Of a stretch of DNA of 46,352 nt, positions 1 to 46,352 are shown one piece after another (position 1 is the first letter of the stretch; each line of letters opens with the position of its first letter). The notes under the pieces are model-generated. The model worked only from the letters and a program-made list of their open reading frames with translations. It searched no databases and was not told the origin of the DNA. The DNA is from Dehalococcoidia bacterium. Lineage in GTDB: Bacteria; Chloroflexota; Dehalococcoidia; Dehalococcoidales; UBA1222. Location: positions 1-46,352 of the forward strand of contig QZJY01000001.1 of NCBI GenBank assembly GCA_003597995.1, given 5' to 3'. A program made the translations under genes and the position numbers.

Positions 1-12
1 ATAATATGAGGC

Positions 13-114
13 ATGGAACTGATTCATCTTTCGCATGGTGTCTATCAATGTGATTATCATGTAGTTCTGGTAACAAAATACAGGAAAGAGATATTCAATC
101 TCATTAGGGTCTAA
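13..114 (+). pseudogene. Truncated IS200/IS605 Y1 transposase (tnpA) remnant
   Basis: An ATG-initiated 33-codon frame encodes the N-terminal start of an IS200/IS605 tyrosine transposase, including YHVVLVTKYRKEIF, which matches the family's usual YHxVFVTKYR first strand. It ends in TAA right after this strand, before the HUH metal-binding motif and the catalytic tyrosine, so it cannot be active. A full TnpA is about 130-150 residues. GC-rich hairpins follow at 115-135 and 186-205; they could be element ends or host repeats. The family identification is confident despite the length; the boundaries of the original element cannot be set. Confidence 0.75.
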
Positions 115-205
115 TTCCCCGCCGCTTGCGGCGAATCCGGTAAATATGTCCAGATTCACAAAGATCAACTAAGATTATTGTGATACCCCGACGCTTGCGT
201 CGGGG
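115..205. repeat. Two short GC-rich hairpins behind the transposase remnant
   Basis: GCCGC-TT-GCGGC (121-132) flanked by ATTC/GAAT, and CCCCGACGC-TT-GCGTCGGGG (186-205; 9-bp perfect stem with a 2-base loop). Both centre on CGCTTGCG. They may be remnants of IS200-type terminal hairpins or members of the short palindromes scattered through this genome. Neither is followed by a T-run, so they are not obvious intrinsic terminators. The rest of 206-386 shows no gene. Confidence 0.5.
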
Positions 206-386
206 AGAATGTCATTTTCCGTCCACCCCCCTACTCGCTCGAGGAGAACTACCCAAGCTGAAATTTAATCTCCTGCTAAGCACCTTCTAATCTCTGCTTA
301 AGCAACGGGGCATATTATAGTTATGTATGTATTACGACGGTGATAGGGATGTGCACCAACACAGGAACTAAAAGAAAGGAAGGAAC

Positions 387-620
387 ATGGAGAACAAAAA
401 GGATATCTTGGTAGCAACCGGAGCAGGAGTCTTCCTGGTTGCCGCTGCGCTGCTTATTTTTGCGGTGCCGGCGCTGGCAGGCGTACCCACCACCGGAGCA
501 CAGGGAACATCCGGATGCGGGGCGACCGACGCCCAGGGCCAGGTAAGCTGTCCGATGGCTAATAGTACGACTCAGGGTGCCATCGGGGATACGAATACAA
601 CCGGCGGCGCTTGCCACTAG
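387..620 (+). CDS. Small secreted or membrane-anchored Cys-containing protein, unknown
   Basis: 77 residues. An N-terminal Lys-rich stretch (MENKKD) is followed by a hydrophobic segment at about residues 8-31 ending in ALA-G, which looks like a signal peptide or membrane anchor. The remainder is a Gly/Thr/Ala-rich tail with three cysteines (SGCG, SCPM, GACH), suitable for disulphides or metal binding on the outer face. AGGAAGGAAC directly before the ATG is a good ribosome-binding site. I recognise no family. It lies upstream of a small coiled-coil-like gene and the lgt/ABC operon, but the 57-bp gap does not prove cotranscription. Confidence 0.6.
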   Translation: MENKKDILVATGAGVFLVAAALLIFAVPALAGVPTTGAQGTSGCGATDAQGQVSCPMANSTTQGAIGDTNTTGGACH

Positions 621-677
621 CAGTTCAAAAACCTGGTGCGGAACAGCATTTTTCGATTGCGGTTTAAGGAGAGAGTA

Positions 678-872
678 ATGGCGATTGAAGGGCAAGTCAG
701 GAGCTCTCATAAAGCTTCAAAAACCCAGTCGACATATATCGATGAAATAACTGCGGTAGTGGGCGAACTCGACAGTCTGTTGGAGGAGATGAAACAGACG
801 TTAGAGATAGTAAGACTCACTGTGGGCGAAGTTGAATCTCCCGCAGGCGGTATTATGCTTAAAAGCCCCTAG
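678..872 (+). CDS. Small hypothetical protein, helical
   Basis: 64 residues when started at the ATG at 678, chosen because AAGGAGAG lies just upstream; an earlier in-frame ATG at 636 has no such site. The middle (about residues 20-48) is rich in Glu, Leu, Ile and Val in a heptad-like pattern, suggesting one amphipathic helix or short coiled coil. There is no signal peptide, membrane segment or cysteine. No family is recognised. The coding call rests on the ribosome site and the helix-like composition. Confidence 0.5.
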   Translation: MAIEGQVRSSHKASKTQSTYIDEITAVVGELDSLLEEMKQTLEIVRLTVGEVESPAGGIMLKSP

Positions 873-950
873 ACAGACAGTCCAGTCCCAACCTCTGTCA
901 GCTCTCTACTAGCTGGAAAACATATAAAATATTATAATAATATATAAAGA

Positions 951-956
951 TATAAT
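951..956 (+). promoter_or_regulatory. -10-like TATAAT upstream of lgt
   Basis: A perfect TATAAT ends 16 bp before the lgt ATG, inside a very AT-rich stretch (918-956). A start point 6-8 bp downstream would leave a leader of only about 10 nt, and no Shine-Dalgarno sequence is visible there. No convincing -35 box is seen. Confidence 0.4.
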
Positions 957-972
957 CTTCCTGGATAAAAAT

Positions 973-1791
973 ATGAATGGCATCGTAATCAATATCAATC
1001 CGGTCATCTTTCAGGTCGGGCACGTCGAGCTCAGGTGGTATAGCCTGGCCGTGCTTGCGGCGGCGCTTGCGGTGTTTTTCATTGCCGTGAGGGGTGCAAA
1101 ACAGAAGGGCATACCAAGCGAGGTTATCTATAATCTCACCCCATGGGTGTTGTTGGGTGGGGTCGTGGGGGCGCGGCTGTTCCACGTGCTCGACCACTTA
1201 AGTTACTACCTGGCTAACCCCATCCAGATTATACAGCTGCAACAGGGAGGCCTGGCCATCTGGGGTGCGCTCATCGGGGGAGGGTTGGCCATCGCCATCT
1301 ATGCCAGGGCGCAGCGCATTTCGCTCGGTCTTCTGGCCGATATTCTGGTCCCCGCCATCCTGGTCGGTCAGATTATCGGGCGTTTCGGATGCATCGTCAA
1401 CGGCGACGCAGCGGGCGGCGCGACCACCCTGCCCTGGGGTTTTATCTATACTAATCCTGCCTCTTCCATAGCCCCCGGCCTACTGGGCGTACCCACGCAC
1501 CCATATCCAGTCTACGAGATGCTCTGGAACGCCGCCACTTTACTCCTGGTGCATATACTAAAAGGGCGTTTCAACAAGAACGGCATGCTTTTTGCCGTCT
1601 ATCTCGCACTATATGCTCTTGGAAGGCTGTTACTCACCACCGTGCGATATGAGTCCGTTTTGTTCTGGGGACTTCAAGAGGCGCAGGTGCTGGCCATAGC
1701 GGCCTGGGCTCTTGCTGGAGCCATTATCCTAAAACTTAACAGGCGTCGCAATCTCATACCTGAAAGGGAAATAAAAGATGAACATCTATAA
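973..1791 (+). CDS. lgt: Prolipoprotein diacylglyceryl transferase
   Basis: Lgt transfers diacylglycerol from phosphatidylglycerol to the lipobox cysteine of prolipoproteins in the cytoplasmic membrane. The 272-residue length is normal. Family signatures are present in order: VELRWYSL near residue 18 (the H/IRWYG region), GGVVGARLFHVL at 62-73, the signature GRFGCIVNGD at 136-145 with essential Arg137, and THPYPVYE at 175-182. Several hydrophobic segments fit the seven-helix topology. The ATG at 973 has no Shine-Dalgarno site. The gene overlaps the next gene by 14 bp, and the operon ends with a lipoprotein gene, a plausible substrate of this enzyme. Confidence 0.95.
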   Translation: MNGIVININPVIFQVGHVELRWYSLAVLAAALAVFFIAVRGAKQKGIPSEVIYNLTPWVLLGGVVGARLFHVLDHLSYYLANPIQIIQLQQGGLAIWGALIGGGLAIAIYARAQRISLGLLADILVPAILVGQIIGRFGCIVNGDAAGGATTLPWGFIYTNPASSIAPGLLGVPTHPYPVYEMLWNAATLLLVHILKGRFNKNGMLFAVYLALYALGRLLLTTVRYESVLFWGLQEAQVLAIAAWALAGAIILKLNRRRNLIPEREIKDEHL

Positions 1792-2971
1792 ACTTGTTCT
1801 AAAGGATATCCTGCGCCGCAAGAAACGCGTCTTATACGCCGCCCTGGGGGTTATCATCGGCACCATGACGGTGGTGAGCATTCTGACTGTGGCTGCCGCC
1901 GGGCAGGCCCGCATCATAGCCCAGCTTGAGAAGTACGGCCCCAACCTGACTATCCTTCCCGCCGTTAGCAATCTCAATATGACGCTCGGGGACTTAAGCC
2001 TCGGGGCTCTCAGTATAGGCGATAACTATATCGACGAGGGGAGACTTCCGGAGATACGCACCATTACCGACGGCGAGATACGGAAAGCCCTCAAATCAGT
2101 TGAAGCCGAGGGGAACATAGCTACCATCGCCCCTAAGCTTTACGTGAATGCCGCCGTGAACGGCACGAATGTGCTGGTTGTGGGAGTGATCCCTGAGGAA
2201 GAGAGGCTCTTGCGCACCTGGTGGAAGGTGGAGCAGGGGGGTTACATTTCAGGAATGAATGATATTTTGGCTGGCGCCTCCGCCAGTGAACTCCTGGGGA
2301 TTAAAGCTGGTGATGAGGTGAGCGTCGGTAATGTCACCTTTAAGGTTACTGGCATCCTGGAGATGACCGGTTCCAATGATGATTACCAGCTCTTTGCCAC
2401 CCTCTCTACCGTGCAGCAGGCTACTGGAAAGGAAGGGAAGGTTTCCTCCATTGATATCCGCGCCCTCTGCAACGCCTGCCCTGTAGAAATAATTGCCGAT
2501 GCCCTCAACGGGGCTATCCCGGGGTTGAGAGCTGTTGCCGTCAAGCAGGTGGCGGAAACAGAGATGGGCATGCTCGATCGCATCAACCGCCTTATGTATG
2601 CCCTGGCCGGTATTACCCTGGCCATCGGCGCTTTCGGGGTGATGAATACCATGATGACCTCGGTGCATGGACGCATCAAAGACATAGGCATCATGCGCGC
2701 GGTGGGCTCCTCACAACGGCAGATTATCGCTATGTTTTTGGAAGAGGCCGTTATCGTGGGCGTACTCGGTGGTGTTTTCGGATACGTATGTGGGAGCCTC
2801 CTTGCCTACGTTATCGGCCCCTTGATCTTCGAGGGTACGGCAGTCACATGGGTACTCCGGCTGCTGCCTGTTTCTCTTGCGGTCGCCATTGCGGTGGCCA
2901 TGCTTGCAACGTCCTATCCGGCCTACCGCGCCACGCGTATCCGGGTGGCTGATTCATTCCGTTCTTTGTGA
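1778..2971 (+). CDS. MacB/FtsX-type ABC transporter permease
   Basis: 397 residues. One N-terminal membrane helix (about 18-45) is followed by a large extracytoplasmic MacB periplasmic-core-like domain (about 46-270) and a C-terminal FtsX domain with three membrane helices (about 275-390) containing the usual MNTMMTSVHGRIKDIGIMRA-type segment. MacB-family transporters are mechanotransmission pumps acting on substrates outside the membrane rather than classical importers. The start overlaps lgt by 14 bp, and the ATPase gene begins 9 bp downstream. Coupling to the DUF2318 lipoprotein resembles the permease/ATPase module of bacterial P19/Ftr-type iron loci; that function is inferred. Confidence 0.88.
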   Translation: MNIYKLVLKDILRRKKRVLYAALGVIIGTMTVVSILTVAAAGQARIIAQLEKYGPNLTILPAVSNLNMTLGDLSLGALSIGDNYIDEGRLPEIRTITDGEIRKALKSVEAEGNIATIAPKLYVNAAVNGTNVLVVGVIPEEERLLRTWWKVEQGGYISGMNDILAGASASELLGIKAGDEVSVGNVTFKVTGILEMTGSNDDYQLFATLSTVQQATGKEGKVSSIDIRALCNACPVEIIADALNGAIPGLRAVAVKQVAETEMGMLDRINRLMYALAGITLAIGAFGVMNTMMTSVHGRIKDIGIMRAVGSSQRQIIAMFLEEAVIVGVLGGVFGYVCGSLLAYVIGPLIFEGTAVTWVLRLLPVSLAVAIAVAMLATSYPAYRATRIRVADSFRSL

Positions 2972-2979
2972 GGTGAGAT

Positions 2980-3663
2980 ATGTTAGAGATTAAGAACGTT
3001 TCGAAAATATACGGCAAGGGCGAAGGCCAGGTCGCCGCTTTAAACGATGTGAGTTTTACGGTGGATAGAGGCTCCTTCCTGGCTGTGATGGGGCCTTCCG
3101 GCTCGGGGAAATCCACCCTCCTCAACATCATTGGTGGACTCGACCAGCTTACATCAGGTGAGGTAATACTGGACGGCGATCGCATTGATAATCTTACTGA
3201 AAACGAGATGGTTACGCTTCGGCGCGGGAAAGTGGCTTACGTCTTTCAGCAGTACCATTTGCTCTCTTCCCTTACCGCACTCGAAAACGTGCTGCTGCCA
3301 CTCGCTTTTAACAGACGCGCGGACACTGCCCGGGCCAAAGAGATGTTGAGACGTGTGGGGCTTGAGAAGCGAGCCAATCACAAGCCCGCCCAGCTCTCCG
3401 GCGGGGAACAACAGCGCGTAGCCATCGCCCGAGCCCTGGTGAGCGACCCGGAGCTTATCCTGGCCGATGAGCCCACGGGTAACATGGACCAGAAGACCGG
3501 GCAAGAGATATTAAAGCTTTTCGAAGAATTAAACGCCGAAGGCCGCAGTATCGTCATGGTGACCCATGCTCCTGAAATAGCCCGGCACGCCCGCGAAACC
3601 CTTTTCCTGAAGGACGGGCAAATCGTCGAAATCGTCAAGAATATTTCTTACATAGGAGGTTAA
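2980..3663 (+). CDS. MacB/LolD-type ABC transporter ATP-binding protein
   Basis: 227 residues, a single nucleotide-binding domain of typical size. Walker A is GPSGSGKST at about 38-46, the Q-loop is at VFQQYH (88-93), the signature is LSGGEQQR at 139-146, and Walker B ILADEPTGNMD runs to 170, followed by the H-loop in MVTHAPE. It powers the permease encoded just upstream, and a 1-bp gap separates it from the lipoprotein gene, so the three are certainly one transcript. The substrate is not determinable from the ATPase. Confidence 0.93.
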   Translation: MLEIKNVSKIYGKGEGQVAALNDVSFTVDRGSFLAVMGPSGSGKSTLLNIIGGLDQLTSGEVILDGDRIDNLTENEMVTLRRGKVAYVFQQYHLLSSLTALENVLLPLAFNRRADTARAKEMLRRVGLEKRANHKPAQLSGGEQQRVAIARALVSDPELILADEPTGNMDQKTGQEILKLFEELNAEGRSIVMVTHAPEIARHARETLFLKDGQIVEIVKNISYIGG

Positions 3664-3664
3664 T

Positions 3665-4201
3665 ATGTCTGGAAAAACACTGGTAAAAGTATTGTTGCCA
3701 TTTATGCTGGTTGCGGCCGTCCTGCTCTCCGCCTGCGGAGGGTCCCAAGCGGCGCCCTCATCGAGTGCCGCAACGGGGGGTTCTGTCGGTGTGAGCAGCA
3801 CTGATGCGATGCGCTACAAGCCTACCTGGATCACTCCGACGCTGAGCGGGAACCAGTTGTCGGTGCCGCTAAGCGCTGTAGAGCAAGGGAAAATGGTTCA
3901 TTTCTGGGCGACCCTGCCATCCGGCAAGGAGGCTTTTATGGCCTATAAGCTAGATGGAGTCACCTACATGAGGGCGGATATCTGTCCGCCCTGCCGCTCA
4001 TCCAGCTTCTCATTAGAGAAGGGGGTTTTGGTATGCGACACCTGCGGTACCAAGTTTAATGCCAAGACGGGTAAGGGCATCAGTGGAGCTTGCGTCAATT
4101 ACCCCAAAGCCGAGGTGACATGGCAGATGCAAAACGGCAACTTGGTAACTACCCTGGCCGACCTGGACTCAGCCTATCAAAATACGTTGCAAGCAGGCTA
4201 A
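3665..4201 (+). CDS. DUF2318/FtrD-like Cys-rich lipoprotein
   Basis: 178 residues. The signal peptide ends in lipobox LLSAC (Cys24), so Lgt, encoded in the same operon, should modify it. Residues 45-150 carry the DUF2318 pattern: ICPPC (Cys107, Cys110), VLVCDTCG (Cys124, Cys127) and GAC (Cys143), a ligand set attributed to Fe-S or metal binding in FtrD-like proteins. In Campylobacter-type P19 loci, a DUF2318 protein is encoded beside MacB-like permeases and an ATPase. Here P19 and Ftr1 partners are absent from the window. AGGAGG lies at the right distance before the ATG. A role in extracytoplasmic iron or redox handling is inference. Confidence 0.82.
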   Translation: MSGKTLVKVLLPFMLVAAVLLSACGGSQAAPSSSAATGGSVGVSSTDAMRYKPTWITPTLSGNQLSVPLSAVEQGKMVHFWATLPSGKEAFMAYKLDGVTYMRADICPPCRSSSFSLEKGVLVCDTCGTKFNAKTGKGISGACVNYPKAEVTWQMQNGNLVTTLADLDSAYQNTLQAG

Positions 4202-4260
4202 CTTTAGTCGTGACGTTGTCTGCCGCAAGGTTCGCGTCAGCCTAGCCTGTCCCCGATGCG

Positions 4261-4288
4261 CTTCAGCCAGGGTAACACCTGGCTGAAG
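4261..4288. repeat. Perfect 11-bp hairpin downstream of the lgt-ABC operon
   Basis: CTTCAGCCAGG (4261-4271) and CCTGGCTGAAG (4278-4288) form an 11-bp perfect stem with a 6-base loop, 60 bp after the lipoprotein stop codon. There is no T-run, so termination would need help from Rho or another factor. It may instead stabilise the 3' end of the operon mRNA. Confidence 0.5.
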
Positions 4289-4414
4289 CTTGGATGAGGA
4301 TTAGCCGCTTTAAGCCGATGGAAAAGAAGAAGTGGTGGGCAACAGGTTAAGCATGTATAGCAATAAGGAAACATCGTAGGATAGGGGATAGTCGCGGTAG
4401 CTACGAACTGAGGG

Positions 4415-4489
<75 letters not shown>

Positions 4490-4529
4490 GTGAGCGTAAT
4501 TATAGCAGTTGTGCAAACGCTCCAGCAAT

Positions 4530-5363
4530 TCAATTTTTAGAGAGTTCGCGTTTTATCTTGAGCACGGCGTCGATGGCGGCCATTTCTCCTTGCAGAATGG
4601 AAAGCTCGGCTTTGTGAAAATCAGCCGGGCCGATTTGCAGCATGCGTGGCTCTATGACGATGTCGGCGCCGCTAAAGCATGTCTCTATACGGCACGAATT
4701 GGCGATGTCGATAACGCTGAGCATCACGCTTATGAGGTTGGGACGCGGGCCGCTCTCGGTCTCGGAGGTTCCCTGGTCATCCAGGCGGGCTTTCAATTTT
4801 TGCACGTGGCGCGGCACTACGTTCACTGCGATGATGTAATCCGCTCCCATAGCCTTGACCACGTTCACGGGCACCTGGTTTACCAGACCTCCATCAATGA
4901 GGAAGCGTCCCTTGCGCTTGACCGCCTGGAAAACGACCGGTATGGAGATGCTGGCGTGCACGGCTTCGGCCACCGAGCCCATTGTCATGACAATTTCCTC
5001 ACCGCTCAAGAGGTCACAGGCAACGCAGGCGAAGGGTTTTTTGAGCTCGTTGAATTTGATGTCTCCGCCCATAATCTTTTGCATTTCGTGCATCAAGCGC
5101 TCGCCGGCGATGAACCCAGTGTGTGGAACGGAAATGTCGACCAGGCGGCGGCGTTTTTTCCAGTCAAAGCCCAGAAACAATTCCTTCATCTGCAAGGCTG
5201 TCATGCCTGAGGCGTGCAGTGCGCCGATGACGGCCCCGGCGCTGGTACCGGCTACAATGTCGATGGGAATACCCTCTTTCTCCAGTATTTCCAGCACGCC
5301 GACATGGGCAATGCCGCGAGCGGCACCCCCGCCTAGCGCTATGCCGACCTTTTTCTTTGACAT
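4530..5363 (-). CDS. Patatin-like phospholipase, RssA/YchK type
   Basis: 277 residues from the ATG at 5363, preferred over an upstream GTG because GGGAGCAGGA lies just before it. The serine hydrolase shows the oxyanion loop GGGAARG (11-17), nucleophile elbow GTSAG (Ser41) and the Asp of the catalytic dyad in IDGG (Asp157). It probably hydrolyses acyl esters of membrane lipids. There is no signal peptide, so it should act in the cytoplasm or at the inner membrane face. It is the last gene of a minus-strand run that starts at nurA; whether it is cotranscribed with the GNAT gene 97 bp upstream is unclear. Confidence 0.9.
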   Translation of the reverse strand: MSKKKVGIALGGGAARGIAHVGVLEILEKEGIPIDIVAGTSAGAVIGALHASGMTALQMKELFLGFDWKKRRRLVDISVPHTGFIAGERLMHEMQKIMGGDIKFNELKKPFACVACDLLSGEEIVMTMGSVAEAVHASISIPVVFQAVKRKGRFLIDGGLVNQVPVNVVKAMGADYIIAVNVVPRHVQKLKARLDDQGTSETESGPRPNLISVMLSVIDIANSCRIETCFSGADIVIEPRMLQIGPADFHKAELSILQGEMAAIDAVLKIKRELSKN

Positions 5364-5459
5364 ATCCTGCTCCCTCGAGGACACAATGTATCAAATGTAA
5401 CGGAGGTTGAAGGAATCGGTTAGTATTTCAGCACGTCGCATATACCCTCAAATCGTTGA

Positions 5460-6101
5460 CTATTTCTTGTCTGCCTGAACAGGGACCAGCCTTTCGGAAA
5501 CGGGTTTGAAATTCTTTTTTTCCCATTCCTCCGCCAGCAGGCTTAAATGCCACAGGTCTATCCATTTACCATCCTTGAAAATCTGCCTGCGCAGCGTGCC
5601 TTCGAACTGAAAGCCGTTCTTTTCCTGCACACGTCGGCTGGCCAGGTTACCGACGAAAGCGCTTGAAGTGACCACGTCGGCCTCGAGGTGGCTGAAACAG
5701 AAATGGCAGATGAGCGCCAGCACCTCCGTCGTGTAGCCCTTGCGCCAGTAGGGCACACCCAGCCAGTAGCCGACTTCGAACTGCTGTGGATGGCGCAGGA
5801 TGCGGGCATCGGCGGAACCTATAAAAACGCCGGAATTATTCTTTTCCTCGATGGCGAAGGAGTACTTGGTGCCCTCTCGCATCTCCTGTGGCCAGCGTGT
5901 GCCGTAGGTTTCCGCCAGCTCGTTTTGGTCCTTGGGGCCATCCCAGCAGAGCCATTTGAGGATATCGCGGTTATTGTGCACGAGTTTGTAGCCCTGTTTG
6001 GCATCCTCAGCGGTGGTAGGGCGCAGGCGCACTTTTTCGCCGGCAAGCTCGATGTATTCAAACCCGAGGTTATGGGGTTTGGCCTCAGCGCCACAGCTCA
6101 T
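5460..6101 (-). CDS. GNAT acetyltransferase, RimJ/RimL type
   Basis: 213 residues. The N-terminal GEKVRLRPTTAEDA and the C-terminal GYTTEVLALI...FVGNLASRRVQEKNGF...LRRQIFKDGKWIDLWHLS regions match the RimJ/RimL-type GNAT fold; the usual acetyl-CoA loop (R/QxxGxG/A) reads GVPYWRKGYTTE. The target could be an N-terminal amine or a small molecule and cannot be predicted. GGAGGTAAACC precedes the ATG. It lies 44 bp behind herA in the same direction and may be cotranscribed, without an obvious functional link. Confidence 0.85.
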   Translation of the reverse strand: MSCGAEAKPHNLGFEYIELAGEKVRLRPTTAEDAKQGYKLVHNNRDILKWLCWDGPKDQNELAETYGTRWPQEMREGTKYSFAIEEKNNSGVFIGSADARILRHPQQFEVGYWLGVPYWRKGYTTEVLALICHFCFSHLEADVVTSSAFVGNLASRRVQEKNGFQFEGTLRRQIFKDGKWIDLWHLSLLAEEWEKKNFKPVSERLVPVQADKK

Positions 6102-6145
6102 GGTTTACCTCCGCGTTCAGCTATCAGCAGTCAGCTTTCCGCTTT

Positions 6146-7756
6146 TCAGCGCCACAGTTCGTCGATGTCCTTTTCTACTTTTTCCATAGTGCGCTCGTTC
6201 TGCGCCAATTCTTTATACGACTCTCGAGAGCCGTATTCCCTCGGGCTGAAAGCTACCGGCATGGGAACGGCATGTCCGAAGATAAGCGCCTGCTGCTTGG
6301 CGGCCAGCTTGGCCAGCACGCCCTTGAGTTCGTTCTTGCCGGAGATGCCGGCCAGCACACTGTCTATATCGCGCTCGTTGTCCAGCAGGCAGGTAATCTT
6401 GGTGCCGAGCTGGCTCATGACCTCGGTATCGATGCCGGAAGGACGCTGGTCGATAACGAGCAGGGTGCAGTTGTACTTGCGCATTTCGCGGGCGATGGTG
6501 CCGAAGATGGTCTGCGAGGCCACTTCCGGGTTGAGGAACTTGTGCGCCTCTTCGATGGTGATGACCAGCGGGGAAGGTGCGGCTTTATCCTCGGCCAGAG
6601 ACCTCTCCGTCCTCTCGCGGTATTGGGAATAGATGCGGCGGGTGAGCAGATTGGCTACCAGAATATAGGCGGTGATGTCGGTATAACGCCCGAACTCCAG
6701 CACCACGTTGATGCCGCGCTCGAGGTAGCCCAAAACGTGGTCCACCGCCCGTTGCTCGACGTGCGGCTGCATGAAAGAGAGGCGCGTGATGGTGCCGAGG
6801 CCGCGCTTGAGGCTCTGGAAGCTGCTCTCGTGGATGTTAAGGTCTTTGAGCAAACCTTCGCTCTCTTCGCCCGCGTCAAGCTCCAGCGTGCGTTTTATCC
6901 AGTCGCGTCCGAAGCGCTTGCGCAGCGTGAAACAGGCCTCGACGGCCAGGTCGGTGAGGTTGAGCGTTTGTTTCAGCAGGGACATGTCCTCCGGCTCTAT
7001 CTCGTCGTAGCCGATTTTCACGATAAAGTCTGTGGCTACTTGACGGCGGCGGGCGTTCTCCTCGTCCAGGGAGAAGATGGAGACTTTGGTCGGGAATAAT
7101 TGCTTGAGAGCCTTGACCTTACGTCCCTTTTCCGACGAGCCCTCCCAGCCGTATTCCGAATGCATGTCGAACACCAGGTTGACGCAGGCGCTCTTCTGCA
7201 GCATGCCGATAAGCAAAATGCGCGTCAGGAAGGTCTTGCCCGTGCCGCTTTTGCCGAAGATGCCGTTGCTGCGTTTAACGAATTCCGGCAGGTCGAGGCA
7301 GAGTTTGGTCTCCATATCCAGCGGGTTGCCGATGTAGAAATGCTTATCGTCCTCTTTGCCGAAAACCAGTTCGATGTCGGCATCCGACGAGAGCCCGACG
7401 GGGGAGAAGTGGCTGGGGATGGTCTTAACCGGCTGCGGGCCCTCAACGACCGTTTTTGCGTCTCCGCCGATGACGAGATAGGGAGTGACGGTCAGTAAAC
7501 CATAGGCGCTGGTGCCTGAGAGCACTTCGGCGCTGAAAGTATCCGACGGGTCGGGGGGAGAAAAGGTCATGCGCTGGTCGCTGGCGTCGAGTTTCACGTC
7601 GGTTATCATGCCCAGGAAGCGGCGGCTCTTGCCCTGGATGGTGACATAACGTCCGACAACCACGTCCTCAACAGAGGCGCTGGCGTCCAGCCTCACGGCC
7701 ACGCCTTCGCTCAATGAGCCGGCAACGACCATTCCGAGTCTAGCGTCTTCGTTCAT
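6146..7756 (-). CDS. herA: HerA-type DNA translocase/helicase ATPase
   Basis: 536 residues. The N-terminal about 110 residues look like a HAS-barrel, followed by a DUF87/FtsK-HerA ATPase with Walker A GKSGTGKT (168-175) and Walker B VITIEEAHKF around residue 400. HerA forms hexameric rings that translocate DNA and drive the NurA nuclease in end resection. NurA is encoded two genes upstream in the same direction. GAGG precedes the ATG. Compared with archaeal HerA the length is normal. Bacterial HerA/NurA pairs also occur in phage defence, but nothing here points beyond repair. Confidence 0.88.
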   Translation of the reverse strand: MNEDARLGMVVAGSLSEGVAVRLDASASVEDVVVGRYVTIQGKSRRFLGMITDVKLDASDQRMTFSPPDPSDTFSAEVLSGTSAYGLLTVTPYLVIGGDAKTVVEGPQPVKTIPSHFSPVGLSSDADIELVFGKEDDKHFYIGNPLDMETKLCLDLPEFVKRSNGIFGKSGTGKTFLTRILLIGMLQKSACVNLVFDMHSEYGWEGSSEKGRKVKALKQLFPTKVSIFSLDEENARRRQVATDFIVKIGYDEIEPEDMSLLKQTLNLTDLAVEACFTLRKRFGRDWIKRTLELDAGEESEGLLKDLNIHESSFQSLKRGLGTITRLSFMQPHVEQRAVDHVLGYLERGINVVLEFGRYTDITAYILVANLLTRRIYSQYRERTERSLAEDKAAPSPLVITIEEAHKFLNPEVASQTIFGTIAREMRKYNCTLLVIDQRPSGIDTEVMSQLGTKITCLLDNERDIDSVLAGISGKNELKGVLAKLAAKQQALIFGHAVPMPVAFSPREYGSRESYKELAQNERTMEKVEKDIDELWR

Positions 7757-7772
7757 GAAAACCTCGCTTTAA

Positions 7773-7905
7773 TGCAAAATCCTAAGCACCAAGCACCAAA
7801 TTCTAAATAAATTCAAATATTAAAACCTCAATGTCCAAAATATTTTAATCATTTGATATTAGTATTTTGAGCTTGTTTAGTATTTAGATATTAGGATTTC
7901 GTGCT
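7773..7905. repeat. AT-rich imperfect inverted repeat (dispersed element)
   Basis: The left part carries AAATCCTAAGCACC and AAATTCTAAATAAA; the right part reads, in reverse complement, AAGCACGAAATCCTAA followed by ATATCTAAATACTAAA. Together they make a long imperfect hairpin of about 130 bp filling the herA/HAS-barrel gene gap. A relative with the words GAAATTCG, CGAAAC and GCTTCGGAT occurs at 41028-41149. It looks like a non-coding, MITE-like palindromic repeat, and it reaches into the 3' end of the neighbouring gene. Confidence 0.55.
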
Positions 7906-8508
7906 TTCGTCCGTTGGTTTTATCCTCTCAAGGATTGCTTTAAGTCTGGCGTAGTCCTGCCCCAGGAGGGCGGCCAGTTCCTTGCCCGCGCCCACCAGAA
8001 ATGCGCGGCTGTCCTCATGGGTAGTACTCATCAGGCGCAGAGTGGCTGCGATAAGCTCATCCGACGGCGTCTCCAGTTCGGCGTTGACCAGAATATTCAG
8101 GAAGCCGAAAGCCTGGCTGAATGCCTTGATTTCCTCTGCCGTGCAGGCATGGACGAAGCTGTGGATGCGGGCGGGGCGGGGCGGCAAATATTGAAGGATT
8201 TTATTCCCGTTTCTGTGCCCCACCACCAGCGCCGAGAACTCGCTTCTGAGCAGTTTGGCAAGCTGCGGGCTGGACTGGAAGATAGCCTCCTCGGAGGCTT
8301 CATCCTTGCCGCGGGCGATGGGCTTGCGGCCGGGTTCCAGTCCCTCTGTTGTGGCTTGATAGACCACGGCGTAAAGCTCGATTTCCCCCTCGGTTGTCTT
8401 CACGAGGGAGCCGAGGGGCGGCAGTTCGTAAAGCTCGTAGCACTGGGCGGTAAAGCCGGTGGTAGAGGCTTCGATTACCTCGCCGAGACGCTGTTGCGGT
8501 TGTTTCAT
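7891..8508 (-). CDS. HAS-barrel-like protein between nurA and herA
   Basis: 205 residues, no signal peptide. Residues 1-60 (LGEVIEAST...GSLVKT...YAVVYQATTEG) resemble the HAS-barrel, the beta-barrel found at the N-terminus of HerA-like ATPases. The rest is helical and includes PPRPARIHSFVHACTAEEI. Standing between nurA and herA, it is probably an accessory subunit or a loading factor of the nuclease-translocase complex; this is inferred from position and the barrel. GAGGG lies before the ATG. No catalytic motif is visible. Confidence 0.65.
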   Translation of the reverse strand: MKQPQQRLGEVIEASTTGFTAQCYELYELPPLGSLVKTTEGEIELYAVVYQATTEGLEPGRKPIARGKDEASEEAIFQSSPQLAKLLRSEFSALVVGHRNGNKILQYLPPRPARIHSFVHACTAEEIKAFSQAFGFLNILVNAELETPSDELIAATLRLMSTTHEDSRAFLVGAGKELAALLGQDYARLKAILERIKPTDESTKS

Positions 8509-8578
8509 ATCGTATCCCTCATTATGTTGTCATTGCGAGTGTTCCAATTCTATCGTATCGAGTGAAAACTTACGGCGT

Positions 8579-8688
8579 TGTCATGCTGGAAGACCGCCGC
8601 AGGCGGGCTGAAGCATCTGGGGAGTGGGAAAAATGCGCCCCACCCCGGATTCTTCGTCGTCGCTGCACTCCTCCTCCAGAATGACAAA
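8579..8688. repeat. Dispersed palindromic repeat, GTCATGCTGGA family
   Basis: Ends are TGTCATGCTGGA and TCCAGAATGACA, i.e. imperfect terminal inverted repeats, with the internal words CCGCCGCAGGCGG, AGCATCTGGGG and CCGGATTCTTCG. Relatives occur at 30762-30888, 38015-38139, 39461-39508 and partially at 32506-32535. The copy lies between nurA and the HAS-barrel gene, so it would be part of their mRNA and fold into a long stem. Confidence 0.7.
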
Positions 8689-8692
8689 GGTA

Positions 8693-9892
8693 TCACACCC
8701 ACCTCGTCTTTTTGCTTCGGCTCTTGGCTGAGGTAGTCTGCGTCATATGCTCGTCAGCCATCAATATCTCCACAAGCTGCTGGAAGTTCTCGCGGTCCGC
8801 CCCCGTAACCACCGCCTGCTCGTGCGCTTCCGCCAGCGCAGCCGGATAGCCCTGGCCGCGCCGGCACTGGTCGAGCATGAGGGCGTGGGTCATGCCAAGT
8901 TTTGCCGTGTCCTGCGCCACCCACTCGGGTATCTCCACGCGGGCTATTTCGTCCTCCAGCTTCATGTAGAAGAAGTTGACCCAGTGTTTGCCGTAATTCT
9001 CTTTGACTATCTTTGATTGGCTGGTGAACAGGGCGGAACGCTCGCTGTCCGCCAGCAGATTGGCAAATAGGTCCCGGTCCTGCACGCCGGCCACCGCGTC
9101 GCAAGGGCGCTTGCCGATATTCGTTTCACCGCAGTATTTATCACAGTCCGCCGGGTCGTGCGGGCATAGTACCAGGCGGAGCGCGTTTACCACGTCCGTC
9201 GAGCGCGGGAAGCTGATGTAGCTCGCCAGGGCGAGCGGCCTCTTCTTTGCCAGTTTGAGCATGTCGTCGAGGCACTTGATGAAGCCTTTATCTAACAGCT
9301 CCTCGACTACGAAATCGGGAAACTCCTTGCCCGCCAGTCCCCACAGGATGAGCGAGCCGTCGATGACGGCCAGCGCGGGTTGAGCGGGGGGCAGTTCTGC
9401 CGACATATCCGCCAGGTGCTGGCATTCGTCCACGGAGCGCTTGATGTTGAGCAGCGCACCCTCTACCACCTGTTCCCTGGTGCCGCCGGATATGACGAGG
9501 GCATTATCATCTGCACATAGTCTGGGCAGGCTCTCCAGCGTAGCGCGCGGGTTCTTTCCGTAGTCCAGTCGGATACGTCCTATGTTGATGAGGTAGCAAC
9601 GCGCCGACTGGTGGCGGTCCACGTCTATCTGCGAGCCGTCGGTGGCGATGACGCTGAAGTCCGTTGGCGTTTCCGCGGGTTTTGTATGAGTGGCTAGCGG
9701 TTCGACCAACCCGGCGACGAGAAATGTCGTCTTGCTCTGCGCTGCCTTGCGCTTGAGTTTTTCGAAGTCGACAGACCTGTCCACCATCAGGGTAAGGGCG
9801 CGGACAAGGTGCTGCTGCCTCTCCTGCCCATCGGCTTTGAGCTGGCCCACCATCTCCCCGATTTGTCCGGCTACGCGGCTCAAGTCCAGCAT
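8693..9892 (-). CDS. nurA: NurA-type 5'-3' nuclease
   Basis: 399 residues from the ATG at 9892, which follows GGGGTGAG; an upstream in-frame start at 9961 has no such site. The NurA domain begins at about residue 78, with VIATDGSQIDVDRH carrying the conserved metal-binding Asp85, then YLINIGRIRLDYG, a second acidic strand LAVIDGSLILWGL, and a C-terminal GYPAALAEAHEQAVVTG region. NurA resects DNA ends in partnership with HerA, encoded downstream. It is the first gene of the cluster. Confidence 0.85.
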   Translation of the reverse strand: MLDLSRVAGQIGEMVGQLKADGQERQQHLVRALTLMVDRSVDFEKLKRKAAQSKTTFLVAGLVEPLATHTKPAETPTDFSVIATDGSQIDVDRHQSARCYLINIGRIRLDYGKNPRATLESLPRLCADDNALVISGGTREQVVEGALLNIKRSVDECQHLADMSAELPPAQPALAVIDGSLILWGLAGKEFPDFVVEELLDKGFIKCLDDMLKLAKKRPLALASYISFPRSTDVVNALRLVLCPHDPADCDKYCGETNIGKRPCDAVAGVQDRDLFANLLADSERSALFTSQSKIVKENYGKHWVNFFYMKLEDEIARVEIPEWVAQDTAKLGMTHALMLDQCRRGQGYPAALAEAHEQAVVTGADRENFQQLVEILMADEHMTQTTSAKSRSKKTRWV

Positions 9893-10059
9893 CGACTCAC
9901 CCCTATCAGACTGGCACCAGTATAGTCGATAAAGCAACGGAGACTCAAGCCTTCTTAACACCCGACCTTATCAAGGACGATACGCCAGTCAAGGTAACGC
10001 TCACCTACTATTTCGAAAGCAAACCTGCCGCCGTCTATAGGAATTCTAAGTGGGTAAAA

Positions 10060-10068
10060 TGCTATAAT
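10060..10068 (+). promoter_or_regulatory. Extended -10 promoter for a probably leaderless lysE/HDAC transcript
   Basis: TGCTATAAT is a perfect extended -10 element (TGn plus TATAAT). It ends 8 bp before the ATG at 10077, so transcription should begin at or next to the start codon. No Shine-Dalgarno sequence lies in between. Confidence 0.6.
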
Positions 10069-10076
10069 CCCGCATT

Positions 10077-10691
10077 ATGTGGCCGATTATAGCCAGTGTG
10101 GTCGTCATTTCTCTATCCGGCGTGATGATGCCCGGACCGATGTTCGCCGTTACCCTGGCCAAGAGCTATAAATCACCCTGGGCAGGGGCTCAAATGGCTC
10201 TGGGGCATGCCGTCGTCGAGGTGCCCCTCATACTCCTCATCTATTTCGGCTTCTCCCGTTTTTTCCAGGATACGGCCGTTCAGATAGTGCTGAGCCTGGC
10301 TGGTGGGGCTATGATTGTGTGGCTGGGCGTCAGCATGTTCCGCGACCGTGCCAAGGTAGTAAGGGAAGGTAAGGACTTGCCCTATCCTGCCTTCGTGGCC
10401 GGCATCGTTATGAGCGCGCTCAATCCCCTCTTTCTTTTGTGGTGGGCCACAATCGGTAGCCTGCTGGTGATGCAGTTCCTGGACTACGGAGTGAGAGGCC
10501 TTTTTATTCTCGTCATCATTCACTGGCTGTGCGACTTGGTTTGGCTCACATTCGTGTCCGTGTTTATCAATAAGACGCATCATTTCCTGGACAAGCGCTT
10601 TCAGGAATGGCTCTTTATCGCCACCAGCCTTTTTCTGGTTTTCTTCGGCTTCCGCTTCATCATATCTGGCATACAGACCATCATCAAATAG
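10077..10691 (+). CDS. LysE/RhtB-family exporter
   Basis: 204 residues with about six hydrophobic helices and the LysE signature MMPGPMFAVTLA near residues 17-28; SALNPLFLLWW around 118-128 is the second conserved re-entrant motif. These proteins export amino acids or related small metabolites with the proton gradient. It is followed 12 bp later by a histone-deacetylase-like gene, a pairing that suggests export of a product or handling of acetylated compounds, but the substrate is unknown. Translation probably starts on a leaderless message. Confidence 0.85.
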   Translation: MWPIIASVVVISLSGVMMPGPMFAVTLAKSYKSPWAGAQMALGHAVVEVPLILLIYFGFSRFFQDTAVQIVLSLAGGAMIVWLGVSMFRDRAKVVREGKDLPYPAFVAGIVMSALNPLFLLWWATIGSLLVMQFLDYGVRGLFILVIIHWLCDLVWLTFVSVFINKTHHFLDKRFQEWLFIATSLFLVFFGFRFIISGIQTIIK

Positions 10692-10703
10692 GAGGTATAT
10701 CCT

Positions 10704-11726
10704 ATGAAGGTGGGCTTGGTCTACGCCCCCGTTTACCTGGGGCACGACACCGGCGAACACCCGGAGAACAGGCAGCGCTTGGAGGCCATCATCCTGCGGC
10801 TTAAAGAATCCGGCCTCTGGGAAAAACTCACCCACATCGCTCCGCGCCAGGCGACTCTTGATGAGCTGCTGCACGTGCACAGCGAGAAACACATTCGCTT
10901 TGTGCGCGAACTGGCTGCGTCAGGGGGCGGCCAAATAGACGCCGATACGCTGGTTTCTCGTCATTCTTTCAAGGCCGCCCTGTATGCCGCCGGGGGCGTG
11001 GCGAGCGCTGTGGACGCCGTGATGGGCGGGGAGGTAGGCTCTGCTTTCGCTCTCGTTCGCCCCCCGGGGCACCATGCTACCTACGAGCAGGTGATGGGCT
11101 TCTGCCTTTTCAATAATGTAGCAGTGGCTGCGGCACACGCGCTGGATAGATACGGGCTTGAACGTGTCCTCATTCTGGACTTTGACGTGCACCATGGCAA
11201 CGGCACCCAGGATATATTCCGTGATGAGCCGCGTGTTTGCTACGTATCTACCCACCAGTCACCTCTATACCCGGGCAGCGGGGATGTAGATGAACGAGGC
11301 GCGGGAAATATGTTCAACATACCTCTTCCTTCCGGCTGCGGAGACGACCAATATGAGCGCGTTTACGATGAAATCGTTTTACCCCTCGGCAGGCGTTTTA
11401 GACCGCAGCTAATCCTCGTTTCGGCGGGTTTCGATGCCCACTGGGCGGACGAATTGGCCTCCATGTGCCTGAGTACCAGCGGTTACGCTCAAATTACGCG
11501 CCGGATAAAGGCGCTGGCGCATGAATGCTGCGGAGGAAAGGTAGTGTTCAGCCTTGAAGGCGGCTATAACCTGGAGGCTCTGGCGGGGAGCGTCAAGGCG
11601 GTGTTCGATGTGCTGATGGGGAACGAGAACATCGATGATGAACTGGGTCCCTGCCGGTCAGGAGAGAAATCCCCCGATGTTAAGCCTTCCATTGCAAGGC
11701 TGCGAGAATTGTTTGAGTTAAGCTGA
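10704..11726 (+). CDS. Histone-deacetylase-family Zn hydrolase (AcuC/class II-like)
   Basis: 340 residues. The complete arginase/deacetylase fold signatures are present: RPPGHHA (119-125), the zinc-binding DFDVHHGNG (159-167; Asp161 and His163), SAGFDAHW (third metal ligand) and LEGGYN. The family removes acetyl groups from polyamines, lysine or other amides. AGGAGG precedes the ATG, and the gene sits 12 bp behind the LysE-type exporter, so they form an operon. Its last 9 bp overlap the convergent CCA-adding enzyme gene. Confidence 0.92.
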   Translation: MKVGLVYAPVYLGHDTGEHPENRQRLEAIILRLKESGLWEKLTHIAPRQATLDELLHVHSEKHIRFVRELAASGGGQIDADTLVSRHSFKAALYAAGGVASAVDAVMGGEVGSAFALVRPPGHHATYEQVMGFCLFNNVAVAAAHALDRYGLERVLILDFDVHHGNGTQDIFRDEPRVCYVSTHQSPLYPGSGDVDERGAGNMFNIPLPSGCGDDQYERVYDEIVLPLGRRFRPQLILVSAGFDAHWADELASMCLSTSGYAQITRRIKALAHECCGGKVVFSLEGGYNLEALAGSVKAVFDVLMGNENIDDELGPCRSGEKSPDVKPSIARLRELFELS

Positions 11727-13298
11727 ACCTTTTCGCCGAGTTTGCTTTTCCCCCTCGTCCACCATCTTTTTGACATAATCCAGCGCTTCCTCACGCGTGG
11801 TGATTTCACCGGCAGCTTGAGCCTCGCGCAGTTCTTCCAGCAACTCGCCCAGACGGGGACCGGGCGTGAGTCCTAATGCATGCTTCAGGTCGTGGCCGTC
11901 GAGCAGCTTCGGAGGCTCAATTGTCTCAGGAGCTTTTTCGTGCTCAGTTATCAGGTGCGCCATTACCCCGACATGCCAATCCCAATTAGCTTTTTCCAGG
12001 TCCGGGCCGCGTGTGGCCAGGTGGTCGGCCAGACTGAAATAGAGCGTGGCGATGGCGGCTTCGTCCATGTCGCGGAAATAACGATAAACCGCGCGTCTGG
12101 TGGGTGGCGCTCCGTCTTCGGTCATCTGCACCGGGCGCAGGTGGTAGCGCACGATGGTTTCCACGAACTTTATCTCGTGCTTGCTGAAGCGCAGCCTCTC
12201 CAATATGGCGGCGGCGACAGGCGCGCCCTCCTGCGGGTGGCCGTAAAAACGCACCCTGCCGAACTCGTTGACGATGCGCGTCTGCGGCTTGGCGATGTCG
12301 TGCAGCAGGGCGGCCAGCTTGGTGAGCACGCGGCGCGTGGACAGCGGGCTTACTTTAGCCTCAAAATAACTCTCGATATTTTCATCCCAGGGTATCCCGG
12401 CGAGGACGCTGCTGTCGGCGAACGCCCAACCGCTCCGGCGTAAAATGAAGTCAAGCGCCGAGATGGAGCGGGCCGAATGGTGGAAAACGTTCCAGGCGTG
12501 CTCTTTAGGCTGGTCCACGTCACGGGTGGGGGCCAACTCGGGGATGATAGCGGTAAGCAGTCCCAGCTTATCCATATAAACGATGGCCTGGTAGCTGTCG
12601 GGCAGCGCCAGCAGACGTAGCAGCTCTTCGCGCACGCGCTCACCGGCCACGTTTTTAATCAGTTCATGGTCGCGCTCTATCAAGGCCTCGGTCTGCGACT
12701 CGATGACAAAGCCGAGGTCTGCTCCGAGGCGTAAGCCGCGCAGCAGGCGGATAGCGTCGTTTTTGAAAACCTGCGGGTTGACGGCGCGGATGAGTTTCTT
12801 TTGGATATCGCCTAACCCACCGAAAGGGTCTATGACGGTTGCCTCAATTTTATCGTTTGATGTCAAACTGAGTTTGGCCAGGTCGATAGCCAGGGCATTG
12901 ACGGTGAAGTCGCGCCTGCCCAAGTCTTCTGCGAGGTTGCCCTGAAGCGTAGCTACATCTATCTGCCACGCCTCAAATACTTCGAGGCCCTCTTTTTGGG
13001 GTAGCAGGCGTACCACGCTATTCTCGCTGTCTAAAACCACGCAGTGAGCTTTGAGATGTACGGCTATCTCCGGTCCGATAGCAAGGGCATCACCTGCGAT
13101 GGCAATATCGATGTCCGCCTTATTACGTCCCATCACCATGTCGCGCACAAGGCCGCCTACTATGTAGGCTTCGATATGGCGTTGCGCCAGAATATTCTGT
13201 AACTTTGCGAGAATATCGCGGACAGCCGGGCTCAGGAAGACCTCTAAATGAGTTTCATCCACGTTCTCAGGATAGACGAAAGCGGGTGGATTTGGCAA
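11718..13298 (-). CDS. CCA-adding enzyme / poly(A) polymerase family with HD domain
   Basis: 526 residues. The N-terminal class II nucleotidyltransferase core shows YIVGGLVRDMVMGRNKADIDIAI (metal-binding DxD), the RRDFTVNALAI motif and RLLRGLRLGAD; residues from about 270 carry an HD domain (LLHDIAKPQTR, later FYGHPQEGA). It adds or repairs the 3' CCA of tRNAs. The start is uncertain: a TTG at 13298 gives the full length, while a GTG at 13262 follows a weak GAGAAC and loses 12 residues. The 3' end overlaps the deacetylase gene by 9 bp in convergent orientation. Confidence 0.9.
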   Translation of the reverse strand: MPNPPAFVYPENVDETHLEVFLSPAVRDILAKLQNILAQRHIEAYIVGGLVRDMVMGRNKADIDIAIAGDALAIGPEIAVHLKAHCVVLDSENSVVRLLPQKEGLEVFEAWQIDVATLQGNLAEDLGRRDFTVNALAIDLAKLSLTSNDKIEATVIDPFGGLGDIQKKLIRAVNPQVFKNDAIRLLRGLRLGADLGFVIESQTEALIERDHELIKNVAGERVREELLRLLALPDSYQAIVYMDKLGLLTAIIPELAPTRDVDQPKEHAWNVFHHSARSISALDFILRRSGWAFADSSVLAGIPWDENIESYFEAKVSPLSTRRVLTKLAALLHDIAKPQTRIVNEFGRVRFYGHPQEGAPVAAAILERLRFSKHEIKFVETIVRYHLRPVQMTEDGAPPTRRAVYRYFRDMDEAAIATLYFSLADHLATRGPDLEKANWDWHVGVMAHLITEHEKAPETIEPPKLLDGHDLKHALGLTPGPRLGELLEELREAQAAGEITTREEALDYVKKMVDEGEKQTRRKGSA

Positions 13299-13567
13299 GG
13301 AAAAAGAGGCTTAGTTGAGAGGAGTCCACCGCGCCACCGGCGAGATAGCCGATATCATCGGACACTAGCAGATAATCAGAGGGTCGGCTTGAGAGTCCCT
13401 GCTTCGCGAGAGGCGGGGCCTCCTTATTTATCCTCACTACTTCGGCTTCGTCACGGAAAGACCGAGGAAAAACATCGCGCCGGTATGATATTTTTGAATA
13501 TTTTACAATTCAAAGAGCATGGTATATCATCCATGCCGATGTTGGATAAAGCTAACGGAGGTTAAAA

Positions 13568-13990
13568 ATGGCAAATCCTTCAGCTTCCGGATACAAACCG
13601 AAGTATTTCCTGGCGGCTTTTGGGTCAATACATCATGCCGCAAACCCAATCGAAGGCGGCAATTATCCCCTCTTGGCAGGCTATGTCACTTCGCAGAATG
13701 TTCAGCCAGGAGATGTCATTCTGTTGTATTGTACTGGTGGTTATCCCAGTCATTTTAGGGAAGCGCCCGGGGTTGGAATAGTAACAGATATAGATGCAAA
13801 GGGAAATAGCAAAATTATAAATTACTGGTATTTACCGTTTAACCAAGCCATCCCTCTTGAAATATTGAAGCTTAATATTCCCGAATTGGAAAATAATACT
13901 AACTTCGGCAATAGAGGAAACTTTCTACGCGCTATCAGTAAACCCTCTTTTAATGCGGCCTTAGCAAATACGTTTATAGACTGGCCATAG
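13568..13990 (+). CDS. Hypothetical protein, possibly PUA/EVE-like
   Basis: 140 residues, no signal peptide. The pattern PGDVILLYCTGGYPSH followed by GVGIVTDI and a C-terminal IPL-rich part resembles the EVE/PUA-like beta-barrel that binds modified bases, but the match is by eye and weak. GGAGG precedes the ATG. Base composition is AT-richer than the flanking housekeeping genes, suggesting transfer. The preceding gap, 13299-13567, has only small hairpins (for example around 13349-13361) and no gene. Confidence 0.55.
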   Translation: MANPSASGYKPKYFLAAFGSIHHAANPIEGGNYPLLAGYVTSQNVQPGDVILLYCTGGYPSHFREAPGVGIVTDIDAKGNSKIINYWYLPFNQAIPLEILKLNIPELENNTNFGNRGNFLRAISKPSFNAALANTFIDWP

Positions 13991-14154
13991 TCGGCTGTTA
14001 TTAAAGAGCAATTAAAAACGCCTCTTAATAATTTTGCAACTTCAAGTATAGCCAATGTTGTCATGCGGGCGAAAAGGGTATCAAATTACTTTCGATGGGT
14101 TTATAATTCCATCGACTAGAACTAGTTCGCCCTGTGGCTACTCGGGGTTTTACG

Positions 14155-15225
14155 ATGGGAATACAAGATCGAGACTGGTATAAAGGTAAACATCCGCCGA
14201 ACTGTACTTGCGTGGAATGTCAAACAGAGCGGCTGAAACAACTAAAAAAGGAAGTCCACTCTAGCTATGTTTCAATGTGCCCAAGGTGTAAAAAGCAGTC
14301 TCTATGGCATAATGCAAAAGGCCAAGTCTATGAATGTTTAAACCTCAAATGTCGGGCTGTAGGACTTAGTCCTTCTGATATTGCACATAATACTCATTAT
14401 CAGTTCGATAGTTCAGCTACTTCTCAGCGCCCTCTAATTAATGGTTCTCCGCAAATAACAGATACAACCCCCGATAAAAGGAACGGATGTTTCGGATGCC
14501 TGTTCACACTAGTTTTGATCATTGGTATCACAGTAGGAGGAATTTACTATTACAAGGCTGAACCATTTATAGGTTATTTAGATAATGTGAGGGCCTATTT
14601 TGGAGGCGTTCCTTCATCGAATGTAATAGGAAATTATCATTTGGGTTTAGTTGGAATAAACGGTTCATATTACTTTGATAGCTATAATAACCCAATTGTA
14701 TTGATAAACAACACTAATTCGACTGACCCGACTTATTCCCAATTATTAGACTTCCTCCAGCATGAATACACGGATACTTATTACTACAATCTGGCGTATG
14801 CCAATCAATCTCCGGGTTCTTATTATGGTTCAGCTCAAAGTAAAGTCGATATTAAAGGTGTCCAAGCAGCGATTAATAATTTGGTCCCGTACCCCAGCGT
14901 ACCGAGGATTTGCTCTGATTTCGCCGAAAGGCTCCACAATAGTTCAGAAATGGCAGGGTTTAGGTGCGGATATGTAATCATCGAACTGCAAGGCACGGCG
15001 AGTGGGCATGCCCTCAATGTGTTCAATACGACCGACAAGGGTCTCATATACATCGATGATACAGGAGCCACGACTACACGGCCAACAAATCGTGACAAAA
15101 CAGTGAACATCCAAATCGGTAAACCCTACTCCCCCGAAAGCTTATTCCCAGGGGAAGGATTTTTTTGGCAAAGTCTGGGGATTGTGGCTAGCGTAAACAT
15201 AGTTTGGGATGGGAACTGGAACTAG
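14155..15225 (+). CDS. Zinc-ribbon, single-pass membrane protein with transglutaminase-like domain
   Basis: 356 residues from the ATG at 14155; a GTG 21 bp upstream is possible. The cytoplasmic N-terminus has two cysteine clusters (CTCVEC at 17-22, and CPRC at 42-45 paired with Cys61 and Cys66), as in zinc ribbons. A membrane helix follows at about 112-133. The outer domain has Cys253 (RICSDFAERL), His285 (SGHALNVF) and Asp301 (YIDDTG) in the order and spacing of a transglutaminase-type Cys-His-Asp triad. It could be a surface cysteine peptidase or crosslinker. AT-rich like the gene before it. The catalytic assignment is inferred from spacing only. Confidence 0.6.
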   Translation: MGIQDRDWYKGKHPPNCTCVECQTERLKQLKKEVHSSYVSMCPRCKKQSLWHNAKGQVYECLNLKCRAVGLSPSDIAHNTHYQFDSSATSQRPLINGSPQITDTTPDKRNGCFGCLFTLVLIIGITVGGIYYYKAEPFIGYLDNVRAYFGGVPSSNVIGNYHLGLVGINGSYYFDSYNNPIVLINNTNSTDPTYSQLLDFLQHEYTDTYYYNLAYANQSPGSYYGSAQSKVDIKGVQAAINNLVPYPSVPRICSDFAERLHNSSEMAGFRCGYVIIELQGTASGHALNVFNTTDKGLIYIDDTGATTTRPTNRDKTVNIQIGKPYSPESLFPGEGFFWQSLGIVASVNIVWDGNWN

Positions 15226-15325
15226 TCAAACATAAACTTGGCTGAAATTATTGCTAGTGTTGCTACAATTTGAAGCGCGCGTGTTTGCATATTGCTGCCT
15301 AGTGCAATGCGGGTAGTTTTGTCCG

Positions 15326-17770
15326 TTACCCAAGTCCCACCGGGTCCACGTCTATGGCCCAGCCCGACGGAACAGCACCGTTATTTAGCAACCTCTCCGG
15401 CTGGTTGCCGCGCAGGGTTAGCTGCCAGCGGTAGCGCCCCCGCAGCCGGGCGATAAAGGCCGGCGCCGGGCCGATAAGGCTCAGGTCTATAATGCCCCGC
15501 CCCGCGATGTCCGCCTCAAGCCGGCGTTTCATGCGCTTGGCCTCATCTCTACAGGCGTCTTCGTTGACGTGGACGTAGGTCAAGCGCACCAGTTGCGAGA
15601 AGGGCGGCTCGTTTAGTTCACGCCTGAAGGCTATCTCCTGGTTATAGAAAGCCTCGTAGTCCTGCTTGAGCACCGCTTGTATGGCGTAGTGCTCGGGCGA
15701 ATAGGTTTGTATGATGACGCGCCCTGGATGCTCGCCGCGCCCGGCGCGCCCCGCCACCTGCGACAGCAGTTGAAAAGTGCGTTCCCCGGCGCGGAAATCG
15801 GGCAGGTTGAGGGCGGTATCGGCGCTGACCACGCCTACCAGCGTCACCTGCGGCAGGTCGAGTCCCTTGGCCACCATCTGCGTGCCGATGAGTATATCGG
15901 CCTGATGGCTCTTGAGCTTGTCCATAATCTCAGCGTGCGAATGTTTGGCGCGCGTCACATCGCTGTCCCAGCGCAGCAATCTCGCATTGGGGAAGCCTTG
16001 CGCCGTCTCCTCCTCCAGTTTCTGCGTGCCGATGCCCAGGAACTTTATCCTGCGACTGAAACAGCGCGGGCAGGTGGTGGGCACTGCTTCCTTGCGGTTG
16101 CACTGGTGGCACACCAGCGCCTCTTCGGCTGAGTGGTAGCTCATCGGTACCTGGCAGCGCTTGCATTTGACGACAAACCCGCAGTTGCGGCACTGCACGA
16201 AGGTGGCGCTGCCGCGGCGGTTGAAAAACAGTATTACCTGCTCGTTATAGCTGACTGCCTGCCCGATGGCCTCGCGCAGGGGGCGGCTGAACATGCTGCG
16301 GTTGCCCGCTTTTAATTCCTCCCTCAGGTCCACCAGCTCGATGTCCGGCATGGGCGAACCGGGGCGGGGAGTCAGGCGCTCGGGGAGTTCAAGCAGCGTG
16401 TAATCACCTGTTTTGGCGTGGTAATAAGTCTCCACGTCCGGCGTGGCGCTGCCCAGTATAACGGTGGCTCCCGTCAGCTCCGCCAGCTTGAGGGCGACCG
16501 TCCTGGCATGGTAGCGTGGAGCCTGTTCCTGCTGTTTATACGTCCACTCGTGTTCCTCGTCTATAACGATGAGGCCGAGGTCCGGCTGCGGGGCGAAGAC
16601 GGCGCCTCTCGGCCCCACCACGACGTCGTACTCGCCTTTTTGAATGTCACGCCACTGGTCGAACTGCTCGCCCAGCGAGAGTTTGCTGTGCAGCACGGCG
16701 ACTTTGTGCGGGAAGCGGCCGGCGAAGCGCTCGATGGTCTGTGGGGTGAGGGCTATCTCTGGGACTAGGGCGATACCGCGCTTGCCGAGTTTCATCGTCT
16801 CAGCTAGCGCCTGCAGGTATACTTCGGTCTTGCCGCTGCCGGTGACGCCGCGCAGCACGAAAACGCCGGGTTTACCTGATTTGAGGCTCTGCGTGATAGC
16901 CGAAAGCGCCTCGCTCTGCGCCGGCGTCAGGTTGAGGGGGGCTGATGGTGCAATGCGTGAATAATCTATGGGCTCGCGCTTTATCTCGACGGGTACAAGG
17001 CTGATTAATCCCTGTTGGACTAGAGGGTTAATTATCGTACGGGAGAAGCCGGCTCCGACAACCTCAGCGAGGGGTATTGGACGGCTTTGCTGTGAGATGT
17101 ATTTCAGGAGTTCAGCCTGCTTCTTAGCCCTCCGTTTGAGGACAGCGAGTGTTTGTTCAACCTCAGCCGGAGAGGCTATGAGTTTGACATAAAGTTCCCG
17201 CTTCGCCTTTACCCGCTCGCGCTCTAGCTGGTAGCTTCGGGTAATCAGTCCTCGATTTATTAGTTGTGAAGAGAGCCTCTGCGCGGCCTTCTTTCCCAGT
17301 TCCTTTTCGAGCTGTTTCAGGCCGATTGTTCCCTCTCGTTGTATCGCCTTTAAGGCTTGCTTTTGCTCGTCGCTCAGGCTGGAAACGTCTGACTCCGCTT
17401 TATCCGTGACGCTCAGGAAAGTGATTGGCTGGCGTTCGAAACCCGGCGGCAGAAAGAGGGCGATGGCGGCGAAAAGGGGTGAGAGGTAGTAATTGCTTAT
17501 CCAGCGGGCTAGCTCAAGTTGCGTCCTGGAAAGCAGCGGCTCTGACTGAATGAGGCTGTCGATAGGTCGCACCGATTCGACCGAAGGATACTCGGACAGT
17601 TCGACCACGACGCCCTGCAGGACGCGGCTGCCGAACGGCACCCACACGGCGTGGCCGGGGACGAGGTTGAGACTCTCAGGTATAGAGTAACTGAAAAGCT
17701 GACGCTCGCCGGCAGGGGAGTTGACGCTGACTTCGGCATAAGACAAAGCCGTACTCCTCATCCTGCTCAC
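15326..17770 (-). CDS. priA: Primosomal replication-restart helicase PriA
   Basis: 814 residues. Order: 3'-end-binding N-terminal domain, winged helix, helicase lobe with Walker A GVTGSGKTE and DEEH Walker B (VIDEEHEWTYKQQ), the paired zinc-binding cysteines CRNCGFVVKCKRC and CHQC...CPRC, and the second lobe ending VAGRAGRGEHPG. PriA reloads the replicative helicase at stalled forks. The start is either a GTG at 17770 or an ATG at 17761; neither has a clear ribosome site. It lies 25 bp behind rplS and is probably cotranscribed. Confidence 0.95.
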   Translation of the reverse strand: MSRMRSTALSYAEVSVNSPAGERQLFSYSIPESLNLVPGHAVWVPFGSRVLQGVVVELSEYPSVESVRPIDSLIQSEPLLSRTQLELARWISNYYLSPLFAAIALFLPPGFERQPITFLSVTDKAESDVSSLSDEQKQALKAIQREGTIGLKQLEKELGKKAAQRLSSQLINRGLITRSYQLERERVKAKRELYVKLIASPAEVEQTLAVLKRRAKKQAELLKYISQQSRPIPLAEVVGAGFSRTIINPLVQQGLISLVPVEIKREPIDYSRIAPSAPLNLTPAQSEALSAITQSLKSGKPGVFVLRGVTGSGKTEVYLQALAETMKLGKRGIALVPEIALTPQTIERFAGRFPHKVAVLHSKLSLGEQFDQWRDIQKGEYDVVVGPRGAVFAPQPDLGLIVIDEEHEWTYKQQEQAPRYHARTVALKLAELTGATVILGSATPDVETYYHAKTGDYTLLELPERLTPRPGSPMPDIELVDLREELKAGNRSMFSRPLREAIGQAVSYNEQVILFFNRRGSATFVQCRNCGFVVKCKRCQVPMSYHSAEEALVCHQCNRKEAVPTTCPRCFSRRIKFLGIGTQKLEEETAQGFPNARLLRWDSDVTRAKHSHAEIMDKLKSHQADILIGTQMVAKGLDLPQVTLVGVVSADTALNLPDFRAGERTFQLLSQVAGRAGRGEHPGRVIIQTYSPEHYAIQAVLKQDYEAFYNQEIAFRRELNEPPFSQLVRLTYVHVNEDACRDEAKRMKRRLEADIAGRGIIDLSLIGPAPAFIARLRGRYRWQLTLRGNQPERLLNNGAVPSGWAIDVDPVGLG

Positions 17771-17795
17771 AGGCGAGCGTTAATGTTAAATGCTG

Positions 17796-18308
17796 TTATT
17801 CAGCCTTGACTTCGGTTTCAGGTGCGGTAGCGGCGGGAGCGCCCTCGGCAGGGGCTTCAGCCACGGGGGTTTCCATCACAGGCAGTTCCTCTATCTCGGA
17901 AGCGCCGGCGGCCTCTATCATAGCCAGCTTTTCCTTGCTCAGCCGCTTTTCCTTGATGCGGGCGGCCTTGCCGGAAAGGTTGCGCAGGTAGAACAGGCGC
18001 GCTCTGCGCACCTTGCCGTGGCGCACCAGCTCGACGCGGGCTACCAGCGGTGAGGCATAGGGGAAGGTGCGCTCCACGCCCACGCCGTAAGCCACGCGGC
18101 GCACGGTGAAGTTGCCGCCGTCGGCGGAATGGTGAATCTTGATGACCACACCCTGGAACATCTGGATGCGCTCTTTGTCGCCTTCGACGATGCGCATGCT
18201 GACCTTAATGTTATCACCAGCGGTAAGCTGGGGGATGGGTTCTTTCTTGATGACGACCTTTTTCTCTTTGACTTCCTTGGTGGCTTTCTTCTTGGTATCG
18301 GCGACCAT
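17796..18308 (-). CDS. rplS: 50S ribosomal protein bL19 with extended termini
   Basis: 170 residues, about 50 longer than standard bL19. The core, residues about 28-140, is canonical ([53 protein letters not shown]). A Lys/Glu-rich N-terminal extension and an Ala/Glu/Pro-rich C-terminal tail of about 35 residues flank it. GAGGTAAACGT precedes the ATG. The order trmD-rplS is conserved in bacteria, although the usual rpsP and rimM are not here. Confidence 0.95.
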
Positions 18309-18734
18309 ACGTTTACCTCAACTAATTTAGTATCCATATAAAATAACATAACAGGCTCAAATATTCAAGTTGGGGTGAAGGGTTAAGGCTTTACTAACCG
18401 TTATAACCTGCGTCCAATATGAAAGGTTGATAGCGACAAATACCCTTCGACTCCCTCCAGGCGTAGCCTCACAACAACAAGTTAAGGAAATCTCTTTCAG
18501 TCTCCTTTAGGATTTAGCCTAAAGGATAAATCCCGTTTGCCAAAGGAAGCGGGAAGCTATGCCGCAGGGGTAAGAGGCAGGTTCACTTGAGTTGAAAATA
18601 ATCGTGATGTTGTGTCTGTCATTTGCCATATATAGCCTGTTCAGGGTAACGCGCGGTATCAATTTTACTAGAGGGTTATTGTCTCCATATTACCTTAATG
18701 TAAAATCAGTGTAAAATGCAAGCGGGTTGTCACA
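18309..18734. other. 426-bp intergenic region between trmD and rplS, no gene
   Basis: No credible reading frame. It contains a perfect 8-bp hairpin, CCTTTAGG-ATTTAG-CCTAAAGG (18504-18525), and a weaker CCCG/CGGG pairing after it (about 18530-18552). As the untranslated region upstream of rplS, it may carry the rplS promoter or a ribosomal-protein leader; I do not recognise a known leader structure. Confidence 0.4.
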
Positions 18735-19523
18735 TCATTCGTCGGGAAAGCTGAAGTCGGCCCCGGGCCGGCTCGGTTTGCTCTCATTCTCCGCCCGCGA
18801 CTGGAGCATCTTCTTCTCTCTGGCCGTCAGGCTGGCTCTGTCCAGCAGTTCAGGGCGGCGTTCCGCCGTCCTCAAAAGCGATTGTTCGCGGCGCCAGGCG
18901 GCGATTTTGGCGTGGTTGCCCGATAACAGAATCTCGGGGACCTTCCAGCTGCGGAAGTCGGCGGGGCGGGTGTACTGGGGATGTTCCAGCAGGCCGTCAG
19001 AGTGCGAGTCCGCCGCGGCGGATTCCTCGGAGCCCAGAACGCCGGGGATAAGGCGCACCACGGCGTCGGCCACCACCAGCGCCGGGAGTTCCCCGCCTGA
19101 GAGGACATAATCTCCTATGCTTATTTCCTCGGTGACAATGTGCTCGCGCACGCGTTCGTCCACGCCCTCGTAGTGCCCGCAGAGGATAACCAGACGCTTG
19201 TGCTCCGCCAGCTTATAGGCCATTGGCTGCGAGAAAGGCTTGCCCTGCGGCGTCATCAGGATGACGGGGATGGGTTCTTCATCCGGTTGACGGTCCTTGA
19301 GCACGTCTTCGAGGGCTTCGAATACGGGCTCGGGCTTGAGCAGCATGCCCGCCCCGCCGCCGAACGGGTAGTCGTCCACCACGTGGTGCTTGTCGTGGGT
19401 GTAGTCGCGGATATTATATATATTGAAGCAGGCGAGGCCCTTGTCTCTGGCGCGCTGGAAGATGGCGCTCTGGAGCGGTGATTCGAAAAGCTGCGGGAAG
19501 AGTGTGAGTATGTCTATACGCAT
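18735..19523 (-). CDS. trmD: tRNA (guanine37-N1)-methyltransferase
   Basis: 262 residues. The SPOUT fold is recognisable: [13 protein letters not shown] at the start, [27 protein letters not shown]-type segment, [12 protein letters not shown] and [18 protein letters not shown] (the trefoil-knot SAM site). It methylates G37 of tRNAs reading CNN codons to prevent frameshifting. A -10-like TAGAAT with upstream TG (19533-19540, minus) ends 9 bp before the ATG and there is no Shine-Dalgarno sequence, suggesting a leaderless mRNA. Confidence 0.96.
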
Positions 19524-19532
19524 AGTAAATTC

Positions 19533-19541
19533 ATTCTACCA
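19533..19541 (-). promoter_or_regulatory. Extended -10 element of trmD
   Basis: On the minus strand, TGGTAGAAT fits TGn plus TAGAAT (5 of 6 to consensus). It ends 9 bp before the trmD start codon, so the transcript should be leaderless or nearly so. Confidence 0.5.
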
Positions 19542-19714
19542 TAACCGTAGAGTGTATTTGAGCAATTGACACGTCGATTTATTATTACGCTCCCTTTACA
19601 TATTTAAATAGTGCCTTTCCGCCAAAAAGCTCATTTTCCCTGCTTTTATGGCTTTCCAGACTAGTACTATCGGCTTTTATGTTGTCTTATAAATAAATTT
19701 TCCTTCTAAAACTA

Positions 19715-19745
19715 TTGACAACGATGGGTGCATGTAGTGTAGAAT
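19715..19745 (+). promoter_or_regulatory. mraZ promoter
   Basis: A perfect -35 TTGACA (19715-19720) and a -10 TAGAAT (19740-19745) are separated by 19 bp, with TG directly before the -10. A start near 19752 would leave a leader of about 37 nt before the mraZ ATG. The MraZ repeats overlap its spacer, -10 and start region. Confidence 0.6.
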
Positions 19746-19769
19746 GGTAGAAAGTGGGAAGAAGTGGGG
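19725..19769 (+). promoter_or_regulatory. MraZ operator: TGGGN repeats at 10-bp steps
   Basis: TGGGT at 19725, TGGTA at 19745, TGGGA at 19755 and TGGGG at 19765 lie exactly 10 bp (or 20) apart on one DNA face. MraZ is known to bind direct TGGGN repeats with 5-bp spacers upstream of its own gene. The last three overlap the -10 and start site, consistent with autorepression of the division operon. Confidence 0.7.
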
Positions 19770-19788
19770 AGTAGAGGATTTTTCTCCT

Positions 19789-20214
19789 ATGTTTCTGGGC
19801 GAATTTGAATACCGTATAGACGACAAGGGGCGCATGCCGTTTCCGCCCCGTTTCCGTCCTTACTTCAAGGACGGAATTATAGTCGCGCCCGGCCAGGAAA
19901 AGTGCCTTTCAGTTTACACCATCGCCGAGTGGAAGAAAATGGCGGACAAGCTGGAAGCCGGCGGACTGCCGCCCAGCAAGCTGCGCAAGATAAACCGCGC
20001 CCTCTTCGCCACCGCTTTCCATACCACCATCGATGCCCAGGGCCGCATCAACCTGCCGACGACGCTGCGCCAGTATGCCGGTCTGAATGAGGACATTGTC
20101 GTCGCCGGAGCCAACAGCTATATCGAGCTGTGGGACAAGGCCGCCTGGGATGCCGAGAAGAACACTGACCTGGCTGATGCCTGGCAGATAATCGAAAGCC
20201 TGGAAAGGCACTAG
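19789..20214 (+). CDS. mraZ: Transcriptional regulator MraZ
   Basis: 141 residues from the ATG at 19789, chosen because MraZ proteins begin MFLGEF/Y; an upstream in-frame ATG at 19744 lies inside the operator. It shows the duplicated AbrB-like fold with [18 protein letters not shown] and [21 protein letters not shown] as the two DNA-binding DxxGR repeats. MraZ binds the TGGGN repeats just upstream and represses the division cluster. GAGG lies about 12 bp before the ATG. Confidence 0.95.
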
Positions 20215-20224
20215 GGGAGTCGGG

Positions 20225-21268
20225 ATGCCAACCACCACGCACATTCCGGTCCTGTTGAAGGAGACCGTGGAAGCCCTGTCTATCCAGCCGGGCGGCCGCT
20301 ATATCGACTGCACGGCGGGGGGCGGCGGGCATGCCGAAGCCATACTGGAGCGCAGCGCGCCGGGAGGGCAGCTCTTGGGCATCGACGCCGACCCGGAAGC
20401 CGTAAGGCTGGCGCGAGCGCGCCTTTCGCGATATGGGGCCTCGGCGCTCATCGTCAACGACAACTTTGCCAATCTGGAAGCCATCTGTCTTAAAAACGAC
20501 TTCGAGCCGGTCAATGGCATTTTGTTCGACCTGGGACTTTCCTCCCTCCAGCTCAGCGAGAGCGGGCGCGGCTTCAGCTTCAAGCACGGCGCGCCGCTGG
20601 ACATGCGTTTCGGCCCGGAGCAGGCCATTTCCGCTGCCGACATTGTCAATAAGTACTCCGAAGCCGAACTGGCGCGCATCATCTATGAATTCGGCGAGGA
20701 AACGCATAGCCGCCAGATAGCCCACCTCATCGTGCGGGCGCGTCCCATCCGCACCACCGACGAGCTGGCCGACGTTATCTCCCGCGCCATGCCGGCGCGC
20801 GGACGCATACACCCCGCTACCAAGACCTTCCAGGCCCTGCGTATCGCCGTCAACCAGGAGCTAGAACACCTCGAATCGGCGCTCGGGCAGGCGGTAAACC
20901 TCTTGGGACATGAGGGATGTCTTGTGGTCATCAGCTACCATTCGCTGGAAGACCGTATCGTCAAGAACTTTATGCGGCGGGAAGCCGCCGGTTGCATCTG
21001 CCCGCCCGGCCTGCCGCAGTGTGTTTGCCATCACCAGCCCCGCTTGTGTCTGGTGAACAAGGGGGTCATCGCCCCCAGCCTGGCAGAAGAAAAAGCCAAT
21101 CCGCGCTCGCGCAGCGCCAAACTGCGGGTGGCGCAGAGAATTATAAGCAGCGAAGAATGGCAGGAAACGGCGCAACGTCTCAGCCAGCTTGCTGGAAACG
21201 AGACCAGCGGCTGGAAACACCCGGACAAGCTGAGGATGATTTTCGGCGCAACGCTCAATTTGAACTAG
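20225..21268 (+). CDS. rsmH: 16S rRNA (cytosine1402-N4)-methyltransferase
   Basis: 347 residues. SAM-binding motif I is [16 protein letters not shown], followed by [36 protein letters not shown] and [16 protein letters not shown] near the C-terminus, all typical of RsmH (MraW). It methylates C1402 in the ribosomal P site. GGGGAG precedes the ATG, and the gene begins 10 bp after mraZ, as in most dcw clusters. No ftsL-like gene is found in the 102-bp gap to ftsA. Confidence 0.96.
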
Positions 21269-21370
21269 GTGGCGGGGGCAATGTCCCGGAAGGAGAGGGG
21301 ATAAAGATGTGAATGTCAGAACTGACTCGCAGGAGTTTATTATAGCAGCAGTCTGTAAAAGGAGGAGTAC

Positions 21371-22597
21371 ATGAGCAGGAAATCAACCATTACCGCAATC
21401 GATGTCGGCACCACCAAGATAGCCACTATCATCGCCGAGCAGGACAACGGCGGTGTTCGTGTGGTGGGTGTGGGCATCACCCCCTCGTACGGCATGCACA
21501 AGGGGCTGGTGGTCAATATCAATGACGCCAAAGAAGCTATCCGCGAATCGATTCGCAAGGCTGAACAGGCGTGCAACATCAGGGTGGAGTCGGCTTATGT
21601 CGGCGTGACCGGCCGGCATGTTTCTTCCACCAACAACCGGGGCGTGGTAGCTATCACCCGCAACGACAGACTGGTAAGGCCGGACGACCTCAAGCGCGTT
21701 ATGACCACCGCGCAGAGCGTCAAGGTCCCCCAGGACAGGAGGCTGCTGCACGTCATACCGCGTAACTACGCGGTGGACGGCCAGCCGGGAGTCAAAAATC
21801 CGGTGGGCATGCATGGTTTCCGCCTGGACGTGGAGACCCACATCATCACGGCGGCCGCCAACTCGATACAGAACCTGGTCAAGTGCGTCCGCAGCATCGG
21901 TCTCGACATCGACGACCTGGTGCTTGAGCCGCTGGCTTCATCCGAAGCCGTGCTCACCGAAGATGAGCGCCAGGCGGGCGTGGCCATTGCCGACATCGGC
22001 GGCGGCACCACCGACATCTGTGTCTTTAAGGAAGGCAGCATCTATCACACCGCCATACTCCCGGTGGCCGGCTACCAGCTCACCCGCGATGTGGCCATCG
22101 GCCTGGGCCTGCCCTTCGAGGTGGCCGAAGAAATGAAGAAACGCTACGGCAGCGTCATGTCGGTCTATGAAAACAAGATGGCCGGCAGCACGCCTATCTC
22201 CGAGGACGGCCACGGCATCTCCTATCAGGACCTGTGCGATATCCTGCACGCCCGCGTGGAAGAAATTCTGCGCCTGGTGCTGCTGGAACTCCCCGGCTCC
22301 GATTACGAATCTGTCATCCCGGCCGGCCTGGTGCTCACCGGCGGCAGCTCCAACCTCTCGGGCATCGAGACCCTCGGCTGCGAGGTCCTCAAGCTACCTG
22401 TGCGCGTCGGTTGCCCGCTGCACATCACCGGCATCACCGACTCGCTGCGCGACCCGGCCTATGCCACCGGTGTCGGCCTGCTCCTTTGGGGGGCCAAGCA
22501 TCCCGCGCGCCGCACCCAGGAATGGAACGGTGGCGGATTTACGGGACGTCTGCGCAATATGGCTAGCAGACTGGCTTCCTTATTCTCTGGCAAATAA
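21371..22597 (+). CDS. ftsA: Cell division protein FtsA
   Basis: 408 residues, actin-like fold. IDVGTTKIATIIAE is phosphate loop 1, the SHS2/1C domain follows at about 85-165, IADIGGGTTDICVF is phosphate loop 2, and LTGGSSNLSGI is the adenosine motif. The C-terminal amphipathic stretch RLRNMASRLASLF would tether FtsZ filaments to the membrane. AAAGGAGGAG precedes the ATG. It is followed directly by ftsZ. Its retention without murein genes nearby suits a lineage with little or no peptidoglycan, an inference about the organism. Confidence 0.95.
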   Translation: MSRKSTITAIDVGTTKIATIIAEQDNGGVRVVGVGITPSYGMHKGLVVNINDAKEAIRESIRKAEQACNIRVESAYVGVTGRHVSSTNNRGVVAITRNDRLVRPDDLKRVMTTAQSVKVPQDRRLLHVIPRNYAVDGQPGVKNPVGMHGFRLDVETHIITAAANSIQNLVKCVRSIGLDIDDLVLEPLASSEAVLTEDERQAGVAIADIGGGTTDICVFKEGSIYHTAILPVAGYQLTRDVAIGLGLPFEVAEEMKKRYGSVMSVYENKMAGSTPISEDGHGISYQDLCDILHARVEEILRLVLLELPGSDYESVIPAGLVLTGGSSNLSGIETLGCEVLKLPVRVGCPLHITGITDSLRDPAYATGVGLLLWGAKHPARRTQEWNGGGFTGRLRNMASRLASLFSGK

Positions 22598-22628
22598 TAA
22601 ATAAAAGAAGGAATATAAGGAGAAAAAA

Positions 22629-23756
22629 ATGGCAAAGACGAGTTTTGTCCCCAATGGAGCCAGGATCAAGGTTTTCGGATGCGGCGGCGGCGGCAGCAAC
22701 GCCATCACCCGCATGGTGCGTGAAGAAATACAGGGCGTAGAGTTCATCGCCGTAAACACCGATGCCCAAGCCCTGGCAATCACCGAATCCCCTGTCAGGA
22801 TGCAAATAGGCGAGAAGCTGACCCGCGGTTTGGGCGCCGGCGGCGACCATAACACCGGCCAGAAAGCTGCCGAAGAGAGCCGCGATGAAATCAAGGAAAT
22901 GGTAACCGGCGCCGATATGGTCTTCGTGACTGCCGGCATGGGCGGCGGCACCGGTACCGGCGCGGCCCCGGTTATCGCCCAGATATCCAAGGAATCTGGT
23001 GCCCTGACCATTGCCGTGGTCACCAAGCCTTTCTCTTTCGAAGGCACCCATCGCATGCAGGTCGCTATGGACGGCATCAGCCGCCTGCTGGGCAAGGTCG
23101 ATACTCTCATCATCATCCCCAACGACAGATTACTCGACCTGTGCGACCCCAAGACCGGCGTAGACACCGCCTTCAAGATGGCCGATGACGTGCTGCGCCA
23201 CGGCGTGCAGGCTATCTCCGAGGTCATTACCGTACCCGGCATGATTAACCTGGACTTCGCGGATGTAAAGGCTGTCATGAAGGATGCCGGCCCCGCCTGG
23301 ATGTCCATCGGCCGCGGCACCGGCAAGAACCGCGCCGTGGATGCCGCCAGAGCGGCGCTAGCCAGCCCTCTGCTGGATGTGACCATCGAAGGCTCCAAGG
23401 GTGTGCTCTTCAACGTGGTCGGCGGCGCCGACCTCACCCTCTTTGAAGTCAACGAAGCCGCTGAGGTTATCAAGCAGGCCGTCGACCCCGACGCCAACAT
23501 CATCTTCGGCGTGGCGTCCGATTCGGCCATGGGCAGCGAGGTGCGCATCACCCTTATCGCCACCGGTTTCGTCAACAAGACCGAAGTCGATACCAAGGAA
23601 GACGACGAGTTCACCAAGAAGCTCAGGAATATCAAGACCGAGGACGAGTTGGATGTGCCTTCCTTCCTGCGCCGCTGGAACCGCCCGATATCCAACCGCC
23701 AGGCCATCCCGGCGGACAAGGTAACCCGCCCGCAGATGCGCTCCTACAACCCGTAA
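22629..23756 (+). CDS. ftsZ: Cell division GTPase FtsZ
   Basis: 375 residues. The tubulin-like GTPase shows [13 protein letters not shown] (18-30), the signature [10 protein letters not shown], and the T7 synergy loop NLDFADVK. The short linker ends in the conserved C-terminal peptide [12 protein letters not shown], which docks FtsA. AAGGAGAAAAAA precedes the ATG, 31 bp after ftsA. Transcription ends at the strong terminator at 23785. Confidence 0.97.
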
Positions 23757-23784
23757 TTTATAAAGACGGACTCTCAGACATCAA

Positions 23785-23819
23785 AAGGAGGCTGGACGAA
23801 AGTCCAGCCTCCTTACTTT
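23785..23819 (+). terminator. Intrinsic terminator of the mraZ-ftsZ operon
   Basis: AAGGAGGCTGGAC (23785-23797), a GAAA tetraloop, and GTCCAGCCTCCTT (23802-23814) form a 13-bp perfect stem followed by ACTTTT. It lies 28 bp after the ftsZ stop and may also limit the convergent msrA transcript. Confidence 0.85.
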
Positions 23820-23844
23820 TCGATAGAGTCGAGCTTAACGCAAA

Positions 23845-24537
23845 TCAATGAGCCGCCGCTGAGGTGGAAGAGCCTGCGGCTACCTCCAGGATATGGTCGA
23901 GCGCGGGCTTCGGTAAATCGAGCCGCGACAACTCGGCGCGTAATTTCGGCTGTGAGAGATAGCCTGCCTGAAACGCATTCAGTCGGGCGGCGGCTGTGGA
24001 TTTCACCAGGTCGGCGAAATTCGGATAGACATTATGGAGAACGCGCATAAGTTCACGCGACTGTTGCAGGGAGTACTTCTGATGGTAGTCCTCGGCGGGG
24101 AAGAAATGTTTGTAGGGTAGGACATCCACAAAAGTCTTTTTCTTCAAACGCTCCTCAAGGCGCTGCTTGGACTCCTCGGCCTGGCGTTTTTGCTCGTCGT
24201 TGTGGTAAAAGATGATGTTGGCGTACTGGCCTCTCTTCTGATGGGTAGGCTCGATACCGCTCCAGAAAATTTCAAGCAGCCGTTCGTAGGAAATCACCAG
24301 CGGGTTGAACTGCAACTGGGTGGTCTCAGAATAGCCGTCCAGGTTGTGATAGGTGGGTCCGATTGAATTCCCCCCGGCATAACCTGCGACGGTCTGAACG
24401 ACTCCGCTTTCACCCCCGAACCGGGAGTCAGTCCCCCAGAATCAGCCCATGGAGAAGGTGGCTGTTTGCAATTCAGGGGTGAGGGCGGCTTCTACCGGAA
24501 CCCTTTCGTTTTCCAGATTGCGTGATTGTACTGTCAT
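23845..24537 (-). CDS. msrA: Peptide-methionine (S)-S-oxide reductase, putative selenoprotein (UGA = Sec32)
   Basis: Read through one TGA, the frame from the ATG at 24537 gives 230 residues. The N-terminus reads ATFSMG-[TGA]-FWGTDSRFGG, then TVAGYAGGN, GPTYHN, the Glu-containing GYSETTQLQF, ISYERLLEIFW and the C-terminal KTFVDVLPYKHFFPAEDYHQKY, all in MsrA order. The TGA (24442-24444) falls exactly on the catalytic Cys of GCFW. Nineteen bases later a 6-bp stem, ACUCCC/GGGGGU, carries loop GGUUC (24412-24428), as expected for a bacterial SECIS. The protein has no other Cys, as in known Sec-MsrA. No frameshift is needed. TAAAAT lies 6 bp before the ATG with no Shine-Dalgarno, suggesting a leaderless mRNA. 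The alternative is a nonsense-mutated pseudogene. Confidence 0.85.
24412..24444 (-). promoter_or_regulatory. UGA codon and putative bacterial SECIS hairpin in msrA
   Basis: UGA occupies 24444-24442. The stem ACUCCC (24428-24423) pairs with GGGGGU (24417-24412), one pair being U-G, and loop GGUUC lies at 24422-24418. The loop begins at the 20th base after UGA, against 18 in E. coli fdhF, and contains the GGU that SelB-recognised loops carry. The hairpin also codes for protein, so it is constrained on both levels. Confidence 0.7.
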
Positions 24538-24836
24538 GCATAGATTTTAAACGGCGACCTGTTAAAGAGTCATAACATCGGTGGAGAAGAGGTTAAAGTT
24601 ATATGACAAATCAAAAAATGCAGGGGCGAGTCATGACTCCCCCCACAAAAACTCAAAATCAGCGTCGGACCTGGACAGGAGGACGGAATCTAGCATTAAA
24701 TGTAGGGGCATAGCATGCTATGCTATGCCCCTACGATTGTATTTAACTATTGTTCAGGCTTTTAACAATCTGAATGACCCGGGAGGCGGAAACCCATACT
24801 ATCGTTTTGAAATTTAATGCCAAAACCGCTTGACTC
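24538..24836. other. Intergenic region between msrA and the nrdR operator, with two palindromes
   Basis: No credible gene. It holds GGGGCGAGTCATGACTCCCC-type hairpin at 24623-24644 and a 33-bp near-palindrome at 24702-24734 (arms GTAGGGGCATAGC and GCTATGCCCCTAC). The latter is related to the perfect palindrome at 37194-37221. The divergent msrA promoter lies at its left end. Confidence 0.5.
24702..24734. repeat. GTAGGGGCA palindrome, copy 1
   Basis: Arms GTAGGGGCATAGC and GCTATGCCCCTAC surround a short ATGCTAT centre. A second, perfectly symmetric 28-bp copy at 37194-37221 has CACAGC in place of CATAGC. The arm-to-arm compensating change (CAT/ATG against CAC/GTG) indicates selection or replication as a hairpin. 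Confidence 0.65.
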
Positions 24837-24884
24837 CCACTATCTATTGTGTTACGTTGATTATAGTAATACTACATCTAGTAG
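24837..24884 (+). promoter_or_regulatory. Tandem NrdR boxes controlling nrdR-nrdJ
   Basis: Box 1 (24837-24852) has core CTATCTATTG followed by TGT, matching 9 of 10 of the NrdR core CwAtATaTwG. Box 2 (24869-24884) has core CTACATCTAG, 8 of 10. Their starts are 32 bp apart, with a 16-bp gap, exactly the three-turn spacing known for NrdR box pairs. A -10-like TATAGT (24862-24867) lies between them, so a bound NrdR oligomer would block the promoter. Confidence 0.75.
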
Positions 24885-24891
24885 TTATGTT

Positions 24892-25380
24892 ATGAAGTGT
24901 CCCTATTGCGGCAGTGACGATTCCAGGGTGGTGGATTCGCGCGACACCACAGACGGTGTCAGGCGCCGGCGGGAGTGTATCAAGTGCCAGGCGCGCTTCA
25001 CCACCTATGAACGCCTTCAGCCGGTCTCGCTCTACGTCATCAAGAAGGACGGCCGGCACGAGGAGTTTAACAAAGAAAAGCTTCTTAGCGGCATACGCAA
25101 GGCCTGTGAAAAACGCCCGCTGGCAGAAGGGGCCGTCGAAGCGCTGGCGGATGATATAGAATCCGAGCTCATCCAGATGGGCAAGGCCGAAATCCCCAGC
25201 TCGGTCATCGGCGACATGGTGATGCGGCATCTCAAGAAACTCGACTACATCGCCTACATACGTTTTGCCAGCGTTTACCGCGATTTTACGGATATCACCG
25301 ACCTCAAGCAGGAAGTCGATACGCTCTTAAGCCATCCCTCCCCGCCGGACGGCCAGCTCACGCTACCCATCAATTCCTAA
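24892..25380 (+). CDS. nrdR: Transcriptional repressor NrdR
   Basis: 162 residues from the ATG at 24892, chosen because NrdR begins MKCPYC; an earlier in-frame ATG at 24817 would run through both NrdR boxes. The zinc ribbon uses Cys3, Cys6, Cys29 and Cys32 (MKCPYCG and RRECIKCQARF), followed by the ATP-cone (YVIKKDGRHEEFNKEKLL to about residue 136) that senses ATP/dATP. It represses ribonucleotide reductase genes, here nrdJ 32 bp downstream, and likely itself. No Shine-Dalgarno sequence is visible at the start. Confidence 0.96.
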   Translation: MKCPYCGSDDSRVVDSRDTTDGVRRRRECIKCQARFTTYERLQPVSLYVIKKDGRHEEFNKEKLLSGIRKACEKRPLAEGAVEALADDIESELIQMGKAEIPSSVIGDMVMRHLKKLDYIAYIRFASVYRDFTDITDLKQEVDTLLSHPSPPDGQLTLPINS

Positions 25381-25412
25381 TCCATACAGGTTAATCCAGT
25401 TCGGGGGTTATT

Positions 25413-28100
25413 ATGGTTAAACCGGGTGAGTCGAAAACGGGGGCAGGAGGGCTGGTCAACCGCACGCAGATTGCCCGCGCTATTTTCAATGCCGCCGCCT
25501 CCATGGGCATTTCGGACCGCGACCTCATAGACAAGCTCACCACCCAGGTCATCGGGCGCATGGAGCGCCCCGCCGTGCTGCCTGGCATGGAGGATTTCAT
25601 CCCTAAAGGCATCAAACAGCCGCTACCTCAAGCCTCCGATTCGGACATCCTGGCTATGGTGAAAGAGTTCCTGTCGGTCGAGAAACCGGTGCGGGTCGAG
25701 GATACTCCCCCCTCTCGCGCGGAGATAACCGAACCTCCTGCGTCAATTAATGAAATCAAACCAGCAGAAAGTAGAATAGTGTCAGAACCCAAACCAGAAA
25801 CAGAATCAAAATCACGTTCGAGGAAGGAGACTCCCACCATGCCCGCCAAGACCAAAACAGGCGCCGTCCCCGCGAAACTCAGCGAGAACGCCCTGCGCGT
25901 GCTGGAAAAGCGCTACCTGAAAAAAGACAAGCAGGGCAAGGTGATAGAGACTCCCGAGGATATGTTCCGCCGCGTGGCGCAGACCATCGCTTCAGCCGAG
26001 CTAAAGCACAATCCCAAAGCTGATGTCAAAGCCTGGGAAGAGAAATTCTATTCCCTGATGACCGGTCTGGAATTCCTGCCGAACTCGCCCACCCTTATGA
26101 ATGCCGGACGCGAGCTGGGCCAGCTTTCGGCCTGCTTCGTGCTGCCTATCGAGGACTCCATGGAGTCCATCTTCGAGGCCGTCAAGAACACCGCTCTCAT
26201 CCACAAGAGCGGCGGCGGCACCGGTTTCTCGTTCTCGCGCCTGCGCCCCGAGACCGACAGAGTCGGCTCCACCGGAGGCGTGGCCAGCGGCCCGGTATCC
26301 TTCATGCGGGCCTTCGACGTGGCGACAGACGTTATAAAGCAGGGCGGCACACGGCGCGGCGCTAATATGGCCATCCTCAACGTCACCCATCCGGACATCA
26401 TGCACTTCATCACCTCCAAAGAGGATATGGTCTCGCTCACCAATTTCAACATCTCGGTGGCCGTCACCACGGATTTCATGCAGGCGGTCAAGGCCGGGAC
26501 CGACTACGAGCTGATTAACCCGCACACCAAAGAGGGGGCCGGCAAACTGAACGCCAAAGCCGTTTTCGACAAGATGGTAGAGCTGGCCTGGAAGACGGGC
26601 GACCCCGGCGTGGTCTTCATCGACCGCATCAATCAGGACAACCCCACCCCCCAGCTCGGGTGTATCGAGAGCACCAATCCCTGCGGCGAGCAGCCGCTGC
26701 TGCCGTACGAGTCGTGCAACCTGGGTTCCATCAACCTGGCGCGCATGCTCAAGCGCAACGGCAAAGTCGAGATAGATTATAAAAAGCTGGAAGAGACTGT
26801 ACGGCTGGCGGTGCGCTTCCTGGATAATGTCATCGACGTTAACCGCTTCCCGCTGCCTGTCATAGACGAAATGACGCGCAAAACACGCAAGATAGGCCTG
26901 GGCGTGATGGGCTTCGCCGACATGCTCATCCAGCTAGGCATTCCCTACAACTCCGAAGAGGCGCTCAGTGTGGCCGAGCAGGTCATGGGCGCCATCAACA
27001 ACACGGCGCACAAGACCTCCATGGAGCTGGGCGCGGAGCGCGGCGCCTTCCCGGCCTTCGACGGCAGCATCTACGACAAGCCGGACGCGCCCAAAGTGCG
27101 CAATGCCTCCTGCACCACCATCGCCCCCACCGGCACGCTTTCCATCATTGCCAACTGCTCGGGCGGCGTGGAGCCGGTTTTTGCCCTCTCCTTCACGCGC
27201 AACATCCTGGACGGTGCCAAGTTCATCGAGGCCAATCCTTCTTTCGAGGAAGCCGCCAGGAGCGGGGGCTTCTACTCCGAGGAGCTCATGCAGAAGCTGG
27301 CTGACGGGGCGCACCTGAAGGACATCAAAGGAGTGCCGGATGAGGTCAAGCGCGTCTTCGTCACTGCCCACGACATCGAGGTGAAGTGGCACGTGCGCAT
27401 GCAGGCGGCTTTCCAGCACCACACCGACAACGCCGTCTCCAAGACGGTCAACTTCCCCAAAGAGGCGACCGCCGCCGACGTGAGCAACGTTTACATGATG
27501 GCCTATGAAGAACGCCTCAAGGGCATCACCATTTACCGCGACGGCAGCCGCGACGGGCAGGTGCTCACCACCGGCAAGGATGCCACCAGGGAAAAGAAGG
27601 AAGAGGCCAAATCTGGCGTGCTGGCCCCGCGCAAGCGCTCCAAGGTCACCTCTGGTTTCACCGAGCGCGTCACCACCGGCTGCGGCTATATCTACGTTAC
27701 CGTCAACTCCGACGAACACGGCATCTGCGAGGTGTTCTCGCACCTGGGCAAGACCGGCGGTTGTGCCGCGGCGCAGCTCGAATCCACCTGCCGCCTTATC
27801 TCGCTGGGGCTGCGCTCGGGCATCGATGTCGCCTCCCTCGTCAAGCAGTTAAAAGGCATCCGCTGCCCGTCCATTGCCTGGGAGAACGGCAAGTCCATCC
27901 TTTCCTGCGCCGACGCTATCGCAGGAGTCCTCGAAAGACATGCCGGGCTGGCTCACGACAAGGGCGAGCCTCACGAAGGGGAGACGCAGGACCTGGGGCT
28001 GGTGAAGAACGTGGCCGGGCAGTGCCCTGAGTGCACGAGTTTGCTGGCCTACCAGGAGGGTTGCCTGGTGTGCCCGAGCTGCGGATATACGAAGTGCTAG
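25413..28100 (+). CDS. nrdJ: B12-dependent (class II) ribonucleotide reductase
   Basis: 895 residues. It converts ribonucleotides to deoxyribonucleotides using adenosylcobalamin, working with or without oxygen. Residues 1-60 look like a degenerate ATP-cone, followed by a Pro/Glu/Ser-rich linker to about 155. The barrel contains SACFVLPIED (first redox Cys), NPCGEQPL at about 423-430 (radical Cys), CNLGSIN, and APTGTLSIIANCSGG. A TSCPD-type domain (VTTGCGYIYV...LRSGIDVASLVKQLKGIRCPS) and a C-terminal zinc ribbon CPEC...CPSCGYTKC end the protein. A restriction gene begins 3 bp after its stop. Confidence 0.96.
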   Translation: MVKPGESKTGAGGLVNRTQIARAIFNAAASMGISDRDLIDKLTTQVIGRMERPAVLPGMEDFIPKGIKQPLPQASDSDILAMVKEFLSVEKPVRVEDTPPSRAEITEPPASINEIKPAESRIVSEPKPETESKSRSRKETPTMPAKTKTGAVPAKLSENALRVLEKRYLKKDKQGKVIETPEDMFRRVAQTIASAELKHNPKADVKAWEEKFYSLMTGLEFLPNSPTLMNAGRELGQLSACFVLPIEDSMESIFEAVKNTALIHKSGGGTGFSFSRLRPETDRVGSTGGVASGPVSFMRAFDVATDVIKQGGTRRGANMAILNVTHPDIMHFITSKEDMVSLTNFNISVAVTTDFMQAVKAGTDYELINPHTKEGAGKLNAKAVFDKMVELAWKTGDPGVVFIDRINQDNPTPQLGCIESTNPCGEQPLLPYESCNLGSINLARMLKRNGKVEIDYKKLEETVRLAVRFLDNVIDVNRFPLPVIDEMTRKTRKIGLGVMGFADMLIQLGIPYNSEEALSVAEQVMGAINNTAHKTSMELGAERGAFPAFDGSIYDKPDAPKVRNASCTTIAPTGTLSIIANCSGGVEPVFALSFTRNILDGAKFIEANPSFEEAARSGGFYSEELMQKLADGAHLKDIKGVPDEVKRVFVTAHDIEVKWHVRMQAAFQHHTDNAVSKTVNFPKEATAADVSNVYMMAYEERLKGITIYRDGSRDGQVLTTGKDATREKKEEAKSGVLAPRKRSKVTSGFTERVTTGCGYIYVTVNSDEHGICEVFSHLGKTGGCAAAQLESTCRLISLGLRSGIDVASLVKQLKGIRCPSIAWENGKSILSCADAIAGVLERHAGLAHDKGEPHEGETQDLGLVKNVAGQCPECTSLLAYQEGCLVCPSCGYTKC

Positions 28101-28103
28101 AGA

Positions 28104-28964
28104 ATGAACAACAACAAATTCCTTGAAGACCTGCAGCAACACGCTGAATCATTTGCCAAAGCAGTGGCTACTAACGAGGGCGAATGGATAATTAAAGGGT
28201 TTATAGACGTATATAAGCGTATTTATTCAATTTCTGTGGATACAAAGATAGTATCTAAAGTCCTCGAATTATTGCTATTTCCGATGTTTGTTGAATTTGC
28301 AGAGAAACGTAATTATAAATTAGAACTATGCCCCCAGCAGAATTTTTATCCAGACTTAACTTTTACTCATAAAAAGTCCGGCGTTAAGTTTGCCGTTGAC
28401 ATCAAGAGCACATATAGAGCCACTGACACAGACGTAAATGGGATGACTTTGGGTGCATTCACCGGTTATTTCAGAAACCGTGAAAGCAATAAAAACACAC
28501 TTTATCCGTATAACCAATACTCCGGACATTTTGTATTAGGCGTTATTTATTCTAAATGTCCTAATGTAGGAGACGAACGGAAGCAGTTTTCATTGGAAGA
28601 ACTCCCTCGAATACCCTCTGTGATAAAAGACTTCCAGTTTTTTGCGCAACCGAAGTATCGGATAGCATCTTCACGCCCTGGAAGCGGAAATACAAAAAAC
28701 ATTGGTTCTGTACTCAAAATAGAACAGCTTATCAATGGGGCTGGGCCATTCACATCTTTAGGCGAAGACATCTATGACGATTATTGGATGTATTATCTTA
28801 CCAGGGATATGGCTCAGGCTTTGGGGGTAAAGCGACCTTATACAGATTTAAAGACTTATCTTAAATATAAAAAGCGTGGAATTGATAAGTTAAGAGCGCA
28901 CGAAAAAGAAATCATTAATCTGGAGGAAGGTGAAAACAAGAATGATGAGGAGGGGAACGAATGA
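28104..28964 (+). CDS. EcoRV-type type II restriction endonuclease
   Basis: 286 residues. Residues 44-210 track EcoRV closely: DTKIVSKVLEL, PQQNFYPDLTF, AVDIKSTY, TLGAFTGYFRN, YPYNQYSGHFVLGVIY, and PGSGNTKNIGS. Catalytic residues by position are Asp84, Asp99 and Lys101 (EcoRV Asp74, Asp90, Lys92); GSGNTKNIGS (193-202) is the Q-loop. It probably cleaves GATATC to blunt ends. The C-terminus is about 40 residues longer and charged. The frame starts 3 bp behind nrdJ with only a weak ribosome site, and its last 4 bp overlap the methyltransferase (ATGA). AT-rich against the GC-rich flanks, so recently acquired. Confidence 0.9.
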   Translation: MNNNKFLEDLQQHAESFAKAVATNEGEWIIKGFIDVYKRIYSISVDTKIVSKVLELLLFPMFVEFAEKRNYKLELCPQQNFYPDLTFTHKKSGVKFAVDIKSTYRATDTDVNGMTLGAFTGYFRNRESNKNTLYPYNQYSGHFVLGVIYSKCPNVGDERKQFSLEELPRIPSVIKDFQFFAQPKYRIASSRPGSGNTKNIGSVLKIEQLINGAGPFTSLGEDIYDDYWMYYLTRDMAQALGVKRPYTDLKTYLKYKKRGIDKLRAHEKEIINLEEGENKNDEEGNE

Positions 28965-29854
28965 GCTTGCCGCCGTTTGTTCCTCCCATCAAGTGCCAGG
29001 GTATCAAAACAAAAATGGTTGACGATATCAGGAGAATCGCTAACAGCCAGGTTTTTGACCGGTGGATAGAACCATTTTGTGGCTCTTGCGTTGTCCCCTT
29101 GAATATACAGCCCAGAAAAGCGCTGCTCTGCGACTCAAATATCCACATCATCCACCTATATCAGGCTATCCAGAGTGGTGAGATAACACCAGCTAAGGTT
29201 AAAGTTTTTCTCATTGAGGAGGGTGCAAAACTGCGAACCGGAGGGGAAAAATATTACTATGAAGTTCGCGAAAGGTTTAATACTACCCATTCAGTTTTGG
29301 ACTTCTTGTTTCTGAACAGATCATGCTTCAATGGTGTGATGCGCTTCAACCGAAATGGAAAGTTCAACGTACCTTTTGGCCATAAACCAGAGAGGTTTGC
29401 GAAAGCATACGTAACAAAAATTACCAATCAGATCAGACGCATTGCAGAGGTTACATCGGCTTACGATTGGCAGTTTTCCTCGGCTGATTTTCGTCAAACG
29501 CTGGCAACAGCAAAACCAGGCGATTTGGTATATGTTGACCCCCCGTATGCTGGGCGTCATGTTGATTATTTCAACTCATGGTCAGAAGATGATGAGGTTG
29601 AACTTGGAGAAATTTTGAAACGCCTGCCATGTAATTTCATACTCTCTACGTGGCACAGTAATCAATTTCGGGCAAACAATTTGATTGAGCGGAATTGGAA
29701 AACCTCGAAATTTCAAATCATAACGCGGGAACACTTTTATCATGTCGGTCCGACCGAAGAGTTACGACATCCTATGGTGGAAGCCCTCATTACTAACTTC
29801 CCAGTAGAAGTAAGTGTTGACAAGGCCGAAGCGCAAGGGTTACTGTTTGTTTAA
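28961..29854 (+). CDS. Adenine-N6 DNA methyltransferase, Dam/M.EcoRV class
   Basis: 297 residues of the alpha-class (Dam/MboI-like) layout: motif X around IKCQGIKTKM (10-19), motif I as WIEPFCGSC (35-43), CDSN and YQAI, and the catalytic motif IV DPPY at 192-195, with YFNSW following. Paired by a 4-bp overlap with the EcoRV-like nuclease, it should methylate an adenine in GATATC and protect the host. AGGAGGGGAACG before the ATG gives it a stronger ribosome site than the nuclease has. AT-rich like its partner. Confidence 0.93.
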   Translation: MSLPPFVPPIKCQGIKTKMVDDIRRIANSQVFDRWIEPFCGSCVVPLNIQPRKALLCDSNIHIIHLYQAIQSGEITPAKVKVFLIEEGAKLRTGGEKYYYEVRERFNTTHSVLDFLFLNRSCFNGVMRFNRNGKFNVPFGHKPERFAKAYVTKITNQIRRIAEVTSAYDWQFSSADFRQTLATAKPGDLVYVDPPYAGRHVDYFNSWSEDDEVELGEILKRLPCNFILSTWHSNQFRANNLIERNWKTSKFQIITREHFYHVGPTEELRHPMVEALITNFPVEVSVDKAEAQGLLFV

Positions 29855-29941
29855 AGCAGAAAGCACCCCATAAGAACGAAACCTTATAGCGTGCTATCCA
29901 GTCGTTTGAATGATAGTCAATAACCGAAAGGAGGTGAGAAC

Positions 29942-29962
29942 ATCGACAGACAGGAACGGGTC
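29942..29962 (+). promoter_or_regulatory. Strong Shine-Dalgarno aligned with an ATC, not the ATG, of the NYN gene
   Basis: AAGGAGGTGA (29928-29937) is close to perfect, yet the codon at normal distance is ATC (29942-29944), in frame with the annotated ATG at 29963 and with no stop between. The ATG has a weaker AGGAA (29952-29956) at good spacing. Either the protein starts at ATC (IDRQERV extension) or the true start is the ATG. Confidence 0.45.
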
Positions 29963-30703
29963 ATGATATTCATAGACGGCTCGAACATGTACCACTCGCT
30001 CAAGGCCTATTTCAAGCGAACCGACATCGACTTGGGCTGTTTCAGCAACAAGATTCTGGACAAACGCCGCCTGGTGCGCATGTATTATTACAATGCCGTC
30101 GTGGGCAAAGTGGAAGAACCCGAGCGTTTCAAGGACCAGGAAAAGTTTTTCAAGAGCGTGGCCGCCATTCCCTATACCGAGCTGCGCCTGGGACGGCTGG
30201 TCTATACCAACCAGTGGCCCAACAGCCCGCCCTTCGAAAAGGGCGTGGACGTGCAGCTTGCTACCGACATGATAACGCATGCCTTCAAGAACAATTATGA
30301 CGTTGCCATACTCGTGGCCGGAGACAACGATTTCGTGGGCGCCATCCAGGCGGTGAAGGACAACGGCAAACACGTCGAGGTGGCCCTTTTCGGGCAGGAG
30401 CGCACCTCGCGCCAGCTCAGAGACGTGGCCGACCGCGTTATCGTCCTCGATGGGCGCATTCTGCGCGGCTGCTGGAAAGGCCCTCCGCCCCCCGGCCCGA
30501 ATGCCCCCCGCCACGCCAACCACAGCGAGCCCCGCAAAGACATCCCGAACGGCCAGCGGAACGAGCCCCGCAAGGAAGCTCGCATCGAAACCCGGCACGA
30601 ACCACGGGATGTGTCCCGCAACGAGCCTCGCGATGAAGCGCTTAGCGAATCTAATCCCGAGCCTTTCAACGATTTCTGGAACAATTCCAGATTCGAGGCG
30701 TAG
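29963..30703 (+). CDS. NYN-domain (LabA/PIN-like) putative RNase
   Basis: 246 residues from the ATG. The N-terminal about 155 residues form a NYN domain: MIFIDGSNMYHSL (Asp5 as metal ligand), KGVDVQLATDMITHA, and VAILVAGDNDFVGAIQAV with the later acidic residues. NYN proteins are metal-dependent RNases related to PIN domains. The C-terminal about 85 residues are a low-complexity tail with degenerate NEPRK/HEPRD repeats, likely disordered and RNA- or protein-binding. Upstream lies the restriction-modification pair; a strong terminator follows at 30727. A 7-residue longer form is possible. Confidence 0.88.
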   Translation: MIFIDGSNMYHSLKAYFKRTDIDLGCFSNKILDKRRLVRMYYYNAVVGKVEEPERFKDQEKFFKSVAAIPYTELRLGRLVYTNQWPNSPPFEKGVDVQLATDMITHAFKNNYDVAILVAGDNDFVGAIQAVKDNGKHVEVALFGQERTSRQLRDVADRVIVLDGRILRGCWKGPPPPGPNAPRHANHSEPRKDIPNGQRNEPRKEARIETRHEPRDVSRNEPRDEALSESNPEPFNDFWNNSRFEA

Positions 30704-30726
30704 CTGTTAGTCCAATGGAATAGACG

Positions 30727-30757
30727 AAGAGCCTTGCTTAAAAAGCGAGGCTCTTTT
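30727..30757 (+). terminator. Intrinsic terminator after the NYN gene
   Basis: AAGAGCCTTGCTT (30727-30739) and AAGCGAGGCTCTT (30743-30755) form a 13-bp stem with one G-T pair and a 3-base loop, ending in TTTT. Confidence 0.85.
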
Positions 30758-30761
30758 CGTT

Positions 30762-30888
30762 TGTCATTCTGAGGTGGCAACGACCACCGAAGAATCTCGG
30801 GGTGGAGAGGAAATGCCCCCCTCCCTGGGATTCTTCACGGAGTTTACACTGAGTCCGCTTCAGCGGGCGAATGTGCTCAGAATGACAA
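30762..30888. repeat. Dispersed palindromic repeat, GTCATTCTGAG family
   Basis: Ends TGTCATTCTGAG and CTCAGAATGACA are inverted repeats; inside are GAAGAATCTCGGGG and GGGATTCTTCACG, a second nested inverted pair. It lies between the NYN terminator and the promoter of the radical SAM gene. Related to the copies at 8579, 38015 and 39461. Confidence 0.7.
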
Positions 30889-30913
30889 GTCCAATTGTAT
30901 CTGCGCCTGTCTT

Positions 30914-30921
30914 GCTGTAAT
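30914..30921 (+). promoter_or_regulatory. -10-like element before the radical SAM gene
   Basis: TGCTGTAAT (TGn plus TGTAAT) ends 9 bp before the ATG at 30931. With no clear ribosome site except AAGG, the message is probably leaderless. Confidence 0.4.
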
Positions 30922-30930
30922 ATCAAGGCA

Positions 30931-32502
30931 ATGGCAGGAAAGAAAGAAAGACCCACCCCCTCGCAGAGCCGCGCCGATTATTTCAGCGGCGGCAAGTTGG
31001 CCGGCGAAGAGGGCACCATCATCAAGGACTGGGGCGGGCGCTACCCGTTCGCTCTCATATATCCCAATGAGTATTCTGTCGGCATGTCCAACCTGGGCGT
31101 TCAGGCCATCTACAAAATGCTCAACAGTGAAAGCGATGCCGTCTGCGAACGCGTTTTCTGGGAAAACGACGGCAAACCCTTTTTGAGCCTTGAATCCTCG
31201 CGTCCCATGATGGATTATGCCTGCCTGGCCTTCTCTTTCTCCTACGAACTGGACTACCTCAACCTGGCGAACATAATGCGGGCGGCAGGCATTCCTCTAT
31301 ACTCGTGTGAGCGTGACGAAAGTCATCCACTGCTCATAGCCGGAGGTCCTTGCATCACGGCCAACCCCATGCCCATCTCGCCATTTTTCGATGCGCTATG
31401 CATCGGTGAGGCCGAGGTGATACTACCCTCCGTGTTGCCGATACTGGTCATGGACAGTTCGCGCGAGGACAAGCTCAGGCAGCTCTTAGGCTTGCCCGGA
31501 GTCTATGTTTCGGCTTTCCACGACGGCCATAAAATCACGCGCCGGTGGACGGCCATCCTGGATGATTTCCCTACCCACTCGGTGGTGTTAACACGAAATA
31601 CCGAGCTTGGCGACCTGTATCTTATCGAGGTGGAGCGCGGGTGCAGCGCCGCCTGCAGTTTTTGCCTGGTGAGCCGCGCCTTCTGCCCGTTGCGATTCCA
31701 CTCGCTGGAGTCGCTGCTCAAACAGGCGCGCGAGGGCCTACAATACCGAAAGCGCATCGGGCTGGTGGGGCCGGTGGTAACCGACCACCCAGAGATAGAA
31801 GGGCTTCTTTCAGGCATTCTGGACATAGGGGCGGGATTCTCTCTCTCCTCTCTGCGCCTCAAAAAGCTGTCGCCCCGGGTGCTTGAACTCATGATAGCGG
31901 GCGGGGCGCACAGCCTGGCGCTGGCCCCGGAGGCCGGCTCGGAACGCCTGCGCAAGAGCATCCGCAAGGGTTTTACAGAAGATGACATAATGCAGGCGGT
32001 CGGGAGAGTCGCAGAGCAGCCGTTCAAGCAGCTAAAGCTCTACTTCATGCTTGGGTTGCCGACCGAGACCGATGAGGATATCGAGGAAATTATCACGCTC
32101 TCCCTCAAATGCCAGACTTTACTCGATAAAAGCCAGAAGGGCTGCCGTCTTACCCTGAACGTCGCTCCGTTTGTGCCCAAGGCGGGCACGCCCTTTCAGC
32201 GGCTGGGTATGGCAGATATGGCAACTCTCGAAAATAGGATTACACGTCTCAAGGATTGCCTGAGTGGCGAAGGCATAGAGGTGAAGGCCGAAAGCCCGGA
32301 GTGGAGCCATGTCCAGGCGGCGCTTTCGCGCGGGGATGCTGACATGGCGGCTGTGCTGGCGGAAATGGATAAAGTGTCACTGGCGGCCTGGCGCAGAGCG
32401 GTCAAAAAGGCGGGGATAAACCTCGACCACTTTGTGCTGGAGAACTGGGGCAGGAACGCAAAGCTGCCGTGGGACATGGTCGATTTAAGCCCGAGGGAAT
32501 AA
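30931..32502 (+). CDS. B12-binding-like/radical SAM protein, uncharacterised
   Basis: 523 residues from the ATG at 30931. Residues 35-210 resemble the N-terminal cobalamin-type domain seen in TIGR03960-like proteins (YPNEYSVGMSNLGVQAIY, LAFSFSYELDYLNLANIMRAAGIPL, IAGGPCITANPMP). The radical SAM cluster motif is VERGCSAACSFC with Cys238, Cys242 and Cys245 (CxxxCxxC), followed by LGLPTETDEDIEEI-type barrel segments. The family probably modifies an unknown substrate. It lacks the C-terminal DUF2344 partner domain of the long fused forms, and none is adjacent. An isolated gene between two repeats. Confidence 0.85.
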   Translation: MAGKKERPTPSQSRADYFSGGKLAGEEGTIIKDWGGRYPFALIYPNEYSVGMSNLGVQAIYKMLNSESDAVCERVFWENDGKPFLSLESSRPMMDYACLAFSFSYELDYLNLANIMRAAGIPLYSCERDESHPLLIAGGPCITANPMPISPFFDALCIGEAEVILPSVLPILVMDSSREDKLRQLLGLPGVYVSAFHDGHKITRRWTAILDDFPTHSVVLTRNTELGDLYLIEVERGCSAACSFCLVSRAFCPLRFHSLESLLKQAREGLQYRKRIGLVGPVVTDHPEIEGLLSGILDIGAGFSLSSLRLKKLSPRVLELMIAGGAHSLALAPEAGSERLRKSIRKGFTEDDIMQAVGRVAEQPFKQLKLYFMLGLPTETDEDIEEIITLSLKCQTLLDKSQKGCRLTLNVAPFVPKAGTPFQRLGMADMATLENRITRLKDCLSGEGIEVKAESPEWSHVQAALSRGDADMAAVLAEMDKVSLAAWRRAVKKAGINLDHFVLENWGRNAKLPWDMVDLSPRE

Positions 32503-32598
32503 ATCCTGTCGTTCTGAGCGCAGCGAAGAACCGTAGCGGATAGCCTTATTCAAGAAAGTACAAGTGTTGCCTGCGGAATAGTAGAGTCGAAATCCAGC

Positions 32599-32739
32599 TT
32601 ATCCCAAATCTTCCAACAGTTCATCGACTGTATCGAAAACCTTGACACGCCCTGCTTTGATGTCGGCGCTGGCTTTCTTTTCGCCTTTCTGCCACTCCGG
32701 CGTCCAGAAATAGGCCTGGCTTTTATCGGTGTTTTTCAT
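32599..32739 (-). CDS. 46-residue antitoxin-like protein
   Basis: Start ATG 32739, stop 32601-32599. The sequence has FWTPEWQKGEKKA and AGRVKVFDTVDELLEDL, the acidic C-terminal signature common in small antitoxin-like and AbrB-linked proteins (xxFDsxeEllxxL). No toxin gene is next to it: the 162-residue membrane gene is on the same strand upstream but separated by a terminator. TATAAT (minus, 32756-32751) ends 11 bp before the ATG, with no Shine-Dalgarno, so it is probably leaderless. It could be an orphan antitoxin or a toxin-antitoxin remnant. Confidence 0.5.
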   Translation of the reverse strand: MKNTDKSQAYFWTPEWQKGEKKASADIKAGRVKVFDTVDELLEDLG

Positions 32740-32750
32740 TGTGATTAAAG

Positions 32751-32756
32751 ATTATA
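32751..32756 (-). promoter_or_regulatory. TATAAT before the antitoxin-like gene
   Basis: Perfect -10 hexamer on the minus strand, 11 bp ahead of the ATG at 32739. It lies only 16 bp past the terminator stem at 32772, so this small gene is its own transcription unit. Confidence 0.45.
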
Positions 32757-32771
32757 CACCTTAAAAATAAA

Positions 32772-32800
32772 AAAAGGAGAGGTTTTTCGCCTCTCCTTTT
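32772..32800. terminator. Bidirectional terminator, duplicated copy of the yqeY terminator
   Basis: AAAAGGAGAGG and CCTCTCCTTTT form an 11-bp stem with a TTTTTCG loop, with A- and T-runs on both flanks, so it can act on both strands. It closes the membrane-protein gene on the minus strand. Sequence and context match the yqeY terminator at 33506-33533. Confidence 0.8.
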
Positions 32801-32803
32801 GCT

Positions 32804-32860
32804 TATAGTATTAAGTTGTCTATCTGCCTCGCAGCTCGTTGACGACGGAGCTCAATCTTA
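32804..32860 (-). pseudogene. Decayed copy of the 3' end of yqeY
   Basis: On the minus strand this reads SSVVNELRGR-stop followed by ACAACTTA, against AVVNELLGG-stop and ACAACTTA at the true yqeY end (33554). With the adjoining terminator, at least 90 bp are shared between 32768-32860 and 33502-33600. The remainder of yqeY is absent, so this is a fragment from a past duplication or recombination. Confidence 0.65.
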
Positions 32861-32911
32861 GATTTCATTGATTGATATATTTCCTCTGCGTATCAACTCA
32901 GCTTTCAGTGA

Positions 32912-33400
32912 TTATATTTCTCCACCCATCAAAGTGAAAATCATCAACGTTAGTACTACCAGGATTACACTGTAATAATAGAGCCATGGTTTGTGAGTGC
33001 GAAAGAAATAAAACAAAACCCCGATGGTCAATAGCGATCCGAAAAGATATGGCAGAACCGGCGAGGGATACGATACTATCCCTATGGTGACTATGGTTAC
33101 AGCTGTTGGTACCGTCATAAAAATCGCTTTAATAAGTACTGGCAGCTTTGAGCGGAAAACAACCCACGAAATCAAAGCGATGATAGCGAGGAACAAAATG
33201 TGTCGCGCTAATGGGATCCATTGAGGTGCAGACTCGCGGTTGCCAGGTATAAAGATATCGATAAACTGAAAAACTAAATAGCTAAGTAGAAAGGTAAGAT
33301 TTAAAAGCACAAAACCAATAGCTGCCACAGCCAGAGCCGACAGTATATTTTTGACATAAGTATTTTTTAATAGATTGCTTTTCCCTTCGGCAGCATTCAT
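32912..33400 (-). CDS. Hypothetical integral membrane protein
   Basis: 162 residues with about five membrane helices (roughly 18-46, 63-82, 84-106, 110-130 and 138-158), a short charged N-terminus and almost no soluble domain. GAGGAAG precedes the ATG. No family is recognised. It is flanked by duplicated terminators and yqeY 3' ends, so it looks inserted into, or trapped by, that duplication. AT-richer than yqeY. Confidence 0.6.
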   Translation of the reverse strand: MNAAEGKSNLLKNTYVKNILSALAVAAIGFVLLNLTFLLSYLVFQFIDIFIPGNRESAPQWIPLARHILFLAIIALISWVVFRSKLPVLIKAIFMTVPTAVTIVTIGIVSYPSPVLPYLFGSLLTIGVLFYFFRTHKPWLYYYSVILVVLTLMIFTLMGGEI

Positions 33401-33505
33401 ATTTTACACTTCCTCAGGATAATCGAATATGACTATAATGCGGCACCAATGGGTTGTCAATAGTTTTGTGCCTCTTAAAACATGGGTAAGATTGTCCCAG
33501 ATAAA

Positions 33506-33533
33506 AAAAGGAGAGGTTTTCGCCTCTCCTTTT
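33506..33533. terminator. Terminator downstream of yqeY
   Basis: AAAAGGAGAGG (33506-33516), TTTTCG loop, CCTCTCCTTTT (33523-33533). Strong 11-bp stem with T/A runs on both sides, 20 bp after the yqeY stop. Confidence 0.85.
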
Positions 33534-33553
33534 AATATTATCGTCTAAGTTGT

Positions 33554-34006
33554 CTATCCGCCGAGCAGTTCGTTGACCACGGCGTTGACTTCCTGGCCGT
33601 CGGCCTTGCCTTTGACCATCGGCATCAGCTTAGGCATTACCTTGTTCTTGTCTCGCGGGCCGACTGCGCCAGTCTCTGCGATTATTTTCTTAACCAGGCT
33701 CATGATCTCGTCGCGGCTCATCTGTTCCGGCAGGTAGGCCTTGAGGATGGCCATCTCGGCCTCTTCCTTGGCGGCCAGTTCAGGGCGGTTGGCCGATTTA
33801 TACGCCTCGATGCTTTCCTTGCGCTGCTTTATCTCTTTGGCGATGATGCCCAGTATGTCGCTGTCGGTAAGAGTGGCCTGCCTGGCGATTTCGCTGTAGT
33901 TCATGGCTGAAAGCAGCATGCGAATTACGGAGCAGCGCAGGCTGTCGCCGCCTCGCAGCGCCTGCTTGAGGTCATCGTTGAGTTTGGTCTTGAGGGAGCT
34001 TTCCAT
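33554..34006 (-). CDS. GatB/YqeY-domain protein
   Basis: 150 residues, whole-length YqeY family: LKQALRGGDSLRCSVIRMLLSAM, LGIIAKEIKQRKESIEAYKSANRPELAAKEEAEM, LKAYLPEQMS and KVMPKLMPMVKGKADGQEVNAVV. The fold matches the tRNA-binding tail of GatB, but the standalone protein's role is not established; one proposal is an amidotransferase-like or tRNA-linked accessory. It starts 8 bp after rpsU, a conserved bacterial pairing, and shares its transcript. Confidence 0.92.
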   Translation of the reverse strand: MESSLKTKLNDDLKQALRGGDSLRCSVIRMLLSAMNYSEIARQATLTDSDILGIIAKEIKQRKESIEAYKSANRPELAAKEEAEMAILKAYLPEQMSRDEIMSLVKKIIAETGAVGPRDKNKVMPKLMPMVKGKADGQEVNAVVNELLGG

Positions 34007-34014
34007 GAGCGAAC

Positions 34015-34224
34015 CTACTTTCCTGGTTTGGTGCTGGCGCGGGCGGCTTTGGTTGCCTGGCGGCGGGCGGCCACCTGCTTGCGGGTGCGCCGTGTCAGGG
34101 GTTTCTGGAAGCGCGCGCGGCGGCGGGCTTCGGAGAGAACGCCGTCCTGCGTCACCTTGCGGTTGAAACGCCGCAGCAGGCTGTCGACGCTCTCGTTGTC
34201 GTTGGAGAAGACGATTGTGGACAC
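34015..34224 (-). CDS. rpsU: 30S ribosomal protein bS21
   Basis: 69 residues from the GTG at 34224: VSTIVFSNDNESVDSLLRRF, QDGVLSEARRRARFQKP and an Arg/Lys-rich tail, all typical of bS21. The GTG follows AAGGAGGCAGG at suitable distance; a longer frame to 34284 would add 20 residues not found in the family. bS21 helps mRNA binding in the 30S subunit. Cotranscribed with yqeY. Confidence 0.95.
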   Translation of the reverse strand: MSTIVFSNDNESVDSLLRRFNRKVTQDGVLSEARRRARFQKPLTRRTRKQVAARRQATKAARASTKPGK

Positions 34225-34393
34225 TAAGTTACCTGCCTCCTTTAATACAAAACCCAGGTCTTGTTTCTGGCCCGGGGTTGCCACAGACCAACGTTATAGA
34301 AAACGCAGCTATTTTAGTCTAGAAATATGGCAGTGTCAATAGGCACAGGTTATTGATTATCGCCTCTTTTGCTGCCATAATTATATAGAAGAT

Positions 34394-34648
34394 ATGACAG
34401 TCCCTGAAGTTTTCGTGATGCAGGCCTGGGAGAAAGCCGGAGGCCAGTGCGAGTGCCACCGTCTTTCTCACAGCCATACCTATGGGCGCTGCACGCGCCG
34501 CATGATATATGAAAAACGCGGCTCCCGCGAGCATGGCGGCTGGGTGCCCCGCTACCGCACCAGCCCCGGTGCCGCAACGCCCCTGGCCTGTGAAATCCTG
34601 TGCTTCGACTGTTTCGAGCAGGCCAGCAACGACGAGTTCAAGACTTAA
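34394..34648 (+). CDS. Small Cys/His-rich protein, degenerate HNH-like
   Basis: 84 residues. The order AWEKAGGQCECHRLSHSH, YGRC, and a later ACEILCFDCFE resembles the HNH/zinc-finger family in which GGxCEC...H...RC...L...CxxCH is conserved. The last His of the HNH motif is Phe here (CFDCFE), and the central Asn/His is not clear, so nuclease activity is doubtful and metal binding likelier. GAAG precedes the ATG. It overlaps the 3' end of the convergent phage-like gene by 4 bp. HNH proteins often accompany terminases, but this one lies far from terL. Confidence 0.55.
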   Translation: MTVPEVFVMQAWEKAGGQCECHRLSHSHTYGRCTRRMIYEKRGSREHGGWVPRYRTSPGAATPLACEILCFDCFEQASNDEFKT

Positions 34649-34857
34649 GCATAGACAGCTACCACCACGGCGTCTCCCGCGTTATTTTCGTCGAAGAATA
34701 GAACGGCGGCACGGCGTCCCGCCAGCATCTCCCCCGACGGTATGTTTCGGGCAACTGTAATTCCCTCCAGATAGGACTTGTCACTGCCCGATAACTGGAC
34801 GACTGCGGTATAGCTCGATGAATCGAAACTGCGCAGAACAGCTTTCTTTATTGTCAC
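34645..34857 (-). CDS. Small OB-like phage protein (baseplate/spike type?)
   Basis: 70 residues, beta-rich: YTAVVQLSGSDKSYLEGITVARNI followed by GRRAAVLFFDENNAGDAVVVAVY. The pattern resembles the small OB-fold domain of phage baseplate or spike proteins, where a short barrel carries GxxVxVxF-like strands. The match is by pattern only. GTG start preceded by AAAGGAGATTAAC, 15 bp after the hub-like gene, last of the minus-strand phage-like cluster. Confidence 0.5.
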   Translation of the reverse strand: MTIKKAVLRSFDSSSYTAVVQLSGSDKSYLEGITVARNIPSGEMLAGRRAAVLFFDENNAGDAVVVAVYA

Positions 34858-34872
34858 GTTAATCTCCTTTCG

Positions 34873-36864
34873 TTAAGGCGCGCCCAGGATAATTTTTTGG
34901 CGATATTCACTCGTTCGGGGGGAATAAAGCAAGCCAATCCCCAGCACCCTTCGCTTGACTGCCGACAGGCCGGCGCGGGGGTCGTTTATTTCGATGATAT
35001 CGTAAAGCTGTTGTCCGCAGTTGGGCGGGACGCTGATAAAACCGTCTGCAGAGGCAATGGTAAACTTCCTCAATATGGACTCTCCTCTTTCTTGGGCCTG
35101 TGCCACAGAACCGAGGTTTCCGTCTTCGATAACGATTGGCCTGTCATAATTGCTTTCGATGGCTTCCCAGTCGAAAACGCTGGCGATGATAGGCGCACCA
35201 GTTGTTGTGTTCCAGCCCTCGACACGCACGGAATTAGGCATAAGCTCCGCCTGAGCGTATCTGCCCTCGTAGATTGAGTGAGCGTTTCCATATGTGTAGC
35301 AGGACGCATCGCTCGAGAGCGGGTTGAGGAGAAACGCCCTGTTGCCCTCAATGAAAATAACGTCAGGGACGAAGGAAAGCAGTTTGTTCACGACCTCGCG
35401 CCCGTTTTCGCCCGGATTGATGCTGAAGTCGGGATAGAAGTTGAGTATTGTGGCCGAGGTCGAGAGCACCTCTAGCTTTATTCCTGCCTTAGCCAGCACG
35501 AAGGCCAGCATATCTTTGACTGCTTTCTGATTGGAGCCCCGGTTCCAGCGGAACTGGTGGCGCGCCCGCCAGCCCGTCAGGGCGGACCAGGCATCCTCCG
35601 CATGCAGCGCCAGGCTGGATTTGCCCCCCGAGCTGCGGTATTCGCAAGCTGTTATCTGGAAGGACTGCCCTTCGCTTACCTCGTTACCCTGAGACGTGAG
35701 ATAGCCGAGGCTAAGATACAGCTCAGAGCCGGTGCGGAGTGGTTCATCCAGTGTGGCATATCGGCCATCATCGTTCCTTAGCTCGACGGCGAGTTTGCCC
35801 GAATCCGCATCAGACTCTTGTTTTAGAGATAAGACATCGGAACTCAGATTCAAGGTCGGGGAATTGAAGTTAGCTCTCCAGACCCCATTAGGCGACGACA
35901 GCCAGCAGTAATCGCCGTGATGCGTCAGGGCCAGTCCGTAGTCCGAAGACAGGTTGAACGGCACGGCCTCGCGCCACAGGCTTTCGCTGAAAGCGCTGCC
36001 CGTCGCCGTATGGGTCCAGAAAGGCCGGGAATAGCTCTGCTCACCGCCGTATTTTTCGGCGTAAAAACAGCGGAAAACATCGGGTTTGGCGAGTGATGCG
36101 TGCCGGTATTCGTAGCCGCTAGCGGCGGGTGCCGTGGCTATTTCTTTCAGCTCCGACCAGGCGCTGGACGGAACGGCTCCGCCATCACCGTAGATAAGGG
36201 ACCATAGCTTGAAATTGCCCGCCGTATCCTTTCCCGTAACGAACAGGTTCCAGTCGCCGTCATAGACAATGCTGACCCCTGAAAGGTCGCCGGTGGTTTT
36301 ATCCCATGCAGCCCGCGTCTGCCACTGGCCGCTAAGGTACTTTTTAACATAAAGAGTCTGCTGGTCGGCGAAGAATAGAGCCAGGTCGCCGTCCGGTTTG
36401 TAGGCGGCGCAGATGCCGTTGATGGCCGGAGAAACGGAAAAGTCGATCAGTTCCGGACTACTCCAGCTAGCTCCGTTGTCAGCGCTTTTGATACGCTGTA
36501 TCTTTTGGTCGGACATTATCCAGAAGATAGATACCTCGGCCCCCAACGAGGCGGCTGCCACGACTACGGAATTATACTGGCCTGAATAAATCCACTGGCT
36601 GAAATCGCTGTTTTCGCCGGGACCGGCGACGCGCTGGTAATACAGCTTGCGGGCGTCGGAGGGCGGTGTGACCCTCGCGCGGATTAACGAGCCATCGGCG
36701 GGTTGAGCGGCAGCGTGGAAATAGTCCGCTTCGCTGCCGCTATATAAACGAGTGAATTTGAGACGCATGACGCCGGCAATAGAGCCCCTCGCTTCAAGTT
36801 TCACATAAGGCACGGCGCTATCCGACCTCTGAGCCGCTATAAGTGTCTGTGACAGGTTTCTCAT
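34873..36864 (-). CDS. Phage-like tail/hub protein with beta-propeller segment
   Basis: 663 residues. Residues about 85-350 are a propeller-like repeat region (VVVAAASLGAEVSIFWI, an Asp-box SADNGASW at 127-134, FFADQQTLYVKKY, SIVYDGDWNLFVTGKD), as in sialidase-type carbohydrate-binding folds. Residues about 360-660 (LSLKQESDADSGKLAVELRNDDGRY, ACEYRSSGGKSSLALHAEDAW, VRVEGWNTTTGAPI, YDIIEINDPRAGLS) resemble phage hub/tail-tip domains. It may combine receptor recognition with a tail tip. Starts by ATGA overlap with the small membrane gene. No tape-measure or tail-tube gene lies next to it. Confidence 0.6.
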   Translation of the reverse strand: MRNLSQTLIAAQRSDSAVPYVKLEARGSIAGVMRLKFTRLYSGSEADYFHAAAQPADGSLIRARVTPPSDARKLYYQRVAGPGENSDFSQWIYSGQYNSVVVAAASLGAEVSIFWIMSDQKIQRIKSADNGASWSSPELIDFSVSPAINGICAAYKPDGDLALFFADQQTLYVKKYLSGQWQTRAAWDKTTGDLSGVSIVYDGDWNLFVTGKDTAGNFKLWSLIYGDGGAVPSSAWSELKEIATAPAASGYEYRHASLAKPDVFRCFYAEKYGGEQSYSRPFWTHTATGSAFSESLWREAVPFNLSSDYGLALTHHGDYCWLSSPNGVWRANFNSPTLNLSSDVLSLKQESDADSGKLAVELRNDDGRYATLDEPLRTGSELYLSLGYLTSQGNEVSEGQSFQITACEYRSSGGKSSLALHAEDAWSALTGWRARHQFRWNRGSNQKAVKDMLAFVLAKAGIKLEVLSTSATILNFYPDFSINPGENGREVVNKLLSFVPDVIFIEGNRAFLLNPLSSDASCYTYGNAHSIYEGRYAQAELMPNSVRVEGWNTTTGAPIIASVFDWEAIESNYDRPIVIEDGNLGSVAQAQERGESILRKFTIASADGFISVPPNCGQQLYDIIEINDPRAGLSAVKRRVLGIGLLYSPRTSEYRQKIILGAP

Positions 36865-37115
36865 GAGCTTGTCCCGCTGTCGCCCCGTTGTCCGGGAATG
36901 TATTCATTGCCCCAGAAGAGGTGTCCGCCGATATAGCCCAGGGCAAAGGCCAGCAGGAGCTTGAGGATATCGCCCCAGATGAGATGCCCCATCACCGCCC
37001 CGCCCGCCACCAGCGCGATGATGCACAGCCCCTCGACTTTGTGCCAGAAGTCGCGCAGTATAAAAGTCCACGGCCTTCCGCCGATGCGCGACCACAATGC
37101 TTTATAGAAATCCAT
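36861..37115 (-). CDS. Small membrane protein, holin-like candidate
   Basis: 84 residues with two hydrophobic helices (about 28-47 and 50-68) separated by WGDI, short charged termini and a Ser/Thr-rich tail. Size and topology fit a holin or an accessory anchor, but no family match is made. AGGAGG precedes the ATG. Its stop overlaps the start of the hub-like gene by 4 bp (ATGA), so both are translated as a pair. Confidence 0.55.
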   Translation of the reverse strand: MDFYKALWSRIGGRPWTFILRDFWHKVEGLCIIALVAGGAVMGHLIWGDILKLLLAFALGYIGGHLFWGNEYIPGQRGDSGTSS

Positions 37116-37134
37116 CTTTTACCTCCTGATTAGA

Positions 37135-37338
37135 ACTCCCATCCTGAGCGTAGCGAGGGATCTGGCAGGAACTTTGACGTGTTGGGTTCCTCGGTAGGGG
37201 CACAGCATGCTGTGCCCCTACTTCTTGCCAGTCGTCGTTGCGAGGAGGCGCAGCCGACGAAGCAATCGTACTGGATAGTCTTTCTCTGCCCGTGAGATTG
37301 CTTCGTCATCCGCTTCAGGCGGATTCCTCGCAACGACG
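37135..37338. repeat. Composite of dispersed repeats inside the phage-like cluster
   Basis: Includes CCTGAGCGTAGCGAGGGATCT (37144 on), the perfect 28-bp GTAGGGGCA palindrome at 37194-37221 and an inverted pair CGTCGTTGCGAGGA (37233-37246) / TCCTCGCAACGACG (37325-37338). No gene is present in this 243-bp gap. The last pair belongs to the GTCATTGCGAGG repeat family also seen at 8529, 41466 and 44650. Confidence 0.65.
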
Positions 37339-37358
37339 ATAATATTTTAGAGAGAGTC

Positions 37359-37994
37359 TTACGGCCCGATGACCACGCTTTGATGCGCGGGCTGCTCTGA
37401 TGGGAGGTAGAGCCTCGACAGCCTCACCCGGTTGTTTCTTCCCAGTCTCCTGAGTTCCTTGCGGAAATAGTCCAGCCTGGCCTGCCCCACCGCCTCGAAC
37501 TCTTTTGATGTGTCCATCCCACCTGCGTTGACCCTGTTAATGGAGAACGACGCCCATTCCAGGCAGGCAAAACCCCCCGCGCCCACCGCCAGCAGGTCTT
37601 CCAGCGTTGCCGGGAGAGTCGAGGTCTCCGCGTCCAGCGTATGCCCCTTGCCGTAGTAGATGCGGGTATTGCTGCCGTCGGGAACGTAATCTCCCAGCAG
37701 GGTCAAAATATTGGCCCACAGGCTGAAGCGCTGGTACTGTTTGGGGAATTTGTCGAGTGGATACTCGACAGCCTGCACCATCCGCCCAGGCGGACTCAGG
37801 CTGGAGATGTCTATATCGCGGCTGCCGGATGACGTGGCTATCGTCTCGACGGCTTCGACAGGCACGGCCTGCGAGAGTTCGCTCAGGGCATGGGCGATGT
37901 GCCTGTCGAGCTCGCCGTCCGTCCAGCGGTAGTTGCCTGAGTCCTCATCCTTGAGGTCTCGCCTTACTATCGCGCGCATGTCAGTAAGATTCAT
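37359..37994 (-). CDS. Phage head-tail connector/adaptor-like protein
   Basis: 211 residues. The N-terminal DMRAIVRRDLKDEDSGNYRWTDGELDRHIAHALSELSQAVP is the helical start typical of gp6/adaptor-like connector proteins coded after the capsid gene; the middle is beta-rich (IDISSLSPPGRMVQAVEYP, IYYGKGHTLDAETSTLP). Function is inferred from this pattern and from its place between capsid and tail-like genes. AGGAGG precedes the ATG. Cotranscribed on the minus strand. Confidence 0.6.
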   Translation of the reverse strand: MNLTDMRAIVRRDLKDEDSGNYRWTDGELDRHIAHALSELSQAVPVEAVETIATSSGSRDIDISSLSPPGRMVQAVEYPLDKFPKQYQRFSLWANILTLLGDYVPDGSNTRIYYGKGHTLDAETSTLPATLEDLLAVGAGGFACLEWASFSINRVNAGGMDTSKEFEAVGQARLDYFRKELRRLGRNNRVRLSRLYLPSEQPAHQSVVIGP

Positions 37995-38014
37995 TGTTCC
38001 CTCCTAGTCATGTT

Positions 38015-38139
38015 TGTCATGCTGGAGGAGTCCGCCGTAGTCGGACGACGAAGCATCTGGGGTGGGGTGTGTAGAAGCAAAAATGAATAGGAATGTCTCC
38101 ACCACCCCTCCAGATGCTTCGCTTCGCTCCAGCATGACA
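38015..38139. repeat. Dispersed palindromic repeat, GTCATGCTGGA family
   Basis: TGTCATGCTGGAGGAG at the left and CTCCAGCATGACA at the right are perfect inverted ends; inside, GAAGCATCTGGGGTGGGG pairs with CCACCACCCCTCCAGATGCTTC. A hairpin of about 125 bp thus lies between the capsid and connector genes, within their transcript. Confidence 0.75.
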
Positions 38140-38146
38140 GATACGT

Positions 38147-39067
38147 TTAGTCCTGCACGCCGATGAGCGCGGCCGCCTTGACGGCGCTGAAAAGCGCCAG
38201 TGCCGTGTACCACTTGACCCGCGTGCGGCTGGCGTCCTTGGTCTCCAGCGAGCCGACGTTCTCCACCTGGATGAAGCCGGGGCTGGACAGGCCGCACAGC
38301 GCGCCCTCTCCCAGTTGCAGGGCATAGACCGTCGAGGAGGTGCCGCCCGTAGTGGCCGTCTCCACGCTGCCGGCGACGGCATGCGTGTCCTTTATCCAGT
38401 CGTTCACGCCCAGCGGGATGCCGTTCCATAGCTGCACGAAGTTGCCCCACTGGTCGCGGTTGGTCTCCATCATGCCGCCGGCCGCCCTCACCAGCGCGTT
38501 GATCTTGCGGCGCGTGCGGCGGCTCATCAGCAGCAGGTCGGGCTTGCCGCCCTTGACGGCGTCGATAAGCTCATCCAGCTTGTCCAGTGTCAGCGCGGCG
38601 CCGCTGGCGCTCATGGCGATGACCTGCGCGCCGGGGACCCCGGTATTGATGAGCTTCCTCAGGCCGTCGAACTGCTTGGCGCTCACGGCCGTATCGCCGT
38701 AAATGAACGTGTCCTCGAACTTCTGCCGCAGCGCCTTGGCTTTAAGCTCGATGATGGCCGCCTGCAAGTCCTGCACGTTGGAACGCGTGGTTTTGAGATA
38801 GTTGTCCACGTCGGCGTCGCCGCCCATGATTTTGAGCTGTGCTGTGAGCTGCTCGAAGGTGGGCGTGGACTCGTTCCAGGTATCGCCCACGTCGTAAAAA
38901 TCGATTGTCGGCAGCGTCTTTTCCTGGTTGTAGGTCAATCCGTTTCCCACTATTTCCACGAAGGGCAGGCTCTGCAGCACCGGCGATTCTTTGACGATGG
39001 TCTCCACCACCCCCTGCATGAGCATGTCGTTGGATAGCTTGGATGCCTCGGCTAGTGTCAGTGCCAT
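38147..39067 (-). CDS. Major capsid protein, HK97-fold-like
   Basis: 306 residues. N-terminal helix LTLAEASKLSNDMLMQGVVETI, a spine-like helix DNYLKTTRSNVQDLQAAIIELKAKALRQKFEDTFIYG, and the repeated IPLGVNDWIKD...VYALQLGEGALCGL...RTRVKWYTALALFSAVKAAALIGV end are typical of HK97-type shells in podo/siphovirus-like elements. No protease domain is attached and the N-terminus starts straight in the fold, so a separate scaffold is likely: the 121-residue gene just upstream. The ribosome site AGGAGGTAAG lies in the last codons of that gene, ensuring coupled translation. Confidence 0.8.
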   Translation of the reverse strand: MALTLAEASKLSNDMLMQGVVETIVKESPVLQSLPFVEIVGNGLTYNQEKTLPTIDFYDVGDTWNESTPTFEQLTAQLKIMGGDADVDNYLKTTRSNVQDLQAAIIELKAKALRQKFEDTFIYGDTAVSAKQFDGLRKLINTGVPGAQVIAMSASGAALTLDKLDELIDAVKGGKPDLLLMSRRTRRKINALVRAAGGMMETNRDQWGNFVQLWNGIPLGVNDWIKDTHAVAGSVETATTGGTSSTVYALQLGEGALCGLSSPGFIQVENVGSLETKDASRTRVKWYTALALFSAVKAAALIGVQD

Positions 39068-39069
39068 AT

Positions 39070-39435
39070 TTACTTACCTCCTATGCCTAACTGTATTTTT
39101 TCGCGTGACGAGAGATTCGAGTTGTCTGCCTCTGTCCTGGCCGGTGAACCGGCGGGCACGCGGCCGGCGGCTTTTTCGGCCTCCAGGCTCTGCTTGACCT
39201 TGCTCACCAGCGCTCTGGCTTGGCTGATGGATTCGTTGACAGCTTGCAGCGTGTCTCCGCCCACCATTTCGGCGGGCAGCTCCGGGTTGAGCCGTATAAG
39301 GCTCTCGCGGTAGGCGTTGAGCGTTTGACTCAATCTCTCTTTGAGAGCGGCGACTTCCACCTCGCGCGGATCGTGAACGGCCTCTGGCTTTGGTGTTTCA
39401 TTTGCTTGTTCTTGTTTTGATTCCTCGTTTTCCAT
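39070..39435 (-). CDS. Scaffold-like coiled-coil protein
   Basis: 121 residues, highly charged, Gln/Glu-rich N-terminus, helix with heptad pattern at about 25-60 (VEVAALKERLSQTLNAYRESL) and again at 68-95 (QAVNESISQARALVSKVKQSLE), and a basic C-terminus. Size, composition and its place between portal and capsid genes fit a capsid assembly scaffold. No enzymatic motif. Its last codons hold the capsid gene's ribosome-binding site. Confidence 0.6.
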   Translation of the reverse strand: MENEESKQEQANETPKPEAVHDPREVEVAALKERLSQTLNAYRESLIRLNPELPAEMVGGDTLQAVNESISQARALVSKVKQSLEAEKAAGRVPAGSPARTEADNSNLSSREKIQLGIGGK

Positions 39436-39460
39436 TTCTCCTCCTTCAATGTTTATTAGT

Positions 39461-39644
39461 TGTCATTCTGAAGCCCGCCGCAGGCGGGCTGAAGAATCTG
39501 GGGGGAGGTGTTGTTCCCTCCCTTTAAAAAAGGGAGGTCAGGAGGGATTTTCCCTCGCGGCAATTCCCTTTCCTCTCCCCCCGTGGGAGAGGAGTAAGGT
39601 GAGGGGGTAACATCCGCCTTCATCCGGGACCTCGTTGCTCTCTC
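39461..39644. repeat. Repeat-filled gap between scaffold-like and portal genes
   Basis: TGTCATTCTGAAG plus GCCCGCCGCAGGCGGGC (perfect palindrome, 39473-39489) and GAAGAATCTGGGG form one half of the GTCATTCTGA repeat. Downstream, CCTCCCTTTAAAAAAGGGAGG (39518-39538) is a perfect hairpin and TCCCCCCGTGGGAGAGG matches dispersed words near 44610-44720. No gene is present. Confidence 0.6.
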
Positions 39645-41003
39645 TCACTCTGTCCCCGGCTTCGGACGCACGTTCATCTCTTTATTCATCTTGAGGATGG
39701 CGCTCCTTTCATCCAGCCAGCGCGCGAACTCGCTTTCCGGATCGGTCACGCCAACCTCGGCCATGGCCCTGCGGCGCGAGTGGATGCCGCTCTGCACCAG
39801 CGTTTCCTCGCTCTTCACCACGCTGGCGATGTCGCGCGGCAGCACCGGTGCCCACACCACCTCGATATTGAGGTTTTCGTAGTCCTCGCCTTTGTATTTG
39901 GAGAGCAGCCTCAGTATCATCTCGGCGCGGCGGCGGTACACCGGCTCGCGGATGAGTCTTTTGCGCCAGATTTTTTGCAAAAGCGGCTGGAGTTCTATCT
40001 CCAGCGCCACGCCGGAAATGTCGCGCCCGGTGCCGCCGAAGGCCGCCCTGGGCGATTCGGCCATGTCGTGCAGCGTGCGGTAGAGCATCTCGATATAGCT
40101 GATGTGCAGCCCCACCCCGCCGCCCTGCAGCAGGTCTAAAAGATATGCCTTGGCCTCCTCAGGCAGGTTCCACACCGCGCCTGGCCTCACGGCTATGTCC
40201 TCGCTCTGCTCCACATTTTCCAGCACGGCGATGGGGTTGCCGGATAGCTCCAGGATGTGCGAAAGCTGGGAAAGTGCGCGATTCAGTTCGCGCTGCGGCT
40301 CCATCAGTTGCGGAATGTCCGACATACCCCAGCAGCGCTTGGGCTGGCGCAGGTTGGGGAAAATAATGAAAGGGATGGCTCCACAGGGATTGGGCTTGCG
40401 TTCGACCAGGGCGTTGTCGCACCACAGCTCGAAGGTTTCATCCGTCCACACCTCGGTGACGAGGCACGATTTGCCCCTGGTTTTGACTCCATACAGCGTT
40501 TGGGCGTCAACGGAGGGCAGAGAGTACCTCGATGCGACTTTGCAGAGGCGCGAGACGTCGTCGGTTCTCCACCACCCGTAAAGACCCTGCACGTCAGGGG
40601 AGGTGACTCTAATTTCGCCCGTCTCGCTGTCCCAGATGACTTTATATGCCCCGTCGCCCAGCACGGCGCAGTCGAGCTCTGTATCGAAATCCAGTTGCTG
40701 CAGGTTGTTGTCATGCGAGATGCGGTCGAGAGCGGCTTGAGCTCTGGCGGCCTCCCCGTCCCCTCCGGCGGGCGTCCGGCCGGACGCCCCTACACTTGAT
40801 ATGGCGCGCACCCTCATCCCTCCCATGAGGTAAGAGGTCAGCTTGTCTATCACCACGCGCGCATAGTTGAAGGTGAGCCGTTTTTCAACCGACGGCCTGG
40901 CGCACCACTGATGTCCCTCGTAGAAATCGAGCAGCGCTTTGTAGCCCCTCATGCGCTCGCCGTCGCGCTGTGAAAGCTCGGCAGGACTAAAGTTTTGTGC
41001 CAT
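39645..41003 (-). CDS. Phage portal protein, SPP1 gp6-like
   Basis: 452 residues. Features: N-terminal YKALLDFYEGHQW, NYARVVIDKLTSYLMG, GDGAYKVIWDSETGEIRVTSPDVQGLYGWW, NPCGAIPFIIFPN, GMSDIPQLMEPQRELNRALSQLSHILELSGNP, and GRDISGVALEIELQPLLQKI, all standard for the SPP1-type portal ring. The portal forms the DNA-packaging vertex with the large terminase. GGAGAAAAGA precedes the ATG. The reading frame is intact. Confidence 0.87.
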   Translation of the reverse strand: MAQNFSPAELSQRDGERMRGYKALLDFYEGHQWCARPSVEKRLTFNYARVVIDKLTSYLMGGMRVRAISSVGASGRTPAGGDGEAARAQAALDRISHDNNLQQLDFDTELDCAVLGDGAYKVIWDSETGEIRVTSPDVQGLYGWWRTDDVSRLCKVASRYSLPSVDAQTLYGVKTRGKSCLVTEVWTDETFELWCDNALVERKPNPCGAIPFIIFPNLRQPKRCWGMSDIPQLMEPQRELNRALSQLSHILELSGNPIAVLENVEQSEDIAVRPGAVWNLPEEAKAYLLDLLQGGGVGLHISYIEMLYRTLHDMAESPRAAFGGTGRDISGVALEIELQPLLQKIWRKRLIREPVYRRRAEMILRLLSKYKGEDYENLNIEVVWAPVLPRDIASVVKSEETLVQSGIHSRRRAMAEVGVTDPESEFARWLDERSAILKMNKEMNVRPKPGTE

Positions 41004-41027
41004 TCTTTTCTCCTATCTTTCTGGATA

Positions 41028-41149
41028 AATCCGAAATTCGAATATCGAAACCCGAAACAATGATCAAAATACTAATGTTTTAAACGAGGCATTTTGTGCT
41101 TCGAGTTCTTCGGATTTGTTTCGTATTTCGGATTTCATGCTTCGGATTT
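41028..41149. repeat. AT-rich inverted repeat (relative of 7773-7905)
   Basis: AAATCCGAAATTCGAATATC and GAAACCCGAAACAA (left) pair with TTGTTTCGTATTTCGG and ATTTCATGCTTCGGATTT (right). It fills the gap between portal and HTH genes; the right arm overlaps the last codons of the HTH gene. Repeats with these words occur in many environmental genomes; function unknown. Confidence 0.6.
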
Positions 41150-41422
41150 TCTCCCCTTAAGCACCCTCTGCACCGTGCGCTTGCTGACCTTGAACAGGCG
41201 CGCCAGTTCCCTGTAGGAGAGCCGCTCCTCGCGGTACATGCGCGCCATCTCGTCATTGCGCCGGCGCTTGAGCAGCACCTGCTTGCCGTGCGGCGTGTCG
41301 TAGACGCAGCTCGCCAGCGGGCAGGCCAGGCAGGAAGGGGACATCTCGCAGCCTTCGTCTTTGTAATGTAAATGTTCGGGCAGCAGGTCCAATTCAATGG
41401 ACAGAGTACTTTCGTCGTTCAT
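41135..41422 (-). CDS. Cys-cluster HTH DNA-binding protein, small terminase or regulator candidate
   Basis: 95 residues from the ATG at 41422, which follows TGAGGTGATACTC; a GTG 9 bp upstream is less likely. The middle has CEMSPSCLACPLASCVYD (Cys spacing C-x5-C-x2-C-x4-C), which could bind zinc or an Fe-S cluster, and the C-terminus is a helix-turn-helix, SYRELARLFKVSKRTVQRVLKG. Position between terL and portal suggests a small terminase or a transcription regulator of the cluster. Both are inference. The stop lies within the AT-rich repeat. Confidence 0.65.
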   Translation of the reverse strand: MNDESTLSIELDLLPEHLHYKDEGCEMSPSCLACPLASCVYDTPHGKQVLLKRRRNDEMARMYREERLSYRELARLFKVSKRTVQRVLKGRKSEA

Positions 41423-41944
41423 GAGTATCACCTCAAAATCAATTCAATTGTCTTTGCGTCGTTTTTGTCATTGCGAGGAGGCCAGAGGCCGACGCGGCAA
41501 TCCCGTACCCCCTGTCCCTGTCTTTGCGAACCCCGATTTATCGGGGCGAAGCAATCTCACCATCAGCCTTGGCTGACCTTGGTACTGTCACAATCCTGAG
41601 CCGAGATTAATTTTCTGTCTTTGCGAACCCGCCGCAGGCGGATGGCAATCCCGTTCTCAATTCAAAATCAATCGCTGTATCAATAAAGAGCAGAAGAAGC
41701 TATACTGTAATGGAATTGTTATTAGTTCAGCCCCATGTTTTACGCTCGAAAACGATACTAGCACAAATGTTCTAAACATAGCAAGCAACTTTTGTCGTCT
41801 TTTGGCGTTTTATACTTGACAAGAGTCGAAAAAAACAGCTACTCTTTTAGAGAGTATGAGAGCGAAAACTGGAGTTTTTGCAGCTTAGCTCCGGCTTTGC
41901 TGATTGACTTTAAAAAATTAAGAAGAATAATGGGGAGGTAATTA
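41423..41944. other. 522-bp divergent intergenic region: repeats and candidate promoters
   Basis: 41466-41656 contains GTCATTGCGAGGAGG, CCCCGATTTATCGGGG and GAACCCGCCGCAGGCGGATGG, pieces of dispersed repeats. 41760-41773 reads AGCACAAATGTTCT, 12 of 14 against the Gram-positive LexA box AGAACATATGTTCT in reverse complement. A -35 TTGACA (41816-41821) lies 18 bp before a poor TACTCT, itself in an inverted repeat, TACTCT-TTTA-AGAGTA. No gene is seen. Confidence 0.4.
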
Positions 41945-44551
41945 GTGTTGTTTAAAAGGTTTTTGAGAATTTTTTCCGCAGCCTGCGTTCTGGGGCTGCT
42001 GGCAGCGGCGATACCAGTTGTGCCGGCTCTGGCGTTGACAGCGAGCATATCCTTCACCGGCGGTACGTCAAGCGGCGCGCCGGGCGCTTATCTTAATATT
42101 ACGGGTACTGGCTTTACAGCTGGTAATGTAGTGACATTGGCCTTTGACGGTACGACGATTGCTACACCGACGGCTACCGCTGGCAATTTTACGACTACAG
42201 CTGCGATGCCGCCCGGCACTACCTATGGCAGTTATGTTATCACTGCAACTTCCTCGGGCGATACCTGCAATACTCTAACGTTCACTGTAACCTCCGCTTT
42301 CACTCTGGGGGCCGCCAGCGGTTATGTTGGCGATAGCGTCACCGTCACCGGGAGCGGCTTTCCTTTAGGTGGCGCCGTGGCGTTTTTATGGGATGGTGTT
42401 TCCTTTGGTACCATTACCGCCGATGGCAGCGGCAATATCACCGCGGGCTCTCTCCCCATCCCGTCCACAACCAGGGGCCCGCATACAGTTTCCACCACCA
42501 GCGCCATCACGCCGCGCCCGTTTCTCGTCAATTCCAGAATCACCGTCGCTCCCACCACCGGTATCGTGGGCGATGTCATAACGGTAACCGGCAGCGGGTT
42601 TGCCGCTGCCCCCGCCAACGTGGTCATCACGGTGGACGGCACGACTATAACCGCCACCACTCCCCTTCAGATCAACACGGTCGGCATCACCGGCATTTTT
42701 AGCTGCACCTTCGCCATGCCGCCTGTCGCCCGCGGCCCCCATACCATCAGGGCTACCGATAGCGGATACTATGCCGAGACTACCTTTTCCATCGGCCAGC
42801 GCATGAGCATTACCCCCATCACCGGCTATGTCGGCGATAACGTGACTGCCAGCGGCAGCGGCTTCGCCGCCAACAAGGTCATAACCTTCAAAATAGATGG
42901 CGTCGCGCTGACGGTCACCGGCAACTCCACCAGTGACCAGACCGGCGCTTTCAACGGCGTGAACTTTGTTATTCCGTCCGTGGGCGGCGGCGCGCATACC
43001 ATTCGGGCCACCGACGCCGACGGCAACTACTATGAAGCTACCCTGACCGTGCTGACCAGGATAAGCAGCATTACGCCTAACAGCGGCACCGTGGGCACCC
43101 AGATTACCATAATCGGCAACGGTTTCGGGGCCGGCCTCGGCGTCGATGTCTTCTGGGATGCCGGCACCACCAGGATTGCCACCACCACCGCGACCGCTAG
43201 CGGCACCATCAGCGTGACCTTCGCCTCGCCGGCCAGTGCCTTTGGCTCTCATGTCGTCACGGTGAAGGATACCCTGAATAACTCGGCCACTACCAGCTTC
43301 TCTACCACGCCCAAGATACTGCTCAGCCCCATCACCGGCGTTTACGGCGATACCATAACCGTCACCTTCATCGGTTTTACCGCCAACGGCACCATCACCT
43401 CCAATTCCCCCACTTTTGGTATTGTGTCGGGTAGCACGTTTTATCCCGTCGCTGCCACTCCCAGCACCATCACGATGGATGCCAACGGCGGCGGCACCGC
43501 CACCTTCAGCATTATCAATGCCGCCAACGGCCCCTGGACGCTTCAGGTTTCGGACAGCGGCGGCGGCTCGGCCAGCGCCGCTCTGGCGATAAATCAAAAA
43601 ATCACGCTCAATGTCGCCACCGGTGTCGCCGGAGATGTGGTCATCGTCACCGGCACCGGTTTTGCCGCCAGCAAGCCCATCACCGCGAATTACGGCACGC
43701 TGCCGCTTACGCTTACTTTCAATCAGGGTTCCACCGGGACCGACAGCAACGGCAGCTTCGCCGCCCTGTTCACCGTTCCGGCCACGGCAGCCGGCGCTGC
43801 CACGATAAAAGTCGGCGATGGCCCCAATGTCACCGGCAATACGGCCACGGCCACCTTTACCTCCTCCGCCAAAGCCACCATCAGCAAGACTACCACCCAG
43901 ACTGACCCCGGTAACGTGGGTATGGAGCTTACCGTCAGCGGCACCGGGTTCAAAGCCAGCTCCACCATCACGGTCACCTTCGAGCCTACACTGGTAACTG
44001 TTGCCACCGTCACCAGCGAAGCCAGCGGTTCTTTCACCGCCACTTTCAAGGTGCCTGTGGCTGCGGCCGGCAATCACACCATTAAAGTGACGGACGGCAC
44101 TACTACCAAGGAATTCGCTTTCTATATGGATTCCACCGCTCCCGTAGCGCCGGGGCTACTGCTGCCTATCGACAAGTTCAAGCCCAAGCAGCCGGTGCCT
44201 TTTACATGGAATGCCGTCACCGACCCCAGCGGCGTCACCTATACCTTCCAGATAAGCCAGGACGCGGCTTTCGCGACTCTTATCCTTGAAAAGAAGGACC
44301 TTGCCGTCACCACGTACAAGATGACCGATGCCGAGAAGCTCAAGAGCTCCGGCTCCAAGACGCCCTACTACTGGCGCGTCCGGGCCACCGACCAGGCCGG
44401 CAACGTGGGCGCCTGGTCTACATCAAATACCTTCACCATCGGCTTCATCTGGCCGCCCTGGATAATCCACGTCTGGTACGGCATTGGCATCGCCGTCGCC
44501 CTCATCCTTGGCCTGTGGCTCGGCCGCAGAATGGCCTACCAGTCCTACTAG
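41945..44551 (+). CDS. Large TIG/IPT-repeat surface protein with C-terminal membrane anchor
   Basis: 868 residues from a GTG preceded by GGGGAGGTAATTA. Signal peptide, about 1-28, ends in PALALTAS. Eight TIG/IPT-like beta-sandwich repeats follow, recognisable by G-x-x-G-D-x-V-T-V-T-G-x-G-F at roughly 45, 125, 210, 298, 385, 468, 555 and 655. An FN3-like domain (about 735-835; PVPFTWNAVTDPSGVTY, YYWRVRATDQAGNVGAWS) and a membrane helix near the C-terminus (WIIHVWYGIGIAVALILGLW, then RRMAYQSY) complete it. It should be cell-surface adhesin or envelope-layer protein. On the plus strand between HTH and terminase genes, it is unlike a phage protein. A strong terminator follows. Confidence 0.85.
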   Translation: MLFKRFLRIFSAACVLGLLAAAIPVVPALALTASISFTGGTSSGAPGAYLNITGTGFTAGNVVTLAFDGTTIATPTATAGNFTTTAAMPPGTTYGSYVITATSSGDTCNTLTFTVTSAFTLGAASGYVGDSVTVTGSGFPLGGAVAFLWDGVSFGTITADGSGNITAGSLPIPSTTRGPHTVSTTSAITPRPFLVNSRITVAPTTGIVGDVITVTGSGFAAAPANVVITVDGTTITATTPLQINTVGITGIFSCTFAMPPVARGPHTIRATDSGYYAETTFSIGQRMSITPITGYVGDNVTASGSGFAANKVITFKIDGVALTVTGNSTSDQTGAFNGVNFVIPSVGGGAHTIRATDADGNYYEATLTVLTRISSITPNSGTVGTQITIIGNGFGAGLGVDVFWDAGTTRIATTTATASGTISVTFASPASAFGSHVVTVKDTLNNSATTSFSTTPKILLSPITGVYGDTITVTFIGFTANGTITSNSPTFGIVSGSTFYPVAATPSTITMDANGGGTATFSIINAANGPWTLQVSDSGGGSASAALAINQKITLNVATGVAGDVVIVTGTGFAASKPITANYGTLPLTLTFNQGSTGTDSNGSFAALFTVPATAAGAATIKVGDGPNVTGNTATATFTSSAKATISKTTTQTDPGNVGMELTVSGTGFKASSTITVTFEPTLVTVATVTSEASGSFTATFKVPVAAAGNHTIKVTDGTTTKEFAFYMDSTAPVAPGLLLPIDKFKPKQPVPFTWNAVTDPSGVTYTFQISQDAAFATLILEKKDLAVTTYKMTDAEKLKSSGSKTPYYWRVRATDQAGNVGAWSTSNTFTIGFIWPPWIIHVWYGIGIAVALILGLWLGRRMAYQSY

Positions 44552-44566
44552 ACTCTTAGCCGAGTT

Positions 44567-44601
44567 AAAGAAAAGCCCCGATTTTATCGGGGCTTTTCTT
44601 T
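44567..44601 (+). terminator. Strong terminator after the TIG-repeat gene
   Basis: AAAGAAAAGCCCCGAT (44567-44582) and ATCGGGGCTTTTCTTT (44586-44601) form a perfect 16-bp stem with a TTT loop and flanking A/T runs; it can work in both directions. Confidence 0.9.
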
Positions 44602-44838
44602 ATTTTCTCCTTTCCCTTGAGAGGAGAGGGTGGGGTGAATCCCCCCTTGTCGTTGCGAGCGAACGAAGCGAGCGTGGCAATCTCGTTCATCCTTCTCTCC
44701 CTCGACGGGAGAGATAAGAGTGAGGGTGAAAGTTTGGCAATACGACCAGGCTGGCTTGGAGGGTGATACCTCCCATCATCAACATTCTCTCCCCCTTTGG
44801 AAAAGAGCCTGTCCTGAGCCTGTCGAAGGAGGATTAAG
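44602..44838. repeat. Dispersed repeats between the TIG gene and the terL remnant
   Basis: Includes GTCGTTGCGAGCGAACGAAGCGAGC with TGGCAATCTCG (44650-44685) of the GTCATTGCGAGG family, CTCTCCCTCGACGGGAGAG (hairpin, 44695-44713) and AGCCTGTCCTGAGCCTGTCG near 44806. No gene is present. Confidence 0.55.
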
Positions 44839-44922
44839 GGGGATTCAATTGGCATAAAGAAAGACCTATGACTCTCCTACGAACCCCCTGGCCGTCCTCG
44901 GCGCCGAGTCTTTGCTTGCAGT
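44839..44922 (-). pseudogene. Decayed second copy of the terL 3' end
   Basis: On the minus strand 44866-44913 reads ASKDSAPRTARGFVGES-stop, against the true terL end ASRDCAPRRARGMVRES-stop at 45129. The downstream context, GGATTCAATTGGCATAAAGA, is also duplicated (GGGATTCAATGGGCATAAAGA at about 45105-45125). Upstream of 44922 the similarity ends, so only the last codons survive. Confidence 0.75.
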
Positions 44923-45128
44923 GGACGGATTGCCTTTAGTTGCAAGCGATGTTAGAGATTTACATGTCTGATATTTAGTCTATCGCTTGCCATTATAAAA
45001 CCGGGGCGTCCAGAGGGAGCCTGTCCTCGAGCGGAGCGAAGGATGCAGACCCCTCTGGAAAATCATTTTTATCATTTCCCCCTTTGGAAAAGGGGGATTA
45101 AGGGGGATTCAATGGGCATAAAGAAAGA
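44923..45128. other. Hairpin-containing gap before terL
   Basis: Inverted pair GCAAGCGAT (44942-44950) / ATCGCTTGC (44982-44990) and TCCAGAGGG (45010 on) / CCCTCTGGA (ending 45059). The right end carries CCCTTTGGAAAAG and the duplicated GGATTCAAT segment also found at 44790-44850. No gene is seen. Confidence 0.5.
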
Positions 45129-46352
45129 CTATGACTCTCTCACCATCCCCCTTGCCCTCCTCGGTGCGCAATCCCTGGATGCCTCAACCAGCAGCGCCAG
45201 GCTCATGAGCATATCGTCGTGACCGCGCGCCGGGTCCACGTAAAAATTCATGCTCTGGTTTGCGCGGTAGAAGCATTTTGCCATCTCCATTTCGTGCCAG
45301 AACTCGCGGTATTCTTCCGAGCCGTCCGCGGCATACATTGCCAGACGCCCTGAGTTGACCGCCGCCAGCAGGTTGAAGCCCAGTTCGCTCTTGGACTGCG
45401 CCGTGAAAACAAAGGGCGTAACTTTCGACCCCAGAGCCCCTCGCAGAAAAGAGCTCACCGGCTGCCCCATGCCGGTGGCATCCACCGCGACGCGCTGGCA
45501 GCGCCAGACACGGCCGAGGATGTCGACGAGCTGAGAATATAGCTCGGTATGGGGCCTGCCTGTCCAGTAAAGGTGCTCGACGACGCGGATTGCGGGCTCC
45601 TTGCCCCCGCCGGGATAACTCACCTCTCCGATGGTAAGGGCTGTGGAGTCCTGCTGCGGCCTGGCAGACTGGAGCATCATTTCCTCGGAGGCTTCTCCGG
45701 CAAGGTCTAATCCCGCGATGTAATGCCGACCGCCCTGCGGCAGGCGCAGCCTGGCGTGGCTTCCCTGTAACTGCGCCCTCTGCTGCGGGCTGAAGAGGCG
45801 GCCTCCGCCCTTGATGGGCAGCAGGCGGTATTGCGTCATGAACAAGGGGTGCTCCTCGCCCAAACGCGCTCTTTCACCCTCGACATAGGCCAGGTAGTCC
45901 GGGTTATGAGCGGCCACCGCCTGCCAGTCGTAGCGGAAGTGGCGTTTGATTCCATCTTTTCGTTCGAGTTCGAGATTGGCCTGTTTCACCTCCTCCAGCA
46001 GCGTGGAGTCGTCCCAGGTGGTGCCGTAGTGCACTGTGGTCACGTTAGTGGTGGCGCCCATGGGCTTGAAATCCCGGGAGTATTTATCCTTGTCCACATC
46101 CTGGCTCTCGTCTATTTCCAGCAGCAGATGTGCCGTATTGCCCACCACGCTGGCGGATGAGTCCGCCGAGAGGAATACGGCGCGGGCATTGTCAACGCGG
46201 ATGATATTTCCCATCTCTAGCGAGATGCTCCGCTCGGAGTTGCACTGGTATAGAGTGTCCCTGAGCCGCGAGAACGACAGCATAGACTGGGGTTTGAGCG
46301 TGGGGGCGCACTTGATGAGATTCTGGCTTTTCCAGCCCAACGACACCAGTAT
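45129..46352 (-). CDS. Phage-type large terminase subunit, N-terminus beyond the window
   Basis: The frame is open to the right edge, so at least 407 residues are present and Walker A lies outside. Walker B is LLLEIDESQD; TVHYGTTWDDSTLLEEV is the coupling motif. The C-terminal RNase H-like nuclease has its acidic residues in GLDLAGE, VAVDATGMGQPVSSFL and GHDDMLMSLALL, so all three Asp positions are intact. The protein cuts and pumps DNA into the capsid through the portal encoded at 39645-41003. No frameshift. A decayed copy of its last codons lies at 44866. Confidence 0.88.
   Translation of the reverse strand: MLVSLGWKSQNLIKCAPTLKPQSMLSFSRLRDTLYQCNSERSISLEMGNIIRVDNARAVFLSADSSASVVGNTAHLLLEIDESQDVDKDKYSRDFKPMGATTNVTTVHYGTTWDDSTLLEEVKQANLELERKDGIKRHFRYDWQAVAAHNPDYLAYVEGERARLGEEHPLFMTQYRLLPIKGGGRLFSPQQRAQLQGSHARLRLPQGGRHYIAGLDLAGEASEEMMLQSARPQQDSTALTIGEVSYPGGGKEPAIRVVEHLYWTGRPHTELYSQLVDILGRVWRCQRVAVDATGMGQPVSSFLRGALGSKVTPFVFTAQSKSELGFNLLAAVNSGRLAMYAADGSEEYREFWHEMEMAKCFYRANQSMNFYVDPARGHDDMLMSLALLVEASRDCAPRRARGMVRES

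Follow-up and report, generated by a model that had tools for sequence, protein, structure and literature searches.

The msrA locus and its in-frame UGA

The window, i.e. the whole 46,352-nucleotide stretch of DNA analyzed, contains an msrA gene that is convergent with an ftsZ-like gene (22629-23756, plus strand) and is adjoined by nrdR-like and ribonucleotide-reductase-like genes, the names of these neighbors being read off their translations. The following features were delineated at the locus, with the support for each in parentheses.

23845..24537, minus strand: msrA, predicted selenoprotein gene (translation with TGA read as U; PMSR match; alignment with 4LWJ)
24442..24444, minus strand: predicted Sec UGA codon, catalytic position of G-U-FW (TGA in 20/20 long-type homologues of the order)
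24411..24429, minus strand: predicted bacterial SECIS hairpin, GACUCCCGGUUCGGGGGUG (energy, bSECIS fit, frozen synonymous sites, covariation)
24055..24465, minus strand: MsrA catalytic domain, residues 25-161 (Pfam PMSR, E 1.1e-37)
23878..24054, minus strand: C-terminal helical domain, residues ~162-220 (4LWJ alignment reaching residue 220)
23785..23814, no strand assigned: symmetric hairpin between the convergent ftsZ and msrA genes (13-bp stem; terminator scan, plus strand)

The msrA frame runs from 24537 to 23848 on the minus strand, is closed by a TGA stop at 23847-23845 and contains a single internal stop. The ATG at 24537, the longest ATG option, was taken as the start; inspection of the sequence upstream of it revealed no clear Shine-Dalgarno motif. 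The hairpin at 23785..23814 is likely a terminator shared by ftsZ and msrA, its role for msrA being presumptive. Upstream of msrA, the intergenic segment 24701-24735 forms a strong 16-bp palindromic hairpin (TGTAGGGGCATAGCATGCTATGCTATGCCCCTACG) followed by a T-rich stretch, apparently a terminator or a repeat element.

Translation with TGA read as U yields a product of 230 residues in which the in-frame TGA is residue 32, in the context ...TATFSMG-U-FWGTDSRFGG.... Thus, the TGA stands where GCFW would have its catalytic Cys, with MsrA sequence on both sides, as the initial annotation had maintained, and its further claim that the rest of the protein lacks Cys holds over the full length, given that no Cys codon is present elsewhere in the gene. 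The product scores 111.6 bits against the TIGR00401 (msrA) profile (cut-off 108.1) and matches PDB 4LWJ over residues 22-220 (E 3.6e-49); the top solved-structure matches are all entries for the C. oremlandii MsrA. The distinguishing features of the latter protein, i.e. Sec at GxFW, a helical domain and the absence of a resolving Cys, are all predicted for the window protein. By comparison with the canonical MsrA with two or three Cys (TIGR00401), the catalytic fold and the G-C-FW site are shared, whereas the canonical enzyme has Cys in place of Sec, possesses a resolving Cys and lacks the helical domain. Downstream of the UGA, the frame is intact and subject to purifying constraint (pN/pS = 0.32 against the congener, with synonymous sites near saturation). 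A standard gene call would reduce the gene to a 156-residue, TTG-started fragment, or label it a pseudogene, with the loss of the active site, and the same error would affect each of its relatives.

Conservation of the UGA and of the SECIS hairpin

An msrA-like match was found in 48 of the 156 genomes of the order. In the long-type genes (E < 1e-40), the catalytic site is TGA in 20/20 cases (the window genome and 19 others); the remaining matches are shorter or partial, and the two in which the catalytic codon was read (L023, L024) have TGT. The congener protein is 66% identical to that of the window, and the identity of other TGA-bearing relatives goes down to 40-48%. Among the first 61 genomes, SelB scored above the cut-off in all 7 genomes with Sec-type msrA, compared to 32 of the 61 overall (P = 0.008). 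Identical copies of three of these msrA genes were found in other records, namely, that of G044 in JAQTQH010000043.1 (Dehalococcoidales bacterium), and those of G097 and G072 in two Dehalococcoidia records; by these matches, the order, and presumably the window with it, belongs to Dehalococcoidia.

The hairpin downstream of the TGA (19 nt) has a stem of 6 bp, or 7 bp if the closing G-C pair is counted, a GGUUC loop, and a UGA-to-loop spacing of 19 nt; its predicted fold has an energy of −10.1 kcal/mol, and 3 of 200 shuffled sequences were equally stable. The 6-bp stem and GGUUC loop noted in the initial annotation are real, and the recurrence of a TGA with the hairpin in 20/20 long-type homologues of the order exceeds chance. 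The 45-nt fold on its own is unexceptional (z = −1.18), so its folding energy was set aside as stand-alone evidence, and the short hairpin and its conservation were used instead. According to PMC13188914, a bSECIS has a loop of 3-9 nt with G among the first two positions, an upper stem of 4-16 bp, a UGA-to-loop distance of 16-37 nt, and an MFE of at most −7.5. Scored against this published model, the msrA hairpin agrees with all 4 constraints, among them the loop pattern N1-G-[G|U]-N-N2.

The codons that form the hairpin are frozen at the synonymous level. Ser +6 is encoded by TCC in 20/20 sequences of the order, compared to 26% of the Ser codons elsewhere in the same genes, and Gly +9 by GGG in 20/20, compared to 12% of the Gly codons elsewhere; Gly +3 is spread over the four codons (5/4/7/4, n = 20), and Gly +13 and +20 are likewise free to vary. 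Inside the order alone, the covariation signal is weak, with a near-invariant stem (25 of 500 shuffles as good). When 67 distinct Sec-type sequences drawn from many phyla are considered, 344 of 402 arm cells are paired, compared to 307 ± 4.6 after shuffling of the arms, a procedure that treats related sequences as independent, and none of 5,000 shuffles reached the observed value. In these 67 sequences, both U-A and G-C occur at pair 19-31, and C-G, U-A and A-U all occur at pair 18-32. By contrast, among 28 Cys-type homologues, 57 of 168 arm cells are paired, which is below the shuffled mean. As judged from these comparisons, the hairpin tracks the UGA, not the protein family.

These observations bear on the reading of the gene as a pseudogene or an assembly error, whereby the TGA results from mutation or miscalling of a catalytic TGC in a decaying gene. 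A single-base change would suffice for this, and the source genome (1.80 Mb, 95.5% complete) is a draft of 71 contigs. However, the TGA is shared by 20 genomes of this order and by about 50 loci of other records, the downstream frame is intact and constrained, and the arms of the hairpin covary. With the TGA conserved in relatives, this explanation was rejected as highly improbable. The initial annotation had stated that TGC or TGT in relatives, along with further stops or frameshifts, would speak against a selenoprotein; the closest relatives have TGA, and the frame is otherwise open.

In the tree, the genus of the window falls outside a 16-row clade that comprises most of the other Dehalococcoidia sequences, and no msrA match was detected in eight other genomes of the same family. 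Given this isolated position and the eight genomes without a match, the genus may have gained msrA by transfer, or else the gene may have been lost repeatedly. The other Sec-MsrA genes of the order (19 genomes) resemble the window gene in the TGA, the SECIS hairpin and the domains; many of those outside the genus differ in having a lipobox-like N-terminus (a frequent feature in L017-L021 and L031-L043), and 11 of the 19 genes with a complete end encode a Cys within the last residues, whereas the window protein has neither. The combination of lipobox and C-terminal Cys possibly denotes a lipoprotein form that is exported and possesses a resolving Cys.

Selenocysteine machinery of the genome

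A tRNA-Sec (75 bits) with the anticodon UCA (TCA in DNA) is encoded in the source genome and is followed, on the same contig, by clustered selD, selA and selB, all with profile scores above the cut-off (SelA, 553 bits; SelB, 371 bits; SelD, 360 bits). All four genes, selA, selB, selC and selD, were thus found, and the absence that the initial annotation had named as a refutation does not apply. The selD gene itself (L014:6374-7423, G000:C26) is interrupted in frame by one TGA, located at the catalytic site (LSRYSG-U-GAKL), and is predicted to encode a selenoprotein; its start-to-stop gene call begins only 3' of this TGA. The gene for the formate dehydrogenase alpha subunit (L134, G000:C55:18862-20859, minus strand; 867 bits) also contains one internal in-frame TGA, which likely encodes Sec. 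Hence at least three genes of this organism, msrA, selD and formate dehydrogenase alpha, appear to have a UGA that is read as Sec. MsrB is encoded in the same genome without an in-frame stop.

The UGA that stands in frame in msrA could also be accounted for by genome-wide reassignment of this codon, e.g. to Trp or Gly, or by reading by a near-cognate tRNA, in either case without Sec. However, TGA terminates msrA itself, and Trp is encoded by TGG two codons 3' of the UGA; the other in-frame TGAs that were met are those of SelD and formate dehydrogenase, both known as selenoprotein families, and a full Sec system is present. With TGA serving as a normal stop alongside this system, genome-wide reassignment was rejected, and hardly any weight attaches to this alternative. 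We conclude that the gene almost certainly encodes a methionine-S-sulfoxide reductase A of the 1-Sec type, with a C-terminal helical domain and with UGA read as Sec. The candidate Sec-MsrA of the initial annotation is thus supported by the frame, the machinery, the conserved UGA, the constraint on the SECIS and the family assignment; Sec incorporation and enzyme activity are predictions from sequence.

Probable reaction, candidate reductant and phyletic spread of Sec-MsrA

The closest characterized counterpart is the MsrA of C. oremlandii (Clostridium/Alkaliphilus; PDB 4LWJ, 4LWM and related entries), which similarly has Sec in G-U-FWG and no other Cys and shares the C-terminal helical domain, described for this enzyme in PMC4333827, within the region aligned over residues 22-220. 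It comes from a clostridium, whereas the host of the window gene is a Dehalococcoidia-type member of the Chloroflexota. Because these parts are also present in the window protein, which lacks Cys, the C. oremlandii chemistry is the best guide to its mechanism. SelB with Sec-tRNA(Sec) would bind the hairpin just 3' of the UGA, leading to insertion of Sec at this codon. Sec32 would then attack the sulfoxide of Met-S-O, releasing Met and becoming a selenenic acid, which, the protein being devoid of Cys, would have to be reduced by an outside thiol, most likely that of a glutaredoxin, and possibly via a Sec-Sec dimer, as proposed for the C. oremlandii MsrA.

The genome contains one match to the glutaredoxin domain (PF00462), a YruB-type protein with the CxxC motif NCSVC and no stop, which is a candidate reductant of the window MsrA. 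No Sec-glutaredoxin partner like that of C. oremlandii was found in a search for one, this sole PF00462 match being of the Cys type. Recycling of a genuine selenoprotein by something other than a glutaredoxin, to which the lone YruB-type match and the missing Sec-glutaredoxin might point, is nevertheless rather unlikely by analogy with the C. oremlandii MsrA, which, according to PMC4479559, is reduced by glutaredoxin.

Among the best 80 relatives in a one-genome-per-species collection, TGA was found in 50 of the 78 readable loci, a sample biased by ranking on likeness to the Sec-type query and by a Cys spelled out in one of the two search patterns. The TGA loci are labeled Chloroflexota, Nitrospirae, Deltaproteobacteria, Planctomycetota, Synergistaceae, Coriobacteriia, Bacillota and Acidobacteriota, among others. 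When Sec and Cys labels are mapped on the tree, 11 changes are required, at least 6 of them forced by well-supported branches, with the bootstrap unsettled and with a midpoint root that gives no direction of change. These mappings indicate that Sec and Cys have been interchanged several times in the MsrA family. Alkalihalobacillus deserti and Bacillus solitudinis (L115, L119) have Sec-type msrA, with TGA and a paired hairpin, amid Cys-type Bacillales. In the Halanaerobiaceae gene (L114), which is nested among Cys forms, TGA is present and the usual hairpin position is unpaired. Of the two loci labeled Thermoplasmata archaeon that encode this MsrA, L080 is a Cys form, and L072 was left unclassified by the motif scan. 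A tentative scenario, which we put forward at somewhat less than even confidence, is that Sec prevails, and is possibly ancestral, in helical-domain MsrA across many phyla, with several independent replacements between Sec and Cys (Cys in haloarchaea, Bacillales and Bacteroidota), and that the C-terminal Cys of the lipoprotein-like members of the order may serve as an added resolving residue.

The papers retrieved name Sec-MsrA in 'certain bacteria' and in C. oremlandii, and no description of this enzyme in Dehalococcoidia was found in the searchable literature, which includes few subscription papers. The window MsrA thus belongs to a known but sparsely catalogued type of selenium enzyme. The statement in the initial annotation that Sec-MsrA is rare in bacteria proved too strong, considering the dozens of Sec-type loci in many phyla; judging by these loci, the distribution of Sec-MsrA is wider than stated in the literature searched, a mildly new result. 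The MsrA family offers a clean natural comparison of Sec with Cys, in which the SECIS hairpin is kept in one form and lost in the other.
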